Assembly (NCBI RefSeq): GCF_028561335.1
Contig: NZ_JAQQTG010000050.1
Location: 62,001 to 126,000 of the forward strand
Direction: 5' to 3'
Source: Aequorivita todarodis
GTDB lineage: Bacteria; Bacteroidota; Bacteroidia; Flavobacteriales; Flavobacteriaceae
DNA: 64,000 bases
Positions 1-64,000 of the stretch are shown one piece after another. Under the pieces are notes generated by a model. That model saw only the letters and a list, made by a program, of their open reading frames with translations, searched no databases and was not told where the DNA came from. Position numbers and translations under genes: made by a program. The stretch's first letter is position 1; each line of letters starts with the position of its first letter.

Positions 1-222
1 CCGGGCTTCGGAAATCATCCAGTTTAAACTGTCGCCATCATTGGGTTCGGCAAGTTTTTTGGCATTCATCGAAAATCCGGTAGTGAACATTTCTGGCAGG
101 ACTATCAAATCTGTTTCCCCTTCAAAGGTTTGGAATTTCTTTGAAAACAATTCCCTATTGGCCGATGCGTTTTCCCAAATTAGTTCACTTTGAACAAGCG
201 TTATTTTTAAATCGGTTTTCAT
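1..222 (-). CDS. Carbon-nitrogen hydrolase, omega-amidase (YafV)-like, 3' part outside window
   Basis: Seen: reading leftwards from the ATG at 220-222 gives an open frame of 74 codons that leaves the window at base 1. The product begins MKTDLKITLVQSELIWEN and contains LIVLPEMFTTGF, which matches the first conserved glutamate block of the nitrilase superfamily. Known: bacterial YafV-type omega-amidases hydrolyse alpha-ketoglutaramate and related 2-oxo amides left by glutamine or methionine transaminases. Context: the next gene (275-1414, same strand, 52 bases upstream) is exactly such a transaminase, so the two probably form a transamination/deamidation couple in the cytoplasm. The catalytic lysine and cysteine blocks lie beyond the window, so activity cannot be judged. 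Another nitrilase subfamily remains possible. Confidence 0.8.
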   Translation of the reverse strand, partial: MKTDLKITLVQSELIWENASANRELFSKKFQTFEGETDLIVLPEMFTTGFSMNAKKLAEPNDGDSLNWMISEAR

Positions 223-274
223 TTTTTTCTTTTAAAAGTACGGTTTCCTTTTAATACCAACATACAAAATAATC

Positions 275-1414
275 CTATAATTCGCGAAGGATTTTTGCAG
301 CTTCCGCAAGCGTTTCATCGGTTTTGGCAAAGCAAACCCGAATCTGTTTAAAATCTTTTCTGCCTTCGTTGAAAACAGAAGTGGGAATGGTCGCAATCTT
401 GTGTTCCTTCGTAAGCCTTTCCGCGAAAGCGATATCGTTTTCATTTGAAATTTCTGAAAAATCAAGCATCTGAAAATACGTGCCTTTTGATGGAACAATT
501 TTGAAATTGGAACCTTCCATTAAATGCAGAAAAAAATCGCGCTTTTGCTGATAAAAATCCGAGAGTTTTAAATAATGGCTTTCGTCTTTCAAATAAGTGG
601 CCAATGCTTTTTGGATGGGGTGATTCACACAAAACACAACAAATTGATGCACTTTTTGAAATTCTTGCATCAACTTCTCAGGAGCGGCGCAATAGCCCAT
701 TTTCCAGCCCGTATTGTGAAATGTTTTGCCGAAGGAAGCCGTTACAAAACTTCGCTCCGCCAAGGCTTCAAATCTCGATGCACTTTGATGCACCTTGCCG
801 TCAAAAATGATGTGTTCGTAAACTTCATCGCTTAAAATCAACAAATTGTTTTTTTCTGCCAAATCTTGTAATTCGAGCATATCATCTTTTGAAAATAGCA
901 TCCCACTCGGATTGTGTGGCGAGTTGATGATAATCATTTTCGTTTTGGAAGAAATGTTATCCGCAACTTGCTGCCAATCCACACTATAAAAAGGAGGTTT
1001 AAGTTGAATTGGGACAATCTTTCCGCCGAACAATTCCACTGTTGGCGCGTAACAATCATAAGCTGGGGTGAAAATAATCACTTCATCCCCTTTGCTAATT
1101 GTAGCCGCGATTATTGTGAAAATAGCTTGCGTTGCACCAGCGGTAATCGTGATTTCGATTTCGGGATTGTAAAAACGATCGTGGAGGGTTTCGATTTTCT
1201 TTGAAATTTCCATCCGAAGCTCAAAATCGCCGGGCATTGGGGCATATTGGTTAAAACCATCGCTCATTGCTTGGTCCACCAAGGCGTTTAAAGCGGGGTC
1301 GCTTGGAAAGTTTGGAAATCCCTGTGAGAGGTTTAAGGCGTTATGTTCTGCTGCCATTTTGCTCATTTTGGCGAAAATGGAGGTTTCAATATTGGGTAAT
1401 TTTGAGTTAATCAT
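275..1414 (-). CDS. PLP-dependent aminotransferase, YbdL-like methionine/glutamine transaminase
   Basis: Fold-type I aminotransferase of 379 residues, the usual length for the YbdL/kynurenine-transaminase branch. Visible: NSPHNPSG near 164-171, SDEVYE at 195-200, and SFGKTFHNTGWKMGYC, whose K230 should form the Schiff base with pyridoxal phosphate. The SFGKT(F/Y)HxTGWK string is characteristic of YbdL-type enzymes, which transaminate methionine, glutamine and aromatic amino acids with 2-oxo acids. The downstream partial omega-amidase supports a role in methionine salvage or 2-oxo acid repair. The ATG at 1412-1414 overlaps the end of the vsr-like gene by 8 bases, so the two may share a transcript, although vsr belongs to a mobile island. 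Substrate is inferred from the family. Confidence 0.9.
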   Translation of the reverse strand: MINSKLPNIETSIFAKMSKMAAEHNALNLSQGFPNFPSDPALNALVDQAMSDGFNQYAPMPGDFELRMEISKKIETLHDRFYNPEIEITITAGATQAIFTIIAATISKGDEVIIFTPAYDCYAPTVELFGGKIVPIQLKPPFYSVDWQQVADNISSKTKMIIINSPHNPSGMLFSKDDMLELQDLAEKNNLLILSDEVYEHIIFDGKVHQSASRFEALAERSFVTASFGKTFHNTGWKMGYCAAPEKLMQEFQKVHQFVVFCVNHPIQKALATYLKDESHYLKLSDFYQQKRDFFLHLMEGSNFKIVPSKGTYFQMLDFSEISNENDIAFAERLTKEHKIATIPTSVFNEGRKDFKQIRVCFAKTDETLAEAAKILREL

Positions 1415-1877
1415 TCTGTCCGGTATTTATATACACCAAAATATCGTTGATGCATTTGTTGAGGTTGTTCTTTATTTCGTTGGTCCAAAACCGAAACACG
1501 GTATAGCCCATTTCTTCGAGTTGTTTGTTCACTTCGCGGTCGCGCTGCATATTTCGTTCTATTTTTGGAATCCAAAAACCGCGGTTACTTTTTAAAGTTT
1601 TCTTTCTTTCGGGCCAATTGTAGCCGTGCCAAAACTCACCGTCGATAAAAATGGCAAGTTTGTATTTTCGGATGGAAACATCGGGTTTTCCCGGGAGTTT
1701 TTTGCTATCCACGCGATAACGGATGCCTTTCTTCCAAAGCGCTTTTCTAAAAAGCAATTCCGGCTTGGTATTCTTCCCACGAATTTTGCCCATCATTTTT
1801 GAACGCTTTTTCGTGGTGTAGAAGCCGGATTCTTCATTGAATCTTGGGACTTTTATTTTGTTATCTTCGTAATTCAT
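1407..1877 (-). CDS. vsr: Very short patch repair (Vsr) DNA mismatch endonuclease
   Basis: A 156-residue protein of the Vsr family (E. coli Vsr is also about 156). Visible: SKMMGKIRGKNTKPELLFRKAL at the N-terminus, the PD motif in GKPDV (D66, equivalent to catalytic D51 of E. coli) and FIDGEFWHGYNWPE (H84, equivalent to H69). Known: Vsr nicks 5' of the T in T:G mismatches that arise when 5-methylcytosine deaminates, and such genes commonly travel with C5-cytosine methyltransferases. Here the endonuclease gene starts divergently 17 bases away and the C5 methyltransferase follows it, so its likely job is protecting the methylated sites from C-to-T mutation. The catalytic residues look intact. 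Confidence 0.92.
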   Translation of the reverse strand: MNYEDNKIKVPRFNEESGFYTTKKRSKMMGKIRGKNTKPELLFRKALWKKGIRYRVDSKKLPGKPDVSIRKYKLAIFIDGEFWHGYNWPERKKTLKSNRGFWIPKIERNMQRDREVNKQLEEMGYTVFRFWTNEIKNNLNKCINDILVYINTGQND

Positions 1878-1894
1878 AGCAATTGATACAAATT

Positions 1895-2674
1895 ATGAAT
1901 AATCTTGGCGAATCGAAAAATAAATACGTAGATTTTGTAAGTGATGAACACTTGTTAAAATGTATTTCTAATTTACACAATTCATATTTATCGGCTAAAA
2001 GAGAATTTACCAAAGAGAAATTTTACAACAATAAAGTTGATATTTTCAAATTAACATTCGATTCGAGATTTAATGAGCTTTCTGAAGAAGAGCTTATAAA
2101 ACTTGAAATGTCCAGACAGATTGATAAATCTGTAAATAACGCAATCGGCACATTTCACGAAGAGGTTTTGGGCGGAGTTGAAGGTTTCAGCAGTGGCAGA
2201 TTTCTTGGTTATGATTTAAAAGCGAATGATGATTCACTCTTCGCGGAAATCAAAAATAAGCATAACACGATGAACAGCAGTTCTGCCGAAAGTGCGTTTC
2301 AAAAGCTCGCCAGGTTTGCGGATGACAATAAAAATTCAAGGTGTTATTTGGTGCAGATATTGGCGAAAAAAAGTTTTTGCAAAAAATGGGAAGCGATTAT
2401 TAACGGAAAGGAATACAGCCATAGCAGGGTCTATATAATTTCTGGCGACCAATTTTATGATTTGGTTACAGGAAAGAAAAATGCTTTATACAATTTGTAT
2501 AAATCACTTCCGAAAGCAGTAAGTGATTTTTTAAGGAGTATTTCCGAAGAAAAATTAAATGAAAACAATATTCTTTCTGAAATTTCCAAAAGCGCGAAAG
2601 ATAACACTAGAACGATTTTAGATGAAATTACTTTTGAAAATTTCCTTTATTATGATGGTTTCGATGATTTATAA
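1895..2674 (+). CDS. Type II restriction endonuclease, Eco47II/Sau96I family
   Basis: A 259-residue protein from the ATG at 1895; a TTG at 1883 in frame would add four residues and is less likely. It resembles the Eco47II/Sau96I endonuclease family (cut sites GGWCC or GGNCC). Visible: IGTFHEEVLGGV (residues 84-95) and GYDLKANDDSLFAEIKNKH, which supplies a D107...E118-x-K120 arrangement fitting a PD-(D/E)XK active site, followed by NTMNSSSAE. The gene is convergent with the C5 methyltransferase (three-base gap) and divergent from vsr, with only 17 bases between the two starts, so its promoter must lie inside vsr. No Shine-Dalgarno is seen. Family assignment is good; the exact recognition sequence is not readable from the sequence. 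Confidence 0.85.
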   Translation: MNNLGESKNKYVDFVSDEHLLKCISNLHNSYLSAKREFTKEKFYNNKVDIFKLTFDSRFNELSEEELIKLEMSRQIDKSVNNAIGTFHEEVLGGVEGFSSGRFLGYDLKANDDSLFAEIKNKHNTMNSSSAESAFQKLARFADDNKNSRCYLVQILAKKSFCKKWEAIINGKEYSHSRVYIISGDQFYDLVTGKKNALYNLYKSLPKAVSDFLRSISEEKLNENNILSEISKSAKDNTRTILDEITFENFLYYDGFDDL

Positions 2675-2677
2675 CAA

Positions 2678-3952
2678 TTAAATCGCTTCAACTTTTTCGC
2701 TAATTTTTGTTTTTTCGGCCAAATGGACACTATTTAAAAACCGCACAATAGAATACCCAATTTCCTTAGCCAAATTGACCGGAACTGCATTCCCTATCTG
2801 TTTATATTGTTGGGAAACAGAACCTTCAAATTTCCAATCATCGGGAAAAGTTTGAATCCGTGCATACTCGCGTACTGTGAAAGGCCTTGTTTCGTCGGGG
2901 TGGCAACGTTCCGTTTGTTTTTGCGCAGGGCTGCAAGTTAAAGTCAAACAGGGTTCGTCCCAGCCAATCCTGCGTGCCATCCCCGTTTTTCCTCCGCCTA
3001 AGAAGAAACTTTTCTGCATATATTCCTTTTGGATGTCCAAGGGCAAATCTCTCCAATACCCTTTCGGCGGAACCAAATCGAGGACCTCCTTTTTATGCTG
3101 TGGATATTTTGCTCCTTTAGATTTCGGCACATTTGTATTGAACAATTTTCCTTTTTTCAACGCATCCTTCAAATTGTAGATTTCGGAATAGGGTTTTGGA
3201 TATTGGTACTCAACATCAATATCTTTTCGAATACCCACTAAAATCAATCTCTCGCGTTTTTGGGGAACTTTATAATTAATCGCTTTTAACACCCTAACAG
3301 GAGTAACAACGTTATAACCGATTTCGTCTAAAATGGAAATCATCCCTTCCAAAGTTTTTCCTTTGTCATGGCTTAAAAGTCCACGAACATTTTCCCCAAT
3401 GCAAATCTTCGGCTTTGTTTCTTTGACCACACGTGCAAATTCATAAAAAAGTGTGCCGCGTGCATCTTCCAAGCCTAATTTTTTCCCCGCATAACTAAAG
3501 GCCTGGCAAGGAAATCCGCCGGTAACTACATCGATATTATTAAATTCAGAAAAATCCATTTCCCGAATATCTCCTTCCAACACATTCCAGTTTGGACGGT
3601 TTTTTAGCAGAGTTTGGCATGCCCATTTGTCAATTTCATTTAATGCTCTGCATTTTAAACCTGCCTGTTCCATTCCAATAGCAAGACCCCCGGCACCCGC
3701 AAATAGTTCTAAAACAGAAAAGTCCTGAAGCGGTTCAACAAAATTACCTTCATCAACTTTGTCAAAATACGATTTGAATTCTGGAAAAATTTCCAACTGC
3801 TCCTTTTTATAAACCCTATAATTACTCATAGGCTCACGGACGGCTTCAAGTTTTCCGTCGTTATCCCATCGACGAAGAGTTTCTGGGTTTTTTCCTAAAA
3901 TTTCAGCAGCTTCTGAAACAGAATAATATTCTTTTATAACCATGTTACGCAA
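2678..3952 (-). CDS. DNA (cytosine-5)-methyltransferase with N-terminal MerR-like helix-turn-helix
   Basis: A 424-residue C5-cytosine methyltransferase. The catalytic domain shows motif I VLELFAGAGGLAIGMEQAG from residue 80, motif IV GGFPCQAFSYAGKK with the nucleophile C149, motif VI GENVRG at 186-191, motif VIII QKRERLILVG at 231-240 and motif X IGNAVPVNLA near the C-terminus. Residues about 9-55 (YYSVSEAAEILGKNPETLRRW onward) look like an excisionase/MerR-type winged helix with a central RRW. Such a domain could let the enzyme repress its own promoter, a known way of timing restriction-modification expression. A second in-frame ATG lies three codons in. It pairs with the Eco47II/Sau96I-type endonuclease, so GGNCC-like methylation is a fair guess, not a demonstrated one. 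Confidence 0.93.
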   Translation of the reverse strand: MRNMVIKEYYSVSEAAEILGKNPETLRRWDNDGKLEAVREPMSNYRVYKKEQLEIFPEFKSYFDKVDEGNFVEPLQDFSVLELFAGAGGLAIGMEQAGLKCRALNEIDKWACQTLLKNRPNWNVLEGDIREMDFSEFNNIDVVTGGFPCQAFSYAGKKLGLEDARGTLFYEFARVVKETKPKICIGENVRGLLSHDKGKTLEGMISILDEIGYNVVTPVRVLKAINYKVPQKRERLILVGIRKDIDVEYQYPKPYSEIYNLKDALKKGKLFNTNVPKSKGAKYPQHKKEVLDLVPPKGYWRDLPLDIQKEYMQKSFFLGGGKTGMARRIGWDEPCLTLTCSPAQKQTERCHPDETRPFTVREYARIQTFPDDWKFEGSVSQQYKQIGNAVPVNLAKEIGYSIVRFLNSVHLAEKTKISEKVEAI

Positions 3953-4038
3953 CCTTATATATGGTTACAAATATAGTTTTTTAAGTTTAATCGGAATTTA
4001 TTTCCGATTAGAAAATTTTGAAACTTATTCACAACAAA

Positions 4039-4066
4039 AAAACCCTCACATTAGAGCAAGGGTTTT
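4039..4066 (-). terminator. Intrinsic terminator of ahcY
   Basis: Arms AAAACCCT (4039-4046) and AGGGTTTT (4059-4066) form an 8-pair stem. On the minus strand the hairpin is followed by a run of T (the A run at 4034-4042). It lies just past the ahcY stop. Confidence 0.75.
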
Positions 4067-4083
4067 AGTTAAAAAAGTATGAG

Positions 4084-4103
4084 ATTCCCGCCTTCGCGGG
4101 AAT
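4084..4103. repeat. Short palindrome ATTCCCGC-CTTC-GCGGGAAT
   Basis: A perfect 8-base stem with a CTTC loop between ahcY and its terminator. The same ATTCCCGC(C)/GGCGGGAAT arms recur as the outer arms of the inverted repeat in the greA leader (18279-18353), so this looks like a minimal copy of a dispersed palindrome. Confidence 0.7.
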
Positions 4104-4106
4104 TCA

Positions 4107-5423
4107 TTAATATCTATAATACTCAGGCTTAAACGGCCCCTCAACAGTAACGCCAATGTATTCGGCTTGTTCTTCAGTAAGCTCGGTAAGTTCAACCCCG
4201 ATTTTCTCAAGGTGAAGTTTCGCTACCTTTTCATCCAAATGCTTTGGAAGCATATAAACTTCATTTTCGTAGTTTTCGCCATTTTTCCAAAGCTCTATCT
4301 GTGCCAAAGTCTGGTTGGTAAAACTGTTGCTCATCACAAAACTTGGGTGACCCGTTGCACAGCCAAGGTTTACCAATCGGCCTTCGGCCAAAAGGATAAT
4401 GTCCTTTCCGTTGATGGTGTATTTATCAACCTGTGGCTTAATTTCAACGTGGGTGTTGCCGTGGTTTTTCTTCAACCAAGCAACGGCAATCTCATTGTCA
4501 AAATGCCCAATGTTACAAACGATGGTTTTGTCTTTCATCGCTTCAAAATGCTCTCCGCGAACAATGTCTTTGTTTCCTGTTGTTGTAATTACAATATCAG
4601 CATTGCCAACAACGGTTTCCAATTTTTTCACTTCAAACCCGTCCATTGCAGCTTGTAGCGCACAAATTGGGTCAATTTCGGTAACGGCAACAATACTTCC
4701 CGCACCTTTAAACGAAGCGGCAGTTCCTTTACCCACATCACCATAACCGCAAACAACCACACGTTTTCCTGCCATCATAATGTCAGTAGCACGGCGGATT
4801 GCATCCACGGCACTTTCGCGGCACCCGTATTTGTTATCGAATTTACTTTTGGTAACGCTATCGTTAATGTTGATAGCCGGCATTGGCAAGGTTCCTTTTT
4901 TCACGCGCTCGTAAAGACGGTGAACACCAGTGGTAGTTTCTTCAGAAATACCTTTTACGCCAGCGGCAAGCTCTGGGTATTTGTCCAAGACCATATTGGT
5001 TAAATCGCCTCCATCATCAAGGATCATATTTAACGGTTTGCGGTCCTCGCCAAAGAAAAGCGTTTGCTCAATGCACCAGTCAAATTCCTCCTCGGTCATC
5101 CCCTTCCAAGCATAGACCGGAATTCCAGCAGCAGCAATTGCGGCGGCAGCGTGGTCTTGGGTGGAGAAAATGTTGCAAGAGCTCCAAGTAACTTCGGCCC
5201 CCAATGCAACTAAAGTTTCAATAAGCACCGCGGTTTGAATGGTCATATGAAGACATCCCGCAATGCGCGCACCTTTCAAAGGCTGCTCGTCTCCGTATTC
5301 TTCACGCAAACTCATAAGCCCCGGCATTTCCGCTTCGGCAAGCTCAATTTCTTTTCTTCCCCAGTCTGCCAGGGAAATATCTTTTACTTTAAACGCCGTG
5401 TAAGGCACAGTTTTCGTTGACAT
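4107..5423 (-). CDS. ahcY: Adenosylhomocysteinase
   Basis: Cytoplasmic NAD-dependent enzyme that splits S-adenosylhomocysteine into adenosine and homocysteine, relieving product inhibition of methyltransferases. From the ATG at 5421-5423 ([18 protein letters not shown]) the protein has 438 residues, the normal length; an upstream in-frame start at 5456 would add eleven unconserved residues. Visible: [20 protein letters not shown] near the N-terminus, the NAD-binding loop [11 protein letters not shown], and the C-terminal [10 protein letters not shown] ending. A Bacteroidota -7 box lies upstream at 5488-5495 and a terminator follows at 4039-4066, so it is probably monocistronic. It borders the restriction-modification island. 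Confidence 0.97.
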
Positions 5424-5487
5424 ATTTGTTATATTTATACCCTTAAAAGCGGGCATTTGTTAAAAATAATTTCTGTTTTTCAGTCCG

Positions 5488-5495
5488 CAAAAGTA
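5488..5495 (-). promoter_or_regulatory. Promoter -7 box TACTTTTG for ahcY
   Basis: The minus strand reads TACTTTTG, which fits the Bacteroidota consensus TAnnTTTG, about 65 bases upstream of the ahcY start. A clear -33 element is not obvious. Confidence 0.5.
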
Positions 5496-5516
5496 CACAA
5501 TATCCTTTAAAAGTTT

Positions 5517-6152
5517 ATGCCACTTTACAAAACTATAACAGTAAATCCCCACACTAAAGTCTTCATTTGGAAGATTGAAGAGTCTTTTGAAGCACTTTCC
5601 GAAGGAATCCAACTTACCCCAAATTGCGCCAATCGTGTAAACAATATGAAAAGCGACCTGCACCGTCGCGGGTTTATGAGCATTCGGCATTTGATGGCCC
5701 TGGAAGGATATACGGACCAGGATTTGTATTACGATGAAAACGGAAAACCGCATTTAACGGGCGATAAGCATATTTCCATTACCCATTCCTTCATCTTTGC
5801 GGCGATAATCATTAGCGATATTGAAGTGGGAATAGACATTGAAAAGCAGCGCAATAAAATCCTGAAAATAGCGCACAAATTCACTCCAATCGAAGAATAC
5901 CGCACCATCGCCAATGAAGACGCCCTGATGCGAAAACTGACAATTGTTTGGTGTGCGAAGGAATCACTTTATAAAAGTTTTGCCGAAAAAGGCGTGAGCT
6001 TTTTGGAACATATTTATGTGGAAGACTTTAGGCTCGACGACACCAAAACCACTGCTACCGTGACTTACGAGGACAAGGAGCAAACGTACGATGTGGATTT
6101 TCTGGAGTTTGAGGAATTCACTTGTGCCTATGCGCTTATTTCTGAAAAATAG
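5517..6152 (+). CDS. 4'-phosphopantetheinyl transferase superfamily protein
   Basis: Transfers the phosphopantetheine arm from coenzyme A to carrier-protein serines in the cytoplasm. The 211-residue protein is of Sfp length. The Mg-binding and catalytic blocks are visible as HISITHSFIFAAI, VGIDIEKQ and WCAKESLYKSF, matching the Sfp/HetI pattern (GxDxE and WxxKE(S/A)xxK). It heads a same-strand cluster, only three bases before the PcrB-like gene, so the two are very probably co-transcribed. Whether the target is fatty-acid ACP or a secondary-metabolite carrier cannot be told from the sequence; no polyketide or peptide synthase is present in the window. Confidence 0.88.
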   Translation: MPLYKTITVNPHTKVFIWKIEESFEALSEGIQLTPNCANRVNNMKSDLHRRGFMSIRHLMALEGYTDQDLYYDENGKPHLTGDKHISITHSFIFAAIIISDIEVGIDIEKQRNKILKIAHKFTPIEEYRTIANEDALMRKLTIVWCAKESLYKSFAEKGVSFLEHIYVEDFRLDDTKTTATVTYEDKEQTYDVDFLEFEEFTCAYALISEK

Positions 6153-6155
6153 CAG

Positions 6156-6905
6156 ATGGAAGACATTTTTTATAAAAATCTTCTGAAATCGATATCCGAA
6201 AAGGAAAGGCAACTTGCCATTTTGATTGACCCCGATAAATTCAACAGTTCTGAAACCGATTCTTTTCTGAAAAAAATTCCGAAGCAAACCACCCATCTTT
6301 TTGTGGGCGGAAGCACCGTTGCCAATGGCGAAACCGAAGCAACCGTAAAAGCGTTGAAAGCTGAAACAAATCTGCCAATCTTTCTATTTCCGGGCGACTG
6401 GTCGCATATTACGCCCTTTGCCGATGCGCTTTTGTTTTTAACATTGCTTTCTGGGCGGAATGCGGAATATTTGGTGGGTCAGCAGATAAAGTCCATTTCA
6501 AAATTGAAAAATAGTTCTTTGGAAATTATTTCCACAGGTTACATTTTGATTGATGGCGGCAATGATTCGGCAGTTTCAAAAGTGACGAATACGGAACCGC
6601 TTCCGCAGGAAAATATTGAAAACATTGTGCATACGGCATTGGCAGGCCAATTTATGGGGGCGAAAATTATTTATTTGGAAGCGGGTAGCGGCGCAAAATT
6701 TCCCGTAAAACCCGAAATCATTTCCGAAGTAAAAAAAGCTATCAACATCCCTTTAATAGTTGGCGGCGGAATAAAAACCGAAGCACAAAACAATACCGCT
6801 TACGAAGCTGGAGCGGATATGGTTGTGATGGGAACGGCGTTTGAACATCCCACCCCGGCCCTCCCTTCGAAGGGAGGGGGCAATTCCCCCTTTGAAGGGG
6901 GTTAG
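6156..6905 (+). CDS. Heptaprenyl/geranylgeranylglyceryl phosphate synthase (PcrB family) with repeat-derived C-terminus
   Basis: TIM-barrel prenyltransferase of the PcrB/GGGPS family, which joins a polyprenyl diphosphate to glycerol-1-phosphate to make an ether lipid precursor. Visible: LAILIDPDKF near the N-terminus (Mg/phosphate site), LFVGGSTVANGE, IYLEAGSGAKFPV, LIVGGGIKTE and ADMVVMGTAFE, all conserved. The oddity is the end: after GTAFE the frame runs into a palindromic element (6844-6914), which supplies the last residues (HPTPALPSKGGG...) and the TAG stop. The native C-terminal helix after GTAFE therefore appears to be lost or replaced. The phosphate-binding loops are intact, so the enzyme may still work. 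Confidence 0.88.
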   Translation: MEDIFYKNLLKSISEKERQLAILIDPDKFNSSETDSFLKKIPKQTTHLFVGGSTVANGETEATVKALKAETNLPIFLFPGDWSHITPFADALLFLTLLSGRNAEYLVGQQIKSISKLKNSSLEIISTGYILIDGGNDSAVSKVTNTEPLPQENIENIVHTALAGQFMGAKIIYLEAGSGAKFPVKPEIISEVKKAINIPLIVGGGIKTEAQNNTAYEAGADMVVMGTAFEHPTPALPSKGGGNSPFEGG

Positions 6906-6914
6906 GGGGATGTT
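6844..6914. repeat. Palindromic MITE-like element with AACATCCC ends
   Basis: 71 bases bounded by the inverted repeat AACATCCC (6844-6851) / GGGATGTT (6907-6914). Inside are two strong hairpins, CCCTCCC-TTCGAA-GGGAGGG (6859-6878) and CCCCC-TTTGAA-GGGGG (6886-6901). It covers the 3' end of the pcrB-like gene and provides its stop codon. The same ends bound the element at 15061-15169. Confidence 0.8.
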
Positions 6915-6939
6915 AATCTTAAATTAAAATTAATATACT

Positions 6940-7200
6940 ATGAAAATTTCAGTAGAACTCACCCTAACTCCGTTACAGGACGATTACGAACCCGCAATAA
7001 TCAATTTTATAAAAAGCCTTCGAAATTCTGGGCTGACGGTTTTGGAAAATCCGCTAAGCACACAGGTTTACGGCGATTATGATGCGGTGATGAACCTTCT
7101 TCAAAAAGAAATGAAAGTAGCATTGGAAGCTGTGGAAAGAGGTTTGCTTTACATCAAAATAGTAAAATCAGACCGCAGCGACTATGAGCCCCATTTTTGA
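6940..7200 (+). CDS. Thiamine-binding protein, MTH1187/YkoF-like
   Basis: An 86-residue protein of the MTH1187/YqgV family (thiamine_BP, ferredoxin-like fold). Visible: SVELTLTPLQDDYEPAIINF at the N-terminus and the paired strands LENPLSTQVYGDYDAVM, typical of the family. These small cytoplasmic proteins bind thiamine or related pyrimidines. Its last 17 bases overlap the start of the PnuC-family transporter gene, which argues for translational coupling and suggests that the transporter handles thiamine. It lies 25 bases after the palindromic element at the end of pcrB. Confidence 0.82.
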   Translation: MKISVELTLTPLQDDYEPAIINFIKSLRNSGLTVLENPLSTQVYGDYDAVMNLLQKEMKVALEAVERGLLYIKIVKSDRSDYEPHF

Positions 7201-7822
7201 TTGGTTTTTTGCGCAATACGCCGAAGTTCCCACACATTTAATAGTGCTGGAACTCATCGGCGTGTTTTTTGGTTTTTTGAGCGTGTGGTTCAGCAAGCAG
7301 GATAATATTCTCGTATATCCCACGGGGATTATCAGCACGGCTATTTTTGTTTACATTCTCGCTGTTTATGGGCTTTTGGGCGATATGATGATAAACGCCT
7401 ATTACTTCGCAATGAGCATTTACGGCTGGTATATTTGGACCCGAAAAGTGGATGCGACCCATTATACGCCCATTACAAAGGCTACAAAAACCGAAAACAA
7501 ACAATCTATTTACATTTTTGTTGCAACGCTTATTTTCGTTTTTGCGGTCTATGAATTTTTCGACAAATGGAACAATTGGACAGCCTATGTTGACACGATT
7601 ACGACTGCAATTTTCTTCGTAGGAATGTGGCTTATGGCGAAAAAGAAACTCGAAAACTGGATCTATTGGATTATTGGCGACCTAATTTCCGTGCCACTAT
7701 ACCTTTATAAAGGACTCGTGTTTACTTCGTTCCAATACCTATTATTTACTATTATTGCCATTTACGGATACCGCGCTTGGAAAAGAAACCTAAATATACC
7801 CGAAACCAGTCTGCTGAATTGA
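7184..7822 (+). CDS. PnuC-family vitamin transporter (thiamine, PnuT-like, inferred)
   Basis: Inner-membrane transporter of 212 residues with about seven hydrophobic segments, the PnuC architecture. Visible family features include the paired tryptophan/tyrosine segments INAYYFAMSIYGWYIW and NWIYWIIGDLISVPLYLYKG. PnuC proteins facilitate diffusion of a vitamin that is trapped by phosphorylation; family members are specific for nicotinamide riboside, riboflavin (PnuX) or thiamine (PnuT). The upstream overlapping thiamine-binding protein, the downstream overlapping NadR-like kinase and the TPP riboswitch elsewhere in the window favour thiamine, but this is contextual inference. The start ATG at 7184 lies within the preceding gene. 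Confidence 0.85.
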   Translation: MSPIFDWFFAQYAEVPTHLIVLELIGVFFGFLSVWFSKQDNILVYPTGIISTAIFVYILAVYGLLGDMMINAYYFAMSIYGWYIWTRKVDATHYTPITKATKTENKQSIYIFVATLIFVFAVYEFFDKWNNWTAYVDTITTAIFFVGMWLMAKKKLENWIYWIIGDLISVPLYLYKGLVFTSFQYLLFTIIAIYGYRAWKRNLNIPETSLLN

Positions 7823-8352
7823 TTAAAGTAGTTTTATACGGTCCCGAATCTACTGGCAAAACTACTTTGGCAAAACAATTGGCGAAACACTACAAAACGC
7901 ATTGGGTACCGGAATATATGCGGGAATACCTTCAAAAAAAGTGGGATATTGAAAAGAAATTTGTTGAAAAAGAAGATTTAATTCCCATCGCAAAAGGGCA
8001 ATTGCAACTTGAAAAGAAGGCTTTCCAACAAGTTGAAAATCTGCTGATTTGCGATACAAATCTGCTCGAACTAAAAGTCTATTCGGAATATTATTACGAT
8101 GGATTTTGTCCTTCGGAAATAAAAACCGAAGCAACCAAAGACAATTACAGCATCTACCTTTTGACCTATGTTGACACGCCTTGGGAGCCGGATATTTTGC
8201 GCGACCGTCCAAACAACCGCGAGGAAATGTTTCGTATTTTCGAGGCCGAATTGAAAAAACAAAATTTCCCATATAAAATTTTAAAGGGAGACAAAGAAGA
8301 AAGATTTGAAAACGCTGTCAAAATTATTGACAAATTGCTGAAGAAGAAATAA
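7819..8352 (+). CDS. NadR-like P-loop kinase (AAA family ATPase)
   Basis: A 177-residue P-loop nucleoside kinase related to the ribosylnicotinamide-kinase domain of NadR. Visible: LYGPESTGKTTLAKQLAKH (Walker A), VPEYMREYL, LLICDTNLLELKVYSEYYY and DRPNNREEMF. The preferred start is the TTG at 7819-7821, overlapping the pnuC stop TGA at 7820-7822; this places the P-loop at the usual distance from the N-terminus (MIKVVLYGPESTGK). An earlier TTG at 7777 is possible but would add unrelated residues. In PnuC systems the partner kinase traps the imported vitamin, so this gene may phosphorylate thiamine or nicotinamide riboside. Confidence 0.82.
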   Translation: MIKVVLYGPESTGKTTLAKQLAKHYKTHWVPEYMREYLQKKWDIEKKFVEKEDLIPIAKGQLQLEKKAFQQVENLLICDTNLLELKVYSEYYYDGFCPSEIKTEATKDNYSIYLLTYVDTPWEPDILRDRPNNREEMFRIFEAELKKQNFPYKILKGDKEERFENAVKIIDKLLKKK

Positions 8353-8353
8353 A

Positions 8354-9898
8354 ATGTTTACTGATAAAAACTTACAACAAATAAAGAATCACGGGCTTTC
8401 GGAAGCTAAAGTAACACGACAACTCGAAATTTTTGAAGAAGGAATCCCGTTCGCAAATGTTGTTGAACCAGCTTCGGCGGATAATGGCATTGCGGTATTT
8501 TCAGAAAAGGAACAACGCCATTTTGCAGCGCTTTTTGAAGCTGAAAAGGACAGACTTGATTTGCTGAAATTCGTGCCAGCTTCGGGTGCGGCGACGCGAA
8601 TGTTTAAGTTTTTGCATCAGTTTTTGGAGAGTTATGATTTTAATAATGAAGACATCGATGTGTTTCTTCAAAAGCAAGAGAATAGAAATTTGAAAATCTT
8701 TTTTGATTCAATCGAACAATTTGCTTTTTCTTCTTTGGTGAAAGAGAAATTGGAAGCGAAATTTCCCGATTTCGAAAATTTCGAAAAAGGAAAACGCTAC
8801 TATTTCTTCGTAAAGGAAATGCTGGAAGAAAACGGTCTCAATTTCAGCAACACGCCCAAAGGTCTCGTTCCTTTTCACAAATACGGCGAAAATTATGTTA
8901 GCGCTTTTGGCGAGCAATTATACGAAGCAGCTTTTTATGCTAGCTCGAACGGCATAGCCAATTTACATTTTACGGTTTCCGCGGAGCACGAGGAAAAGTT
9001 CAAGAAACGTTACGAAGAAATTCAGGAAACCGTTGAAAATAAAACTGGCGTAAAGTTCAATATTTCCTATTCCTTTCAGAAAAAGGAAACTGATACAGTT
9101 GCCGCAACTACTGAAAACAAAGCTTTTTTAGATGAAAACGACGATTTGGTTTTCCGTCCGTCCGGGCATGGCGCACTTTTGGAAAATTTGAATGAAGTAG
9201 ATGCCGACATCGTTTTTATAAAAAATATTGACAACGTGGTTTCCCAAAATTATGTGGAAACCATCGCTTTTCAGAAAAAAGTGCTCGCCGGAAAATTGCT
9301 TTCATTGCTGCAAAAAATCTTCGGTTTTGTGGAAAAACTTCACGCTGCAAATCCTTCTGACCTGTCCGCCGGGGCGGAAGAAGTTTTGAAAAACGCTTCC
9401 GAGTTTATTTCCGAGGAACTTTTCATAAAAAACACTCCTATATATAAAGAGGAAATTTTGAAAATTTTGGAACGGCCCATCCGCGTTTGCGGGGTTGTTG
9501 AAAATACGGGTGCTCCCGGCGGCGGCCCATTTCTTATAAAAGACAAAAACGGCAATCTTTCCTATCAAATCGTGGAAATGAGCCAGATTGACACCAATAA
9601 TCCGCAACAAAGGGAATTGGTTGAAAAAGCCACACATTTCAATCCGGTTGATTTGGCCTGCGGCCTGCGCAATTATAAAGGCCAAAAGTATGATCTGCTT
9701 CAGTTTTCTGACCCCGATGCGGGTTTTATTTCACATAAATCGTATCACGGAAAACCCATAAAAGCACTGGAGTTGCCCGGACTTTGGAACGGTGCGATGG
9801 CAAACTGGAACACGGTTTTTGTGGAAGTGCCGCTCATCACCTTCAATCCCGTAAAAACGGTAAACGACCTTTTAAATCCCGTACACCAGCCGCAATGA
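8354..9898 (+). CDS. DUF4301 family protein
   Basis: A 514-residue cytoplasmic protein matching the Bacteroidota DUF4301 family. Visible: VPASGAATRMFKFLHQFL near residues 75-92, FHKYGE, RPSGHGALLENLN and a glycine-rich stretch ENTGAPGGGPFLIK near residue 385, which look like nucleotide-sugar-type loops; these families sit near nucleotidyltransferases, but function is not established. It follows the NadR-like gene by one base and overlaps the release-factor-like gene by four bases (ATGA), so it is part of the same operon. A perfect 14-base palindrome TCCGCC-GG-GGCGGA (9365-9378) encodes residues LSAGAE near 338-342 and may be an inserted repeat. Confidence 0.85.
   Translation: MFTDKNLQQIKNHGLSEAKVTRQLEIFEEGIPFANVVEPASADNGIAVFSEKEQRHFAALFEAEKDRLDLLKFVPASGAATRMFKFLHQFLESYDFNNEDIDVFLQKQENRNLKIFFDSIEQFAFSSLVKEKLEAKFPDFENFEKGKRYYFFVKEMLEENGLNFSNTPKGLVPFHKYGENYVSAFGEQLYEAAFYASSNGIANLHFTVSAEHEEKFKKRYEEIQETVENKTGVKFNISYSFQKKETDTVAATTENKAFLDENDDLVFRPSGHGALLENLNEVDADIVFIKNIDNVVSQNYVETIAFQKKVLAGKLLSLLQKIFGFVEKLHAANPSDLSAGAEEVLKNASEFISEELFIKNTPIYKEEILKILERPIRVCGVVENTGAPGGGPFLIKDKNGNLSYQIVEMSQIDTNNPQQRELVEKATHFNPVDLACGLRNYKGQKYDLLQFSDPDAGFISHKSYHGKPIKALELPGLWNGAMANWNTVFVEVPLITFNPVKTVNDLLNPVHQPQ
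9365..9378. repeat. In-frame palindrome TCCGCC-GG-GGCGGA inside DUF4301 gene
   Basis: A perfect inverted repeat with 6-base arms, of higher G+C than the neighbouring gene sequence. A near copy (TCCGCC-CC-GGTGGA) lies between genes at 25855-25868, which supports a dispersed repeat. Confidence 0.55.
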
Positions 9899-10299
9899 AC
9901 ACGGAGCAATTAATTTCTGAACTTTCCTTTAAAGCCATCCGCAGCAGCGGGCCGGGGGGGCAGCACGTGAACAAAACGGCTTCAAAGGTGGAGGTGTCCT
10001 TTAATTTGGAAACTTCCGAAGCGCTTTCGGAAATTGAAAAGGAACGACTTCGTAGCAAACTTTCCACAAAAATTTCTTCCGAAGGAGTCATTACCCTGCA
10101 ATGCGGCGAAACCCGAAGCCAGCACCGCAACAAGGCCATCGTTATTGAAAGGCTTATTGAATTGCTTCAAAAAAACCTGAAAGTCGCAAAACCGCGAAAG
10201 AAAACAAAACCTTCAAAAGGGGCGATTGAAAGACGTTTAAAATCCAAAAAAGAACATGCGCTCAAAAAGTCCAATCGCAAACCTCCAAAAATTGACTAA
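9895..10299 (+). CDS. arfB: Peptidyl-tRNA hydrolase ArfB/YaeJ-type ribosome rescue factor
   Basis: A 134-residue protein from the ATG at 9895, which overlaps the DUF4301 stop as ATGA. It carries the catalytic GGQ loop in SSGPGGQHVNKTASKVEVSFNL, followed by TRSQHRNKA, and ends in a lysine/arginine-rich tail (KPRKKTKPSKGAIERRLKSKK...). Known: ArfB (YaeJ) inserts this basic tail into the empty mRNA channel of stalled ribosomes and its GGQ hydrolyses the peptidyl-tRNA. The length and the lack of a codon-recognition domain distinguish it from RF1/RF2; a stand-alone PrfH-like role is less likely because PrfH is longer. Confidence 0.9.
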   Translation: MNTEQLISELSFKAIRSSGPGGQHVNKTASKVEVSFNLETSEALSEIEKERLRSKLSTKISSEGVITLQCGETRSQHRNKAIVIERLIELLQKNLKVAKPRKKTKPSKGAIERRLKSKKEHALKKSNRKPPKID

Positions 10300-10614
10300 T
10301 GATTCCGCATTTGCTCCCTTTAGGGCTGGGGTATCAGTTTCTACTCTCTTTAGGGTCGGGATTTTCTACTCCCTTTAGGGCCGGCGTAAAAAATTAAAGA
10401 ATTTTACACAACAACTGTGTAATTTTTACACAACTGTGCTTTCCATTACACACTTTTTAGAAAATTCAATAATATTCAAAATCGAATAAATCACTGTTGT
10501 TCAGTGTTTTGAGGAATATTTCTATCGCCTTTTTTCTGTGGCACTACTTTTTCTATATACAAGGCAACAAACAAACTTAGAAACGAATAAATAATTTTTT
10601 AAAAACAAAAAACA
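10300..10614. other. Intergenic region with CCCTTTAGGG repeats and small inverted repeats
   Basis: 315 bases without a gene. It opens with three diverged copies of a unit centred on (C)TCCCTTTAGGG followed by a G-rich tail (10313-10384). Next come TTACACA-ACAAC-TGTGTAA (10404-10422), a related ACACAACTGTG string, and CACTG-TTGTT-CAGTG (10492-10506). The last 60 bases before the ATG at 10615 are A-rich leader. The inverted repeats could be operators or hairpins; no RNA family is recognised. Confidence 0.5.
10313..10384 (+). repeat. Three copies of a CTCCCTTTAGGG-GGGG unit
   Basis: Units beginning TGCTCCCTTTAGGG, TACTCTCTTTAGGG and TACTCCCTTTAGGG, each followed by a variable C/TGGG tail and a short spacer. 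Each contains a CCCTTTAGGG near-palindrome. They lie just after the arfB stop. Confidence 0.65.
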
Positions 10615-11049
10615 ATGAAAAAGTTAATTTTAAGCACAGCAATCGTATTGGGAGGTTTAACCGCAGCAACCGCGCAAGATAAAGAGCCAACTGCAATGAA
10701 CGAGCAAAAACAAACTGCCGTTGAAGCGCAAGTGGAAAACAGAATTGAAGCCGCCCAAGACGCCGATGCCGTTGTTGAAACAGAAGCTACAGTTGCAACA
10801 GATGCCGCAACTGCTGAAATTGCCGCAACTGATGTTGCCCAAGACTATAAAGAAGTTAAAGCTTCTGAAGTGCCACAAGCCGTTCAAGATGCCGTAGCTA
10901 AGGATTTTAGCGGTGCCACTATTTCTAAGGCTTATGTGAATGCACAGGGAGACTATAAAATCGAGCTTGCCACTGCCGATGCCAAAAAAGCAACGGTGTA
11001 TGCAAACGCAAAAGGCGAGTGGATTAAAAATGAATTAAAGAAGCAGTAA
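10615..11049 (+). CDS. Small secreted protein with C-terminal PepSY-like domain
   Basis: A 144-residue exported protein. The first 20 residues (MKKLILSTAIVLGGLTAATAQ) form a signal peptide. A low-complexity Ala/Glu/Thr-rich linker (about 30-80) leads to a C-terminal segment with VPQAVQDAVAKDFSGATISKAY and GDYKIELATADAKKATVYANAKGEW, the strand-helix pattern of PepSY-like/DUF2874 periplasmic proteins. Function is not known. It has a long upstream region (315 bases) and its own terminator (11082-11112), so it is probably a monocistronic, regulated transcript. The composition of the linker resembles many abundant flavobacterial envelope proteins. Confidence 0.75.
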   Translation: MKKLILSTAIVLGGLTAATAQDKEPTAMNEQKQTAVEAQVENRIEAAQDADAVVETEATVATDAATAEIAATDVAQDYKEVKASEVPQAVQDAVAKDFSGATISKAYVNAQGDYKIELATADAKKATVYANAKGEWIKNELKKQ

Positions 11050-11081
11050 GCTGCGGGTATTTTAGATTCAATACTTCTGGG

Positions 11082-11113
11082 AAAGGCGTCCATAAATTGG
11101 GCGCCTTTTTTTA
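11082..11113 (+). terminator. Intrinsic terminator after the small secreted protein
   Basis: Near-palindrome AAGGCGTCC-ATAAATT-GGGCGCCTT followed by seven T, 32 bases after the stop codon. Confidence 0.85.
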
Positions 11114-11173
11114 TGATAAATTTAAAGTTTGCCCAGCCATATACTCACTATTTTTACGTTCTCAGAAAACGTA

Positions 11174-12535
11174 ATGGCGCAGCAAATACATATAGTTGAA
11201 GACGATGTAGCTTTTGGAAAAATGCTCACTTCTTTTTTGGAACGAAAAGGTTTTAATGTCTCTGTTTCGCTTTCAGGCGAAAATGCCCGAAAAACCATTT
11301 CTGAAAACAAGTTCGATTTGCTGATAACCGATTTAAAACTGCCGGATGACTCGGGTCTTGACTTGCTTGAATTTTCCCAAAAAACTTCCCCAAACACCAA
11401 AGTGATTTTAATGACGGGTTATGCCGAAGTGGATACCGCGGTAAAAGCCATAAAAAAAGGGGCGTTGGATTATATCTCGAAGCCGTTTCGGCCAGAGGAA
11501 TTGTTGATGATTATTGAAGCGGATTCTCAAAATATAGGATCTTCGGAAGAGCCCGTTTCAGAAACTATTGAGCCGAAACAACCTGCTTCCCAACCAACTT
11601 CTGAAAAGCCCAAATTTGTCATCGGCATCAGCGAATCCTCCAAAAAATTCAACGAATATTTAAAGCTGGTCGGGCCAACGGATATGTGCGTTCTTATTCA
11701 AGGTGAAAGCGGAACTGGAAAGGAAGTTGCAGCAAAAGCAATCCACAATTATAGTTCCCGAAAGGACAAAAATTTTGTGGCCGTGGACTGCGGCGCCATT
11801 CCGAAAGAGATTGCGGCGAGCGAATTTTTCGGTCACGTAAAGGGAAGTTTTACCGGCGCGGTAAATGACAAAAAAGGCCATTTTGAAGCTGCCGATGGCG
11901 GAACTCTTTTTTTGGATGAAGTAGGAAATCTTTCTTATGAAAACCAAATTCAATTACTTCGTGCTTTGCAGGAACGCCGCATAAAACCCGTGGGCAGCAA
12001 TACCGAAATTGAAGTGGATGTCCGAATACTTTCCGCCACCAACGAAGATTTGCTGAAAGCCGTTTCCGAAGGGAAATTTCGCGAAGATTTGTACCATCGT
12101 TTGAATGAATTCTCCATCCACATTCCATCGCTGCACGAACGGAAAGAGGATCTTTTTCTGTTTATTGAATACTTTTTAAATGAAGCGAACAAATCTTTGG
12201 GAAAGGAAGTAATCGGGCTTTCGAAAGAAGTGGAAGAAGCCTTTAAAAACTACGCTTGGCCGGGCAATTTGCGCGAGTTGAAAAACGTAATCAAGCGCTC
12301 TGTTTTGTTGACCAATTCCCGATTGATTCCGTTGGAAGTAATTCCACGGGAAGTTTTGTTTGCTGAAAACACGAAAAAGCAAACCGTAGATTTTTCAAAG
12401 GAAAGCAACGAAAAGCAACTTATTTTGAACGCTTTAAAGGAAGCCGATTTCAATAAAACCAAAGCCGCAAAACTGCTGAACATTACCCGCAAAACGCTTT
12501 ATAACAAACTGGAACATTATCAAATAGATTTGTAA
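11174..12535 (+). CDS. Sigma-54-dependent response regulator (NtrC family)
   Basis: A 453-residue regulator with three domains. The receiver starts IHIVEDDVAFGKML and has the phospho-acceptor in LLITDLKLPDDSG. An AAA+ sigma-54 activator domain follows, with GESGTGKEVAAKAIH (Walker A), the sigma-54 contact loop GSFTGA, DGGTLFLDEVG (Walker B) and a WPGNLRELKN sensor-2 segment. A Fis-type helix-turn-helix closes the protein (LILNALKEADFNKTKAAKLLNI). The ATG at 11174 places the receiver correctly; a TTG at 11129 would add 15 unconserved residues. It is convergent with the hybrid kinase (two-base gap at the ends), a probable signalling partner. Targets are promoters with GG-N10-GC sites, none identified here. 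Confidence 0.93.
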   Translation: MAQQIHIVEDDVAFGKMLTSFLERKGFNVSVSLSGENARKTISENKFDLLITDLKLPDDSGLDLLEFSQKTSPNTKVILMTGYAEVDTAVKAIKKGALDYISKPFRPEELLMIIEADSQNIGSSEEPVSETIEPKQPASQPTSEKPKFVIGISESSKKFNEYLKLVGPTDMCVLIQGESGTGKEVAAKAIHNYSSRKDKNFVAVDCGAIPKEIAASEFFGHVKGSFTGAVNDKKGHFEAADGGTLFLDEVGNLSYENQIQLLRALQERRIKPVGSNTEIEVDVRILSATNEDLLKAVSEGKFREDLYHRLNEFSIHIPSLHERKEDLFLFIEYFLNEANKSLGKEVIGLSKEVEEAFKNYAWPGNLRELKNVIKRSVLLTNSRLIPLEVIPREVLFAENTKKQTVDFSKESNEKQLILNALKEADFNKTKAAKLLNITRKTLYNKLEHYQIDL

Positions 12536-12537
12536 AA

Positions 12538-14997
12538 TCAGCTATTAGAAAGCGCATTTTGTAAATCCCGAATGTTCAAAATAAGCTTCTCAAAATCCAT
12601 CTTCATTCCCACAGGTACAATTGTTTCGGCAGTGTAATCCTCCATTTTTTCGAGAATGGGAATCACCTCTTTTGCCTTTAATTGGCGGAACATCGTGAGC
12701 ATTCGATGGGCAATTTCAGAAATAGTTTTTATGTCATTTTCGGCAATTGAATTTTTGATTTGCTGCAGATCTTTTTCGGTTTGGGCGTTGAAAACCTCAA
12801 GCACTTCTTCCAAGGCTTCGGGCGTATTCAAAAAGGATTTTAAAAGGGAAAGGTCGAATTTTCCATTGTCTGTGGAATTCGATTTGAAAATTTCATCCAC
12901 AATTTTTTCTTCCAAAAAATTCCTGCGGTTTGGAAAAATGCGCTCCAAAACCGCAACCAGTTTCTGTTTTGAAAAGGGTTTCGGCAGCATTTCAGAAAAC
13001 CCTTTTTTGAGGTAGAAATCGCGGCTGTGAGCCCTACTTCCCGTCATTGCTATTACGGGCTGATTTTTATAGGAATTTACTTCTCCATTTTTCAGGTTTT
13101 CCAAAACAGTAAAACCGTCGGTTTTGGGCATTTGGATATCTGTTAAAACGAAATCGAAATCCGAACCGGTTCGAAAACTCTCATAACTTTCAAATGCTTC
13201 CGAAGCAATATCCATCTGTTCAAAAATTTCCTGTAAAAGTGCGCGCATCGACTGGTCATCGTCTATAATTACGGCTTTCAGACCTTCAAACGAAATGTGT
13301 TCCTTCGGAATGGTTTTCGTCAAAATCCTATCTGAATTTTTCAGCGGAAGGGTTAAAATAAAGTTGCTTCCTTCCCCCAAAACACTTTCCACCTTTAGGC
13401 TTCCGCCCAAAAGTTCGGTGAGTTTTTTTGAAATTGCCAATCCTAAACCACTACCGCCAAATTTGTGTGCTATCTCTGTTTCGGCCTGTGTAAATTCGTC
13501 GAAAATAAGTTGCTGTTTTTCTTCGGAAATGCCAATTCCAGTATCGATTACGGAGATTTTTATTTTGGAAATTTTTGGAACACTGAGCGCAGTCGAAGTG
13601 TCAAGTTCTTCAACCTTAATTTCAACGCTTCCATTTTCGGTAAATTTGAAAGCATTGCCGACGAGATTATTTATAATCTGCCGAATCCGCAGCGGGTCGC
13701 TTTCATAAATTTTGCTTTTGATTTCCTGCGAAATGGAAAACTTCAAATCGACAGCTTTCTGTGGAAACTGCTGTTTTACAGCATTTCCGGCTTCAATGAT
13801 AATATTTTCCAAAGAAAAGGGAACACTTTCAATGGGCAATTTTCCCGCTTCCAATTTGGAGAAATCCAACAAATCATCCACCAAATGTGAAATGAAATGC
13901 GAGCTGGAAATAATTTGTGCCAAATAGTATTTCTGTTTTTCCGAAAGGGTTGAATTTTCAAATAATTCGGAATAGCCGCTGATGGTATTCAAAGGCGTTT
14001 TTAAATCGTGGCTTACGGTGGAAATAAGCTGTTCGCGGCTTTTCAAAAGCGATTCCGCATAATTTTTGGATTCTTCCAAATTCTTTTTAAACCGTTCCGC
14101 CCTAAAAAAATCTGAAAGGATAAAATACGAAAACAGCAAAACCACGATACCGCCCAAAATTCCGGCAAACTTCAGGATTTCCTTGGTGCGTTCCATGGAT
14201 TTTGCCCGCTGCTGCTTTTCCAGATTATTGTTCTTTGTAATTTCACGGTCAAAACTGGCGATGATCTCGCGCAAACGCTCAGAAATATTGAGATCGTTGC
14301 GAATCAATTCGTTCTCTTTTTGTATCAACGATTCACGAATTCGCGAATTTTCCTTTTTCGCCTCGGCAACAATATACCGTGCGGCAACGAGCATGGAATC
14401 CACGGTTTTCGACTTGACGGTGGATGTGTCGCGTGCAGCATCACTGTTGAGATAATCGGCATATTTCTGCCAAATCCTGCGTTCGCGCGGTTTCAATTTT
14501 GACGGATTTCTGATTAACGACTCCACCGAATTCAAGCCTACGGAAGCTTCCAGTTTACGCACCTCGCGCATAATATCGTCCAGCGAGGTATCTTTTTGGT
14601 TCGTCAAACGAAGAATTCGCAATTGTTCAATGTTTCGGTTCTTTTCCTTGAGCAGCGATTTTACGCTATCCAATTGTTTTATTTGAAAATCGTTGGTGGT
14701 AAGCGATTTTATCTCGTCTATTTTTCTGAAAAGCGAATCGGTCTTCGCCATATATTTTTCAAAATCTTCATCGCTTTCGGTTAAAAGCGCGAGCCTCGAA
14801 AAGCCATCGGTTTCGTAAACCAAATTGATGAGGGTTCCGGTTTCAATAAACTTTTTTTCGCCTGTGGTTTCATTGGATTCCGCAGTAAAATTTTTGAATT
14901 CGGAATATAAAAAAAAGCCCACTAACACAGCCAAAGCCCCCAAAACAAGGTAGCTGAGGATGATTTTAAAGGTGAATTTGTTTCTTGAAGTGGCCAT
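12538..14997 (-). CDS. Hybrid sensor histidine kinase with receiver and HPt domains
   Basis: An 819-residue inner-membrane kinase. TM1 lies at about 10-30 (ILSYLVLGALAVLVGFFLY), a mostly helical, charged sensor follows to about 270, and TM2 is FAGILGGIVVLLFSYFILSDF. The HisKA motif is TVSHDLKTPLNTISGY (His near 330), then come HATPase boxes (NLVGNAFKFTENGS, VIDTGIGI, FGGSGLGLAIS), a receiver (VIIDDDQSMRALL, LTDIQMPKTDG, Asp near 618) and an HPt (ISEIAHRMLTMF, near 766). The full His-Asp-His relay is intact and could feed the neighbouring sigma-54 regulator. Oddity: residues about 466-473 (DTSTALSV) between two HATPase strands derive from an inserted palindrome (13580-13601). Confidence 0.92.
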   Translation of the reverse strand: MATSRNKFTFKIILSYLVLGALAVLVGFFLYSEFKNFTAESNETTGEKKFIETGTLINLVYETDGFSRLALLTESDEDFEKYMAKTDSLFRKIDEIKSLTTNDFQIKQLDSVKSLLKEKNRNIEQLRILRLTNQKDTSLDDIMREVRKLEASVGLNSVESLIRNPSKLKPRERRIWQKYADYLNSDAARDTSTVKSKTVDSMLVAARYIVAEAKKENSRIRESLIQKENELIRNDLNISERLREIIASFDREITKNNNLEKQQRAKSMERTKEILKFAGILGGIVVLLFSYFILSDFFRAERFKKNLEESKNYAESLLKSREQLISTVSHDLKTPLNTISGYSELFENSTLSEKQKYYLAQIISSSHFISHLVDDLLDFSKLEAGKLPIESVPFSLENIIIEAGNAVKQQFPQKAVDLKFSISQEIKSKIYESDPLRIRQIINNLVGNAFKFTENGSVEIKVEELDTSTALSVPKISKIKISVIDTGIGISEEKQQLIFDEFTQAETEIAHKFGGSGLGLAISKKLTELLGGSLKVESVLGEGSNFILTLPLKNSDRILTKTIPKEHISFEGLKAVIIDDDQSMRALLQEIFEQMDIASEAFESYESFRTGSDFDFVLTDIQMPKTDGFTVLENLKNGEVNSYKNQPVIAMTGSRAHSRDFYLKKGFSEMLPKPFSKQKLVAVLERIFPNRRNFLEEKIVDEIFKSNSTDNGKFDLSLLKSFLNTPEALEEVLEVFNAQTEKDLQQIKNSIAENDIKTISEIAHRMLTMFRQLKAKEVIPILEKMEDYTAETIVPVGMKMDFEKLILNIRDLQNALSNS
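13580..13601. repeat. In-frame palindromic repeat inside the hybrid kinase gene
   Basis: Arms ACACT...AGTGT with inner CTGAG/CGAAG halves (core GCGCAGTCGA). I recognise this string as a palindrome dispersed in many flavobacterial genomes (established from general familiarity, not a search). It encodes DTSTALSV in the ATPase domain without breaking the frame. Confidence 0.6.
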
Positions 14998-15060
14998 CGT
15001 TCAAATGTAAAGAGGAATGAAATGGGGAAGTATTAAGGTTTTGATAAAAGTTGAGGTAAA

Positions 15061-15169
15061 AACATCCCTCCCAGCCTCCCTTCAAGGGGAGGAGTTTGAT
15101 TTGAATTTAATTTATGATTTGAGTACAACAGAAAAAGTCTCCCTTTGAAGGGAGATTTAGAGGGATGTT
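15061..15169. repeat. Palindromic MITE-like element, 109 bases, AACATCCCT ends
   Basis: Perfect 9-base terminal inverted repeats AACATCCCT (15061-15069) and AGGGATGTT (15161-15169) enclose two hairpins, CCTCCC-TTCAA-GGGGAGG and CTCCCTT-TGA-AGGGAG, and an A/T-rich centre. Same family as 6844-6914. It lies between the kinase start and the riboswitch promoter. Confidence 0.85.
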
Positions 15170-15245
15170 TAGAGCTTATAGTTTGGATTATTTTGTAAAT
15201 CTATATTACTATTTAAAAAGCCCACATTATAAATAAAAGGAATTG

Positions 15246-15253
15246 TATATTTG
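15246..15253 (+). promoter_or_regulatory. Promoter -7 box TATATTTG for the TPP riboswitch transcript
   Basis: Perfect match to TAnnTTTG. The expected start at about 15259-15260 is right at the 5' side of the aptamer. Confidence 0.65.
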
Positions 15254-15257
15254 CCGA

Positions 15258-15412
15258 ACATCTCAAAGGGGTGCAGATTTTAGTTATGGGTTATGAGTTA
15301 TGGGTTATGGGTTGAAAAAACTCTGAACTCTGAACTCAAAACTCTGAACTCGAAGAAGCTGAGATTATACCCAAAGAACCTGGGCGGGTAATGCCGCCAA
15401 GGGATACAAATA
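15258..15412 (+). ncRNA. TPP (THI-box) riboswitch aptamer
   Basis: Conserved aptamer strings are present in order: GGGGTGC (15268-15274), GCTGAGATTATACCC (15358-15372), GAACCTG, then GGCGGGTAATGCCGCC and AAGGGATA, corresponding to the canonical GCUGAGA...ACCUGA...GGnUAAUGCCnGC...AGGGA set. Known: TPP binding represses the downstream gene. The variable arm between GGGGTGC and GCTGAGA is long (83 bases) and consists of two 7-base tandem arrays (15284-15311 and 15321-15355) that can pair. A terminator (15419-15459) follows as expression platform, and the regulated gene is the TonB-dependent receptor at 15525. Confidence 0.93.
15284..15355 (+). repeat. Two facing 7-base tandem arrays in the riboswitch arm
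   Basis: Array A is TTATGGG, TTATGAG, TTATGGG, TTATGGG (15284-15311). Array B is CTCTGAA, CTCTGAA, CTCAAAA, CTCTGAA, CTCGAAG (15321-15355). They are separated by TTGAAAAAA. GGGUU of A can pair with AACUC of B in every unit (with one G-U), giving a periodic imperfect stem. Confidence 0.85.
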
Positions 15413-15418
15413 GGAACC

Positions 15419-15459
15419 CCCTGTAATATTGCACGACGCAATGTTTTCAGGGTTTTTTT
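15419..15459 (+). terminator. Riboswitch expression-platform terminator
   Basis: Stem CCCTG...TATTGC-ACGAC-GCAATG...CAGGG followed by seven T (15453-15459), immediately after the aptamer. It fits ligand-controlled premature termination. Confidence 0.8.
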
Positions 15460-15524
15460 ATATAAACCATTTAACAAACCAAGAATAACGCCCCTTTTAT
15501 TCGTAAAAATTTAAAAAATTACGA

Positions 15525-17726
15525 ATGAAAAAGTTATTGATTTCCGCAGTTTTTACTTCTCTTTTTATTACCGTTTCCGCGCAGGAAAAAACGCAGGATT
15601 CCACAAAAATTGAAGCCTTGGACGAAGTTTTGGTACAAGCCGTCCGAGTAGATGCCGATTCACCAATTACTCACTCAAACCTCGACAAAGAGGAGCTCGA
15701 AAAACGAAACCTCGGGCAGGATATTCCGTATATGCTCAACTATCTTCCGTCGGTGGTTACCACGAGCGATGCTGGCGCTGGCGTTGGCTATACCTACATT
15801 CGTGTTCGTGGGAGCGATGCTTCGCGCGTAAATGTTACGCTGAATGGAATTCCGTATAACGATTCCGAAAGCCAAGGCACATTTTGGGTGAATCTGCCCG
15901 ATTTTACTTCCTCGGTGCAAAGTCTGCAATTGCAGCGCGGCGTGGGGACTTCAACCAACGGTTCGGGCGCTTTTGGTGCGAGCTTGAATTTGTTGAGCGA
16001 TGCCGTTTCAAACGAAGCGTTTGGGGAAATTGCAAATTCCTTCGGAAGTTATAATACACATAAACACAACGTCAAGTTCAGCACTGGCTTGCTTTCTGAC
16101 CATTTTGAAGTGGCGGGAAGGTTGTCAACCATTCAATCCGATGGCTATATTGACCGGGCCAGTTCCGACTTGAAATCCTATTTTTTGCAGGCTGCTTTTG
16201 TAAATAGGAATACGTTAATAAAAGCCTTGGTTTTCGGCGGCAGGGAAGAAACTTACCAATCGTGGAACGGTTTGGAAGACCCCGAAAAGCTTGAAAACGA
16301 CCGTACCTTTAATTCTGCCGGAATGTACACCGATGAAGACGGAAACATTCAGTTTTATGACAACGAAGTAGATAATTATGCGCAGGACCACTACCAACTG
16401 CTTTGGAACCAGCGTTTCAACAATAATTGGAGCACCAACGTTTCGTTGAATTACACAAAAGGGAAGGGTTATTTTGAACAGTACAAAGAGGATGAAGATT
16501 TTGAAACGTACGGTTTTGAAACTATAGAAATTGGCGGAGATACCATAAATACAACCGATTTGATTCGTCGTCGTTGGCTCGATAACGATTTTTACGCGGC
16601 CAATGCAAATGTGAATTACAAAAACAACAAAATTGATTTTACTGGCGGGGCGTTTTATAGTTATTACACGGGCGACCATTACGGCGAAGTAATCTGGGCG
16701 CGCTACGCCAGCAATTCTGAAATACGGGACCGTTATTACGAAGGGAACGGCGAAAAAAGTGAATTCACCGTTTTTTCAAAAGCAACGTATCGAATCAATG
16801 AAAAGTGGACCGTGTTCGGCGATTTGCAGGGACGGTTTTTGAACTATAATATTTCGGGAATTACTTCAGATTTGGAGGCTTTGAATGTTGACGAAAACTA
16901 TGCCTTTTTCAACCCAAAAGCGGGATTGACCTATAAATTAAATCCTTCAAACCAGTTCTATTTCTCCTACGGAAAGGCGCACCGCGAACCTTCGCGCAAC
17001 GATTACGAACAGGGAATTGTTACGCCCGAAAAGTTGGACGATTTTGAATTGGGCTGGCGTTTTGCTTCCGACCCGCCTGCCGGACGGGCAGGAAAAACAA
17101 AAGTGAATACCAATATATTCTTTATGAATTACAAAGACCAATTGGTACTTTCCGGCGAACTGAACGATGTGGGCGCGCCCTTACGAACCAGCAGCGGAAA
17201 AAGCTACCGATTGGGGCTGGAAGTGGATGCCGAAATACAGCTTTTGAAAAATTTGCGAACGCTGCCAAATATCGCTTTGAGCACCAATAAAAATGTGGAT
17301 TTCGTCACTTCCCGCGATGGGGAACTGGTCAATTTGGGAAATACAAATATTTCCTTTTCGCCTTCAATAGTTGCTGGAAATATGCTGGAATATTCGCCAA
17401 TAAGGAAATTGCAATTGGGCTTTCTTTCAAAATTTGTGGGCGAACAATATATGGGCAATATTGACAGCGAGGCTTCAAAATTGGACAGTTATTTCGTGAA
17501 TAACTTAAACATTGTTTACACTTTGGACTCGCTTCCGTGGGTAAAGGAAGTAGTTTTTTCAGCCTTGGTGAACAATATTTTTAACGTGGAATATATTTCC
17601 AACGGATACTTTTATACTTATGATGATGATTTCAGCAATCCCGGAACCGTTACTACCGTGGAAGGCGCGGGATATTATCCGCAGGCGACGATTAACTTTT
17701 TGGTGGGAGCTACGGTGAAGTTTTAA
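15525..17726 (+). CDS. TonB-dependent outer-membrane receptor, thiamine-regulated (Omr1-like)
   Basis: A 733-residue outer-membrane transporter. Signal peptide MKKLLISAVFTSLFITVSAQ; a TonB-box-like segment near ALDEVLVQAVRVD; plug motifs including YIRVRGSDASRVNVTLNGIPYND and LQRGVGTSTNGSGAFGAS; then a beta barrel ending ...TINFLVGATVKF with the C-terminal aromatic typical of barrels. The TPP riboswitch and terminator upstream mean that it is expressed when thiamine pyrophosphate is low, so its ligand is probably thiamine or a phosphorylated form, as proposed for Omr1 in Bacteroidota. A palindrome (17076-17092) encodes the PPAGRAG near residue 518, in an extracellular-loop-like region. Confidence 0.92.
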   Translation: MKKLLISAVFTSLFITVSAQEKTQDSTKIEALDEVLVQAVRVDADSPITHSNLDKEELEKRNLGQDIPYMLNYLPSVVTTSDAGAGVGYTYIRVRGSDASRVNVTLNGIPYNDSESQGTFWVNLPDFTSSVQSLQLQRGVGTSTNGSGAFGASLNLLSDAVSNEAFGEIANSFGSYNTHKHNVKFSTGLLSDHFEVAGRLSTIQSDGYIDRASSDLKSYFLQAAFVNRNTLIKALVFGGREETYQSWNGLEDPEKLENDRTFNSAGMYTDEDGNIQFYDNEVDNYAQDHYQLLWNQRFNNNWSTNVSLNYTKGKGYFEQYKEDEDFETYGFETIEIGGDTINTTDLIRRRWLDNDFYAANANVNYKNNKIDFTGGAFYSYYTGDHYGEVIWARYASNSEIRDRYYEGNGEKSEFTVFSKATYRINEKWTVFGDLQGRFLNYNISGITSDLEALNVDENYAFFNPKAGLTYKLNPSNQFYFSYGKAHREPSRNDYEQGIVTPEKLDDFELGWRFASDPPAGRAGKTKVNTNIFFMNYKDQLVLSGELNDVGAPLRTSSGKSYRLGLEVDAEIQLLKNLRTLPNIALSTNKNVDFVTSRDGELVNLGNTNISFSPSIVAGNMLEYSPIRKLQLGFLSKFVGEQYMGNIDSEASKLDSYFVNNLNIVYTLDSLPWVKEVVFSALVNNIFNVEYISNGYFYTYDDDFSNPGTVTTVEGAGYYPQATINFLVGATVKF
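17076..17092. repeat. In-frame palindrome CCTGCC-GGACG-GGCAGG in the receptor gene
   Basis: Perfect 6-base arms. The same CCTGCC/GGCAGG arms occur in the greA leader repeat (18300-18330). It translates as the proline/glycine-rich PPAGRAG. Confidence 0.6.
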
Positions 17727-17738
17727 AAATCCTAAAGG

Positions 17739-18176
17739 TTAATTGCTAACCACAACAGTATTGCCATTGCGCTCGGCACGGTAAGATTGCATAGGGTATT
17801 TGGAATCGGGCTCAGAAGTATGTCTTCCATAGTTTATGAGATTATACTCATTGTCATCATTTTGGCAGGGGCAGCTCGCAATTGGACCGTTGATCTCCAT
17901 TCGCGAACAATTGCTGGGCACGTGGTTCGGATCCGTTAAATCATAGGCAAAATATTGTGTTTCGCTTATGCAAATTACCACGATGCCCTTAATGCCTTGG
18001 GAAGTTACTACGGAATTTCCCGGAAATTTCAACGGATTGTATTCCGGTAAATTTAAATTTAAATTCAAACTTACAACGGGATCTGATAAATAGGGATTGC
18101 GCTCTTGCTTTTCATCTTTTTTTGAGCACGATAGCGTTATAAAAACAATTAAAAGAAAAAAGATTTTGGTTTTCAT
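17739..18176 (-). CDS. Rieske-like lipoprotein, metal ligands not conserved
   Basis: A 145-residue predicted lipoprotein: signal MKTKIFFLLIVFITLSCSKK with the lipobox cysteine C17. The body (NPYLSDPVVSLNLNLNLPEYNPLKF..., FAYDLTDPNHVPSNCSRMEI, ASCPC) resembles flavobacterial Rieske-like envelope proteins that keep the beta fold, but the two CxH / CxxH ligand pairs of a true Rieske cluster are not visible, so I do not call an iron-sulfur protein. It is convergent with the TonB receptor (12-base gap). Function unknown. The signal sequence makes a cell-envelope location likely. Confidence 0.7.
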   Translation of the reverse strand: MKTKIFFLLIVFITLSCSKKDEKQERNPYLSDPVVSLNLNLNLPEYNPLKFPGNSVVTSQGIKGIVVICISETQYFAYDLTDPNHVPSNCSRMEINGPIASCPCQNDDNEYNLINYGRHTSEPDSKYPMQSYRAERNGNTVVVSN

Positions 18177-18235
18177 TAAAACAATAATATTTAAGGCCGA
18201 AATTACAACAAATTACGCAACAAGTAAATTTTTAG

Positions 18236-18243
18236 TATATTTG
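18236..18243 (+). promoter_or_regulatory. Promoter -7 box TATATTTG upstream of greA
   Basis: Fits TAnnTTTG. A start near 18250 would give a 5' leader of about 160 bases that contains the nested inverted repeat at 18279-18353. Confidence 0.5.
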
Positions 18244-18278
18244 TTGGACACAATCCCGTCAAAGTATGGGATTTTTCT

Positions 18279-18353
18279 ATTCCCGCCCGTTCGACTTACG
18301 CCTGCCTACCGTGCCGTTGGGCAGGCAGGCTCAGAATAAACTATGGCGGGAAT
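18279..18353. repeat. Nested inverted repeat in the greA leader
   Basis: Outer arms ATTCCCGCC (18279-18287) and GGCGGGAAT (18345-18353) are perfect over 9 bases. Inside lie GCCTGCC...GGCAGGC arms (18300-18330). A separate ATCCC...GGGAT hairpin followed by T5 (18253-18275) precedes it and may be an attenuator. Confidence 0.75.
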
Positions 18354-18412
18354 CTTATTATATGGAATTTAAGAATTAAAAAAAGGGTTTGTAATACACA
18401 AACGATGAAGTT

Positions 18413-18889
18413 ATGAGTAAAGTATCTTATTACACTGCCGAAGGGTTAAAAAAATTGAGGGACGAAGTGGACCATTTGCGCGATGTGGAGCGTCCAAAAG
18501 CGTCCAATGCCATCGCAGAGGCCCGCGATAAAGGCGATCTCAGCGAAAATGCCGAATATGACGCCGCAAAGGAAGCACAGGGAATGCTGGAAATGCGCAT
18601 TGCCAAACTGGAGGAGATTTTAGCCAATGCCCGTTTGATAGATGAATCGCAACTGGATTTGAGCAAGGTTTTGGTGCATTCCACTGTAAAGATTAAAAAT
18701 CAGAAAAATGGAATGGAAATGACCTATAAGCTGGTTGCCCAAAGTGAAGCTGACCTGAAAGCGGGAAAAATTTCTGTAGATTCCCCCATCGGAAAAGGAT
18801 TGCTGGGGAAGCAGAAAGGCGAGATAGCCGAAATAGAGGTGCCAAATGGGGTGCTTAAATTCGAAATACTGGAAATTTCAAGGGACTAA
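18413..18889 (+). CDS. greA: Transcription elongation factor GreA
   Basis: A 158-residue GreA, the standard length. The N-terminal coiled coil is visible as GLKKLRDEVDHLRDVERPKASNAIAEARDKGDLSENAEYDAAKEAQ, carrying the acidic tip that enters the RNA polymerase secondary channel (the GDLSENAEYDAAKE signature). The C-terminal FKBP-like domain ends SPIGKGLLGKQKGEIAEIEVPNG. It stimulates cleavage of backtracked RNA. Two bases separate it from the HIT gene, so both are probably transcribed from the promoter near 18236 through a repeat-containing leader. Confidence 0.96.
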   Translation: MSKVSYYTAEGLKKLRDEVDHLRDVERPKASNAIAEARDKGDLSENAEYDAAKEAQGMLEMRIAKLEEILANARLIDESQLDLSKVLVHSTVKIKNQKNGMEMTYKLVAQSEADLKAGKISVDSPIGKGLLGKQKGEIAEIEVPNGVLKFEILEISRD

Positions 18890-18891
18890 CT

Positions 18892-19287
18892 ATGGCATCA
18901 ATTTTCACACAGATAATCGAGGGGGAAATTCCTTGTTACAAAATAGCCGAAGACGACAATTTCATTGCGTTCTTGGACATAAATCCAAACGCAAAAGGCC
19001 ATACGCTTTGTGTGCCGAAAGAGGAAATCGACAAGATTTTTGACATGGGCGAGCATATGTACCTTCAATTGATGCAGTTTTCGCGAAAAGTTGCACGCGC
19101 ACTGGAAAAGACGGTTCCCTGCAAACGTGTGGGAATGGCCGTTGTGGGCTTGGAAGTGCCGCACGTACACGTCCATCTTATTCCTTTGAATGAAATGGAC
19201 GATATGCGATTTACCAAAAAGGTAAAAATGACTTCGGAAGAATTTGAAATGTTGGCCGAAGCCATTGCCGAAAAACTTAAATCGTAG
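18892..19287 (+). CDS. HIT (histidine triad) family protein
   Basis: A 131-residue nucleotide hydrolase/transferase of the HinT branch. The histidine triad HVHVHLIPL is visible near residues 98-106, preceded by the helix-strand IAEDDNFIAFLDINPNAKGHTLCVP. HinT proteins hydrolyse AMP-lysine-like phosphoramidates. The gene is co-transcribed with greA (two-base gap) and overlaps by 11 bases at its 3' end the convergent membrane-anchored protein gene. The physiological substrate cannot be told from the sequence. Confidence 0.93.
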   Translation: MASIFTQIIEGEIPCYKIAEDDNFIAFLDINPNAKGHTLCVPKEEIDKIFDMGEHMYLQLMQFSRKVARALEKTVPCKRVGMAVVGLEVPHVHVHLIPLNEMDDMRFTKKVKMTSEEFEMLAEAIAEKLKS

Positions 19288-19624
19288 GAATTAGTAGATA
19301 CACTACCGCTGCAATCAAAACAATTGCTGCGATTACTAAAATATAAAATAGCGGTTTTACCTTTAAATATTGTTTATTGGTTTCCGCTATTTTTTTGTTG
19401 TAATCAAAAACGCGCTCAATGTCTTCCGTCCAGTTTACGGGGTAAATATCGTTTTTGCAGGTATGGCAGTATAATTTGCTTTCTATTTCCGAAGCCGGTT
19501 TTTTAAAAAAAGGCGTTTCTTTTTCTTTCTGCGTGAAAGTAAATTCCAGACCATCAGTTCCAAAGCAAGTTGGACAGTTATTTTTTAATCGCGCTGTATG
19601 CAGGGTGTGGGTTCTTTGTTTCAT
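19277..19624 (-). CDS. Hypothetical zinc-ribbon-like protein with C-terminal membrane anchor
   Basis: A 115-residue protein I do not recognise as a named family. Seen: two CxxC knuckles, CPTC near residue 17 and CHTC near 53, suggest a zinc ribbon; the last 25 residues (PLFYILVIAAIVLIAAVVYLLIPTI) are one membrane helix. It therefore looks like a tail-anchored protein with a cytoplasmic zinc finger. It lies two bases downstream of the histidine kinase gene on the same strand and may be part of that signalling operon. Confidence 0.7.
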   Translation of the reverse strand: MKQRTHTLHTARLKNNCPTCFGTDGLEFTFTQKEKETPFFKKPASEIESKLYCHTCKNDIYPVNWTEDIERVFDYNKKIAETNKQYLKVKPLFYILVIAAIVLIAAVVYLLIPTI

Positions 19625-19626
19625 TA

Positions 19627-20778
19627 TTAATTTTCTGTCTTTAGGGCAATTTCCATAGTGGTGCCTTGGTTTGGGATGCTTTTTGAAACGCGAATTTTTC
19701 CATTGTGGTATTCCTCAATAATGCGTTTTGCCAGCGAAAGTCCCAAGCCCCAGCCCCGTTTTTTGGTGGTGTGCCCCGGTGTAAAAATTTTTCGGTACTC
19801 ACTCTTTGTGAGCCCTTTCCCGGTATCGCTTATTCGGATAAAAACAAATTTCGAATTTTTTTCTATGGAAATGGTAATCCTTCCCTTCCCCTTCATGGCG
19901 TCAATGCCGTTTTTTACCAAATTCTCAATGGTCCAGCTAAAAAGTTGCGGATTCATTTTAACATAAATAGGCTTATCGGGAACAACCAGTTGAAAATCTA
20001 TAAGTTTTGATGAGCGTTTTTGAAGATATTGAAACGAGGCTCTCGTTTCGGCAACCACATCACAGCGTTCCAGTTTCGGCACCGAACCTATTTTTGAAAA
20101 ACGGTCCGTGATGGTTTCCAATCGGGAAATATCCTTCTCCATTTCGGTAATATATTCCGGGTTTACTTTTTCGGTTTTTAAAATTTCGGTCCAGCCAACC
20201 AAAGAGGAAAGGGGCGTGCCAATCTGGTGTGCCGTTTCCTTGGCCATTCCCGCCCACAGCCGGTTCTGTTCGGCAGATTTTGAGGTTTTGTAAAAAAGAT
20301 AAACGGCTAAAATGAAAAGGAAAATTATTAAAATCAGCGCTGCGGGATAATATTTCAATTTGTTTATCAAGGGTGAATTGCCGTAATATATCGTAGATAA
20401 TAATTCATCGTCACTTCTTATATCGATTGGTTGGTATTCAGATTTAAATTTTTCAACAAGCCTTTTCTTTTTTTCAAGCGTATTTACCTCAGATGAGTCA
20501 ATATTTTTTTCGGTATAAACTTTTTCTTTATAGGTATAAAGAATCATTGGGGTAGTCGTGTTTCCTTGAATAATGATAGGAATAACCTCGCCTACTGGCG
20601 CATCCAGTGGATTATTTTGAATAAAATCATGATACGCGGCCGCCCAAATCTCCATCTTGGCGCGTTCGTTTTCCTTCAGTTGATTGAAGAAAATATAAGT
20701 ATTCCACAAAATCAGGCTGATGATTAAAAGCGAAGCCAAAATAAAACCCCAGCGGGAGAGTGATTTATTGCGAAACAT
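19627..20778 (-). CDS. Sensor histidine kinase
   Basis: A 383-residue membrane kinase. TM1 is at about 10-30 (FILASLLIISLILWNTYIFF), followed by a periplasmic loop of about 110 residues and TM2 (YYPAALILIIFLFILAVYLFY). The HisKA-like motif is MAKETAHQIGTPLSSLVGW, a variant H-box with Gly-Thr-Pro in place of Lys-Thr-Pro, and HATPase boxes follow (NLVKNGIDAMKGKG, ISDTGKGLT, RGWGLGLSLAKRI). No response regulator is adjacent, so its partner is elsewhere. The downstream zinc-ribbon membrane protein follows after two bases. The input signal is unknown. Confidence 0.9.
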   Translation of the reverse strand: MFRNKSLSRWGFILASLLIISLILWNTYIFFNQLKENERAKMEIWAAAYHDFIQNNPLDAPVGEVIPIIIQGNTTTPMILYTYKEKVYTEKNIDSSEVNTLEKKKRLVEKFKSEYQPIDIRSDDELLSTIYYGNSPLINKLKYYPAALILIIFLFILAVYLFYKTSKSAEQNRLWAGMAKETAHQIGTPLSSLVGWTEILKTEKVNPEYITEMEKDISRLETITDRFSKIGSVPKLERCDVVAETRASFQYLQKRSSKLIDFQLVVPDKPIYVKMNPQLFSWTIENLVKNGIDAMKGKGRITISIEKNSKFVFIRISDTGKGLTKSEYRKIFTPGHTTKKRGWGLGLSLAKRIIEEYHNGKIRVSKSIPNQGTTMEIALKTEN

Positions 20779-20884
20779 AAATAATTATTAATTGCAGCGA
20801 TGCTTTCCAAAAGCAGGTTTAAATATAAAGCAAATATGTTGATATTATTGTATAATCAAGTTTTTACAAGCTATAATCTTTGGG

Positions 20885-20892
20885 TACATTTG
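20885..20892 (+). promoter_or_regulatory. Promoter -7 box TACATTTG, near-leaderless flavin reductase transcript
   Basis: The box ends six bases before the ATG at 20898, so a start 5-7 bases downstream would coincide with the initiation codon. Confidence 0.55.
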
Positions 20893-20897
20893 CAGCA

Positions 20898-21773
20898 ATG
20901 ATTTCTATTGAACCACACGAATTATCCACCGCAAAACTGCACGGTTACCTTTTGGGCGCCGTTTCGCCACGGCCAATCTGCTTTGCGAGCACCGTGGACA
21001 GCGAGGGAAACGTGAACCTTTCGCCTTTTAGCTTTTTTAATGTTTTTAGCGCACGGCCGCCAATCCTGGTGTTTTCGCCAGCCCGCCGCGGCCGCGACAA
21101 TACCACGAAACATACCTATGAAAATGTTTTGGAAGTGCCCGAAGTGGCCATAAACATTGTGAGCTTCAATATGGTGCAGCAAGTATCGCTCTCTTCCACG
21201 GAATATGCCAAAGGCGTAAACGAATTTACAAAAGCAGGCTTTACCGAGATTCCTTCCGAACTAATAAAACCGCCCCGCGTTGCCGAAGCGCCCGTACAGC
21301 TGGAATGCAAAGTGAACGACGTAATTAAGCTCGGCACTGAAGGCGGCGCAGGAAATTTGGTGATTTGTGAAGTGGTAAAACTCCATATAAAAGAGGAAAT
21401 TTTGGGCGAAGACGGCAGCATCGACCCTTTTAAGATTGACACGGTATCACGGCTCGGCGGCAATTGGTACAGCCGTGCAAAAGCGGGTCTTTTTGAAGTG
21501 CCCAAACCATTGACCACTTTGGGAATGGGCGTGGATAGTCTTCCCGAAGAAATCCGCCGTAGCAAAGTGTTGACGGGGAATGATTTGGGAATGCTGGGCA
21601 ATGTGGAAAATTTCCCAAATTCCGAAGAAATTAATACCTTTATAAATGCTTCGGAAGAGTTGAAAAAATTAGTTGCTTCGAACAATTCGGAAGCTATTCA
21701 TAAAAGGGCACAACAATTTTTATGCGATGGAAAAGTTGGAGAAGCGTGGAAAATTCTGCTGGCAACCCAGTAG
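20898..21773 (+). CDS. Flavin reductase family protein (DIM6/NTAB)
   Basis: A 291-residue flavoprotein of the flavin-reductase-like (split-barrel FMN-binding) family. Visible: the conserved N-terminal LLGAVSPRPICFASTVDSEGNVNLSPFSFFNVFSARPP region, which binds FMN, and later FTEIPSELIKPPRVAEAPVQLEC. The ATG at 20898 (MISIEPHEL) is preferred; 20880 adds six residues not expected and would lie upstream of the likely transcription start. Members reduce flavin with NAD(P)H or act as small oxidoreductases. The neighbour downstream is DUF3127, with a hairpin and a 7-base array between, so co-transcription is possible but not sure. Confidence 0.88.
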   Translation: MISIEPHELSTAKLHGYLLGAVSPRPICFASTVDSEGNVNLSPFSFFNVFSARPPILVFSPARRGRDNTTKHTYENVLEVPEVAINIVSFNMVQQVSLSSTEYAKGVNEFTKAGFTEIPSELIKPPRVAEAPVQLECKVNDVIKLGTEGGAGNLVICEVVKLHIKEEILGEDGSIDPFKIDTVSRLGGNWYSRAKAGLFEVPKPLTTLGMGVDSLPEEIRRSKVLTGNDLGMLGNVENFPNSEEINTFINASEELKKLVASNNSEAIHKRAQQFLCDGKVGEAWKILLATQ

Positions 21774-21793
21774 GCGCGCGATTTATCGCGCGC
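21774..21793. repeat. Palindrome GCGCGCGAT-TT-ATCGCGCGC
   Basis: A perfect 9-base stem directly after the flavin reductase stop. It may be a terminator-like hairpin (no T run follows) or a dispersed palindrome. Confidence 0.7.
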
Positions 21794-21799
21794 AGTATT

Positions 21800-21840
21800 A
21801 ATAAAAAATAACAATAAAGAATAAAGAATAAACAATAAAA
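21800..21840 (+). repeat. 7-base tandem array before DUF3127 start
   Basis: AATAAAA, AATAAC, AATAAAG, AATAAAG, AATAAAC, AATAAAA, then CG and the ATG at 21843. The A-rich array replaces any ribosome-binding sequence. Confidence 0.75.
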
Positions 21841-21842
21841 CG

Positions 21843-22220
21843 ATGGAACTACAAGGAAAAATTAAGATGATAGACGAAACCAAGGAATACGGCAAAAATG
21901 GTTTCAGAAAGCGGGAGATGGTAATTACCACGGAAGAACAATATCCACAACATATTTTGATTGAATTTGTGCAGGACAAGACAGATCTGCTGAACAATTA
22001 TAAAGTGGGCCAGGACGTAAAAATAAGTATCAACGTAAAGGGCCGCGAATGGGTTAATCCGCAGGGCGAGACCAAATATTTCAACAGCATCCAAGGGTGG
22101 CGAATTGAAAATGTATCGCAAGCTGCCGGCAGTGCAGATATGCCGCCGATGCCGCCCGCCGAGGCTTTCGAGCCCGCAAACGATTTTAATGAGGAGGAAC
22201 ATGACGATCTTCCCTTTTAA
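21843..22220 (+). CDS. DUF3127 domain protein (OB-fold-like)
   Basis: A 125-residue protein matching DUF3127, a Bacteroidota family with a single-stranded-DNA-binding-like OB fold. Visible: ELQGKIKMIDETKEYGKNGFRKREMVITTEEQYPQHILIEF at the N-terminus, INVKGREWVNPQGETKYFNSIQGWRIE in the middle, and an acidic C-terminal tail ending NEEEHDDLPF, which strongly resembles the acidic tip of SSB proteins (DDDIPF). A nucleic-acid role with partner binding through the tail is therefore reasonable inference. It is followed by a good terminator. Confidence 0.88.
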   Translation: MELQGKIKMIDETKEYGKNGFRKREMVITTEEQYPQHILIEFVQDKTDLLNNYKVGQDVKISINVKGREWVNPQGETKYFNSIQGWRIENVSQAAGSADMPPMPPAEAFEPANDFNEEEHDDLPF

Positions 22221-22254
22221 ACAAGGGCAGGAATTTTCCCATTACTAAAATTGG

Positions 22255-22289
22255 CCTCGAAGGAATTAAATTTCCTTCGGGGTTTTTTT
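22255..22289 (+). terminator. Intrinsic terminator after DUF3127 gene
   Basis: Stem CGAAGGAA-ATTAAA-TTTCCTTCG followed by GGG and seven T. Confidence 0.85.
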
Positions 22290-22317
22290 ACGCGAAAATT
22301 TTCAGCAATTTTGAAAT

Positions 22318-22959
22318 ATGCACTTTTTAACCGACAAACTTTGGTTCCCAAATCCCAAAGAAGCGACTGAAGATGGCTTGCTCGCCATTGGCGGCGATCT
22401 TTCTGTGGAGCGCCTTCTGCTTGCTTACCATTCCGGTATATTTCCTTGGTTTGAAGAGGATCAGCCCATTTTGTGGTGGAGCCCGGACCCGCGGATGGTT
22501 TTGTTATCCGAAAATTTTAAGGTTTCAAAAAGTCTTCAGAGAACATTAAACCGTAAAAAATTCAAAATCACCTTCAATAAAAATTTTGAGGAAGTCATAA
22601 AAAACTGCGCAACGGTTCCACGAAAGGGACAGGCCGGAACGTGGATTACCGCAAAAATGCAACAAGCCTATATTGCCTTGCACAAAGCCGGACACGCCAT
22701 TTCCATTGAGGTTTGGGAAAACGATAATCTGGTTGGCGGACTTTACGGGGTTGACCTCCCTCATAAAAAAGTATTTTGTGGCGAGAGTATGTTCAGTTTG
22801 GTGAGCGATGCTTCCAAAGTGGCATTTTATTATCTTTCGGAATACGTAAAAAGCAAGGATTACAAGTTTATTGATTGCCAAATTTATAATGAACATTTAG
22901 AAAGTCTTGGAGCGGAGGAGATTGGGAGAGGGGAGTTTTTGAGAAGGCTTGTATTGTAA
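22318..22959 (+). CDS. aat: Leucyl/phenylalanyl-tRNA-protein transferase
   Basis: A 213-residue N-degron enzyme that adds Leu or Phe from tRNA to proteins with N-terminal Lys or Arg, marking them for ClpS/ClpAP. Visible: FPNPKEATEDGLLAIGGDLSVERLLLAYHSGIFPWFEEDQPILWWSPDPRMVL, the family signature, and the GNAT-like core GGLYGVDLPHKKVFCGESMFS and IDCQIYNEHLESLGA. Length is usual. It stands alone behind the DUF3127 terminator. Confidence 0.95.
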   Translation: MHFLTDKLWFPNPKEATEDGLLAIGGDLSVERLLLAYHSGIFPWFEEDQPILWWSPDPRMVLLSENFKVSKSLQRTLNRKKFKITFNKNFEEVIKNCATVPRKGQAGTWITAKMQQAYIALHKAGHAISIEVWENDNLVGGLYGVDLPHKKVFCGESMFSLVSDASKVAFYYLSEYVKSKDYKFIDCQIYNEHLESLGAEEIGRGEFLRRLVL

Positions 22960-23029
22960 ATTTATAGAAAACAGATAACTATAAAATAATTTAAAATTAT
23001 ACCTTCGTAATCCACAATTCACTTTTCAA

Positions 23030-24778
23030 ATGAAACATAAATACACAAAATACCTTTTGGTATTGTTGATGGCACTACAAACTGCTTTGGCCACTTCGCA
23101 GGAAAAACCAAACCTTCCTCACAACCTTACCGAAACGGAGAAAGGATTGGTTTCGGAATTTCAATTTACAAGCCCGCGATTTTCCCCTCCACCTTCGGGC
23201 CCGGTCCGCGCCGCCGCGGAATGGGAAGAGGTTGAATATCTTTTGGTAACCTGGAATCCATACTACCCAAATATCCTTCGGCAAATAGTTCAGGCCGGAG
23301 TGCAGGAATGTAAAGTGATTATTACCACACAGAACCAAGCTTCGGTTTCCAATTATTTAACAACAAATGGTGTGGATATAACCAATGTTACTTTTTTAAA
23401 CGTGCCGTGGGACAGTATCTGGATCCGCGATTATGCCGGAAACACCATCTATTCAGACGATGTGGGCGAGCTTGCCCTGACTGATTGGATTTACAACCGC
23501 CCCCGTCCAAACGATGATGTGATGCCAGCAGCGCATGCCGCACAGGTGGGAATTCCGCTTTACACAACCAATTCCGGGACCAACGATTTGGTGAACACCG
23601 GCGGAAATTATATGAGCGATGGCTTGGGCAATGCCTTTGCCTCAAAATTGATTTTGAATGAAAATGCCACTGGAAATCCCTACGGAGTAAGCGTTAAAAC
23701 CGAAGCCCAAATTGACGGGATTATGCAGGAATATATGGGAATTAACCGTTTCGTTAAAATGAATACATTGCCTTATGACGTAATCCACCATATTGATATG
23801 CACATGAAACTGTTAGATGAGGAAACCATCCTCGTGAGCAAATATCCTCCAGGAGTAGCCGATGGCCCACAGATTGAGGCGAATATCCAGTATGTTCTGG
23901 ATAATTTTCAGTCGCCATTCGGAACGCCCTACGATATTGAATGGATTGACGCGCCGCCAAGTCCGAACGGAAACTACCCAAATACGGGCGGTCCATACAA
24001 TACCTATAGCAATGCGGTTTTCGTGAACAAAACCATTATGGTGCCCACCTACCGTCCCGAGGTAGATGCCCCGGCGTTGGCGCAATATCAGGAAATGCTG
24101 CCGGGCTATAACGTAGTGGGCATTGACGTGGACGAGCCGGACGAAAATTTGATTGCCTCCAAAGGGGCCATTCACTGCATTACCCACACCATTGGCGTTG
24201 CGGAACCGCTTTGGATCGTGCATCAGCCCATTGATGAGGCCAACGTGGGAAGCACCGTCACCATTGAGGCAATGATAAAGCATATCTCAGGGGTGGCGCA
24301 GGCAAAGGTTTTTTGGCGCGAGGAAGGTGCAACTACTTATAATGAAATTGAAATGGCGCCATCAAACGGTGATAATTGGGCTGTAGATTTTACCATTCCA
24401 AATATTACGGAAAACATAGAATATTATATTTGGGCCAAAGCCATTTCCGGGAAGGAATTAAATCGCCCTATCGTGGCACCGGAAGGCTATTGGACTATTC
24501 AGGTTGAAACATTGTCGGCAGAGGAGTGGGCGCAGAACCATATTTCGGCGGCCTATCCAAACCCCACCACGGGGAAGGTTTCTTTTAATATGAATGCGAT
24601 TCAGGGCCGAGTTTCCGTGAAAATCCATAATCTTTTGGGGCAGAAATTATACGAGGCAAAGATTGAAAACGGCAACGGAAAAATTACATTGGACCTGAAC
24701 CCAACCTGGCAAGGAACGCTCTTGGTAACCTTTGAAGGCGATTTCGGAAAAATTCATAAAAAGGTAATTAAGTTGTAA
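23030..24778 (+). CDS. Secreted agmatine deiminase-like (PAD_porph) protein with T9SS sorting domain
   Basis: A 582-residue exported protein. The signal peptide covers about residues 1-23. The PAD_porph/agmatine-deiminase domain (about 60-390) shows PWDSIWIRDYAGNTIY, NTGGNYMSDG, HHIDMHMKLLDEETILVSKY (catalytic His) and ASKGAIHCITHTIG (catalytic Cys). An Ig-like segment follows (about 400-495), then a type IX C-terminal sorting domain beginning AAYPNPTTGKVSFN and ending IHKKVIKL. It probably deiminates arginine-type guanidino groups outside the cell or on its surface. Porphyromonas peptidylarginine deiminase has the same overall plan. Whether it acts on peptides or on agmatine is not clear. 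Confidence 0.9.
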   Translation: MKHKYTKYLLVLLMALQTALATSQEKPNLPHNLTETEKGLVSEFQFTSPRFSPPPSGPVRAAAEWEEVEYLLVTWNPYYPNILRQIVQAGVQECKVIITTQNQASVSNYLTTNGVDITNVTFLNVPWDSIWIRDYAGNTIYSDDVGELALTDWIYNRPRPNDDVMPAAHAAQVGIPLYTTNSGTNDLVNTGGNYMSDGLGNAFASKLILNENATGNPYGVSVKTEAQIDGIMQEYMGINRFVKMNTLPYDVIHHIDMHMKLLDEETILVSKYPPGVADGPQIEANIQYVLDNFQSPFGTPYDIEWIDAPPSPNGNYPNTGGPYNTYSNAVFVNKTIMVPTYRPEVDAPALAQYQEMLPGYNVVGIDVDEPDENLIASKGAIHCITHTIGVAEPLWIVHQPIDEANVGSTVTIEAMIKHISGVAQAKVFWREEGATTYNEIEMAPSNGDNWAVDFTIPNITENIEYYIWAKAISGKELNRPIVAPEGYWTIQVETLSAEEWAQNHISAAYPNPTTGKVSFNMNAIQGRVSVKIHNLLGQKLYEAKIENGNGKITLDLNPTWQGTLLVTFEGDFGKIHKKVIKL

Positions 24779-24804
24779 GTTAAAGTTTGAAATTTTTTAT
24801 CGGA

Positions 24805-24830
24805 AAGCCACAATAATATGTGGCTTTTTT
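24805..24830 (+). terminator. Intrinsic terminator after the deiminase gene
   Basis: Perfect stem AAGCCACA-ATAATA-TGTGGCTT followed by further T. Confidence 0.88.
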
Positions 24831-24905
24831 AGTTTCTTTGGATAACAAACCTCGCGAACAGTTGTATCCCCGTACAAATTGTTTGCATTAAACTCAATAT
24901 CCCCC

Positions 24906-25247
24906 ATGATTACAAAGCGTAACCTGCTTGCCTTCTTTGTATTTGTCAGTATTTCCACCGTTGTTTTTTCACAATCAGTGCCGCGCAAAACCGATGTCAA
25001 CAAAGATATTGACGTGGTTCGTGTTTATGAACAAGTGGTGGAGGAAGGCTACGGAACCCCGTTTATTTACGAAAAACTGGCTACTGCCTATTATTTTAAA
25101 AGTGAATATGGGAAGGCGGTTTCCTGGTTCCAAAAATTATTTTCTGAAGCGAAGAATACCGATCCAGAACTTACCCACCAATACAATCAAGCCTTGAAGG
25201 CTGTTGCTGCCACCAAAGCCATAAATTCCGGGAAAGATATTTTCTGA
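24906..25247 (+). CDS. Short exported TPR-like protein, resembles N-terminus of flavobacterial OmpA-family proteins
   Basis: A 113-residue protein from the ATG at 24906, with signal peptide MITKRNLLAFFVFVSISTVVFSQ. The rest (IDVVRVYEQVVEEGYGTPFIYEKLATAYYFKSEYGKAVSWFQKLF...) is two tetratricopeptide-like helix pairs. It looks like the first part of the much longer TPR/PD40/OmpA-domain proteins common in Flavobacteriaceae; the OmpA and beta-propeller parts are absent, and no matching frame continues downstream. It may be a stand-alone periplasmic adaptor or a truncated relic. A TTG at 24879 would extend it without adding a better signal. Confidence 0.7.
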   Translation: MITKRNLLAFFVFVSISTVVFSQSVPRKTDVNKDIDVVRVYEQVVEEGYGTPFIYEKLATAYYFKSEYGKAVSWFQKLFSEAKNTDPELTHQYNQALKAVAATKAINSGKDIF

Positions 25248-25253
25248 AAAAAA

Positions 25254-25823
25254 TCACACTTCGTGAAAGCGGAAGCAACTCTCGATATGGTCGTTCACCA
25301 TTCCGGTGGCCTGCATATGGGCGTAAATCACGGTGCTGCCCACAAACTTAAATCCGCGTTTTTTTAGGTCCTTGCTCAAGGCATCACTTTCGGGGCTCGT
25401 TGCTGGCGCATCTTTGTGGGTCTTCCAGATATTCTTAATGGGTTTGTGGTTTACAAAACCCCAGATATATTCGGTAAAACTTCCAAATTCCTTTTGGATT
25501 TCCATAAAAGCCCGGGCGTTCGTAACTGCGGAATGCACTTTCAGTTTATTGCGAATAATCCCTTCGTCCTGCAGCAGTGCGTCAATTTTGGATTGGTCGT
25601 ATTTCGCAATTTTTTTATAGTCGAAATTGTCAAAGGCTTTTCTGAAATTTTCACGCTTCCGAAGAATGGTAATCCAACTCAACCCTGCCTGAAAGGTTTC
25701 CAAAAGCAGAAACTCAAACATTGTTTTGTCATCCTTCACGGGCACGCCCCATTCCTCATCGTGGTATGTTACATAAAGCGGATCGGTACCGCACCAACCA
25801 CAGCGTACTTTTTCTGAATTCAT
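25254..25823 (-). CDS. tag: DNA-3-methyladenine glycosylase I
   Basis: A 189-residue base-excision repair enzyme that removes 3-methyladenine. Visible: RCGWCGTDPLYVTYHDEEWGVPVKDD at the N-terminus, with the zinc-ligand cysteine and the YHDEEWG substrate pocket, then LLLETFQAGLSWITILRKRENFR and the C-terminal zinc ligands in STVIYAHMQATGMVNDHIESCFRF. Length and motifs are typical of Tag. It is convergent with the short TPR-like gene (six-base gap). Confidence 0.96.
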   Translation of the reverse strand: MNSEKVRCGWCGTDPLYVTYHDEEWGVPVKDDKTMFEFLLLETFQAGLSWITILRKRENFRKAFDNFDYKKIAKYDQSKIDALLQDEGIIRNKLKVHSAVTNARAFMEIQKEFGSFTEYIWGFVNHKPIKNIWKTHKDAPATSPESDALSKDLKKRGFKFVGSTVIYAHMQATGMVNDHIESCFRFHEV

Positions 25824-25854
25824 ATTTTATATTTTACAAATATTCCTACCCCAG

Positions 25855-25937
25855 TCCGCCCCGGTGGAAGCCAATCTCTGCACCCTTTTAAGGGTTGGGG
25901 GTTAAACTGTCAACTGCAACTGCCAACTGAAAACTTT
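25855..25937. repeat. Repeat patch: TCCGCC palindrome, CCCTTTTAAGGG unit and CAACTG 7-base array
   Basis: Between tag and the TonB-like gene lie TCCGCC-CC-GGTGGA (25855-25868), an ACCCTTTTAAGGGTTGGGGG string resembling the 10313-10384 unit, and an array AAACTGT, CAACTGC, AACTGC, CAACTGA, AAACTTT (25904-25937) ending at the next gene's stop codon. Confidence 0.7.
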
Positions 25938-25939
25938 TT

Positions 25940-26662
25940 TCATTGTTGCCCGGGAAAATTAAAGGTAATCGTACCCAACTGTTTCGCCTTGGAGGCATCC
26001 GTACTGAAACGCGCCTGCTCGGAATATTCCAATGCCGCATCAATCAAGCATTCGTTGGAAGTGGTGGAAGCGGTCTTGTTATAGGAGTTTCTTACAACCT
26101 TTCCCAGATTGTCCACTTCCACGTTTATTACAACTTTTCCCGAGCCATAACAAGTATAGACGGGATTTGGCAGGTCAATATCCTTGCGGTTTACCAACTG
26201 ATAGCTAATGGTCGTGTTGCGATTGCCGCTTTTTACAACTGCCTCGCCCTCTTTTCCGGTTTCGCTATTGGAGAATTTCTTCTTTTTTTCTTTTTCAGGC
26301 TTTGTTAGTACTGTAGCTCCGTTCCCGTTGTCGCTTTTTGAATTTTCCAAAGCCTCGTTCATTTCTTGAAGTTTGCCCTCGGTGGTTTCCGTTATTTCTT
26401 CATCTTCGTTTTCAACAGAGGAAATAAATTTTTCGGCTTCGTTATAGGCGCGATTGGTTTCAATCTTTACTTTTTCGGGGGTAAGTTCGGCAATAGCGAG
26501 GTCCTCGGGCAATAATTCTTCCGGCGCCATCACTACATCATAGGTTTCCTCGGTGCTTTCCTCGCGTTCTTTGGAAAGTTTCACGCTGAATAGGAATAGC
26601 ACCAAACTGCCCGTGAGCAGGGAAGTTATGAGGAACGCTCTGTATGAATAATTGAAATTCAT
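25940..26662 (-). CDS. TonB-like energy-transducer-related membrane protein
   Basis: About 240 residues from the ATG at 26660-26662. One N-terminal membrane helix (FLITSLLTGSLVLFLFSVKL), a long charged coiled-coil-like linker (EEEITETTEGKLQEMNEALE...) and a C-terminal domain QLVNRKDIDLPNPVYTCYGSGKVVINVEVDNLGKVVRNSYNK ... ARFSTDASKAKQLGTITFNF that resembles the TonB C-terminal fold. Sited after truB in an order common in Flavobacteriaceae. The TonB YP motif is not clear (here NPVYTCYGSGKVV), so it may be an anchor protein and not an energy transducer. A TTG at 26689 is an alternative start. Confidence 0.75.
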   Translation of the reverse strand: MNFNYSYRAFLITSLLTGSLVLFLFSVKLSKEREESTEETYDVVMAPEELLPEDLAIAELTPEKVKIETNRAYNEAEKFISSVENEDEEITETTEGKLQEMNEALENSKSDNGNGATVLTKPEKEKKKKFSNSETGKEGEAVVKSGNRNTTISYQLVNRKDIDLPNPVYTCYGSGKVVINVEVDNLGKVVRNSYNKTASTTSNECLIDAALEYSEQARFSTDASKAKQLGTITFNFPGQQ

Positions 26663-26733
26663 TATTGCAAGTACCGAAATTTTGTGCAAAATTCCACAAA
26701 ACTGCTGAAAATTAAGACGGTATTAAAGATATT

Positions 26734-27438
26734 TTAACTTGGAAGCGAGGCCTCGAAAGCTTCAATTCCCACCGCATCTTCAACTGAAAATTCGCCTATT
26801 CGGGTTCTTCGCAAGGCGGAAAGATGTGCTCCGTTATTTAAAGCCTTTCCGAAGTCATTTGCCAAAGAACGGATATAAGTGCCCTTGCTGCAGACCACTC
26901 TGAAATCTACTTTTGGAAACGCAATCTTTGTGATTTCAAATTCTGAAATTGTAACTGTTCTGAACGGGATTTCCACTTCCTCGCCACTTCGGGCAAATTC
27001 ATAAAGCCGTTTTCCTTCTTTTTTCAATGCCGAAAAAACGGGCGGTTGCTGTTGAATTTCACCGATAAATTGTTTTGTGGCTTCGTATATTTCTTCCGAA
27101 GTAATTTCTGAAATGTCAAAGGTTTGGTCAATCTCCGTTTCCAAATCGTAACTCGGGGTAGTGGCGCCAAGTGTAAAAGTTCCCGTGTATTCCTTTTCCT
27201 GCGCTTGGAACGTGTCTATTTTTTTGGTGAATTTTCCGGTGCAGATAATCAAAAGCCCCGTAGCCAAAGGATCGAGCGTGCCGGCGTGGCCCACTTTTAT
27301 TTTTTTTATTCCGAAGGATTTCCGGAGGAGCCAACGCACTTTGTTCACCGCTTGGAAGGAAGTCCATTCCAAGGGTTTGTCAATTAATAGTACTTGGCCT
27401 TCTTTGAAATCCTCGGCTTGAAGGGTTTTATTGTTCAT
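26734..27438 (-). CDS. truB: tRNA pseudouridine-55 synthase
   Basis: Isomerises U55 in the T-loop of tRNAs. About 234 residues from the ATG at 27436-27438. Visible: QVLLIDKPLEWTSFQAVNKVRW, KVGHAGTLDPLATGLLIICTGKFTK (catalytic Asp in GTLDPLA), KEYTGTFTLGATTPSYDLE, and the C-terminal SKGTYIRSLANDFG. The usual flavobacterial order is ftsX-DUF3098-uppP-truB. Here a MntA/HepT pair lies between uppP and truB, and the hepT stop overlaps the truB start by 11 bases, so truB translation may now depend on hepT. Confidence 0.95.
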   Translation of the reverse strand: MNNKTLQAEDFKEGQVLLIDKPLEWTSFQAVNKVRWLLRKSFGIKKIKVGHAGTLDPLATGLLIICTGKFTKKIDTFQAQEKEYTGTFTLGATTPSYDLETEIDQTFDISEITSEEIYEATKQFIGEIQQQPPVFSALKKEGKRLYEFARSGEEVEIPFRTVTISEFEITKIAFPKVDFRVVCSKGTYIRSLANDFGKALNNGAHLSALRRTRIGEFSVEDAVGIEAFEASLPS

Positions 27439-27772
27439 TTTTGAGGATTTCAAGCAGTTGTTGTTTTAAAGGGGGAAGGTCATCTTTAACCGTTTTCCAT
27501 ATCATTTCGGGGAGCAACCTTTCATAATCATGAATCAAAACATCCCTAAATCCCGCCATTTGTTTCCAAGGAACTTGTGGATATTTTGTTTTGAAATCTT
27601 GGTCGATTCTTTTGGTAGCTTCACCTATCACTTCAAAACAGCGGATTATTGCAAGTTCAGTTCGCTTGTCTTTAAAAGTATCTTTATTTGAAGCATCATC
27701 AACTATAAACTCCTCTATATACCCTATGTATTCAAGAATATCGGAAATATGGCCCGTATTAATTTTTTTCAT
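27428..27772 (-). CDS. hepT: HepT-like HEPN ribonuclease toxin (type VII TA)
   Basis: A 114-residue HEPN protein. The active site RxxxxHxY is visible in GFRDVLIHDYERL (Arg and His of the RNase motif, Tyr as the AMPylation target). Preceded by the helical INTGHISDILEYIGYIEEFI and ELAIIRCFEVIGEATKRID segments typical of HepT/DUF86. Known: HepT cleaves RNA and is silenced when MntA adenylylates its tyrosine. It overlaps mntA by 14 bases at its start and truB by 11 bases at its end, so it is embedded tightly in an essential-gene transcript. All motif residues are intact. Confidence 0.9.
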   Translation of the reverse strand: MKKINTGHISDILEYIGYIEEFIVDDASNKDTFKDKRTELAIIRCFEVIGEATKRIDQDFKTKYPQVPWKQMAGFRDVLIHDYERLLPEMIWKTVKDDLPPLKQQLLEILKNEQ

Positions 27773-28046
27773 AGATGGTATTTAAATCCTGCATCACGTA
27801 AGGTTTCATCCAGTCTTTTAGTCCTCTTTTCGAAACTAAATCTATCTTTCTCATTAGTTTTTCTTCCAACTCTTGCTTCATTTCCACCAAATCAAACAAA
27901 GAAATACTTTTTTTGAAATCGTAAAGTACATCAATATCGCTATCCTCGTTCATTTCCCCACGCGCATAGCTGCCAAAAACACAAATCTGTTTGGGCTTGA
28001 ACGGTAAAAGCGTTTCGATGATTATTTTGTTTATTTCGGCATCCAT
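27759..28046 (-). CDS. mntA: MntA-like minimal nucleotidyltransferase antitoxin
   Basis: A 95-residue minimal nucleotidyltransferase. Visible: QICVFGSYARGEMNEDSDIDVLYDF, the GSx10DxD signature with both metal-binding aspartates, and KIDLVSKRGLKDWMKPYV with a third acidic position. In the HepT/MntA system this enzyme transfers AMP from ATP to the toxin's tyrosine. Its gene lies first and overlaps hepT by 14 bases, the usual order for the pair. An 81-base gap with 7-base repeats separates it from uppP. Confidence 0.9.
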   Translation of the reverse strand: MDAEINKIIIETLLPFKPKQICVFGSYARGEMNEDSDIDVLYDFKKSISLFDLVEMKQELEEKLMRKIDLVSKRGLKDWMKPYVMQDLNTIYEKN

Positions 28047-28093
28047 AACCTTGCAAAGATAGTGAAAAGAGCCGAGTGTTTCTTTGGCACCAA

Positions 28094-28128
28094 GTCTTAG
28101 GTCTTAAGTCTTACCGTCCTACGTCCTT
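28094..28128 (-). repeat. 7-base tandem array between uppP and mntA
   Basis: GTCTTAG, GTCTTAA, GTCTTAC, CGTCCTA, CGTCCTT (28094-28128), ending in the uppP stop codon. It marks the junction where the toxin-antitoxin pair meets the conserved uppP/truB order. Confidence 0.75.
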
Positions 28129-28913
28129 TAAATAACGGTAAGTTCCTGAACAAAAAAGTGAATCAGCAAAACCGCGATTCCGGCAATAATTCTATAATAA
28201 CCGAATATTTTAAACCCATGCTTGCTCAGGTAAGTGATGAAGGATTTTATGGCAATCAAAGCGACAATAAAACCAACAACGTTTCCAATAATCAATAGAT
28301 TCACTTGTTCCGAAGAAAGCTGGAAGCCTGCTTCGTAATAATCATAGCTTTTCTTTACCGTTGCGCCCAGCATCGTTGGAATTGCCAAAAAGAAGGAAAA
28401 TTCAGCAGCCACAGTCCGCGAGAGTTTTTGGGTCATCCCGCCCACAATACTTGCGCCGCTGCGGGAAACGCCCGGAATCATCGCCAAACATTGGAAGAAG
28501 CCAATTTTCAAAGCAGTTAAATAAGAAATCTCCGTTTGTTCGCCATCGCCAAACCAATCGTCCACTTTCAAAAGAATAAAGCCGCCGATGATTAACGAAA
28601 CGGCAACTGTAATCGGGTTTTCCAAAAGACTATCAATAAAATCACTTAGAAGCAATCCTAAAAATACCGCAGGCAGAAAGGCTACAAAAAGCTTGTAGTA
28701 AAAATCCATGCTCTGAAAAAAGCGCTTAAAGTACAAAACCACAACGCTCATAATGGTTCCGAGCTGGATTACGATGGTAAAAAGTTTGGTAAAATCATCA
28801 CCCGCAATCCCAAAAAAGGAAGAAGCGATAATCATATGTCCCGTGGAAGAAACGGGCAAAAATTCAGTTAAACCCTCAATAATGGCGAGTACAATGGCTT
28901 GTAACGTATCCAC
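28128..28913 (-). CDS. uppP: Undecaprenyl-diphosphatase
   Basis: A 261-residue integral membrane phosphatase (BacA type) that recycles undecaprenyl diphosphate for peptidoglycan and other wall polymers. Visible: [20 protein letters not shown] near the N-terminus and [15 protein letters not shown] in the middle, the two conserved active-site loops. About eight membrane helices. The start codon is GTG at 28911-28913, sharing one base with the DUF3098 stop (TAGTG), so translation is coupled. Confidence 0.95.
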
Positions 28914-29176
28914 TAATTTTCTTCTTTGCTATCGGGTTTCAACAAAATGGCATACACTTCAATCGCAAAGCCCAAAAGCACCAAGGCCGGGGCTAAACGA
29001 ATTCTTCTCCAATTATAGATTTCGGGATTGAAAACATTCGGGTCGTCGCTGCCGCCACCAGTCATCAGTATAAAACCCAAGGCGATAAACGCCACGCCAA
29101 TGAGCATGAATTTGTAGTTTTTTCGCTCAAAAACAAATTCGGGCTTATAGTCTTCTTTTCGTTTTTTCTCTCCCAT
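28913..29176 (-). CDS. DUF3098 family membrane protein
   Basis: An 87-residue protein with two membrane helices ([21 protein letters not shown] and [22 protein letters not shown]) and a charged N-terminus. It matches DUF3098, found in Bacteroidota between ftsX and uppP. No biochemical function is known; its strict position next to cell-division and wall-precursor genes suggests an envelope role. Translationally coupled to uppP. A 7/8-base repeat patch separates it from ftsX. Confidence 0.88.
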
Positions 29177-29210
29177 TGTTTAAAAAGTTTCAGGTTTCCG
29201 GTTTTTTAAA

Positions 29211-29323
29211 ATTACTAAGTTATTGGGTTACTGAGTTATTTGGCTAATAGGTTATTTAGTTTTACTACCCACTACCCACTACCCACTACCCACTACCCAC
29301 TACCCACTACCCACTACCCACTA
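29211..29323. repeat. 8-base array followed by eight ACTACCC heptamers
   Basis: First an 8-base ladder of the AGTTATTG/GGTTACTG/AGTTATTT type (about 29218-29263), then eight perfect ACTACCC units (29264-29319) running into the ftsX stop codon at 29321-29323. The two halves are partly complementary (GGGTTA against TACCCA). Confidence 0.9.
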
Positions 29324-30199
29324 ATAATACAAATCATCGGTTCGCAGGTTCAAAAAGCGTTGCGTAGCTATAAATGTACTTATCCAGGTTATCAAAACGC
29401 CCATTAAAAATATAAATATAAACAAAACCGCCAAGAGCAGCGGATCGCCCAATAATTGCAACTGTGGAAAACTTTCATTGAGGTAGTAAAGCACTACGCC
29501 CATCCCGATCATTGCCACAATGGCCCCCACAATTCCTAACCGAACACTTTTCCAGACAAAGGGTTTGCGGATAAATTTCTTGGTCGCGCCCACCATCTGC
29601 ATGGTTTTTATGGTAAACCGTTTTGCGTAAATACTCAATCGAATGCTACTGTTTATAAGTAACACCGCGATAAACGTAAAAATTCCGCTGATGACCAAAA
29701 CCCAAAAACTGATGCGTTTCACGTTTTCGGTAAGCTGCGCAATCAAAGGTTTGTCGTAAATAACATCGTCCACAAAATCCTTACTTTTCAGCTCGTTGGT
29801 AATTTCCTCCATTTTTGCGGGCGTAACGTAGTCTGCCAAAATGTAAACGTCAATGCTATTTTGAAGTGGATTTTCGCCCAGATATTCAATGAAATTTTCG
29901 CCCAAAGTTTCTTGGTGCTCCTTTGCGGCATCTTCCTTTGAAACGAAAGTGGCTGATTTGGTATATTCAGCCAGCGCCAAACTTTGCTTCAATTGGGTGA
30001 TTTCAACTTCCTTCGCCGTGTCTTTCAAAAAAACGGTAATCGCAATCTGTTCCTTAAAATAATCGGCAACTTTTTTTGAATTCAATACCAACAATCCCAA
30101 CAATCCCAACAGAAAAAGCACCAGCGAAATACTGATGACCACTGAAAAATAGGAAGAAATCAATCTGCGTTTTTGATATTTTTCAAAAGAAGAACTCAT
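29321..30199 (-). CDS. ftsX: Cell division ABC-transporter-like protein FtsX
   Basis: A 292-residue membrane protein with the FtsX plan: TM1 after a short cytoplasmic N-terminus (YFSVVISISLVLFLLGLLGLLVL), a periplasmic domain of about 120 residues (QIAITVFLKDTAKEVEITQLK...), then three more membrane helices with the conserved FKTMQMVGATKKFIRKPF-type loop (here TIKTMQMVGATKKFIRKPF). FtsX with FtsE regulates septal peptidoglycan hydrolases. The ftsE gene is not in the window. The gene ends inside an ACTACCC heptamer array. Confidence 0.95.
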   Translation of the reverse strand: MSSSFEKYQKRRLISSYFSVVISISLVLFLLGLLGLLVLNSKKVADYFKEQIAITVFLKDTAKEVEITQLKQSLALAEYTKSATFVSKEDAAKEHQETLGENFIEYLGENPLQNSIDVYILADYVTPAKMEEITNELKSKDFVDDVIYDKPLIAQLTENVKRISFWVLVISGIFTFIAVLLINSSIRLSIYAKRFTIKTMQMVGATKKFIRKPFVWKSVRLGIVGAIVAMIGMGVVLYYLNESFPQLQLLGDPLLLAVLFIFIFLMGVLITWISTFIATQRFLNLRTDDLYY

Positions 30200-30385
30200 A
30201 GGGTTTGCTGAATTTTGGCGTAAAAATACAAGTAATTTTGCATCTTGTGTTAAACAACGCCGAAAGTTTCCAATTTGTTATAATTCCATTAAATTTGGAT
30301 TGCCTTAAATTTAGTAATCATCATAAAAAGCCTACAAAAATCCCTAAAAATTTCCCGTCCGGGACTTTGGTTTGCAACCCTTTGG

Positions 30386-31192
30386 ATGTATTTGGTCCCT
30401 TTTGACCTTGCTTCAAATTTTTGGGAGGAGCCACAGTTTTGGCTTGGACTCATCTTTGTTACGTTTCCGTTGAATTTTTTGGTGTATGGCCTAAACGATT
30501 TTACAGATGGAAAGGCAGATTCCCTAAACCCGCGGAAAGGGAATTATCTGTTTGGCGCCAAGTTGAGCAAAAAGGAATTAGAGCCGGTTTTTTGGCAAAT
30601 TTGTGCCGTGATTTTGCCCTTTGTAGCCCTGTTTTCATATTTGGAAGGCAGGGAAATGTTCCTTCTGCTCCTTTTTATGATAGTGGTAAATATCATCTAC
30701 AATTTCAAGCCTTTCCGCCTCAAGGAACGCCCGCCCTTTGAAATTATAATACAGGTAGGTTACGTGTTCACGGCACTTTTCAGCATCCTTTTGAATAATT
30801 TGGAAATGCTTCCCTGGCAGACGTTGCTCTATCTTTCACTCTTCGCATTCCAAGCCCATATTGCGGGGGAAATTATGGATATCGAGCCAGATAGATTAGT
30901 GGGAAAGAAAACCACAGCGGTTTTCATAGGAAGGAAAAAAGCGAAACTTTTAATGCTTTTTCTGCTATTATTTGAAGCGTATATCTTGAAATTCTGGTTT
31001 GATGATTGGGTGCTGTCGGGCTTTTTGGTGGCTTTTTCGTTTTGGCTGATTTTGGATATTTTCGTTTTCTTCAAAGACAGACCCTATTCGGTAACGCAAA
31101 TGAAAATCTTTGGAATTGCCATCAACGTTTCCGCAATTCTTTCGATGATTTGGGTGCTTTATTCGGGAAATCTGCTGCATCCAAATTTTTAA
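30386..31192 (+). CDS. UbiA-family prenyltransferase, true start uncertain
   Basis: A membrane prenyltransferase of the UbiA superfamily: GLNDFTDGKADSLNPRKGNY (first Asp-rich motif), an IIYNFKPFRLKERPPFE loop, and GEIMDIEPDRLVGKKTTAVFIG (second Asp-rich motif), with 7-8 membrane helices. Flavobacterial relatives are lycopene-elongase or hypothetical prenyltransferases. The ATG at 30386 is the first canonical start, but the frame is open back to 30293 and encodes KSLQKSLKISRPGLWFATLW, which contains the conserved SRPxxW N-terminus of the family. No ATG, GTG or TTG exists there, so initiation at ATA/ATC/ATT around 30317-30323 is possible. Confidence 0.82.
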   Translation: MYLVPFDLASNFWEEPQFWLGLIFVTFPLNFLVYGLNDFTDGKADSLNPRKGNYLFGAKLSKKELEPVFWQICAVILPFVALFSYLEGREMFLLLLFMIVVNIIYNFKPFRLKERPPFEIIIQVGYVFTALFSILLNNLEMLPWQTLLYLSLFAFQAHIAGEIMDIEPDRLVGKKTTAVFIGRKKAKLLMLFLLLFEAYILKFWFDDWVLSGFLVAFSFWLILDIFVFFKDRPYSVTQMKIFGIAINVSAILSMIWVLYSGNLLHPNF

Positions 31193-31223
31193 AATATAGG
31201 GTTTTACTTCTTCCAATAAACCT

Positions 31224-31231
31224 TAAATTTG
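31224..31231 (+). promoter_or_regulatory. Promoter -7 box TAAATTTG for leuS
   Basis: Fits TAnnTTTG, 47 bases upstream of the leuS ATG. Confidence 0.5.
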
Positions 31232-31278
31232 CGGCTCTTTCCACCAGTGGAAATAACTTTCAAAAAAAATACAAGAAG

Positions 31279-34200
31279 ATGGGCAAATATCACTTCAACG
31301 AGATAGAAGCAAAGTGGCAAAAACATTGGGCCGAAAATCAGACTTTTAAGGCCGAGAACGATAGCGACAAACCGAAATACTATGTTTTGGATATGTTTCC
31401 CTATCCCTCCGGCGCTGGCTTGCACGTTGGGCATCCGCTCGGGTACATTGCCAGTGATATTTATGCGCGCTACAAACGCCACCAAGGATATAATGTGCTG
31501 CATCCGCAAGGCTATGATTCATTCGGACTTCCGGCAGAGCAATATGCCATCCAAACGGGGCAACATCCGGCAAAAACTACTGAAGAAAATATTGCCCGTT
31601 ACCGCGAACAGCTTGATAAAATAGGTTTTTCCTTCGATTGGAGCCGCGAGGTGCGTACATCAAACCCAGAATATTACAAATGGACGCAGTGGATTTTCAT
31701 ACAGCTTTTTGAAAGTTGGTATGATAAAGATGCAGATAAAGCCCGTTCCATTGAAGAACTGCGCGCTATTTTTTCTTCGGAAGGAAATGTACACATAAAT
31801 GCGGTCTGCGATGAGGGGATTGCGCATTTCACGGCTTCAGAATGGGTGGATTTTTCAGAAACCAAAAAGCAGGAAATTCTTTTAAAATATAGATTGACCT
31901 ATTTAGCCGAAACCGAAGTAAACTGGTGCCCGCAACTGGGAACCGTTTTGGCAAATGACGAAATAGTAAACGGCGTTTCCGAACGTGGCGGCTATCCGGT
32001 TGTGCGAAAAAAGATGAAACAATGGAGCATGCGCATCACGGCCTACGCCCAGCGTTTGCTCGACGGACTTGATAAAATAGACTGGCCGCAACCTTTGAAG
32101 GATTCGCAAACCAATTGGATTGGGCGGTCAAAAGGAGCAACTGTTGAATTCAGGGTCCTCCCCCCAGCCCCCTCCGATGGAGGGGGAGCGGAGAGCGCAG
32201 GGTATTTAACTGGAAATTCTGCTATTATTGGCACTTTATTATCTCGTGCCAAGGAAATGCGAAAGAATCCTACCAAAGCTGAGGCAATTTTATGGCAAGA
32301 ATTGCGAACAAAAAAAGTAGGTCATAAATTCCGTCAACAGCACCCAATTGATAATTATATAGTAGATTTTGTTTGTCTCTCAAAAAGATTGATTATTGAA
32401 GTGGACGGGGAAATCCATCAATATCAACTTGAAAAGGATGGTGAAAGGGAATTGTTGCTAAAAGAGAAAAAAGGATTCAGAATTTTACGTTTCACAAATG
32501 ATGAAGTTATAAATAATCGTGAAACAGTACTTTCAAAAATTAAAGAAACTTTAAAAATCCTCCCATCCATAGAGGATTCAGAACAGGTCACAATCCCCCC
32601 TTTGGGGGCAAGGGGGACAATCCCTGTTTTCACAACCCGCCCCGATACCATCTTCGGAGTAAGTTTTATGGTTTTGGCGCCGGAGCACGATTTGGTTTCA
32701 AAAATCACCACTGCCGAACAGAAAGAAGCAGTTGGAACGTATGTGGAAGCCACCGCAAAACGCAGCGAACGCGAACGAATGGCAGATGTAAAGCACATTA
32801 CAGGCGTTTTTACGGGCGCGTATGCCGAGCATCCATTTACAAAGGAACCCATCCCAATTTGGATTGGCGATTACGTTTTGGCGGGCTACGGCACAGGCGC
32901 TGTAATGAGCGTTCCCTGTGGCGACCAGCGCGACTATGATTTTGCGAAACATTTCAATCTGCCCATTCCGAATATATTTAGCCCCCTAACCCCCGAAGGG
33001 GGAATTAATGAAACCGAAAATTTAATCGAAAAAGAAGCATTTTCGGAAAAATCGGGCTTTGTTTTAAAAAATTCAGATTTTTTGAATGGCTTAAATTATT
33101 CCGAAGCTACCGATAAAATAATAGCTGCCTTGGAGGAAAAAGGGATTGGCAAAGGCAAGATAAACTACCGTTTGCGCGATGCCGTTTTTAGTCGCCAGCG
33201 CTATTGGGGCGAGCCCTTCCCGATTTATTACAAAGACGGAATGCCGCAAATTATCCCTACGGAATGTTTGCCGTTGCGTCTTCCCGAAGTTGAAAAATAC
33301 CTGCCAACCGAAGAAGGCGAACCACCTTTGGGCCGCGCCGATGTTTGGGCATGGAATACCGAAACCAAGGAAGTGGTCGGCAACGATTTGATTGACCATA
33401 AAACCGTTTTTCCTTTGGAATTGAATACGATGCCAGGTTGGGCGGGAAGCAGTTGGTACTTTTTCCGATATATGGAAGACGAAAAACGCGACGAGGTTTT
33501 TGCCTCAAAAGAAGCGTTAAACTATTGGAAAAACGTGGATTTATATATTGGCGGCAGCGAACACGCCACCGGCCATTTGTTGTACAGCCGTTTTTGGGTA
33601 AAATTTATGCACGACCGCGGCTTGGTGCCCGTGGACGAACCTTTTAAAAAGCTGATAAACCAAGGGATGATTTTGGGGGAGAGTGCGAAAGCAATTTTTT
33701 TATCAATTAATTTTCAAAGAGATGGTTTCAAACAAAACAGTAAATACATTGAAGATTTAGAATCTTTTGTAAAGGAAGCAAAGCAATACTATATAAGTGC
33801 TGAATTTGCTGATGTTTTACAGGATTATACTCGATTGAGTAAACTAGACGGCTTTCTTTCAGAATCAATTTTTGGTATCTTAAAAAGAGATTTTAACTTC
33901 CAAGAGATTTCTATTTCTGATGTTATTGTAAAAGCTTCACCTGAATTTGCAATTAACATCAATGTAAATTCGGTATCCATAGCAGATGCGATAATATTTG
34001 ATTTTCTCATAAAAGAAAATGATTTAAGATATAAAAACTTAGAAAAAAATTCTATTAAAGGAAAAACTGGTGCTTTTTTGTGCAAACGCGAAGTAGAAAA
34101 AATGTCCAAAAGCAAATACAACGTGGTAAATCCCGATGATATCTGCAATCAATACGGCGCCGACACTTTAAGAATGTACGAAATGTTCCTCGGCCCGCTG

Positions 34201-34794
34201 GAACAGGCAAAACCGTGGAATACCGCCGGCATTACGGGCGTACACGGTTTCCTTAAAAAACTTTGGAAATTGTACCATTCGGGCCCGGATGAAAGCTTTT
34301 ACGTAACGGACACCCCTCCTTCGGAGGGGCAGGGGGAGGCCTTGAAAACATTGCACAAAACAATCAAAAAAGTACAGGAAGATATTGAGAACTTTAGTTT
34401 CAATACTTCGGTTTCCTCTTTTATGATTGCAGTGAACGAACTTTCGGCACAAAAATGTAATTCACGTGAGGTTTTGGAGCCGTTGGCAATATTAATTACG
34501 CCTTACGCGCCGCATATTGCGGAAGAGCTTTGGGAGAAATTGGGCCATTCGGAAAGTATTTCCACAGCGCCTTTTCCAAAATTTGAGGAGAAATATTTGG
34601 TAGAAAGCAGCAAGGAATATCCAATCTCCTTTAACGGAAAAATGCGTTTTACGTTGGAACTGCCACTCGATTTAAGCAAGGAGGAAATAGAATCTGCCGT
34701 AATGGCACACGAAAAGACAGCCCAATATTTAGAGGGCCGCACGCCGAAGAAGGTAATAATCGTGCCCGGAAAAATCGTAAATATCGTGGGTTAA
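31279..34794 (+). CDS. leuS: Leucyl-tRNA synthetase carrying in-frame insertions, including a DUF559 nuclease domain
   Basis: Class I synthetase, 1171 residues from the ATG at 31279 (MGKYHFNEIEAKWQKHW), against roughly 920-960 for relatives. Core motifs are intact: HVGH in YPSGAGLHVGHPLGY, the CP1 editing domain (VFTTRPDTIFGVSF, GTGAVMSVPCGDQRDYDF) and KMSKS near 941. Four additions are visible: residues 294-449, a DUF559 PD-(D/E)XK domain bounded by G/C-rich palindromes; 568-576 (SPLTPEGGI) from a palindrome; about 800-935, an A/T-rich segment where relatives have a shorter, different leucine-specific insert; and about 1011-1021 (DTPPSEGQGEA) from another palindrome. No stop or frameshift occurs. 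The gene is presumably the sole essential leuS, so the insertions must be tolerated or removed. Confidence 0.95.
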   Translation: MGKYHFNEIEAKWQKHWAENQTFKAENDSDKPKYYVLDMFPYPSGAGLHVGHPLGYIASDIYARYKRHQGYNVLHPQGYDSFGLPAEQYAIQTGQHPAKTTEENIARYREQLDKIGFSFDWSREVRTSNPEYYKWTQWIFIQLFESWYDKDADKARSIEELRAIFSSEGNVHINAVCDEGIAHFTASEWVDFSETKKQEILLKYRLTYLAETEVNWCPQLGTVLANDEIVNGVSERGGYPVVRKKMKQWSMRITAYAQRLLDGLDKIDWPQPLKDSQTNWIGRSKGATVEFRVLPPAPSDGGGAESAGYLTGNSAIIGTLLSRAKEMRKNPTKAEAILWQELRTKKVGHKFRQQHPIDNYIVDFVCLSKRLIIEVDGEIHQYQLEKDGERELLLKEKKGFRILRFTNDEVINNRETVLSKIKETLKILPSIEDSEQVTIPPLGARGTIPVFTTRPDTIFGVSFMVLAPEHDLVSKITTAEQKEAVGTYVEATAKRSERERMADVKHITGVFTGAYAEHPFTKEPIPIWIGDYVLAGYGTGAVMSVPCGDQRDYDFAKHFNLPIPNIFSPLTPEGGINETENLIEKEAFSEKSGFVLKNSDFLNGLNYSEATDKIIAALEEKGIGKGKINYRLRDAVFSRQRYWGEPFPIYYKDGMPQIIPTECLPLRLPEVEKYLPTEEGEPPLGRADVWAWNTETKEVVGNDLIDHKTVFPLELNTMPGWAGSSWYFFRYMEDEKRDEVFASKEALNYWKNVDLYIGGSEHATGHLLYSRFWVKFMHDRGLVPVDEPFKKLINQGMILGESAKAIFLSINFQRDGFKQNSKYIEDLESFVKEAKQYYISAEFADVLQDYTRLSKLDGFLSESIFGILKRDFNFQEISISDVIVKASPEFAININVNSVSIADAIIFDFLIKENDLRYKNLEKNSIKGKTGAFLCKREVEKMSKSKYNVVNPDDICNQYGADTLRMYEMFLGPLEQAKPWNTAGITGVHGFLKKLWKLYHSGPDESFYVTDTPPSEGQGEALKTLHKTIKKVQEDIENFSFNTSVSSFMIAVNELSAQKCNSREVLEPLAILITPYAPHIAEELWEKLGHSESISTAPFPKFEEKYLVESSKEYPISFNGKMRFTLELPLDLSKEEIESAVMAHEKTAQYLEGRTPKKVIIVPGKIVNIVG
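32151..32626 (+). mobile_element. DUF559-bearing palindromic element inside leuS
   Basis: About 476 bases bounded by CAGGG...TCCCCCCAGCCCCC on the left and its near inverse (GGGGGCAAGGGGGA...CCCTG) on the right. Hairpins CCCCCTCC-GAT-GGAGGGGG (32168-32186) and CCCCC-TTT-GGGGG (about 32595-32608) sit at the ends. The interior encodes SRAKEMRKNPTKAEAILWQELR, QQHPIDNYIVDFVCLSKRLIIEVDGEIHQ and GFRILRFTNDEVINN: a DUF559 domain with the acidic catalytic positions (E in AEAILW, D in IVDFVC, E/D in IIEVDGE). The arrangement resembles a palindromic element that has captured, or is mobilised by, a Vsr-like nuclease. Confidence 0.8.
32981..33003. repeat. In-frame palindrome CCCCC-GAA-GGGGG in leuS
   Basis: A copy of the G/C-rich repeat type (GCCCCCTAA CCCCCGAAGGGGG) encoding SPLTPEGG after IPNIF, a position where relatives show no such residues as far as I recall. 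Confidence 0.75.
33675..34083 (+). other. A/T-rich atypical segment within leuS
   Basis: About 136 codons between LINQGMILGESA and KREVEKMSKS. The base composition is clearly more A/T-rich than the flanking leuS sequence, and the protein (FQRDGFKQNSKYIEDLESFVKEAKQ...) lacks the strand-rich insert I expect here. It is in frame without stops. It could be a divergent leucine-specific domain or a foreign replacement. Confidence 0.6.
34311..34340. repeat. In-frame palindrome CCCCTCC-TTC-GGAGGGG in leuS
   Basis: A perfect 7-base stem followed by CAGGGGGAGG, encoding TPPSEGQGEA. Same repeat type as the DUF559 element ends. Confidence 0.75.
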
Positions 34795-34829
34795 AAATTT
34801 GCACACTATTTGCTATATTGTAAAAAAAT

Positions 34830-34892
34830 CTCTGTGACCTCTGTGTCTCTGTGGTTATTAAAATTTTTACCACAAAGAAAAAGAACACAGTG
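34830..34892. repeat. CTCTGTG/ACCACAAAG inverted repeat element
   Basis: Three tandem CTCTGTG-type units, then GGTTATTAAAATTTTTACC, then CACAAAGA...ACACAGTG, forming an imperfect inverted repeat after leuS. Strings of this kind are known as dispersed repeats in several bacterial phyla. Confidence 0.6.
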
Positions 34893-34894
34893 AA

Positions 34895-34929
34895 AAACTA
34901 TAAACAACAAACTTTAAACAATAAAACCT
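34895..34929 (+). repeat. 7-base tandem array flush with a start codon
   Basis: AAACTAT, AAACAAC, AAACTTT, AAACAAT, AAAACCT, followed directly by the ATG at 34930. Confidence 0.75.
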
Positions 34930-35622
34930 ATGTTTGGATACTATATAATTGCAGGATTAATCTTTTTGGTGAGTTGGTACGTAAGCCACAAATTGAAGAG
35001 CAAGTTTAAGGAATACAGCAAAATCCACCTTCAAAATGGAATGAGCGGAAAGGAAATTGCCGAAAAAATGCTCGCCGACAACGGAATTACCGATGTGCAG
35101 GTTATTTCAGTCCCCGGTCAATTGACGGACCATTACGATCCATCAAAGAAAACGGTGAATTTGAGCGAGCCAGTGTATATGCAGCGAAATGCTGCGGCGG
35201 CAGCGGTTGCGGCCCACGAATGTGGCCACGCCGTGCAACACGCCACTGCTTACAGTTGGTTAAAGTTGCGTTCCACTATCGTTCCCGCGGTAAGCGTTTC
35301 AAGCAAACTTTCCAATTTTGTAATCATGGCTGGCCTTATTTTGTTTGCCACAGGTTCGGCAATTGGCAGCTGGGTTTTCGGGATCGGTATTTTACTCTTT
35401 GCGGTAACCACGGCTTTTGCCTTCATCACCCTGCCGGTGGAATTTGACGCCAGTAAGCGTGCGCTTGTCTGGTTGGAAACCAATAATATGGTAACCCCAC
35501 AGGAACACGAAGGTGCAAAGGATGCGTTGAAATGGGCAGCCAGAACCTATGTGGTGGCGGCAATTGGTTCCTTGGCAACACTGCTATATTTTATTTCTAT
35601 CTTCTTGGGAAGTCGCGATTAA
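34930..35622 (+). CDS. Zinc metallopeptidase, YugP family
   Basis: A 230-residue membrane metallopeptidase (PF04298 type). Visible: an N-terminal helix (FGYYIIAGLIFLVSWYVSH), VAAHECGHAVQHAT with the HExxH-like zinc site (HECGH), and three further hydrophobic helices, then LPVEFDASKRALVWLE, which supplies a third zinc-ligand-like acidic residue. The substrate is not known; members are thought to act on membrane or envelope proteins. The leader is a 7-base A-rich array instead of a Shine-Dalgarno. A terminator follows. Confidence 0.92.
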   Translation: MFGYYIIAGLIFLVSWYVSHKLKSKFKEYSKIHLQNGMSGKEIAEKMLADNGITDVQVISVPGQLTDHYDPSKKTVNLSEPVYMQRNAAAAAVAAHECGHAVQHATAYSWLKLRSTIVPAVSVSSKLSNFVIMAGLILFATGSAIGSWVFGIGILLFAVTTAFAFITLPVEFDASKRALVWLETNNMVTPQEHEGAKDALKWAARTYVVAAIGSLATLLYFISIFLGSRD

Positions 35623-35644
35623 AAGAAAAATTAAATGCAAAATC

Positions 35645-35672
35645 AAACCCGCCTATTTTTATGGGCGGGTTT
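35645..35672 (+). terminator. Intrinsic terminator, zinc peptidase/saccharopine dehydrogenase junction
   Basis: Perfect stem AAACCCGCC-TATTTTTATG-GGCGGGTTT between convergent genes. Confidence 0.8.
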
Positions 35673-35692
35673 GGTGTTTAAAGAAGATGCTT

Positions 35693-37060
35693 TTAATGAA
35701 GGTTGTCTGGATTGTATCCCAAATAATCCACTTCTTTCTCGTGAAAGATAATTCCGTTTTCTTCCAGCTCCTTTAAGATAGGTTCGTAAACCTCTTTGGC
35801 AATTGGAAGCTGTACGCCGGGCGTGGTTATTTCTTCATTTAATATTTTCAGTGCAGCAATGGCTACGGGAAGCCCTACGGTTTTTGCCATTGCCGTATGG
35901 GTCTGGTCTTCGCCAATAAGAGTCATGTGGCTGTCTATTTGATATTTTTTTCCATCCAGTTGGTATCCAAATTTGTGGTACATCACGATCATATCCTTAT
36001 CGTGCGGTGCCAGTGTCCATTTGTCCTCCAATATTTTTTGAAGTCCCATGGCGGGCGTTGCATCTTTAATTCCCAACTTTTTTTCCTTGGTGAAAAGATC
36101 GAGCTCTTCCAGTTTTTCCCACATTAAATCGTCCTGGTCTATTTTCAGGGCGTGGCGAAGTTTCAATTCCACCGTATCTGAAGGCGAATAGGGAAGAAAT
36201 AGGTTTACAAAGTCGCGATAGCTCATGGTTTCGGAATCGGGAATGGTGTAGCTGTCGTCGGTCATTCCCAATTGCACAAACATGTTCCAGGCACGGCTGA
36301 AACCCACGCGGCGAATGGTGCCACGGTATAGCGTTAAAATATTATCCAGCCCATAAATTGATTGGTATTGTAAGGAATTTCGGTTGGCATACACTTCAAA
36401 TTTGCCATACCCTTCAATATTGATAAATTCTGTTCTTCGGAAAAGTCTGTGATATGGAATATACTTGTATTTTCCTTCCTGTATAAATTCCGCAGCGCCG
36501 CCCTGTCCTGCCAAAACTACGTTTCGCGGATTCCAAGTGAATTTGTAATTCCAAAGGTTGTCGTCGCTTTCAGGCGCAATCAACCCGCCACAAAACGATT
36601 CAAACAGCAGCATTTTTCCGCCTTTGGCGCGTATTCTATCAATCACTTGCATGGCACTCATATGGTCCACTCCGGGGTCGAGACCGATTTCATTCATAAA
36701 AACCAGTCCTTTTGATTCGGCTTTGTGGTTCAGCGCTTGCATTTCTTTGCTCACGTAAGAGGCCGTAACCATATGCTTTCCGAATTCAATACAGTCGCGG
36801 GCTACTTCAATATGGTAGCGTGCGGGAAGCATGGAGATTACCAAATCGCTGTTTTCTACCGCTTCCTTTCTTTGCACATCGTTAAAAACGTCGAGCATAA
36901 TCCCGCGGGCGTTTGGGTGGTTTGAGGTGAACTTCTGCGCAGATTGAATGGATATGTCCCCAATGGTTATAAAAAGGTCTTCTTTTTCGCTTTTGTCCAG
37001 CAAATAACGGATTAAACTTGTGGCAGATCTTCCTGCGCCGATAATTAATATGTTTCTCAT
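35693..37060 (-). CDS. Saccharopine dehydrogenase-like NAD(P)-binding protein
   Basis: A 455-residue oxidoreductase. A Rossmann motif lies at the N-terminus (ILIIGAGRSATSLIRYLL), SMLPARYHIEVARDCIEFGKHMVTASYVS in the middle, and the saccharopine dehydrogenase C-terminal domain follows (GLDPGVDHMSAMQVIDRI, GGLIAPESDDNLWNYKFTWNPRNVVLAGQGGAA). Known family members make or split saccharopine, linking lysine and 2-oxoglutarate; in Bacteroidota the physiological role may be in lysine catabolism. The ATG at 37058-37060 is the natural start. Divergent from the DUF423 gene. Confidence 0.9.
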   Translation of the reverse strand: MRNILIIGAGRSATSLIRYLLDKSEKEDLFITIGDISIQSAQKFTSNHPNARGIMLDVFNDVQRKEAVENSDLVISMLPARYHIEVARDCIEFGKHMVTASYVSKEMQALNHKAESKGLVFMNEIGLDPGVDHMSAMQVIDRIRAKGGKMLLFESFCGGLIAPESDDNLWNYKFTWNPRNVVLAGQGGAAEFIQEGKYKYIPYHRLFRRTEFINIEGYGKFEVYANRNSLQYQSIYGLDNILTLYRGTIRRVGFSRAWNMFVQLGMTDDSYTIPDSETMSYRDFVNLFLPYSPSDTVELKLRHALKIDQDDLMWEKLEELDLFTKEKKLGIKDATPAMGLQKILEDKWTLAPHDKDMIVMYHKFGYQLDGKKYQIDSHMTLIGEDQTHTAMAKTVGLPVAIAALKILNEEITTPGVQLPIAKEVYEPILKELEENGIIFHEKEVDYLGYNPDNLH

Positions 37061-37076
37061 TGGGGGAGTTTTTTGT

Positions 37077-37084
37077 TAACTTTG
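37077..37084 (+). promoter_or_regulatory. Promoter -7 box TAACTTTG for the DUF423 gene
   Basis: Fits TAnnTTTG in the 71-base divergent gap, 47 bases before the ATG at 37132. Confidence 0.5.
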
Positions 37085-37131
37085 GAGATAGATTTTGTAA
37101 AGGACGAAATTACTAATTCCAAATTTTAAAA

Positions 37132-37530
37132 ATGACGGTTTTCGATAAAAATATGGTGGTCACGGCTTCATTTCTTGCCGCCGCTACAATAGCAATGGGA
37201 GCTTTCGGCGCCCACGGATTAAAGAATATGGTTGACGCTGCCGCACTCACTACCTTTGAAACCGGAATACGGTACCAAATGCACCATTGCCTCGCTATTT
37301 TGGCCGTGGGCTTGGCGCCTTCCGTTCCGGAAAAAATCAAAAAAACCGTATTTTGGCTTTTTATCCTTGGAATACTGCTCTTCTCGGGTTCTATCTATCT
37401 GCTTGCGCTGAATGCTATTTTGCCTTTCAATGCGGCGAAAATCGGATTTGTAACCCCAATCGGCGGGCTTATGTTTATTCTCGGGTGGTTTTTGTTTGCT
37501 TATAGAATGCTTACGTTAAAGAAGCAATAA
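37132..37530 (+). CDS. DUF423 family membrane protein
   Basis: A 132-residue integral membrane protein with four hydrophobic helices and the family signature GAFGAHGLK near residues 22-31, followed by YQMHHCLAILAVGL and GSIYLLALN. DUF423 (YgdD-type) proteins are widespread inner-membrane proteins of unknown function. It is divergent from the saccharopine dehydrogenase-like gene and precedes pckA, which has its own promoter. Confidence 0.9.
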   Translation: MTVFDKNMVVTASFLAAATIAMGAFGAHGLKNMVDAAALTTFETGIRYQMHHCLAILAVGLAPSVPEKIKKTVFWLFILGILLFSGSIYLLALNAILPFNAAKIGFVTPIGGLMFILGWFLFAYRMLTLKKQ

Positions 37531-37568
37531 ATCTGTTTCATATTTTCTTCAATCTCTTTTAGATTTGC

Positions 37569-37576
37569 TACTTTTG
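37569..37576 (+). promoter_or_regulatory. Promoter -7 box TACTTTTG for pckA
   Basis: Fits TAnnTTTG, 24 bases before the pckA ATG at 37601, which is also preceded by AAAAAAGGT, one of the few purine-rich, ribosome-binding-like leaders in the window. Confidence 0.55.
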
Positions 37577-37600
37577 TACTCTACAAAATTTAAAAAAGGT

Positions 37601-39202
37601 ATGGTCGATAAAAACCAAGCTACGAAAACGATTTCGGTTGACAAATACGGAATCAAAAACGCAAAAGTTAAATATCAACTTTCTTCTGAAGAACTTCACG
37701 ACGAAACATTGCAAAAAGGTCAAGGAAAAGAAGCTGCGAGCGGTGCCTTGGCGGTAAACACCGGAGAATTTACTGGAAGATCCCCAAAGGACCGGTTTAT
37801 TGTAAAGGACGATGTTACACGCGAAAAAGTGTGGTGGGGAAATGTAAACATTCCGTTTCCGCCAGATATGTTTGATAGGCTTTATAACAAGGTTGCAGAT
37901 TATCTGTCGGGAAAAGAAGTGTACGTTCGCGACAGCTATGCCTGCGCTGATGAAGAATACAAACTCAACATCCGGGTTATTACTGAAAACCCGTGGTCCA
38001 ATATGTTTGCCCACAACATGTTCCTTCGCCCTACGGCAGAGGAATTGGCGTCTTTTGACCCAGAATGGCTTATAGTAAATGCCCCGGGATTTACGGCTAA
38101 TCCTGAAGTTGACGGAACGCGTCAGCATAATTTCGCTATCCTGAACTTCACCAGAAAAATCGCTTTAATTGGCGGCACCGGTTATACTGGCGAAATTAAA
38201 AAAGGTATATTCTCTGCGCTTAATTTTATACTTCCGGTTGATAAAAATACGATGCCAATGCACTGCTCGGCAAACGTTGGCGACGATGGCGAGACCGCTA
38301 TTTTCTTCGGTCTTTCCGGAACGGGCAAGACAACGCTTTCTGCAGATCCGGACCGTAAATTGATTGGCGATGACGAACACGGCTGGACTGAGGATAATAA
38401 AATCTTCAACTTTGAAGGCGGTTGCTACGCAAAGGTTATAAACCTGACCGAAGAACAGGAACCGGATATTTACAATGCAATAAAACCTGGAGCATTGTTG
38501 GAAAATGTAGTAATGGACGAAAATGGCGAAGTTGACTTTGCCGATACTTCCATCACGCAAAATACAAGGGTGAGTTATCCTATCTATCACATAAAAAATA
38601 TCCAAGTGCCTTCCATTGGCCACAATCCGAAGAATATTTTCTTTTTGACGGCAGATGCCTTTGGCGTTTTGCCTCCCATTTCAAAACTTACTCCGGGGCA
38701 GGCTGCTTACCATTTCATAAGTGGTTATACGGCTAAGGTTGCTGGTACGGAAGAAGGAATCAACGAGCCGACCCCAAACTTTTCGGCCTGTTTTGGAGCG
38801 CCGTTTATGCCGCTTCACCCTACGGAATATGCTGAAATGTTGAGTAAAAAGATGAAAGATTCCGGCGTGAATGTTTGGTTGATCAATACCGGTTGGACCG
38901 GAGGACCTTACGGTATAGGTAGCAGAATGAAACTGAAATACACAAGAGCAATGATTGCTGCTGCTTTGGAAGGAAAGTTGAAGAATGTGGAATTTGAAAA
39001 GCACCCTATTTTCAATTTGATGATGCCTAAATCTTGCCCCAACGTTCCTTCGGAAATATTAAACCCAAAGGAAACGTGGAAAAACAAAAAGGCCTACGAC
39101 ATTCAGGCCAAGGAATTGGCGAATTCATTTAAGGAGAATTTCACCAAGTTTGAGTCCTATGCCAATGAAGAAATCCTTTCGGGGGCTCCCGCTTCGGCTT
39201 AG
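37601..39202 (+). CDS. pckA: Phosphoenolpyruvate carboxykinase (ATP)
   Basis: Converts oxaloacetate and ATP to phosphoenolpyruvate, the entry step of gluconeogenesis. 533 residues from the ATG at 37601 (MVDKNQATKTISVDKYG). Visible: NTGEFTGRSPKDRFIV, the P-loop GLSGTGKTTLSADP, the metal site LIGDDEHGW, EGGCYAKVINL, and the C-terminal MKLKYTRAMIAAAL. Length and motifs are those of the ATP-dependent enzyme. It has its own promoter and a strong terminator. Confidence 0.97.
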   Translation: MVDKNQATKTISVDKYGIKNAKVKYQLSSEELHDETLQKGQGKEAASGALAVNTGEFTGRSPKDRFIVKDDVTREKVWWGNVNIPFPPDMFDRLYNKVADYLSGKEVYVRDSYACADEEYKLNIRVITENPWSNMFAHNMFLRPTAEELASFDPEWLIVNAPGFTANPEVDGTRQHNFAILNFTRKIALIGGTGYTGEIKKGIFSALNFILPVDKNTMPMHCSANVGDDGETAIFFGLSGTGKTTLSADPDRKLIGDDEHGWTEDNKIFNFEGGCYAKVINLTEEQEPDIYNAIKPGALLENVVMDENGEVDFADTSITQNTRVSYPIYHIKNIQVPSIGHNPKNIFFLTADAFGVLPPISKLTPGQAAYHFISGYTAKVAGTEEGINEPTPNFSACFGAPFMPLHPTEYAEMLSKKMKDSGVNVWLINTGWTGGPYGIGSRMKLKYTRAMIAAALEGKLKNVEFEKHPIFNLMMPKSCPNVPSEILNPKETWKNKKAYDIQAKELANSFKENFTKFESYANEEILSGAPASA

Positions 39203-39221
39203 AATCAAAATAGCTTAAAAC

Positions 39222-39254
39222 AAAAAGGCTTGCCAGTGCGGCAAGCCTTTTTTA
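39222..39254 (+). terminator. Intrinsic terminator of pckA
   Basis: Stem AAAGGCTTGCC-AGTGC-GGCAAGCCTTT followed by T. It may also serve convergent hemD. Confidence 0.92.
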
Positions 39255-39271
39255 TTGCAATTAAATCGAGC

Positions 39272-40021
39272 TTATTTTTTGTTGTTAACCTCTTTAATGT
39301 ACTTTTCCAAAGCCATCGTCATAGACGGCGTTTCGGGGGTTGGGGCTTGTATATCTACACGCAGGCCTACCTCGGTGGCGGCTTTTACGGTAGTATTTCC
39401 AAAAACCGCAATGCGCGTTTCGTTCTGTTTGAAATCTGGAAAGTTCTCCAACAGCGACTGTATTCCACTGGGGCTGAAAAACACCAAAATATCATAATAC
39501 ACATCGCGCAGATCTGAAAGATCGCTGATTACCGTTTTGTAAAAAGTAGCTTCTTTCCAGTCAACCTTTAATTCATTCAAAACCTGTGGAACTTCAGGCT
39601 TCAATTTATCGGAGGTTGGAAGCAGGAATTTTTCGTTTTTATATTTTTTGATCAAGGGAGCCAGTTCTGAAAAAGTTCTTTTTCCCACATAAATCTTGCG
39701 TTTTCTGTAAACCACATATTTTTGGAGGTAGTAGGCTACGGCCTCGCTCAAGCAGAAATATTTCATCGTGTCCGGCACCTTAAAGCGCAGCTCTTCTGCG
39801 ATTCTGAAATAATGGTCCACAGAGTTTCGGCTTGTAAGAATAATAGCAGTATATTTATTGAGATCAACTTTTTGGGCCCGGACGTCTTTGCCTGACACGC
39901 CTTCTACGTGTATGAAAGGCCGAAAATCTATTTTTACCTTTTGCTTTTCGATCAAATCGAAATAAGGAGAGTTTTCAATTTTAGGCTCGGGCTGGGAAAC
40001 CAAAATAGTTTTCACTTTCAT
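39272..40021 (-). CDS. hemD: Uroporphyrinogen-III synthase
   Basis: A 249-residue enzyme that closes hydroxymethylbilane into uroporphyrinogen III with inversion of ring D. HemD sequences are poorly conserved; visible here are KTILVSQPEPKIENSPYFDLIEKQKV, YTAIILTSRNSVDHYFRI, and the late FFSPSGIQSLLENFPDFK with AVFGNTTVKAATEVGLRVDIQAPTPETPSMTMAL, which are the typical Ser/Thr-rich active-site strings. It follows the DUF4271 gene on the same strand with a 33-base gap; this pairing is common in Flavobacteriaceae. Confidence 0.9.
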   Translation of the reverse strand: MKVKTILVSQPEPKIENSPYFDLIEKQKVKIDFRPFIHVEGVSGKDVRAQKVDLNKYTAIILTSRNSVDHYFRIAEELRFKVPDTMKYFCLSEAVAYYLQKYVVYRKRKIYVGKRTFSELAPLIKKYKNEKFLLPTSDKLKPEVPQVLNELKVDWKEATFYKTVISDLSDLRDVYYDILVFFSPSGIQSLLENFPDFKQNETRIAVFGNTTVKAATEVGLRVDIQAPTPETPSMTMALEKYIKEVNNKK

Positions 40022-40054
40022 AGATAGTCCTGATTTTTTTTAAAATAATATACC

Positions 40055-40714
40055 TTATACAAAGCTTTTATAAAGAATAATATAAGGGGAAATTTCAAGT
40101 GCGCAAAGATACAAAATAAAATAGAAGAAATTGCCTAATATCAATTTTCCGTTTTTCTTGTAGCTGTAAAGCAGCGCAATAGCGTTTAGGGCCAACAAAC
40201 ATCCGCCAAAAATGAGCAGGCCTGTTGCGGTGGGCGGATATACATAAAGGAAAAAAAGATTGCCCGCAAAGAACAGAATGCCCAAAAAGTTGCGATAGCT
40301 CAGTTTTTGGTACAGATAATTGTTGATAAGGGCATCCATCGAAAAAATATTTGCGACAATTTTTTCCAAAGAAAATTTTATCAGTACAAAAACACTGTAG
40401 GCCGTACAAATTTGAAGAAACAACCATTTATTGTTTTCTATTTCCGAAGGGTTAAAAACCTTAAAAAGCAAAAAGACGAAAATGGAAACGCATAGTATCT
40501 GTGCCGCGAACAGCATGATGTTAAAAGGGTGGTTCAATTCGTCATTTTTGCCGTGAACAAAAAAGTACTGATTGGTAATAGGCAACATGGAAAATTCGTG
40601 GAAGCGTTTGGGGTAAAAATATTTGGCCAGGGCAAAGAGAATGAAGCAGGCCACCAACAAATAGGTTGCAAAGTCAGTTGGCGCAATAAGTCTTTCGCTG
40701 AAATCCACCTTCAA
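40055..40714 (-). CDS. DUF4271 family membrane protein
   Basis: A 219-residue integral membrane protein with about six helices, matching DUF4271 (Bacteroidota, upstream of hemD). Visible: ATYLLVACFILFALAKYFYPKRFHEFSMLP at the N-terminus and YSVFVLIKFSLEKIVANIFSMDALINNYLYQKLSYRNFLGI in the middle. Function is unknown. The frame opens with TTG at 40712-40714 (a GTG lies two codons later); no ATG is available nearby, so a non-ATG start is likely. Confidence 0.85.
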   Translation of the reverse strand: MKVDFSERLIAPTDFATYLLVACFILFALAKYFYPKRFHEFSMLPITNQYFFVHGKNDELNHPFNIMLFAAQILCVSIFVFLLFKVFNPSEIENNKWLFLQICTAYSVFVLIKFSLEKIVANIFSMDALINNYLYQKLSYRNFLGILFFAGNLFFLYVYPPTATGLLIFGGCLLALNAIALLYSYKKNGKLILGNFFYFILYLCALEISPYIILYKSFV

Positions 40715-40800
40715 TTTTTTCGGTAAAGGTACTGTAAAATAATTTTCCTTTTTTAGGCCCCAATTAGAATTTACTTCACATTTATTTCTTCAAAAAAGGG

Positions 40801-40808
40801 TACATTTG
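40801..40808 (+). promoter_or_regulatory. Promoter -7 box TACATTTG for the glycosyltransferase operon
   Basis: Fits TAnnTTTG, 15 bases before the ATG at 40824, so the leader would be about ten bases. Confidence 0.55.
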
Positions 40809-40823
40809 CGCTAAAATTGCAGT

Positions 40824-41573
40824 ATGTCCAAGGCAGTGGTGGTGGTGCCAACCTACAATGAAATTGAAAATATAGAGCGGCTGCTGCGTACGGTTTTTTC
40901 ATTGCAGCGTGAATTTCACGTTTTGGTGGTGGACGATAATTCGCCAGACGGCACGGCAACTGTGGTTGAGGAAAATTTCAAAACCTATCCCGAAAAACTT
41001 TTTTTGCTGAAAAGAGCCGAAAAAACCGGTTTGGGAACGGCCTATATAGCAGGATTTAAGTGGGCATTGCAGCACGGCTACGACTACATTTTTGAAATGG
41101 ACGCCGATTTTTCACACAACCCCAACGACCTGATAAGGCTTTTCAACGCCTGCCACAAAGAAGGGAACGATGTAGCCATAGGCTCGCGTTACGTAAAGGG
41201 CGTAAATGTGGTAAACTGGCCTATGAGCCGCGTGCTGATGTCGTGGTTGGCCTCAAAATATGTGCAGTTTGTGATGGGAATCGATATTTACGATACCACC
41301 GCCGGATTTATTTGTTACCGAAGACGCGTGCTGGAGAAAATAAACTTGGACAACATTCGTTTTGTGGGCTACGCATTTCAGATTGAAATGAAATTTAAGG
41401 CCTACTTGAGCAAATTCAAAATAAAGGAGGTGCCGGTAATTTTTACCGACCGTACCAAAGGCGAGTCAAAAATGAGTTCGGGTATTATTTCCGAAGCTAT
41501 TTTTGGGGTTGTTGCTATGAAATTTAAAAGTGTATTTAACAGAAAAAGATTCAATGAAGTCAGTTTTAATTAA
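40824..41573 (+). CDS. Polyprenol monophosphomannose synthase-like glycosyltransferase (GT2)
   Basis: A 249-residue GT-A family enzyme resembling DPM1-type synthases, which transfer a hexose from a GDP- or UDP-sugar to a polyprenyl phosphate. Visible: VVVPTYNEIENIERLL, VVDDNSPDGTATVVEE, the DxD region FEMDADFSHNPNDL, DTTAGFICYRRRVLEKI and the C-terminal TDRTKGESKMSS. No C-terminal membrane helices, as in the short DPM1 class. It starts a flavobacterial operon with pyrC and DUF4296, overlapping pyrC by 20 bases. Confidence 0.92.
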   Translation: MSKAVVVVPTYNEIENIERLLRTVFSLQREFHVLVVDDNSPDGTATVVEENFKTYPEKLFLLKRAEKTGLGTAYIAGFKWALQHGYDYIFEMDADFSHNPNDLIRLFNACHKEGNDVAIGSRYVKGVNVVNWPMSRVLMSWLASKYVQFVMGIDIYDTTAGFICYRRRVLEKINLDNIRFVGYAFQIEMKFKAYLSKFKIKEVPVIFTDRTKGESKMSSGIISEAIFGVVAMKFKSVFNRKRFNEVSFN

Positions 41574-42894
41574 GAACGCGAATATTGTAAATGAGGGAGA
41601 AATCTTTAAGGGCGACGTGCTTGTGCAGGACGGCCGCATAGCGGAAATTTCTGAAACCATCAGCATGAAATCTGCCGATACGAAAGTTATCGATGCCGAC
41701 GGAAGCTATTTGCTGCCGGGAATGATTGACGACCAAGTGCATTTTCGCGAGCCGGGACTGACCCACAAAGCCACCATCGAAACCGAATCGAAAGCTGCCG
41801 TGGCGGGTGGGATTACTTCTTTTATCGAGATGCCGAACACCGTGCCGCAGGCCACGACCATTGAACTGCTGGAGGAAAAATTTGATATTGCCGCCAAAAC
41901 TTCGTGGGCCAATTATTCCTTTATGTTTGGCGGGACCAATGATAATTTGGATGAAATTTTAAAAGTTGATCCGCAAAAAGTAGCGGGATTGAAACTGTTT
42001 TTGGGCTCTTCCACAGGAAATATGTTGGTGGACGACCCAAAGATTTTGGAAGAAATTTTCAGCAAAACCAAGTTGCTCATTTCCGCACACTGCGAGGATG
42101 AAACAACTATAAAAAATAATCTTGAAAATTATAAAGCGGAATATGGCGAGGACATTCCAATAGAACTTCACCCAAAAATACGCAGCGAGGAGGCGTGTTA
42201 TATTTCATCATCAAATGCTATAAAACTGGCCCAAAAAACAGGGGCGCGACTTCACGTTTTTCATCTCTCCACGGAAAAGGAAACGCATCTTTTCAGCAAT
42301 AAAAAACCGCTTTCGGAAAAAAAGATTACTGCCGAAGTTTGCATCCACCATTTATGGTTTTCAGAAGAAGATTACAAAACCAAGGGCACCAAAATAAAAT
42401 GGAACCCCGCGGTAAAAACCGAAAAAGACAGGGACGGGTTGCTAAAAGCGTTGCTGGACGACCGAATAGACGTGATAGCTACCGACCACGCGCCGCATAC
42501 CCTGGAAGAGAAGAACAATAAATATCTAAATGCCCCCTCGGGCGGACCGCTGGTGCAGCATGCGCTCGTGGCGCTTTTGGAAATGCACCACAAGGGAAAA
42601 ATTTCCTTGGAAAAAATAGTTGAAAAATTTGCACACAATCCTGCAATCCTCTTTCAGATAAAGGACCGTGGATATATTCGAAAGGGATATAAGGCAGACT
42701 TGGTTTTGGTCGATCTCAATTCTCCCTGGACCGTTAAAAAGGAAAACCTGTTTTACAAATGCGGTTGGTCGCCATTTGAGGGAACCATCTTCAAATCGCG
42801 GGTTACGCATACCTTGGTTAATGGAGTAGTGGTTTATGAAAATTCAAAGTTCCCGAACAAAAGCAATCCGGAACGACTTACTTTTAACAGATAA
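41554..42894 (+). CDS. pyrC: Dihydroorotase
   Basis: A zinc amidohydrolase of pyrimidine biosynthesis, about 446 residues from the ATG at 41554 (MKSVLIKNANIVNEG). Visible: IDDQVHFREPGLTHKA with the metal-binding HxR-type string, EMPNTVPQATT, ISAHCEDETT, HVFHLSTEKE, and VIATDHAPHTLEEK. The class I form with an intact metal site. The start lies within the preceding glycosyltransferase gene, suggesting coupled translation; the DUF4296 gene begins at its last base. Confidence 0.95.
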   Translation: MKSVLIKNANIVNEGEIFKGDVLVQDGRIAEISETISMKSADTKVIDADGSYLLPGMIDDQVHFREPGLTHKATIETESKAAVAGGITSFIEMPNTVPQATTIELLEEKFDIAAKTSWANYSFMFGGTNDNLDEILKVDPQKVAGLKLFLGSSTGNMLVDDPKILEEIFSKTKLLISAHCEDETTIKNNLENYKAEYGEDIPIELHPKIRSEEACYISSSNAIKLAQKTGARLHVFHLSTEKETHLFSNKKPLSEKKITAEVCIHHLWFSEEDYKTKGTKIKWNPAVKTEKDRDGLLKALLDDRIDVIATDHAPHTLEEKNNKYLNAPSGGPLVQHALVALLEMHHKGKISLEKIVEKFAHNPAILFQIKDRGYIRKGYKADLVLVDLNSPWTVKKENLFYKCGWSPFEGTIFKSRVTHTLVNGVVVYENSKFPNKSNPERLTFNR

Positions 42895-43325
42895 TGAAGC
42901 AATCGATAGTTTTTATAATATTCGTTTTAGGTTTTTTGGGCTGTCAGGATGTAAACCAACCCGAAAAGCCCAAAAATCTTATTGCCAAAGATAAAATGAT
43001 CGATATACTTATGGAGACCTACTTGGATAATGCCGCCCGAAGTGTGGACAATAGGGCCATTACCTCAAAGGGCATCAAAATGGATTCGATGGTCTATAAA
43101 AAATTTGGAATAGATAGTTTGCAATTCGCAAAAAGCAATGCGTTTTATGCCGCAGATGTGAATACCTATATGGAGATTATTCGGGAGGTTGAAACAAGGC
43201 TTACCGCAATGCAGCAAAAAATGGACAGTATCTGGGAAAAAGAGTGGGTCCGAAAAGATAGTATCAAACGCAAATTTGAAGAGGATAAAGCCAATTCAGC
43301 ACCTGCAAAAGACAGTTTAATTTGA
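42894..43325 (+). CDS. DUF4296 lipoprotein
   Basis: A 143-residue predicted lipoprotein: signal MKQSIVFIIFVLGFLGCQDV with lipobox cysteine C17. The DUF4296 core follows (NLIAKDKMIDILMETYLDNAARSV and KFGIDSLQFAKSNAFYAADVNTYMEII), helical throughout with a lysine-rich C-terminus. Function unknown; always near pyrC in Flavobacteriaceae. Its 3' end overlaps the convergent epimerase gene by nine bases. Confidence 0.9.
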   Translation: MKQSIVFIIFVLGFLGCQDVNQPEKPKNLIAKDKMIDILMETYLDNAARSVDNRAITSKGIKMDSMVYKKFGIDSLQFAKSNAFYAADVNTYMEIIREVETRLTAMQQKMDSIWEKEWVRKDSIKRKFEEDKANSAPAKDSLI

Positions 43326-44327
43326 CGTATTCCTAGTTTCTTTTGCTATTTTTTTCAACGTTTCCCCGGTTGGTGTAAATTGAAAACCAAATTCTTTTTT
43401 TATTTTGGAAGCATCGTAAAAAGAAGCCGTAAACATGGACTGCACGGTAGCTTTTATGAGCCTTCTTTTGGTCCCGAAAAGTTTATTCGACAGCCAATCC
43501 ATTCCACTCAGAAAAAACATAATACTTTTTGATAGTTTTTTTGTTGGTGGTTTTTTTCCAAGCAAAGGTGCTAGTTTGGAGAACAATTCCTTATACGTAA
43601 TATTTTCGCCCACCAAAATAAATTGCTCATTTTTTGTTTCAGAATCCATAAGCCTGATCATCAATAATGCCACATCCTGGACATCAACAATGCCCATTGC
43701 CCCGGATGGATAAAAAGGAATGCCACTTGCCACTATAGAAACAATAACGCCGCTTCCGCCACCGTCTGGGGAGGTGCCCAAAATGATTCCGGGATTCACG
43801 ATTACGGCGTCCAAACCTTCCTGTGTTCCGCGCCAAACCTCCATTTCGGCACCGTATTTAGTAATGGCGTACACGCTATTTTTTTCATCGGGGTTCCAGG
43901 GCGTTTCTTCGGTAATTGACTGATTGTATAAACCATTTCCCAAAGTGGCAACCGAACTTACATAACAGAGTTTTTCAATTTTATTTGCCAGACAGAGGTT
44001 TACCACATTTGCCGTGCCTTCCACATTGGCCTTTTTGAGTACTTTGTATTTTGAAGGGTCAAAATTTATAAAGGCTGCACAATGGTACACTTTTGTGATA
44101 TTCTCAAAGGCAACCGAAAGTGCGGGAATTTCTGTAATATTCGCCTCAATCCATTCAATTTTGTTGAAAAGAGGATCCACTTCGGAAGTGTAAAGCGCAA
44201 AAACCTTTTTTACCGCATGGATGTCACTATTTTTTCTGTGAATTGCACGCACCCGCTCGTTTTTCTTCAAAAGAAAATACAAGAGGTGGGAGCCCACCAT
44301 ACCCGTGCCGCCGGTTACTAAAATCAT
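43317..44327 (-). CDS. NAD-dependent epimerase/dehydratase (extended SDR)
   Basis: About 336 residues from the ATG at 44325-44327. Visible: the Rossmann glycine motif MILVTGGTGMVGSHLLYFLL, the catalytic-tyrosine region (NSVYAITKYGAEMEVW, with the YxxxK motif intact), and NPGIILG after it. It is a 3-beta-hydroxysteroid/dihydroflavonol-reductase-like extended SDR. Substrate unknown. A longer frame exists upstream to 44435, but it crosses the palindromic leader and adds unconserved residues, so the internal ATG is chosen. Confidence 0.9.
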   Translation of the reverse strand: MILVTGGTGMVGSHLLYFLLKKNERVRAIHRKNSDIHAVKKVFALYTSEVDPLFNKIEWIEANITEIPALSVAFENITKVYHCAAFINFDPSKYKVLKKANVEGTANVVNLCLANKIEKLCYVSSVATLGNGLYNQSITEETPWNPDEKNSVYAITKYGAEMEVWRGTQEGLDAVIVNPGIILGTSPDGGGSGVIVSIVASGIPFYPSGAMGIVDVQDVALLMIRLMDSETKNEQFILVGENITYKELFSKLAPLLGKKPPTKKLSKSIMFFLSGMDWLSNKLFGTKRRLIKATVQSMFTASFYDASKIKKEFGFQFTPTGETLKKIAKETRNTSN

Positions 44328-44355
44328 AATGCGAAAATACTCTTTTTGAAATCGA

Positions 44356-44373
44356 TCTCGATAGCTATCAAGA
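44356..44373. repeat. Imperfect copy of the CGATAGCTATCG palindrome
   Basis: TCTCGATAGCTATCAAGA in the leader of the epimerase gene. Its core matches the perfect palindrome TCCCGATAGCTATCGGGA found inside mrp (55059-55076). Confidence 0.6.
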
Positions 44374-44450
44374 CGAAATTGAAACTGAAAACGGGGTTGG
44401 GACCCGATAAATAATTTTGAATACTTGATAAACACCTAAAAATGCCTCAA

Positions 44451-44480
44451 CCTTGAACCTTGAATTTTGAATTTTGAATT
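44451..44480 (+). repeat. CCTTGAA/TTTTGAA 7-base tandem array
   Basis: CCTTGAA, CCTTGAA, TTTTGAA, TTTTGAA and a degenerate unit between the divergent epimerase and tyrS promoters. It is the reverse complement type of the array at 52637-52664. Confidence 0.75.
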
Positions 44481-44502
44481 CCTCAATCTGAAATGATAAC
44501 CC

Positions 44503-44510
44503 TATCTTTG
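44503..44510 (+). promoter_or_regulatory. Promoter -7 box TATCTTTG for tyrS
   Basis: Fits TAnnTTTG, 45 bases before the tyrS ATG. Confidence 0.5.
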
Positions 44511-44555
44511 CATCCTCATTTTCCAAAGCCCTGGCGGCGGAGTAAAAATTTAAAG

Positions 44556-45854
44556 ATGAAGCTGAAAAATTTCGTTGAAGAACTACAATGGCGTGGCATG
44601 GTCCACGATGTAATGCCGGAAACCGAAACACACCTTATGGAAGCCATGCGGTCGGCCTACGTGGGGTTTGACCCTACGGCAGATTCGCTTCACATCGGCA
44701 ATTTGGTGCCTATAATGCTCTTGTCTTTCTATCAGCGCTGCGGCCACAAGCCGGTGGCATTGGTTGGCGGGGCCACGGGAATGATCGGCGATCCTTCGGG
44801 GAAAAGTGCTGAGCGCAATTTGCTTGATGAGACTGCACTACGCCACAACCAGGAATGTGTAAAAAACCAACTTTCACAGTTTTTGGACTTTTCGTCGGGT
44901 GCCGAAAACCAGGCCGTGCTGGTAAATAATTACGACTGGATCAAGGAATTTTCATTTTTGGATTTTATTCGAAACGTGGGCAAGCACATTACCGTAAACT
45001 ATATGATGGCCAAGGATTCCGTGAAAACCCGATTGAGCGGCGAGAGTGCCGACGGACTCTCATTCACGGAATTTACGTACCAATTGATCCAGGGCTACGA
45101 CTTTGTCCACTTAAACAGAAGTTTAAACTGCACCCTCCAAATGGGCGGTAGCGACCAGTGGGGAAATATTACCACCGGAACAGAACTTTTACGAAGAATG
45201 GACGGCACAAAGGGCTATGCCTTAACGTGCCCGCTAATTACAAAAAGTGACGGCAGCAAGTTTGGGAAAAGTGAGGGCGGAAACGTATGGCTGGATGCGA
45301 GTAAAACTTCCCCCTACAAATTTTACCAATACTGGCTGAATACGAGTGATGACGATGCCGAAAAATACATCAAGATTTTCACTTTTCTCGACAAGGAAAC
45401 AATTGAAGATCTGATTGCGGAGCACAAAGAAGCGCCACATTTGCGCCTGCTTCAAAAGCGCTTGGCACAGGAAGTTACCACAACCGTTCACAGTGCCGAT
45501 GAGTATAAAAAAGCTGTAAAAGCTTCTGAAATTTTATTCGGAAATTCCACTTCCGAAGATTTGAAAACACTTGATGAAAAAACCTTTCTCGATGTTTTTG
45601 AAGGCGTGCCGCAAGCGGAAATTTCAAAGGAAGAACTTAAAAGTGGAATTGATATTATTGGCGCTTTATCTGAAAAGACCGGATTTTTGAAATCGAACAG
45701 TGAGGCCCGTCGCGCTTTAAAGGAAAACTCTATTTCCGTGAACAAAGAAAAAGTTGCCGACGATTTTACGGTTGGCGAAAACGATTTGATCAATGGGCAA
45801 TTTGTGCTGCTGCAGCGGGGAAAGAAGAATTATTTTATTATAAAGGCCGTTTAG
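44556..45854 (+). CDS. tyrS: Tyrosyl-tRNA synthetase
   Basis: A class I synthetase of 432 residues from the ATG at 44556 ([19 protein letters not shown]). Visible: [19 protein letters not shown] (the HIGH-type motif), [33 protein letters not shown] (tyrosine pocket), KFGKSEGGN (KMSKS equivalent), and a C-terminal S4 RNA-binding domain ([21 protein letters not shown]). Length is normal. A terminator follows. Confidence 0.97.
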
Positions 45855-45880
45855 TTGAAAATCTTTTGAATAAAAAAAAC

Positions 45881-45909
45881 CCCCGGCAAAGACTGCACGG
45901 GGATTTTTC
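45881..45909 (+). terminator. Terminator of tyrS
   Basis: Stem CCCCG-12-base loop-CGGGG followed by ATTTTT. The loop is long, so strength is moderate. Confidence 0.65.
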
Positions 45910-46020
45910 GATTAACTAACCAACCAAATTATGAAAAATCATCACTTTTTCACGGTTTCTTGGTCGATGGATTTATGATAACCTTACGCTTTTTCGCCAA
46001 AGGCTGTGTTAAATTTTTCC

Positions 46021-46995
46021 CTACAAAACCATTAGATTGCAGCCGCGGATATCACTAAAATCGAACCGGCCCAAAACCTCAAAAGTGCCATCAGCAAAGG
46101 TTTTTCCCAAGTCTTGGGTTGCAATAAAGGAACACGAATACAGGTTTGCTAAGTCAATCACATTTATTCCCCCTGTCCTTTCGAAAGTATAGGAAAGTGC
46201 ATCTTCTGTGTCGCGGGTTACAACTTTCATCCACGGAGGGCAGGAAAAAAGACCATCGCCAACGGAATAGGCTTGCGAGAGTAGCTCCGTCATTCCGTAT
46301 TCGCTGTGGATTTTATGAACCCCGAAACCAGTTTTTAAAATTTCGTGGAGTTCCTCTCGTATCATTTCCTTTCGACGGCCTTTCATTCCGCCGGTTTCCA
46401 TCACTATTGTGTTTTTAAGTTGAAAGCCGGTTTTTTCAATTAAATCGAGCAACGCATAAGAAACACCGATGAGGATTGTCCGTTGGTTGTTACTTTCCAA
46501 AAACGCCAACTTTTCAATCAAAGCGTCCATTTCGTATAAATAAAACCCACTGTGGGGGTTGTTGCTTTTTTCAATCAGCTTTTCAACCATATAAATAAGT
46601 GACGACCCTTCGCGCTCCAAATAGGAAGGGAGCAATGCGAGGATTACAAAATTTTCGGTTTTGCCGTAGTTGCTTTCGAAAGCTTTCAAAAAACTGGTTT
46701 CGTATAGCCCTATGTCGGAAACGTAATGCCTGCTGTTTATACTGCCAGTTGTGCCACTACTGGTGAAGACCGTTTCTTCTACACTATTTTCGGCAAGTAT
46801 CTTATGGCTTTTAAAAAATTGAATGGGTAAAAAGGGTATTTCCGCAATTGTTTTTACTTCGGAAATTTGCGTATTCAACAGGTTGCAGAAATTGCGATAA
46901 ACGCGAACATTTTCGTGCTGAAAACGGAACACTTCAATAGCAAGTCGCTGAAATTCCGCTTCGGATTTGATGTTAAAAATTTCCTTTTCGAGCAT
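46021..46995 (-). CDS. LuxE/PaaK-like acyl-protein synthetase (acyltransferase)
   Basis: About 324 residues, an ANL-superfamily member of the LuxE branch. Visible: VFTSSGTTGSINSRHYVSD (the adenylate-forming phosphate loop), KIHSEYGMTELLSQAYSVGDGLFSCPPWMKVV and the C-terminal LANLYSCSFIATQDLG. LuxE activates a fatty acid as acyl-AMP and passes it to a cysteine or partner reductase. No lux genes are present, so the role in this organism is unknown. The ATG at 46993-46995 (MLEKEIFNI) is preferred; another lies three codons upstream at 47002-47004. Confidence 0.85.
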   Translation of the reverse strand: MLEKEIFNIKSEAEFQRLAIEVFRFQHENVRVYRNFCNLLNTQISEVKTIAEIPFLPIQFFKSHKILAENSVEETVFTSSGTTGSINSRHYVSDIGLYETSFLKAFESNYGKTENFVILALLPSYLEREGSSLIYMVEKLIEKSNNPHSGFYLYEMDALIEKLAFLESNNQRTILIGVSYALLDLIEKTGFQLKNTIVMETGGMKGRRKEMIREELHEILKTGFGVHKIHSEYGMTELLSQAYSVGDGLFSCPPWMKVVTRDTEDALSYTFERTGGINVIDLANLYSCSFIATQDLGKTFADGTFEVLGRFDFSDIRGCNLMVL

Positions 46996-47034
46996 AATTA
47001 CCAATCAAAAAAATCTTTTCAAAAGTAGGTAAAT

Positions 47035-47062
47035 AAAAAAGCCCCTGCCGAAACAGGAGCTT
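47035..47062 (-). terminator. Terminator of the LTD/T9SS protein gene
   Basis: On the minus strand AAGCTCCTG-TTTCGG-CAGGGGCTT is followed by T6. Confidence 0.85.
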
Positions 47063-47084
47063 TAAAAGTAAAATTTATAATGGA

Positions 47085-47906
47085 TTACTTAACAACCAAT
47101 TTTTTGGTAGCTGAAGATTTTCCTTGCTCAATCTTCAAGATGTAAACACCGCTGTTCAAAGTTGAAATGTCCAATCTGTCGCCGTAAAAAGTAGTTTTTA
47201 AAACTTGCTTTCCCAGTATGTCAAAAATTGTAATGGTTTTGGCACCGTTCACTTTTGATGTGATGTCCACATAGCCTTTGGTTGCAGGGTTTGGATAAAT
47301 ATTAAAAACGTTGGTCTTTGATCCGTCAATACTTAAAAAACAGGCATTTGTGGCGCGCAAGGTTGGCACATCAACACAGAAGCTTCCCGCACCATCATTT
47401 TGTATGGATTCTGTATCCTTGTTTCCATTCAGGTCTTCATCATATTGAACGGTTTGGCCGAGCCCTGCTAAAAGCTCTGGGTCATCGTCATCATTGGTTC
47501 CATATACAATCGCATCAATCAAATTAACGTTTGTAACGGGCGTTCCATTTGGAAAATTGCTGGCGCTATCTTGATAAATAGCAATAGCATCAGGCCCATT
47601 TTGTATGGTATTGCTCGTTCCGATAGCAATATCGACTCCGGGCGTAGCGCTGCTGCCAATTATGAAAAACCCTTCCGAATCTGTAACATATCCGGTTAAA
47701 TCTACCGTTTTATAACTTTCGTCGTCTGTGCCATTATAGAAAACAACAAGGTAACCTTCCAGTGAAAAGTTTGGGGAATCGGAAAGAATTTCAACAAATT
47801 CCGTAACATCGGTTCCGGTTTGATCAGAATCCACTTCATTAATGCGTATTTGCGAAAAAGAAATGGTGCAGAACAATACGATTGAGACAAATGTAATTGT
47901 TTTCAT
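47085..47906 (-). CDS. Secreted lamin-tail-domain-like protein with T9SS sorting domain
   Basis: About 273 residues from the ATG at 47904-47906. Signal peptide MKTITFVSIVLFCTISFSQ. The N-terminal part (IRINEVDSDQTGTDVTEFVEILSDSP, SLEGYLVVFYNGTDDESY) matches the lamin-tail domain seen in many secreted bacterial proteins. The C-terminus from NVFNIYPNPATKGYVDI to KSSATKKLVVK is a type A T9SS sorting domain. It is probably exported to the cell surface or medium. No catalytic motif is visible; a binding or structural role is guessed. Confidence 0.88.
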   Translation of the reverse strand: MKTITFVSIVLFCTISFSQIRINEVDSDQTGTDVTEFVEILSDSPNFSLEGYLVVFYNGTDDESYKTVDLTGYVTDSEGFFIIGSSATPGVDIAIGTSNTIQNGPDAIAIYQDSASNFPNGTPVTNVNLIDAIVYGTNDDDDPELLAGLGQTVQYDEDLNGNKDTESIQNDGAGSFCVDVPTLRATNACFLSIDGSKTNVFNIYPNPATKGYVDITSKVNGAKTITIFDILGKQVLKTTFYGDRLDISTLNSGVYILKIEQGKSSATKKLVVK

Positions 47907-48133
47907 AACCATCTGTTTTTAAGTTATCTAATTAAATTTAAAGAAATATTTTCAACTTTGAAAATTGGCTGGGGAAAATATTTTTGGTTGTGTTTTACGT
48001 CTATAATTGATGCAATTGGTCGTGAGTTTTCATATTATTAAACCGTTACCATACCATTAACAATAAGCGTGCTAAAGATTTCCTGAGGTTAAATAATAGT
48101 ATCTTTGACCTGTTAAAACGATTAAAATTTAAT
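47907..48133. other. Intergenic region between divergent LTD protein and PhoB-like genes
   Basis: 227 A/T-rich bases. Apart from the PhoB-like promoter box at 48100-48107, I see no repeat, hairpin or short gene. Confidence 0.5.
48100..48107 (+). promoter_or_regulatory. Promoter -7 box TATCTTTG for the two-component operon
   Basis: Fits TAnnTTTG, 26 bases before the ATG at 48134. Confidence 0.55.
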
Positions 48134-48814
48134 ATGAAGAAAAAGGATATTAAAATTTTGTTGGTTGATGACGAACCGGATATTCTTGAAATAGTTCGAT
48201 ATAATCTGGCTGCGGAAGGATACCGTGTTGAAACCGCGGAAAACGGTGTTGAGGCCATAGCACAGGCCAAAAAGCTCAGGCCGCAACTAATTATCATGGA
48301 TGTGATGATGCCGAAAATGGACGGCATTGAGGCTTGCGAGAAAATCAGGAACATACCGGAGCTTTCCGAGACCGTAATTACCTTTTTAACTGCCCGTGGC
48401 GAAGACTACTCCCAAATGGCGGGTTTTGAAGCCGGTGCCGACGATTATATAACAAAACCCATCAAACCAAAAGTGCTGGTAAGCAAAGTGAAAGCCTTGT
48501 TGCGCAGATTTAAGGAAGAAGCGGACGATGAAAAAATAAAACTCGGAAATTTAACAATCAACCGGGAGGAATATAAAATTCTGCTCGGCAAAGAAGAAAT
48601 TATCCTTCCCCGAAAGGAATTTGAACTATTGGCATTGCTTGCTTCAAAACCGGGAAAAGTCTTTAAGCGCGAAACTATTTTAGATAGCATTTGGGGCAAC
48701 GACGTGATTGTGGGCGGCCGCACCATCGACGTACATATTAGAAAGCTGCGCGAAAAAATAGGCGACGATCGATTTAAGACCGTAAAGGGAGTGGGTTACA
48801 AATTTGTAGTTTAA
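48134..48814 (+). CDS. OmpR/PhoB-family response regulator
   Basis: A 226-residue regulator. Receiver domain: KILLVDDEPDILEIVRYNL with the acidic pair, LIIMDVMMPKMDG with the phospho-Asp, and DDYITKPIKPKVL with the conserved lysine. The winged-helix DNA-binding domain follows (LPRKEFELLALLASKPGKVF, GGRTIDVHIRKLREKIGDD). It is followed after six bases by its kinase. Overall similarity to PhoB/PhoP suggests phosphate or envelope control; no target is shown. Confidence 0.94.
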   Translation: MKKKDIKILLVDDEPDILEIVRYNLAAEGYRVETAENGVEAIAQAKKLRPQLIIMDVMMPKMDGIEACEKIRNIPELSETVITFLTARGEDYSQMAGFEAGADDYITKPIKPKVLVSKVKALLRRFKEEADDEKIKLGNLTINREEYKILLGKEEIILPRKEFELLALLASKPGKVFKRETILDSIWGNDVIVGGRTIDVHIRKLREKIGDDRFKTVKGVGYKFVV

Positions 48815-48820
48815 ATCACG

Positions 48821-49858
48821 ATGAAATTTTCAAAGAAATACAGTTTTGCAGCTTCCACCGCCTTGCTCATTGCCGCATCCACGACCGTGGCAATGGGCAT
48901 TTTTATGTATGCGGTTTCTGAAATTGTTTTTCTCTGGCTGGTACTATTCTTTCTCTTTCTTTTTGCGATTTGTTTTTTACTGATTCAATATCGAATTGAA
49001 AAATTCATCTATTCCCGCATAAAAAAAATATACGAAGACGTGCGGGTGCTGGACGAAAAGATAATCCCAAAACCGTCCGTAACTACAAATATGGAGGAAT
49101 TGACCCGAGAGGTAGAACGCTTTGCGCAGGACAAGAAACTGGAGATAGAAACCCTCAACATCCGCGAAAACTACCGAAAGGAATTTATGGGAAACATTTC
49201 GCACGAGCTCAAAACGCCTTTGTTCACTGTGCAGAGTTATATCCTGACGCTGCTGGACGGCGCCATGAAAGATAAAAAGGTGCGAAAAGAATATCTGCGC
49301 CGGGCCAATAAAGGTGTGGAACGCCTAATTTATATTGTGAAGGAATTGGATATGATTGCCAAGCTGGAAGTGGGAGGTTTAGTGCTGAATAAAGAAAATT
49401 TCAACATATTGGAATTGATTCAAAACATTTTTGATTTGCTTGAAATGAAGGCTGCCAAAAAAAACATTTCCCTTGTTTTTGACAAGGAATATTCAGAGGA
49501 AATAATCGTAAAGGCAGACCGGGAGCGAATTGAACAGGTGCTTACAAACCTCATCGTAAATTCCTTGAAGTATGGAAAACAAGACGGGACCACTGAGATA
49601 AGTATTGAAAATATTTTAAAAAATAGAGTGCTGGTTCGCGTTACCGATAATGGCGAAGGTATTTTAAAAGAAAATTTGCCGCGTATTTTTGAGCGTTTTT
49701 ACCGTGTGGACAAAAGCGGCTCGCGGAAAGAGGGCGGCAGCGGTTTGGGGCTTTCCATTGTAAAGCATATCGTGGAGGCGCACAACGAAAAAATCTACGT
49801 GGAAAGCCAGTTTGGCATTGGCTCCGAGTTTTCATTTACGCTCGAAAAGGGAAAATAA
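48821..49858 (+). CDS. PhoR-like sensor histidine kinase
   Basis: A 345-residue kinase with two closely spaced N-terminal membrane helices (ASTALLIAASTTVAMGIFMYAV and IVFLWLVLFFLFLFAICFLLI) and almost no periplasmic loop, then a HAMP-like linker. HisKA: FMGNISHELKTPLFTVQSYI. HATPase boxes: NLIVNSLKYG, VTDNGEGI, RIFERFYRVDK, GGSGLGLSIVKHI. All catalytic boxes are intact. The lack of a periplasmic domain suggests sensing through the membrane or a partner. Its 3' end overlaps the convergent glycosyltransferase gene by 27 bases. Confidence 0.94.
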   Translation: MKFSKKYSFAASTALLIAASTTVAMGIFMYAVSEIVFLWLVLFFLFLFAICFLLIQYRIEKFIYSRIKKIYEDVRVLDEKIIPKPSVTTNMEELTREVERFAQDKKLEIETLNIRENYRKEFMGNISHELKTPLFTVQSYILTLLDGAMKDKKVRKEYLRRANKGVERLIYIVKELDMIAKLEVGGLVLNKENFNILELIQNIFDLLEMKAAKKNISLVFDKEYSEEIIVKADRERIEQVLTNLIVNSLKYGKQDGTTEISIENILKNRVLVRVTDNGEGILKENLPRIFERFYRVDKSGSRKEGGSGLGLSIVKHIVEAHNEKIYVESQFGIGSEFSFTLEKGK

Positions 49859-50899
49859 TTCCGAAAAATTTACGGGTTGCTGTGCCAAGGTCTTAAGCCC
49901 TTTGTAAACCGCGACTTTGTTCAACTTTTTCGGTTTAAACTTTTCTTGTTTGCAGGATGGGACTATTCCTAAATTTTTGAGTCGTTTTGCCAGATATTCC
50001 TGTTCGTATTGGCCGGGGGTGGGAACGAAGAATACATTTTTTTCTAATAGGGTTAAATCCATTATTGAAGTGTAGCCCGAACGGCAAACCACCATTTCAC
50101 TTTTATTGATAACCTCTCCCAATTCGGCGCGCTGTAGAAAATTCACCGTTTTTATGTTTTCAGAATTGTCCCAGTGCTGTTCCTCTTCAACAATACCGCG
50201 AACCAATAAAATGTTCTTTTCACTTTTCTTAAAGGCATTTTTCAGTTTTTCCTCAAAAAGCGTGCGTTGTGGTTCAGGGCCTGAAAGCAGGAGCAGGATA
50301 TCTATGGTTTTGGGAAACTCCTTTTTTTCCATTCGGCCCAGAATACCTATATATTTAATGGGAAACGGCGCTCTTTTTAAGTGGCCCAGTTTACCGCTGA
50401 GGTTTATAACCACATCATCCACATCGGGCACCCAACACACGTCAAATTTTTTAATGATTTTTTGATGCATCGCGCTGCTGAAAAAGCTAGTGCTGCCTGT
50501 TAAAACGTTAAGTTGGTGCGTAATGTAAACCGAAGGAATAGCCTTATTCCTTACCCCCAAACGGTTATCGCTGATTATGCCTTGAATTTTTCCGGTAGCG
50601 ACCATTTGGCGAATGATTTTCTTTTCAGAATTCATCGTGTTTCTTAGCTGTGGCAGTTTTAAAAGAAGCTTCCATTTAAAATGGCTTCCCTTTTTTGGAT
50701 ACGTAATATTGTATGAAGGCAATTCTACGGTTTCCAATTCGGGAAATTCCTTTTGGAGCAATAGCAGCGCCGCCCCATCGGAAGCTATCAGCACCTTAAA
50801 ATTATGGTCTAACAAGGCGCGGATTATGGGGATACAACGCGTGGCATGGCCCAAGCCCCAATTGAGCGGCGCAACCAATATGGTCTTCTTTTTTGGCAT
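49832..50899 (-). CDS. MurG-like glycosyltransferase family protein
   Basis: About 355 residues from the ATG at 50897-50899 (MPKKKTILVAPLNWGLGHATRC). GT-B fold protein: the N-terminal NWGLGHATRCIPIIRALL matches the GxGH loop of MurG/MGD-type enzymes and the C-terminal GIVEEEQHWDNSENIKTVNF...CRSGYTSIMDLTLLEKNVFFVPTPGQYEQEYLAKRL carries the donor-sugar EQ motif. The acceptor is unknown. A promoter box TACCTTTG ends six bases before the ATG, implying a nearly leaderless message. A long upstream frame extension was rejected. Confidence 0.87.
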   Translation of the reverse strand: MPKKKTILVAPLNWGLGHATRCIPIIRALLDHNFKVLIASDGAALLLLQKEFPELETVELPSYNITYPKKGSHFKWKLLLKLPQLRNTMNSEKKIIRQMVATGKIQGIISDNRLGVRNKAIPSVYITHQLNVLTGSTSFFSSAMHQKIIKKFDVCWVPDVDDVVINLSGKLGHLKRAPFPIKYIGILGRMEKKEFPKTIDILLLLSGPEPQRTLFEEKLKNAFKKSEKNILLVRGIVEEEQHWDNSENIKTVNFLQRAELGEVINKSEMVVCRSGYTSIMDLTLLEKNVFFVPTPGQYEQEYLAKRLKNLGIVPSCKQEKFKPKKLNKVAVYKGLKTLAQQPVNFSELFSLFERK

Positions 50900-50904
50900 A
50901 AAAA

Positions 50905-50912
50905 CAAAGGTA
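50905..50912 (-). promoter_or_regulatory. Promoter -7 box TACCTTTG, leaderless glycosyltransferase transcript
   Basis: Minus strand TACCTTTG fits TAnnTTTG. The expected start coincides with the ATG at 50899. Confidence 0.6.
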
Positions 50913-50965
50913 GCAATAATTGCAGCGGTGTTATATTTCCTTAATTTTACCGAAAATTTTAAACT

Positions 50966-51640
50966 TTGGGAAGTAAAAACAAACTGAGACGCTTTAAGGA
51001 AAACGAGACTTTTGCAAACGTGGTGCAACCCTCGCGCGAGGAAGTGCTGGACGATTCGCTGAAATTAAAGGGAAACTGGCGAAAGGATTTCTTCAAAAAC
51101 GAAAACCCCTTGGTTTTGGAATTGGGCTGTGGCAAGGGCGAATACTCCGTAAATCTTGCCAAGGCACATCCCGAAGTAAACTTTTTGGGAATAGATATAA
51201 AGGGCGCGCGCTTTTGGCGTGGGGCAAAAATCGCTTTGGAAGAAAACCTGAAAAACGTAGGTTTTTTAAGGACCCAAATTGAACTCGTGGACAACATTTT
51301 TGAGGAAAACGAAGTAGATGAAATCTGGATAACCTTTCCCGACCCACAGATAAAATACAAACGCACCAAGCATAGATTGACGAACGAAGATTTTCTTCAG
51401 AAATACAAAAAAATATTGAAGCCCGATGGCGTTGTTCATCTAAAAACCGACAGCGAGTTTATGCATGGCTACACGCTGGGGCTATTGCACGGGTTGGATG
51501 AAGAAATAGAATATGCCCATCACGACGTATATGGAAGCCAAGGAGCTCCGGATGCCGTAACGAACATCCAAACCTTTTATGAACGGCAATATCTGGAAAT
51601 AGGAAAGAAGATAACCTACATCCGGTTTAAGTTCCGTTAG
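50966..51640 (+). CDS. trmB: tRNA (guanine-N7-)-methyltransferase
   Basis: Methylates G46 of tRNA with S-adenosylmethionine. 224 residues from a TTG start at 50966 (MGSKNKLRRFKENETFANV); this N-terminus is conserved in flavobacterial TrmB, so TTG is the likely true start and no ATG fits. Visible: VLELGCGKGEYSVNLAKAHPEVNFLGIDIKGARFWRGA (SAM site), EIWITFPDPQIKYKRTKHRLTNEDFL, HLKTDSEFMHGYTL. It is divergent from the GT-B gene with a 66-base gap. Confidence 0.95.
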   Translation: MGSKNKLRRFKENETFANVVQPSREEVLDDSLKLKGNWRKDFFKNENPLVLELGCGKGEYSVNLAKAHPEVNFLGIDIKGARFWRGAKIALEENLKNVGFLRTQIELVDNIFEENEVDEIWITFPDPQIKYKRTKHRLTNEDFLQKYKKILKPDGVVHLKTDSEFMHGYTLGLLHGLDEEIEYAHHDVYGSQGAPDAVTNIQTFYERQYLEIGKKITYIRFKFR

Positions 51641-51678
51641 TTGGAAATTCAGTATATTCACAGAAACAACCGCCCTAA

Positions 51679-52305
51679 ATGGCAATAATTTACAATTTAT
51701 TTATAGGTTTTTTAGGCTCATTTATTGGGGTGCTTCCGCCAGGTTTGATAAATATGTATGCTGCCAAAATAAGTATGAAAGAGGGCAGAAAACGAGCCTT
51801 TCTTTTTTCGATGGGGGTGTGCATCACAGTGATGCTCCAAACATATATCGCGCTCATTCTTGCCCGTTACATAGGAAAACATCCCGATGTGGTTAGCATG
51901 CTTCAAAAAGTGGCTTTGGGCATATTTATTAGTCTTACCATTTACTTCATCTTTATAGCAAAGGATACCCGCAGGGAAATTCGCGACCACAACGAACATT
52001 CCAAAAGAAACCGCTTCTTTTTGGGGATTTTTATAGCAATGTTAAACATTTTACCAATCCCTTATTGGATCTATCTCAGCATCACTTTTTCGGCTTTTGG
52101 GATGTTTGCCTTTTCCCAACTTGAACTTTGGATGGCTGTAATAGCATCCGGTTTGGGCACTTATGCGAGCCTATCGCTTTATGTCCAGTTTTTTAGACCA
52201 AAGGAACATTCGCGTAAATTGAGCCTAAATATGAATTACGTTATAGGAATCGTTACTGCTGCAATTTCCGTTATAACATTATTGAAGATTTTAAAGGAAT
52301 TTTAA
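51679..52305 (+). CDS. LysE-family amino-acid exporter-like membrane protein
   Basis: A 208-residue membrane protein with six hydrophobic helices. The N-terminal FIGVLPPGLINMYAAKISMKEGRKRAFLFSMGVCITVMLQ matches the LysE/RhtB family loop (GxxPGPxxxxV). Transport direction is export of an amino acid or derivative; substrate unknown. It is two bases before the alkyltransferase-like gene, so probably co-transcribed. Confidence 0.88.
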   Translation: MAIIYNLFIGFLGSFIGVLPPGLINMYAAKISMKEGRKRAFLFSMGVCITVMLQTYIALILARYIGKHPDVVSMLQKVALGIFISLTIYFIFIAKDTRREIRDHNEHSKRNRFFLGIFIAMLNILPIPYWIYLSITFSAFGMFAFSQLELWMAVIASGLGTYASLSLYVQFFRPKEHSRKLSLNMNYVIGIVTAAISVITLLKILKEF

Positions 52306-52307
52306 AA

Positions 52308-52631
52308 ATGTCCAACGAAGGTTTTTTTGAAAAAGTCTATCAAGTAGCGGCGCTTATCCCGTATGGAAGGGTAACTTCCTACGGCGCAATCGCAAACTAT
52401 CTGGGGGCAGCCGGGAGTGCCAGAATGGTAGGTTGGGCCCTGAACGGAAGCAATAAAAAGGAAGTTCCCGCCCACAGGGTGGTAAACCGAAACGGCTTAT
52501 TAACCGGCAAGCACCATTTTCAGGGAACAAACTTGATGCAACAACTTTTGGAAAGTGAGGGCATTGAGGTTGTTGACAATAAAATCCAGAATTTTGAGAC
52601 TCTTTTTTGGGACCCGATGAAGGAACTTTGA
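52308..52631 (+). CDS. Alkyltransferase-like protein (ATL), MGMT family without the acceptor cysteine
   Basis: A 107-residue protein of the MGMT C-terminal domain. Visible: IPYGRVTSYGAIANYLGAAGSARMVGWAL (helix-turn-helix with the arginine finger in SARMVG), then VPAHRVVNRNGLLTGKHHF. The acceptor motif PCHRV of true O6-alkylguanine transferases reads PAHRV here, so the cysteine is alanine. Such ATL proteins bind O6-alkylguanine and hand the lesion to nucleotide excision repair instead of repairing it. An intact methyltransferase elsewhere is possible. Confidence 0.9.
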   Translation: MSNEGFFEKVYQVAALIPYGRVTSYGAIANYLGAAGSARMVGWALNGSNKKEVPAHRVVNRNGLLTGKHHFQGTNLMQQLLESEGIEVVDNKIQNFETLFWDPMKEL

Positions 52632-52636
52632 AAATA

Positions 52637-52664
52637 TTCAAAATTCAAGGTTCAAAATTCAAAA
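52637..52664 (+). repeat. TTCAAAA/TTCAAGG 7-base tandem array
   Basis: TTCAAAA, TTCAAGG, TTCAAAA, TTCAAAA directly after the ATL stop. It is the reverse complement of the unit at 44451-44480. Confidence 0.8.
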
Positions 52665-52689
52665 TCTGAATGGACAAATTCCCAAATAA

Positions 52690-54012
52690 TTACTTCTCGA
52701 ATTTTTTATCAAAGGAATCCCCTTTCCAATAATTGGCGGTTTTTTGGTTGATTTTTACTTTCTTCAGAATATTTTTTTCAACCAAACTCTCCAAATCGGT
52801 TCGTGCAGTCTGATTGGTTACTGAAAATACAGTTTCTATTTCTTTTACGGTAAAATTTCTATTTGGGTTTTCCTTTATCCAATAAAGTATCTGGGCCTGT
52901 CTATCATTAATGTTGGGTTCCTTATAAAACTGCGCCAGATTATTTGCTTCTTTTTTCTTTTTGGCGACGTATTCCTTTAAATCCTCAAAAGCTTGTGTCA
53001 AAACTTTTACTTGATAATGGATAAAATAGGTTACATCCATATCATCAATCTCGGTATATAAATAGGCATTTTCATATTGTGTTTTGCTCTTCATTATTAC
53101 GCGCGAAATTGAAAGATATTCGGTAAGCCAATAACCGTTCTTTAATAGATGCCAATAAAACAAGGCTCTCGCGGTCCTTCCGTTTCCGTCGGCAAAGGGG
53201 TGAATGTAGCCGATTAAGAAATGGAGAATACTCGCTTTAACGATGGGATGGATAAAATTTTCCTTTGGGTTATTGTTGAAAAACTCACAGAATGACCTCA
53301 TCAATCCTTCCAATTCGTTGAAGGGCGGGGGCGTATGTACAATTTCTCCCGTTAAATCATTCATTACGTGTATCTCGTCATTATTCCGAAGCACGCCCAC
53401 TTGATTCTCGTCCAAAGTCTTTTTGGTAACCAAACGGTGGATTTCAAACAATTTTTCCAGTGAAATATCTTCCTCCTTATGTTCGCTGATGTATTGGATG
53501 GTTTCGTAATTGTTCAATATCATCTGCTCGCTTTTGTTTTTTGGGGTCTTGTTTTTTCGCAACATCTCCTTCGCTTTTACGCGTGTTGTGCTGGCCCCTT
53601 CAATTTTGGAAGAGAAGATGGATTCTTCCATTAATGCGTTGGTCAGATATTTTTGTTTATCAAGTTCGTCGAGCAGTTCTTTTTTTTGGATTCCCGCGCC
53701 GAAGTTAAAGTCTAAGTAGTGAAGTTTTTGTTGGAGAAAGTCATTTATGTTATAGTTGAAGTGAATCGGTTGTCTTTTCCCAATTCGTAAATTTTTGTTT
53801 CTGAGTTGTCGTGTTGTTTTTGAAATATTCCAGAGTTGTTCCGCACCAATATTATTATCGCCTAAATATTTAACTTTATCCCAATAGAGATATTCTGATT
53901 CTATTTTAGTGAGATATTCATTGTTTACATTATTAGAGAGTGCAATTAATATTGTTGCATAAAATATATCAGTATCGGGCTCAATTTTAAATTCCGGTGC
54001 CTTCTCAATCAT
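52690..54012 (-). CDS. Fic family AMP-transferase with C-terminal winged helix
   Basis: A 440-residue class II Fic protein. N-terminal helices precede the inhibitory motif SSKIEGAST (matching (S/T)xxxE(G/N)), then the Fic core with HPFADGNGRTAR (H271 catalytic), which adds AMP to hydroxyl side chains of a target protein. The C-terminal RQAQILYWIKENPNRNFTVKEIETVFSVTNQTARTDLESLVEKNIL is a winged helix that could bind DNA, so autoregulation is plausible. Two 30-base direct repeats (54014-54043, 54070-54099) lie at its promoter. The target is unknown. Confidence 0.92.
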   Translation of the reverse strand: MIEKAPEFKIEPDTDIFYATILIALSNNVNNEYLTKIESEYLYWDKVKYLGDNNIGAEQLWNISKTTRQLRNKNLRIGKRQPIHFNYNINDFLQQKLHYLDFNFGAGIQKKELLDELDKQKYLTNALMEESIFSSKIEGASTTRVKAKEMLRKNKTPKNKSEQMILNNYETIQYISEHKEEDISLEKLFEIHRLVTKKTLDENQVGVLRNNDEIHVMNDLTGEIVHTPPPFNELEGLMRSFCEFFNNNPKENFIHPIVKASILHFLIGYIHPFADGNGRTARALFYWHLLKNGYWLTEYLSISRVIMKSKTQYENAYLYTEIDDMDVTYFIHYQVKVLTQAFEDLKEYVAKKKKEANNLAQFYKEPNINDRQAQILYWIKENPNRNFTVKEIETVFSVTNQTARTDLESLVEKNILKKVKINQKTANYWKGDSFDKKFEK

Positions 54013-54013
54013 T

Positions 54014-54043
54014 ATTTCCTAATTTTAAAAAAATTTACAAATA
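54014..54043. promoter_or_regulatory. Candidate Fic operator, copy 1
   Basis: A 30-base unit ATTTCCTAATTTT..TTTACAAATA next to the fic start codon, identical at 28 of 30 positions to copy 2 (54070-54099) and spaced 56 bases from it, about five helical turns. Confidence 0.65.
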
Positions 54044-54047
54044 TTTA

Positions 54048-54055
54048 CAAATATA
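54048..54055 (-). promoter_or_regulatory. Promoter -7 box TATATTTG for fic
   Basis: On the minus strand TATATTTG between the two 30-base repeats, so both repeats flank the promoter. Confidence 0.55.
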
Positions 54056-54069
54056 CGGTTTTTGATGAT

Positions 54070-54099
54070 ATTTCCTAATTTTGCAAAAATTTACAAATA
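54070..54099. promoter_or_regulatory. Candidate Fic operator, copy 2
   Basis: Second 30-base unit; followed by TAGGAAAT, so the whole (ATTTCCTA...TAGGAAAT, 54070-54108) is also an inverted repeat. Confidence 0.65.
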
Positions 54100-54163
54100 A
54101 TAGGAAATCATTTTCCATAAAACTTACTGCGTTCCGCTACTGAATACTGCCAACTTATTTTAG

Positions 54164-54171
54164 TATATTTG
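54164..54171 (+). promoter_or_regulatory. Promoter -7 box TATATTTG for mrp
   Basis: Fits TAnnTTTG, 34 bases before the ATG at 54206. Confidence 0.6.
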
Positions 54172-54205
54172 CACTTTAGAATGAATCTAAATATTGTGAT
54201 AAAAA

Positions 54206-55360
54206 ATGAGCATTTCAAAACAAGATATCCTGAAAGCCCTTGAAACGATTACGGTCTCTGGGGAAGGAAAAAATATGGTAGAGAGCGGTGCCGTGCAGAA
54301 TGTAGTAACCTTTGCAGATGAAATTATCGTGGACTTGAAACTTTCCACTCCGGCACTTCACATAAAAAAACGTGCCGAGGCAGATATTATTAAAACCATT
54401 CACGAAAAAGTGGATGCCAATGCCAAAGTACAGGTAAATATAAAGGTGAAAGCACCTGCAAAACCGCAAAATCCTAACTTAATTAAAGGGAAACCCATTC
54501 CGGGTATCCAAAATATAATTGCCGTGGCATCCGGAAAGGGTGGCGTGGGCAAATCTACGGTTGCTGCAAATCTTGCGGTAACGCTTTCAAAAATGGGCTT
54601 CAAGGTCGGTATTTTGGACGCAGATATTTACGGGCCTTCCATCCCGATTATGTTTGATGTGGCAATGGAAAAGCCACTTTCGGTAAATGTGGGCGGCAAG
54701 AGCAAAATGAAACCCGTGGAAAACTATGGAATAAAAATTCTCTCCATAGGCTTTTTCACCCAACCCGACCAAGCCGTTATATGGCGTGGCCCGATGGCCG
54801 CAAAGGCATTGAACCAACTTATTTTTGACGCCGCTTGGGGCGAGCTCGATTTTATGCTGATAGACCTTCCGCCGGGAACGGGAGACATTCACTTGAGCAT
54901 TATGCAGTCGTTACCAATTACGGGTGCGGTCGTGGTTAGTACGCCACAAAACGTGGCCTTGGCCGATGCTCGAAAGGGAGTGGCGATGTTCCGCCAAGAA
55001 AATATTGACGTTCCCGTTTTGGGAATCATTGAAAATATGTCCTATTTCACTCCGGCCGTCCCGATAGCTATCGGGATTCCTGAAAATAAATACTATATCT
55101 TTGGGAAAGAGGGCGCCAAACATTTGGCCGAAGATTTGGAAGTGCCATTTTTAGGTGAAGTGCCTTTGGTGCAAAGCATTCGCGAAGCAGGTGATGCGGG
55201 TAGGCCGGCAGCATTGCAGACCGCAACCCCCATTGAGGAAGCTTTTGAGGAAATCACGAGAAATGTAGTGGAGGAAACCGTGCGCAGGAACGAGAACCTT
55301 CCGCCCACCGAAGCAATAAAAATTACAACAATGGCAGGTTGCAGCGCCGTAAAAAAATAA
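54206..55360 (+). CDS. apbC: Mrp/ApbC-type P-loop ATPase, Fe-S cluster carrier
   Basis: A 384-residue cytoplasmic protein: N-terminal MIP18/DUF59-like domain (ILKALETITVSGEGKNMVESGAVQNV) and a deviant-Walker ATPase with VASGKGGVGKSTVAANLAVTL, LDADIYGPSIPIMFD and LIDLPPGTGDIHLSIMQ. Mrp proteins bind and transfer Fe-S clusters. It is one base before a NifU-C-domain gene, which supports cluster assembly. Oddity: residues 285-291 (VPIAIGI) come from an 18-base perfect palindrome (55059-55076) inserted in frame between FTPA and PENKYYIFG, where relatives normally read straight through. Confidence 0.94.
   Translation: MSISKQDILKALETITVSGEGKNMVESGAVQNVVTFADEIIVDLKLSTPALHIKKRAEADIIKTIHEKVDANAKVQVNIKVKAPAKPQNPNLIKGKPIPGIQNIIAVASGKGGVGKSTVAANLAVTLSKMGFKVGILDADIYGPSIPIMFDVAMEKPLSVNVGGKSKMKPVENYGIKILSIGFFTQPDQAVIWRGPMAAKALNQLIFDAAWGELDFMLIDLPPGTGDIHLSIMQSLPITGAVVVSTPQNVALADARKGVAMFRQENIDVPVLGIIENMSYFTPAVPIAIGIPENKYYIFGKEGAKHLAEDLEVPFLGEVPLVQSIREAGDAGRPAALQTATPIEEAFEEITRNVVEETVRRNENLPPTEAIKITTMAGCSAVKK
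55059..55076. repeat. Perfect palindrome TCCCGATAGCTATCGGGA inside mrp
   Basis: 18 bases, fully self-complementary, in frame. Related CGATAGC/GCTATCG strings occur at 44356-44373 and in the repeat at 62864-62980. Confidence 0.85.
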
Positions 55361-55361
55361 T

Positions 55362-55604
55362 ATGACAACGCAGGAACTAACAACTAAGGTAGAGCAGGCA
55401 TTGGATGAGATCCGTCCGTTTTTGCAGAATGACGGTGGCGATATCGCCCTTGTTTCAATTGAGGATGATAAAATAGTAAATGTTCAGTTGCAAGGTGCTT
55501 GCGTGGGCTGCTCGGTGAACCAAATGACCCTTAAGAGCGGCGTGGAGATGACCATTAAGAAATACGCCCCACAAATTGAAAGAGTTGTTAGCATTTCACA
55601 ATAG
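55362..55604 (+). CDS. NifU C-terminal-domain Fe-S scaffold protein
   Basis: An 80-residue stand-alone NifU C-terminal (Nfu-type) domain with the cluster-binding CVGC motif in GACVGCSVNQMTLKSGVEMTI and LQNDGGDIALVSIEDDKIV before it. It holds a [4Fe-4S] cluster between subunits and passes it on. Co-transcribed with mrp (one-base gap), the partner carrier. Confidence 0.93.
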   Translation: MTTQELTTKVEQALDEIRPFLQNDGGDIALVSIEDDKIVNVQLQGACVGCSVNQMTLKSGVEMTIKKYAPQIERVVSISQ

Positions 55605-55671
55605 TGACAACGGTCATTTTTTAACCCCAATTTCAAAACTATTTTTGAACACAATAAAGAAATAGTCTTTC

Positions 55672-56724
55672 ATGATTAAAACAGATATTCTTATCATCGG
55701 TGCGGGACCTACGGGTCTTTTCGCCGTTTTTGAAGCAGGATTACTAAAGTTGAAATGCCATTTAATCGATGCGCTCCCGCAAGCAGGCGGGCAGTGTGCC
55801 GAAATATATCCCAAAAAACCCATTTACGATATTCCCGGCTTTCCCGAAATATTGGCGGGCGAATTGGTAAACAATTTGATGAAGCAGATTGAGCCATTCC
55901 AGCCGGGCTTTACCCTTGGCGAGCGCGCAGATACTATTGAAAAGTTGGAGGATGGCACCTTTATAGTTACTACGGACAAAGGCACAAAACATCACGCTCC
56001 CATTGTTGCAATAGCAGGGGGATTGGGAAGTTTTGAACCGCGCAAACCGCCTATTACAAATCTTTCCGACTTTGAAGATAAGGGTGTGGAATATATCATC
56101 CGCAATCCTGAAATGTATAGGGATAAAAATATTGTTATCTCCGGCGGTGGCGATTCTGCCCTGGATTGGAGCATTTTTTTAACAGATGTTGCTAAAAGCG
56201 TCACGCTTGTGCATCGCAGGAATGAATTCCGCGGCGCGTTGGACAGTGTGGAAAAAGTACAGGAATTAAAGAACCTCGGAAAGATTGAATTGATAACCCC
56301 TGCCGAAGTAATTGGCTTGGTGGGAAAAGAGCGTTTGGAAGAAGTGGTTATTAAGCAGGGAGCTGAGGTCTTCAACCGTGAATGCGACCATTTTATTCCG
56401 CTTTTCGGATTGTCGCCAAAACTCGGCCCCATAGCCGATTGGGGCCTTGAAATTGAAAAAAATGCGATTAAAGTCAACAATGCTTTAGACTATCAAACAA
56501 ACATCCCCGGAATCTACGCCATCGGCGACGTAAATACGTACCCGGGAAAGCTGAAACTTATTCTTTGCGGTTTCCACGAGGCAACCTTAATGTGCCAAAG
56601 CGCCTACCAACGAATTTTTCCAGATAAGCGTTATGTAATGAAATACACCACCGTTGGCGGCGTGGAAGGTTTTGACGGTAGTAAAAAGGAAGCTCCCAAG
56701 GCGGTGGTGAAATCTATCGATTAA
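55672..56724 (+). CDS. Ferredoxin-NADP reductase, thioredoxin-reductase-like type
   Basis: A 350-residue flavoprotein with FAD motif IIGAGPTGLFAVFEAGLL, NADP motif ISGGGDSALDWSIF, and GIYAIGDVNTYPGK near the C-terminus. The redox CxxC of thioredoxin reductase is missing, which marks the TrxR-like ferredoxin-NADP reductase (YumC type). It probably supplies or takes electrons from the ferredoxin encoded at 57750. It follows the Fe-S genes with a 67-base gap. Confidence 0.93.
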   Translation: MIKTDILIIGAGPTGLFAVFEAGLLKLKCHLIDALPQAGGQCAEIYPKKPIYDIPGFPEILAGELVNNLMKQIEPFQPGFTLGERADTIEKLEDGTFIVTTDKGTKHHAPIVAIAGGLGSFEPRKPPITNLSDFEDKGVEYIIRNPEMYRDKNIVISGGGDSALDWSIFLTDVAKSVTLVHRRNEFRGALDSVEKVQELKNLGKIELITPAEVIGLVGKERLEEVVIKQGAEVFNRECDHFIPLFGLSPKLGPIADWGLEIEKNAIKVNNALDYQTNIPGIYAIGDVNTYPGKLKLILCGFHEATLMCQSAYQRIFPDKRYVMKYTTVGGVEGFDGSKKEAPKAVVKSID

Positions 56725-56809
56725 GACGGAAAATTACTGTGGGATTTCTTATCGTTTCACTTCAATTTCAGATTTGAAAAAAATCTATTCCTTCTCCTTA
56801 TCCCGTGTG

Positions 56810-57538
56810 TTACCGCAAATGCTTGCGTTGTATCTGATACCACCCAAAACGCAGATCGTCGAGAAACAGGCTTAACAATAAAATAAAGGCTCCTATCAAG
56901 AGTGTCTTCAGTTGAAGATTCCATTCAATATATAGAAATCCGGCCACGAGACCGCCGCCCAAAAAGGAACAAATAATATAGATGCGCAGTTTAATATTGG
57001 CATTAAGGGTTTTGCGGTCGCGATGGCGTTTTGGAAAAAAAAGATAGGACAGATCAATCCCCAGGTCGGTAAACAAACCCGTTAAGTGGGTAGTGCGCAC
57101 TACGGCATTCGAAATTCGTGTAACAAATGAGTTCTGCAGGCCCATCGTAAACAAGAGCAGACAGATCAACAGATTTGCGTGATCCATAGCCCACGAAAAG
57201 TTTACAAGTCCTACCGTAGATAGGAGCAAGATTTCTATAAAAGTAGGCACTACAAAAACATTCAACTTTCGGGTGGTTTTAAACTGTTCTATCAAAAGAC
57301 TTGCAGCCATGGAGCCCGCCAAAAAGGAAAAAATATAAAGAAAATAGACAAATCCCAACCAGAGACTTCCTTCGGCTAAATCTGCCACAAAAAATGTGAA
57401 ATGACCGGTAACGTTGGTGGTAAGTTGACGAAAGGCCAAGAATCCAGCTACATTTACCATTCCCGCGACAAAAGATAGGACAACCGCAATGTGCAGATTG
57501 TGTGCCATAGTACGGCTCTTACCTTGATGCTTAAACAT
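56810..57538 (-). CDS. YoaK/DUF1275 family membrane protein
   Basis: A 242-residue integral membrane protein with about six helices. Visible: LSFVAGMVNVAGFLAFRQLTTNVTGHFTF and GLQNSFVTRISNAVVRTTHLTGLFTDLGID, the family's two repeated NxxxGxxT-type loops. Function is unknown; some members are acid- or stress-induced. The start at 57538 (MFKHQGKSRTMAHNL) agrees with flavobacterial relatives. Divergent from the ferredoxin gene. Confidence 0.88.
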   Translation of the reverse strand: MFKHQGKSRTMAHNLHIAVVLSFVAGMVNVAGFLAFRQLTTNVTGHFTFFVADLAEGSLWLGFVYFLYIFSFLAGSMAASLLIEQFKTTRKLNVFVVPTFIEILLLSTVGLVNFSWAMDHANLLICLLLFTMGLQNSFVTRISNAVVRTTHLTGLFTDLGIDLSYLFFPKRHRDRKTLNANIKLRIYIICSFLGGGLVAGFLYIEWNLQLKTLLIGAFILLLSLFLDDLRFGWYQIQRKHLR

Positions 57539-57678
57539 ATTGTTGTTTTATTGGAAATAAGGAACCACTATTGGAATGGTTGCATTTTTCCCTTCAAAAA
57601 TAGCCCGAAATATAATAAAATAGATTTCGGCCTTCGCCTAAATTTTGTTTTTCCTGAGTCAAAATCTGCCATTTGTAT

Positions 57679-57686
57679 TACTTTTG
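57679..57686 (+). promoter_or_regulatory. Promoter -7 box TACTTTTG for the ferredoxin gene
   Basis: Fits TAnnTTTG, 63 bases before the ATG at 57750. Confidence 0.5.
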
Positions 57687-57749
57687 AAATTTCGTTCCCA
57701 AAACGTGGTTTCTTCAATTAATTGATCTGAATAATTTATAAAACAGCGC

Positions 57750-58079
57750 ATGAAAGACATAAAAATAACCATTACCGATCGCCAAGGGGTAAAACACCAA
57801 GTAGATGCCCCTACCGATATGAACATGAACCTCATGGAGGTAATACGTTCCTACGAGCTGGCTCCCGAGGGCACCATCGGCATCTGCGGCGGTATGGCCA
57901 TGTGCGCTTCCTGCCAGTGCTATGTGCAGAGCGACCACCCTTTGCCCGAAATGGGCCAAGACGAAGACCTGATGCTGTCCGAGGCCTTTCACGTTCAGGA
58001 CAACAGCCGGTTGAGCTGCCAAATATTTATTACGGAAACCCTCAATGGATTGGAGGTTGAGCTTGCGCCCGAGGCTTAA
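57750..58079 (+). CDS. Adrenodoxin-type [2Fe-2S] ferredoxin
   Basis: A 109-residue ferredoxin with the cluster ligands visible as CGGMAMCASC (Cx5Cx2C) and the fourth cysteine in NSRLSCQIF. Preceded by MNLMEVIRSYELAPEGTIGI, the usual first strand and helix. It is probably the electron partner of the reductase at 55672; no P450 is present in the window. Its C-terminus (VELAPEA) is short. Confidence 0.93.
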   Translation: MKDIKITITDRQGVKHQVDAPTDMNMNLMEVIRSYELAPEGTIGICGGMAMCASCQCYVQSDHPLPEMGQDEDLMLSEAFHVQDNSRLSCQIFITETLNGLEVELAPEA

Positions 58080-58180
58080 TACCTGTACTTTCACTTCTTT
58101 ATTCCTATATCCGTAAGCGAATCTTCCCAATTAAAAATTTGAAATAAAATTTCTTCAAAAAAATCATATTTTTATTTGTA

Positions 58181-58205
58181 TTAAGTCTAAATAAGACTAA
58201 TTTTG
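58181..58205 (+). promoter_or_regulatory. Inverted-repeat-like operator overlapping a promoter box
   Basis: AAGTCT-AAAT-AAGACT (about 58183-58198) is directly followed by and overlaps a -7 box TAATTTTG (58198-58205). A repressor bound here would block the porin/imelysin operon. A Fur-type site is possible given the iron genes but is not shown. Confidence 0.5.
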
Positions 58206-58222
58206 TGCCCTAAATTTTTAGA

Positions 58223-59566
58223 ATGAAGGGATATTTAGTGTCTTTTGCCCTGTTGCTATCAGGGAGCGTTTTTTGTCAAACCGTGTTGGATTCCACGACG
58301 GTGGCACAACTAAAAAAGGAGATCAAACAGGAGTTACGCGAGGAAATGCGTGCGGATTCCAATCTTCAAAAAAGCCCGGTCTTTAGCTTTAGGAATTTCA
58401 GTTTAAAAGGCTACGGAGCCATGAACTACTATCATTTTGATTTTGATACCGATCCCTCGCTAAAGGATAAAATAGATCTGGAACGCCTAAATCTGTATCT
58501 CGGCTATTCTTTTTCTGATAAGATAAGCTTGAAGTCGGAAATAGAGTTTGAACACGGCGGTACCGGGGCCTCGATAGGCTACGACACCCAAGAGGAATTC
58601 GGCGAGTTTGAGGACGAAATTGAAAAAGGGGGCTCGGTAAAATTGGAGCAGTTGTATGTAGATTTTAAAATAGCGCCTTATTTTAATGTTCGCGCTGGCC
58701 GTATGAAGGTGTATTTCGGGCTTTCACAAAAACTGGATGAGCCCACCTCATACTTTACCACCTATCGTCCCGAAATGGAAAACGAGATACTTCCCCTGGG
58801 TTGGTATGAAAACGGAATCTCCTTTTACGGTACGTTTGCCAAAAGATTTTCATATAAGGCCTATATAGTAAGTGGTCTGGATGCTTCGGGATTTTCCTCA
58901 CGGGGCTGGATAAAGAATGGGTACCAGCAGCGTTTTGAGATGAACAATGCTGAATCCTTCGCTTTTGCCGGCCGTTTGGATTATTATTTTGGGGCCAATG
59001 ACCATACGTTTATAGGGATTGCGGGCTATATTAATGACGCTGCCGCAAACCGTCCCAAAAAGGATATGAACAAAAGTGCCTACGTAACCATAGTGGAAGG
59101 GCACATAAGTTATGACGAAAAAAATCTTCGCTTTAATGCCGTTGCATTATACGGCAATCTTGAGAACTCCGATGTCGTTTCGCAGAAAAACGCCAATCTT
59201 TCCAACAATCTGGGGGTAAAAAGAACCCCGGTCGGCAAAAATGCTCTTGGTGTTTCTGTAGAGGCAGGCTACAATATTTTGCCACTTTTCGCAAGCCGAA
59301 CTTCCCAAAAACTATATCCGTTTCTGCGTTATGACTATTACGACACCATGCAGGATGTGGAAGGCGCGATAGTTAAAAATCCGCGTTGGGAACGAAGTGC
59401 CATTACGGGAGGGGTCAACTGGTTTGTGCATCCGCAAATTGTTGTAAAAGCGCACTATTCAGACAGAAAATTGGGTTCGGAAAATTACGATCCCTCAACC
59501 CTGCAATTTACGGGGAACAAACAACACGAAAAAACATTCTCGGCCGGAATAGGCTTTACATTTTAA
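58223..59566 (+). CDS. Outer-membrane beta-barrel porin, OprP-like
   Basis: A 447-residue exported protein with signal peptide MKGYLVSFALLLSGSVFC, a short coiled-coil (VAQLKKEIKQELREEM) and a barrel of about 16 strands (LKGYGAMNYYHF, LGYSFSDKISLKSEIEFEHGG, VRAGRMKVYFGLSQKL, ... FSAGIGFTF). It resembles phosphate-selective-porin-type proteins found next to imelysin in Bacteroidota. The three-gene context (porin, imelysin, di-heme oxidoreductase) suggests uptake of an iron or metal complex. The ligand is not known. Confidence 0.85.
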   Translation: MKGYLVSFALLLSGSVFCQTVLDSTTVAQLKKEIKQELREEMRADSNLQKSPVFSFRNFSLKGYGAMNYYHFDFDTDPSLKDKIDLERLNLYLGYSFSDKISLKSEIEFEHGGTGASIGYDTQEEFGEFEDEIEKGGSVKLEQLYVDFKIAPYFNVRAGRMKVYFGLSQKLDEPTSYFTTYRPEMENEILPLGWYENGISFYGTFAKRFSYKAYIVSGLDASGFSSRGWIKNGYQQRFEMNNAESFAFAGRLDYYFGANDHTFIGIAGYINDAAANRPKKDMNKSAYVTIVEGHISYDEKNLRFNAVALYGNLENSDVVSQKNANLSNNLGVKRTPVGKNALGVSVEAGYNILPLFASRTSQKLYPFLRYDYYDTMQDVEGAIVKNPRWERSAITGGVNWFVHPQIVVKAHYSDRKLGSENYDPSTLQFTGNKQHEKTFSAGIGFTF

Positions 59567-59596
59567 ACCATTCAAATAATCTCTAAATAAATTTTA

Positions 59597-60679
59597 ATGA
59601 AAAAATCAATCTTTATACTCGCTTTGGCAATTGCAGCTCCTTTCGGTTTTACCAGTTGTAGCGATAACGATCCACCACAGGAAACACAAGAAAACAACGA
59701 CGAACTTTATAAAGAGGTCTTAACCAATCTTTCTTTAAGAGTTATTACTGAAACGTATAACCAACTTTACACCAATTCGCTTGCTTTGGAACAGGCTGCT
59801 AATGCAATGGCTGTTGGCGATGAAGCCGCCTTGGAAACCGCGAAAAGCAAATGGCAGGACACCCGTGCCCCTTGGGAGGAATCGGAAGGATTTCTTTATG
59901 GCCCCGTAGATACCGAAGGAATCGACCCCGCGATAGATTCCTGGCCTGTTGACGTAAACGCCATCAACAATGTTCTCAACAGTGGCAACCCCATTACCCA
60001 ATCCTTGCTTGAAAGCAACAACGAAGCAAGAGGTTTCCATACGTTAGAATACTTTTTTTGGGGCTTGGACGGCGATAAAACAGCCACCGATCTTACTGCT
60101 CGCGAAATTGAATACATAAAAGCCGCTGCTTCCGATTTGCGTTCAAAAACTGAACAGTTGTATTTTGGATGGCTGCCATCTCAAGGTAATTTTGCCTCAA
60201 ACTTTATAAATGCTGGGGAAAGCGGATCTGTATATACTTCAAAAATAAATGCACTTTCTGAAATTGCTGAAGGTATTGAGATTATTGCAGATGAAGTTGC
60301 AAACGGAAAAATTGAGGAACCACTTAACGGAAACAATGGTGGGCCAAGACCAGAAGCTGAGGAATCGCGTTTCAGCAACAACTCAAAATTAGACTTTGCC
60401 AATAATATCCGCAGTATTGAGCATATTTATCACGGCGACTTTAATGGGGTGCAGGGCAAGGGTCTTACTGATATTGTAAGCGCCAAAAACCCAAACCTCG
60501 ATACTGAAATTAAAACGGCTATTTCTGAAGCCATTGTAGCTATTGAGGCCATCCCCGGAACCTTTACCCAGGCCATATTCGATAACCGGGCCGAAGTGGA
60601 GTTTGCCCAGGGCAAGGTACTTGCTCTTTTGAATAAATTGCAATCACAGCTTGTGCCTCTTATTTCAAATTTGAATTAG
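59597..60679 (+). CDS. Imelysin family lipoprotein (EfeO-like metal-binding)
   Basis: A 360-residue lipoprotein with signal MKKSIFILALAIAAPFGFTSCSD (lipobox C21). The imelysin fold carries the GxHxxE motif in RGFHTLEYFFWG (about residues 141-152) and DSWPVDVNAINNVL. Imelysin/EfeO proteins bind Fe(III) or related metals in the periplasm or on the surface. Follows the porin by 30 bases; a terminator lies before the next gene. Confidence 0.92.
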   Translation: MKKSIFILALAIAAPFGFTSCSDNDPPQETQENNDELYKEVLTNLSLRVITETYNQLYTNSLALEQAANAMAVGDEAALETAKSKWQDTRAPWEESEGFLYGPVDTEGIDPAIDSWPVDVNAINNVLNSGNPITQSLLESNNEARGFHTLEYFFWGLDGDKTATDLTAREIEYIKAAASDLRSKTEQLYFGWLPSQGNFASNFINAGESGSVYTSKINALSEIAEGIEIIADEVANGKIEEPLNGNNGGPRPEAEESRFSNNSKLDFANNIRSIEHIYHGDFNGVQGKGLTDIVSAKNPNLDTEIKTAISEAIVAIEAIPGTFTQAIFDNRAEVEFAQGKVLALLNKLQSQLVPLISNLN

Positions 60680-60692
60680 CAACTAATTCCAT

Positions 60693-60726
60693 AACGGGCT
60701 GCTATTTTTAGGCAGCCCGTTTTTAT
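60693..60726 (+). terminator. Terminator/attenuator between imelysin and di-heme oxidoreductase genes
   Basis: Stem CGGGCTGC-TATTTTTAG-GCAGCCCG followed by T5, ten bases before the next ATG. Read-through would set a lower level of the oxidoreductase. Confidence 0.88.
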
Positions 60727-60736
60727 ATTTTTTTCT

Positions 60737-62116
60737 ATGAAGCGTTATTATTGCCTTTTACTATCCGTTCTTCTATTTTCATCTTGTGCCAAGGATTCTG
60801 ATTCAGTATATGAACCTTTGCCGAATTTACAGGAACGTCTTTTGGCAGGTGGAGAAACCACGGTATTTTTGACTTCCAGTAATGCTTTTAGTACGCCGGC
60901 AACCAATTTGTCGGGCTCCAAGCTGGATTTTCATTTGGATGGCGATTTTCAATTTGAAACCGTGTTCGTTACAGCGCCCGCCCCTGTGAACAGTGGCGTG
61001 GGTCCTATTTTCAACAATTCATCCTGCATTGGCTGCCACCCCAAGGATGGTAGGGCACCTTTCCCGAATGATATAAACAGCCTGAGTGGATTTTTTTTAC
61101 GGACAAGCATGCCGGGCACAGGGGAAAACAATGCACCTATACCGGTTCCCGGATTCGGGAAACAGATCCAGAACCACGCAATTTTTGGGTATGAGCCCGA
61201 AGGGAAATTCCACGTTTCCTACACACCCATCGTTGAGACCCTTGCCGACGGCACGCAGGTAACACTCCAAAAACCTACATATTCCCTGTTGGACACCTAC
61301 ATTCCTTTTCCGGCAGAGGCGCAACTCTCGCCGCGATTGGCTTCCCCAGTATTCGGTTTGGGTCTTTTGGAAGCCATTCCCGAGTACTATATTTTGGCCA
61401 ATGAGGATGTAAACGATGCTGATGGCGACGGAATTTCGGGAAAGGCCAATTATGTGTTCGACCATCGTTCCAATTCGGTACAACTTGGCCGTTTCGGATG
61501 GAAGGCCAACACCGCTACTATTATGGAGCAGTGCGCCGGCGCTTATGTGCACGATATGGGCGTTACAAATACGTTATTTCCTTTTGAAACTGGCTATGGC
61601 CAAAGCAACGGCAGCGATGGCTTGGGCGACGATCCCGAAATATCGCAAGCCCTTTTGGACGAGATAACGTTTTATTGCCAAACGCTGGGCGTTCCCGCTC
61701 CAAGAAATTTGGACGATGAAGGAGTAAAACGAGGTGCTGCCCTTTTTGACCAGATACAATGCGCAAAATGCCATATTCCAAAAATGATTTCTGAAAGTTT
61801 TTCAGTGGCCGAGGTCGCCAATCAAACCTTCTATCCTTACACCGATATGCTCCTGCACGATATGGGCGAGGGGCTGGCCGACAATCGTTCCGATTTTCTT
61901 GCCAATGAGCGCGAATGGCGCACCAGGCCTTTATGGGGAATTGGTCTGACACAGGTGGTAAACGGCCATACCGATTTTCTCCACGACGGAAGGGCGAAGA
62001 ACATTACCGAGGCTATTTTATGGCACGGTGGCGAAGCGGAAACCGCGAAGAACAATTTTAAAAATCTCACTACTTCGGAAAGGGAGGATTTGCTGAAATT
62101 TATAAACTCGCTGTAA
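60737..62116 (+). CDS. Di-heme oxidoreductase (DHOR/DUF1111) lipoprotein, c-type cytochrome
   Basis: A 459-residue lipoprotein (signal MKRYYCLLLSVLLFSSC, lipobox C17) with two haem-c sites: CIGCH at 97-101 and CAKCH near 341-345. Other family strings: FNNSSCIGCHPKDGRAPFP, GLGLLEAIPEYYIL, DADGDGISGKANYV, DFLHDGRAKNITEAILWHGGEAE. Such proteins occur with imelysin in iron uptake, where a periplasmic redox step may release or reduce the metal. It sits behind the attenuator at 60693. Confidence 0.92.
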   Translation: MKRYYCLLLSVLLFSSCAKDSDSVYEPLPNLQERLLAGGETTVFLTSSNAFSTPATNLSGSKLDFHLDGDFQFETVFVTAPAPVNSGVGPIFNNSSCIGCHPKDGRAPFPNDINSLSGFFLRTSMPGTGENNAPIPVPGFGKQIQNHAIFGYEPEGKFHVSYTPIVETLADGTQVTLQKPTYSLLDTYIPFPAEAQLSPRLASPVFGLGLLEAIPEYYILANEDVNDADGDGISGKANYVFDHRSNSVQLGRFGWKANTATIMEQCAGAYVHDMGVTNTLFPFETGYGQSNGSDGLGDDPEISQALLDEITFYCQTLGVPAPRNLDDEGVKRGAALFDQIQCAKCHIPKMISESFSVAEVANQTFYPYTDMLLHDMGEGLADNRSDFLANEREWRTRPLWGIGLTQVVNGHTDFLHDGRAKNITEAILWHGGEAETAKNNFKNLTTSEREDLLKFINSL

Positions 62117-62127
62117 CTTCTTTCTGA

Positions 62128-62838
62128 TTATTTCAGAATAATTTTCGCAAACGGAAATAGCTGATCCACAAACTTTTTATAAGCTACTTCTGAAGGATGC
62201 AGGCCGTCCGGAGCGACCAACGTAGGGTTTTCCAAACCTTTTTGGGTTATGGGAGTTATATTTTCAAAACGCACTCCCTTTTCCTTGGAAATCATTTCTG
62301 CGAAGGCATTGTAGTTTTTCAGTTCCGAAGTAATTTTTTCGGCCTTGCCAGATTTTTGTCCGAATGGCGTAAAAGCATAATCGGGAATGGATAGTACGAT
62401 CACATTTTCCTTTTTTCCTTTTGCGAATCCGATAGCCATATCAAGCAATTTTGGAAATTCTTCTTCGTAAAGCGAAAAGGTTTTTCCTTGATATTGGTTG
62501 TTCACGCCAATGAGCAGGGTTACCAAATCATAATCTTTTGAAGGATTTTCCGCGGCGATTGCCCCCAACAAATCTGTAGTGGTCCAACCTGTTTTGGCAA
62601 TTATTTTTACCGAGGTTTTTTCCTTTAAGGTATTGTTTAAACTATCGGCAAGTTGCTTCGGATAATTACAGTCGCCGCAAACGCTTTCGCCTATGGTATA
62701 ACTGTCGCCGAGCGCCAGATATTTATAGGTTGTTTTTTCCGAAGAAGCATTCTTTTTTGAAATTCCGCAGGAAAACGAAACCAAGGCCATTAGTAATATT
62801 GCAATTTTAAAATGGATCCTTTTTTTGATATTTATCAT
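62128..62838 (-). CDS. SGNH/GDSL-family hydrolase lipoprotein
   Basis: About 236 residues from the ATG at 62836-62838; an upstream TTG at 62862 was rejected. The signal ends at a lipobox (ALVSFSC). Visible: block I ALGDSYTIGES (catalytic Ser), the block III-like LIGVNNQYQG, and block V DGLHPSEVAY (catalytic Asp and His). A cell-envelope esterase or lipase of unknown substrate. It is convergent with the di-heme oxidoreductase gene. Confidence 0.9.
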   Translation of the reverse strand: MINIKKRIHFKIAILLMALVSFSCGISKKNASSEKTTYKYLALGDSYTIGESVCGDCNYPKQLADSLNNTLKEKTSVKIIAKTGWTTTDLLGAIAAENPSKDYDLVTLLIGVNNQYQGKTFSLYEEEFPKLLDMAIGFAKGKKENVIVLSIPDYAFTPFGQKSGKAEKITSELKNYNAFAEMISKEKGVRFENITPITQKGLENPTLVAPDGLHPSEVAYKKFVDQLFPFAKIILK

Positions 62839-62863
62839 AAACTGAGAATGAATTTTTTCCAAC

Positions 62864-62980
62864 TAAACCCGAGGGTTTACATATTTATAGGTAACGATAG
62901 CGGTTTCGATATTCGACCCTTTCGGGGTCGTAGAAACCATTGCTATCGGGATTCTATAAATATACAATTCCTTCGGAATT
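62864..62980. repeat. Triple-hairpin REP-like repeat
   Basis: Three perfect hairpins: TAAACCC-GA-GGGTTTA (62864-62879), CGACCC-TTTCG-GGGTCG (62914-62930) and AATTCC-TTC-GGAATT (62966-62980). The middle one is extended by CGATAGC...GCTATCG and GGTTTC...GAAACC arms. The layout is that of REP/BIME sequences served by RAYT transposases, none of which is in the window. Confidence 0.8.
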
Positions 62981-63016
62981 GGTTTCGTTTTATAATTTTA
63001 AGTACGATAAAAGCTG

Positions 63017-63913
63017 CTATTCAGTTTTATAATCAATCAGTTTTTGCGGTCCTTCCAGCAAGACCCGCACAACTTTAAGCGTGCCGTCCTCCGTGGTGGC
63101 AATCTGCCATTTTATAAGGGAAATTTCGCCATTTTCTATTTCCAATCCCGTGATGCTACGCGGGTGTACGCAGCTTCCGTCGTTAAAAAAGGCAATGTCG
63201 CCCGGCTCGGGAAAACGCGGTCTGTGGGTATGGCCAATGACGGTAAAAAGGTTTTTATTTTCAATAATCCAACGTTTGGTGCGTCTTTCAACTTTAATTA
63301 GATTTTTATAGTTTTTAGCGGGACTGGTGGGATCGCCAATCCCAAAAATCTGCAATTGCCGCCAAAGTACGCGCACCATAAATCGGTTGAATTTCCAACC
63401 AACATAATTCCACCAATCGGCTTGGTGGCCGTGCATCATGAAAATTTCCTGTTGGGTTTCTTCGTGTTTCAGAATAAGGCCTTCCGTAAATTCGATCCCC
63501 GGAAAAAGAGGTGCTTCTTTATTTGTTATTTTATCAAAATAGGTAAAGAGGTTTTTTTCCACATATTTTTTGTTTTTATAGACCATATCGTGGTTTCCCA
63601 CCAATCTATAAAGCCTTCCTTCATTGAAGAAAAGTTTCATCAAATCATACACATTGTGGTGGGCTTCAAAAACATCCTTAAAGAAAATATTTTCCCAAAG
63701 TTCGTCGCCATCGCCTATTTCGCAATACGTAAAGCCTTTTTTATAATAATCCTGCAGCGCGTGGAAATAGATGTTACGGTTGTTAGCAAAATCGTCCGCA
63801 AAACTGTTGTCGCCACGGTGGCAATCGCTGAAAATTATGAATTTTGAATCGTCATTGAAAGAAATCCGTCGGGCGGTGCGGTAAGCGCGATATATTCTGG
63901 TTTTTGAGGACAT
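63017..63913 (-). CDS. Metallophosphoesterase
   Basis: A 298-residue calcineurin-like phosphoesterase with FIIFSDCHRGDNSF (D, H ligands), GDGDELWENI, LVGNHDMVY (NHD), MMHGHQADWWN and VIGHTHRPRFPEPGDIAFFNDGSC (GHTH). All metal ligands are intact. The arrangement resembles the UDP-2,3-diacylglucosamine hydrolase (LpxH)-like branch of flavobacteria, but it could be a general phosphatase. It starts in the last 100 bases of the window. Confidence 0.9.
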   Translation of the reverse strand: MSSKTRIYRAYRTARRISFNDDSKFIIFSDCHRGDNSFADDFANNRNIYFHALQDYYKKGFTYCEIGDGDELWENIFFKDVFEAHHNVYDLMKLFFNEGRLYRLVGNHDMVYKNKKYVEKNLFTYFDKITNKEAPLFPGIEFTEGLILKHEETQQEIFMMHGHQADWWNYVGWKFNRFMVRVLWRQLQIFGIGDPTSPAKNYKNLIKVERRTKRWIIENKNLFTVIGHTHRPRFPEPGDIAFFNDGSCVHPRSITGLEIENGEISLIKWQIATTEDGTLKVVRVLLEGPQKLIDYKTE

Positions 63914-63959
63914 CGGTCAAATGTTTTCTGAAAGATACAACTTGCAATAGAAACAAAAG

Positions 63960-63990
63960 AAGCCGTCTCAAAACCTGGGGCGGCTTTTTC
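63960..63990 (-). terminator. Terminator-like hairpin at the window edge
   Basis: AAGCCG...CGGCTT with a 15-base loop and a T run on the plus side. It probably ends a gene to the right or left of the edge; the gene itself is not visible. Confidence 0.5.
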
Positions 63991-64000
63991 TATTAAAAAG

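Follow-up and report, generated by a model that had tools for sequence, protein, structure and literature searches.

Heptamer-repeat P3 arms in TPP riboswitch aptamers of Aequorivita todarodis and other Flavobacteriaceae

The stretch of DNA analysed here, hereafter the window, comprises 64,000 nucleotides of Aequorivita todarodis and carries, judged from its sequence, a genuine TPP riboswitch with a P3 arm made of heptad repeats. The aptamer core is conserved, and the heptads of the arm form short helices that pair in register. Arms with the same period of 7 nt are found in its relatives, where the two halves of an arm fit each other, long arms are nearly constant in length and whole arms have been swapped. 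Going by the leaders compared, the riboswitch in the window is one case of a family-wide pattern. We consider it likely that it serves a TonB-dependent receptor, and that its P3 stem arose from a mutational process of period 7, was spread by recombination and is tolerated while its foot stays closed.

Aptamer and P3 arm of the window

The element had been described in a preliminary description as a TPP riboswitch, and by a covariance-model match it is a TPP aptamer. A relaxed Rfam cmscan gave a full-length match to RF00059 (model positions 1–105) at 15257–15421 on the plus strand, as are the parts of the leader and the receptor gene given below, with a score of 31.2 bits and an E value of 2e-4. 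This is under the Rfam gathering score for TPP of 54.3 bits, a limit that serves curation and does not describe structure, and a default Rfam scan of the window listed no TPP riboswitch because of this cut-off, not because the aptamer is absent. The low score is explained by the long P3 insert, which is penalised by the model. Most TPP aptamers in related genomes likewise score below the gathering threshold.

The element shares with RF00059 the helices P1 and P2, the THI-box GCUGAGA, a P4/P5 arm with the UAAUGCC core and a position ahead of a thiamine-related transporter. The 5' strand of P1 (AUCUC, 15260–15264), in the Rfam-aligned region, pairs by inspection with GGGAU at 15401–15405, and the 5' strand of P2 (GGGGU, 15268–15272) is aligned with ACCC at 15369–15372. 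The conserved THI-box J3/2 (UGAGA) with the 3' strand of P2 spans 15360–15372 and is identical in relatives, and the P4/P5 arm CCUGGGCGGGUAAUGCCGCC lies at 15379–15398. The full arrangement GGGGUGC...GCUGAGA...ACCC with the UAAUGCC core is seen in both the sequence and the Rfam alignment, and is conserved in relatives. What differs is P3, usually a short hairpin, here 83 nt of facing heptamer arrays. The Rfam alignment rules out that the arm is the optional P3a stem, as the segment between GAGA and ACCC consists of UUAU only and the arm sits in P3. A second TPP aptamer of the same genome has a P3 arm of 13 nt, and its counterparts in congeners have arms of 13–18 nt.

By the Rfam alignment and the fold of the isolated arm, P3 spans 15273–15359. 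Its native foot has two pairs only (G15273–C15359 and C15274–G15358), followed by an internal loop, and encloses the insert at 15275–15357. The two facing arrays of four and five units between GGGGTGC and GCTGAGA, proposed earlier, can be read directly from the sequence, with three variant units. The 5' array of TTATGGG (15284–15311) reads TTATGGG TTATGAG TTATGGG TTATGGG, i.e. three exact units and one variant, and the 3' array of CTCTGAA (15321–15355) reads CTCTGAA CTCTGAA CTCAAAA CTCTGAA CTCGAAG, three exact units and two variants. Tandem Repeats Finder detected each array independently, at 15283–15313 (period 7, 4.4 copies) and 15319–15351 (period 7, 4.7 copies).

Folded in isolation, the arm has a minimum free energy (MFE) of -30.3 kcal/mol and forms five helices (15282–85/15347–50, 15288–92/15340–44, 15294–99/15333–38, 15302–06/15326–30 and 15309–13/15319–23), the cores of which recur every 7 nt on each strand, paired in register. 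The surrounding region of 211 nt was more stable than 200 out of 200 dinucleotide shuffles (z -3.3). The units pair as GGGUU/AACUC with a central G-U. Of the earlier claim that this core pairs in every unit, the in-register pairing holds in the fold, whereas one unit pairs as UGAGUU/AACUCA instead. The fold of this arm, like the consensus folds of three arm families of unrelated sequence, supports the view that the spacing of the internal loops in the stem is set by the period of the repeats. In the unconstrained MFE structure, computed without ligand, the 5' foot of P3, AGAUUUUAGU, pairs with the conserved GCUGAGAUU of the THI-box and the native foot is not formed.

Downstream receptor and expression platform

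The gene following the riboswitch (15525–17726) encodes a TonB-dependent receptor with the Pfam domains TonB_dep_Rec_b-barrel and Plug. It is probably a thiamine transporter of the outer membrane, a substrate suggested by the riboswitch and by OMthi BT2390 of B. thetaiotaomicron, a TonB-dependent receptor linked to a TPP riboswitch for which genetic evidence shows a contribution to thiamine uptake (PMC5613172). The likeness between the two lies in the arrangement, a TPP riboswitch ahead of a TonB-dependent receptor. The named relatives of the window's receptor are from Aequorivita or point to its close neighbourhood.

Between aptamer and gene, folding points to a probable intrinsic terminator at 15415–15459 (AACCCCCUG...CAGGGUU followed by a U tract), which is kept in two relatives. 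The segment 15406–15470 folds at -19.7 kcal/mol. A consensus terminator scan, which covered only short stems without mismatches and with small loops, did not list it. Further downstream CGCCCCUUU (15489–15497), a candidate part of the expression platform, is complementary to AAAGGGGUG at 15265–15273. The duplex has an energy of -14.8 kcal/mol and is also present in the MFE structure of the whole leader. Among the orthologous leaders, most have CCCCTTTT conserved ahead of the start codon.

From these elements the riboswitch is probably an OFF switch for the receptor. Binding of TPP would close P1 and P2 and permit the terminator, and without TPP AAAGGGGUG could pair with CGCCCCUUU ahead of the start codon. 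The P3 stem would then be an independent domain in both states and not the switch itself.

Two further observations concern the start of the receptor gene. A palindrome CCCCTTTTATTCGTA...TACGAATG overlaps its start codon, at 15489–15527 of the window and in leaders L121–L179, and is present at 54 of 80 orthologous loci. The CCCCUUU of this region is complementary to AAAGGGG of the aptamer.

Arms in related genomes and how they change

Among 79 distinct receptor-linked arms from orthologous leaders, P3 falls into two length classes, of 8–42 nt and 53–94 nt. In the 45 that measure 50 nt or more, the match at lag 7 is 0.516 as compared to 0.302 in shuffled arms (z 26.5). The rise is equal at lag 14, and the other lags from 2 to 16 are at or below the null. 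The same was seen in 23 further arms, obtained with a pattern search that matched 35 of 299 genomes of the family, where lag 7 gave 0.470, lag 14 0.428 and the others 0.24–0.32. In this replicate sample the same TonB-dependent receptor adjoins all 30 of the 30 long-arm aptamers examined. The preliminary description had set an ordinary short arm in relatives against its own reading. Two congeners do have arms of 23 and 25 nt, whereas long arms of period 7 are found in the majority of congeners and in many further genera.

At least four families of arms exist within Aequorivita, namely A (AGTTATG/AACTCTG, the family of the window), B (GATTGNA/AATCNNN), C (TACGAAG/TTCGTCG) and D (AGTTAAC/AACTTTT). 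The consensus folds of families A, B and C each consist of short helices with a spacing of about 7 nt. Conservation of paired columns and linkers in the three families is 0.88 and 0.52, 0.85 and 0.60, and 0.89 and 0.61, a difference that is supportive but not independent, as the structures themselves come from these alignments. In the alignment of family A, base-pair covariation was no greater than in shuffles. Across families the two halves of an arm fit each other strongly: in 36 greedy representatives less than 65% alike, the 5' and 3' halves of the same arm pair at -20.1 kcal/mol as compared to -10.6 kcal/mol for swapped halves, and none of 20000 permutations was as good.

Arm families are intermixed in a tree of the receptors, in which the species of the window groups with A. 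aquimaris (family A) and A. vladivostokensis (a different family) with a support of 98. When leaders are aligned, one arm is seen to have taken the place of another between GGGGTGC and GCTGAGA, the invariant blocks of the aptamer, with flanks that are similar to near-identical. This is exemplified by L138, with a heptad arm of 86 nt, and L139/L140, with 31 nt, whose flanks are much alike; further replacements were found between L171 and L187, between L149 and L184, and between the window and L092. As a separate observation, the stretch from aptamer to start codon is also replaced between L138 and L139/L140, in leaders that are otherwise near-identical, so that expression platforms are subject to turnover as well.

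The earlier proposal that arm length changes by repeat expansion or contraction is not well supported by these comparisons. In its stronger form, slippage would gain or lose heptamers and so set the length of the arm and hence the thiamine response. An exact loss of one heptamer from the 3' array of a family-B arm (84 nt in L099, 91 nt in L096) is what such tuning predicts, as are the two lengths of the AGTTAAC-type arm (54 and 81 nt in L102 and L093). However, the family-A arms of eight species are all 82–83 nt with equal copy number, those of family C are mostly 77 nt, and wholesale replacement of the arm is the usual change, which makes copy-number tuning very unlikely. Since copy number is near-constant within a family, it is mainly by whole-arm swapping that the arms change, and not by tuning of repeat number.

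The long arms are also uniform in size between families: the 65 distinct arms of at least 60 nt have a mean of 81.0 nt (sd 6.4), and 63 of them are within 70–95 nt. Candidates above 95 nt amounted to two matches only in 119 genomes of the order, and these look like products of a chance GGGGTGC upstream. The uniform length of arms that differ in sequence, together with the conserved helical cores, could mean that P3 is selected for a length of about 80 nt, with five heptads on each side, and for regular internal loops. The heptads would then be functional and not filler, for example to stabilise the apo form, to pace co-transcriptional folding or to bind a protein; a role of the first kind has been suggested for the distal P3 extension of the eukaryotic aptamer, where it would stabilise the unbound state (PMC4775224). 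Yet close relatives manage without the long arm, such as the two congeners with 23 and 25 nt, and long and short arms stand between much the same flanks in the three pairs of leaders L138 and L139/L140, L171 and L187, and L149 and L184. The clustering of lengths may be due to inheritance, and heptad hairpins of similar size occur between genes, outside any riboswitch. We therefore regard an adaptive rigid arm as unlikely. A related claim joins these points differently: that the receptor-linked TPP riboswitches of the Flavobacteriaceae carry an exchangeable, length-constrained heptad stem whose families are swapped among species, that the arm of some 80 nt, in which a short helix comes every 7 nt, is kept for its benefit to the riboswitch, and that it belongs to the same class of elements as the intergenic hairpins found genome-wide. 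Taken as a whole we find this claim unlikely.

Enlarged arms also occur in another riboswitch. The cobalamin riboswitch is 274–322 nt long, with enlarged peripheral arms, in three Aequorivita genomes (L287/G020, L288/G000 and L289/G012), as compared to about 212 nt in eight others. Period 7 was weak or absent in the three enlarged arms, and AATC heptads were hinted at in L287 only.

Heptamers in the genome and the origin of the arms

Heptamers are common elsewhere in the genome of A. todarodis. Within 454 kb there are 56 tandem arrays with three or more copies, of which 34 have period 7. This period is found in both arms at 18 of 1178 hairpin-like places as compared to 0–4 for any other single period between 4 and 12; these counts are biased, since the sample consisted of 20 stretches partly picked around known heptamer matches. 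All but one of the 18 period-7 hairpins are wholly outside long ORFs, and as we read them roughly twelve are facing arrays in the true sense, the others being plain arrays that fold on themselves. The GAGTT family of the window is dispersed in 8 of the 11 congeners searched. Three exact GATTGNA units, the motif of family B, were not found outside the P3 arm in the genomes searched for them. As far as three exact units go, a dispersed donor is thus rejected for family B, and dispersed copies do not directly supply every arm.

Facing-heptad hairpins of about 80 nt were seen between genes at L207:8436 and 10256, L208:11986, L206:8721, L215:5681, L202:10991 and L203:19766, of the types TAAGACN/GTCTTAN and CAAATTC/GAATTTG. 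A facing array GTTTAAGT/AAACTTTT at L205:3281 has a period of 8, so not every unit is 7 nt long. Another dispersed element of the window is a REP-like palindrome, CTCCCTT(T)GAAGGGAG / GAGGGATG, present at 6841–6935, 10314–10388 and 15067–15177; one such element is located directly upstream of the TPP riboswitch.

In the preferred reading, a family-wide mutational process that combines unit slippage with inverted copying would make period-7 facing hairpins between genes and thereby supply the arms. These would be spread by recombination across the aptamer blocks, which are conserved. Selection would act mainly for a stem that keeps the GC/GC foot closed and J3/2 and P2 free, while the exact sequence turns over. 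Such selection, for the stem with its sequence left free, would lead to conserved helical cores and variable linkers. The sharp borders at GGGGTGC and GCTGAGA, the recurrence of arm families across genera and the similar hairpins between genes could also be the marks of a mobile heptad-hairpin cassette, inserted in a transposition-like manner by recognition of hairpin tips or aptamer blocks. We consider this very unlikely: the arms showed neither a target duplication nor conserved termini, no enzyme was seen in association with them, the units of family B are not dispersed, and the borders are functionally conserved blocks, so that ordinary recombination or fast divergence suffices. With the aptamer blocks conserved, a single recombination tract would resemble a precise cassette swap.

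Short tandemly repeated (STRR) heptamers are known as tandem repeats between genes and also from a peripheral helix of cyanobacterial RNase P RNA, and differ from the arm of the window in both phylum and host RNA. The best structural parallel is P6b of the Nostoc tRNA-Leu(UAA) group I intron, in which degenerate heptanucleotide repeats pair into a hairpin arm whose length varies mainly by repeat number, according to PMC3488679, citing Costa et al. 2002. The arm of the window shares with P6b a stem in which degenerate 7-nt repeats on the two strands pair in register, but P6b belongs to a cyanobacterial intron with copy number as the main variable, whereas here the host is a riboswitch and the main variable is the arm family. 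Extended P3 arms as such are not new. In the accessible portions of PMC5882874 and PMC4775224, P3 of fungal and other eukaryotic TPP aptamers is variable in sequence and length and many are extended; no heptad-repeat construction is described there, and unlike the riboswitch of the window these aptamers mostly control splicing. Intergenic direct repeats of the heptamer TAACTGA are reported for Beggiatoaceae, Cyanobacteria and Bacteroidetes in the part of PMC4679880 available, including Aequorivita sublithincola if its 'A. sublithincola DSM 14238' is so read. Those arrays are direct repeats mostly ahead of start codons, and facing arrays in a riboswitch arm are not described in that part of the paper. 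It was the only paper on heptamer repeats in Flavobacteria that a literature search turned up, and a search for a heptad-built arm in a riboswitch found no description; subscription papers were mostly outside the scope of both.

Curated models miss riboswitches of this kind because long P3 inserts push their scores below the cut-off. The arms would mean that the architecture of a regulatory RNA has been shaped repeatedly, and in different sequences, by a period-7 repeat-generating process that leaves the ligand core untouched, in parallel to the Nostoc intron of an unrelated phylum. They show at which places RNA families put up with foreign structure, and species that carry the long arm may be paired with species that lack it as natural experiments.
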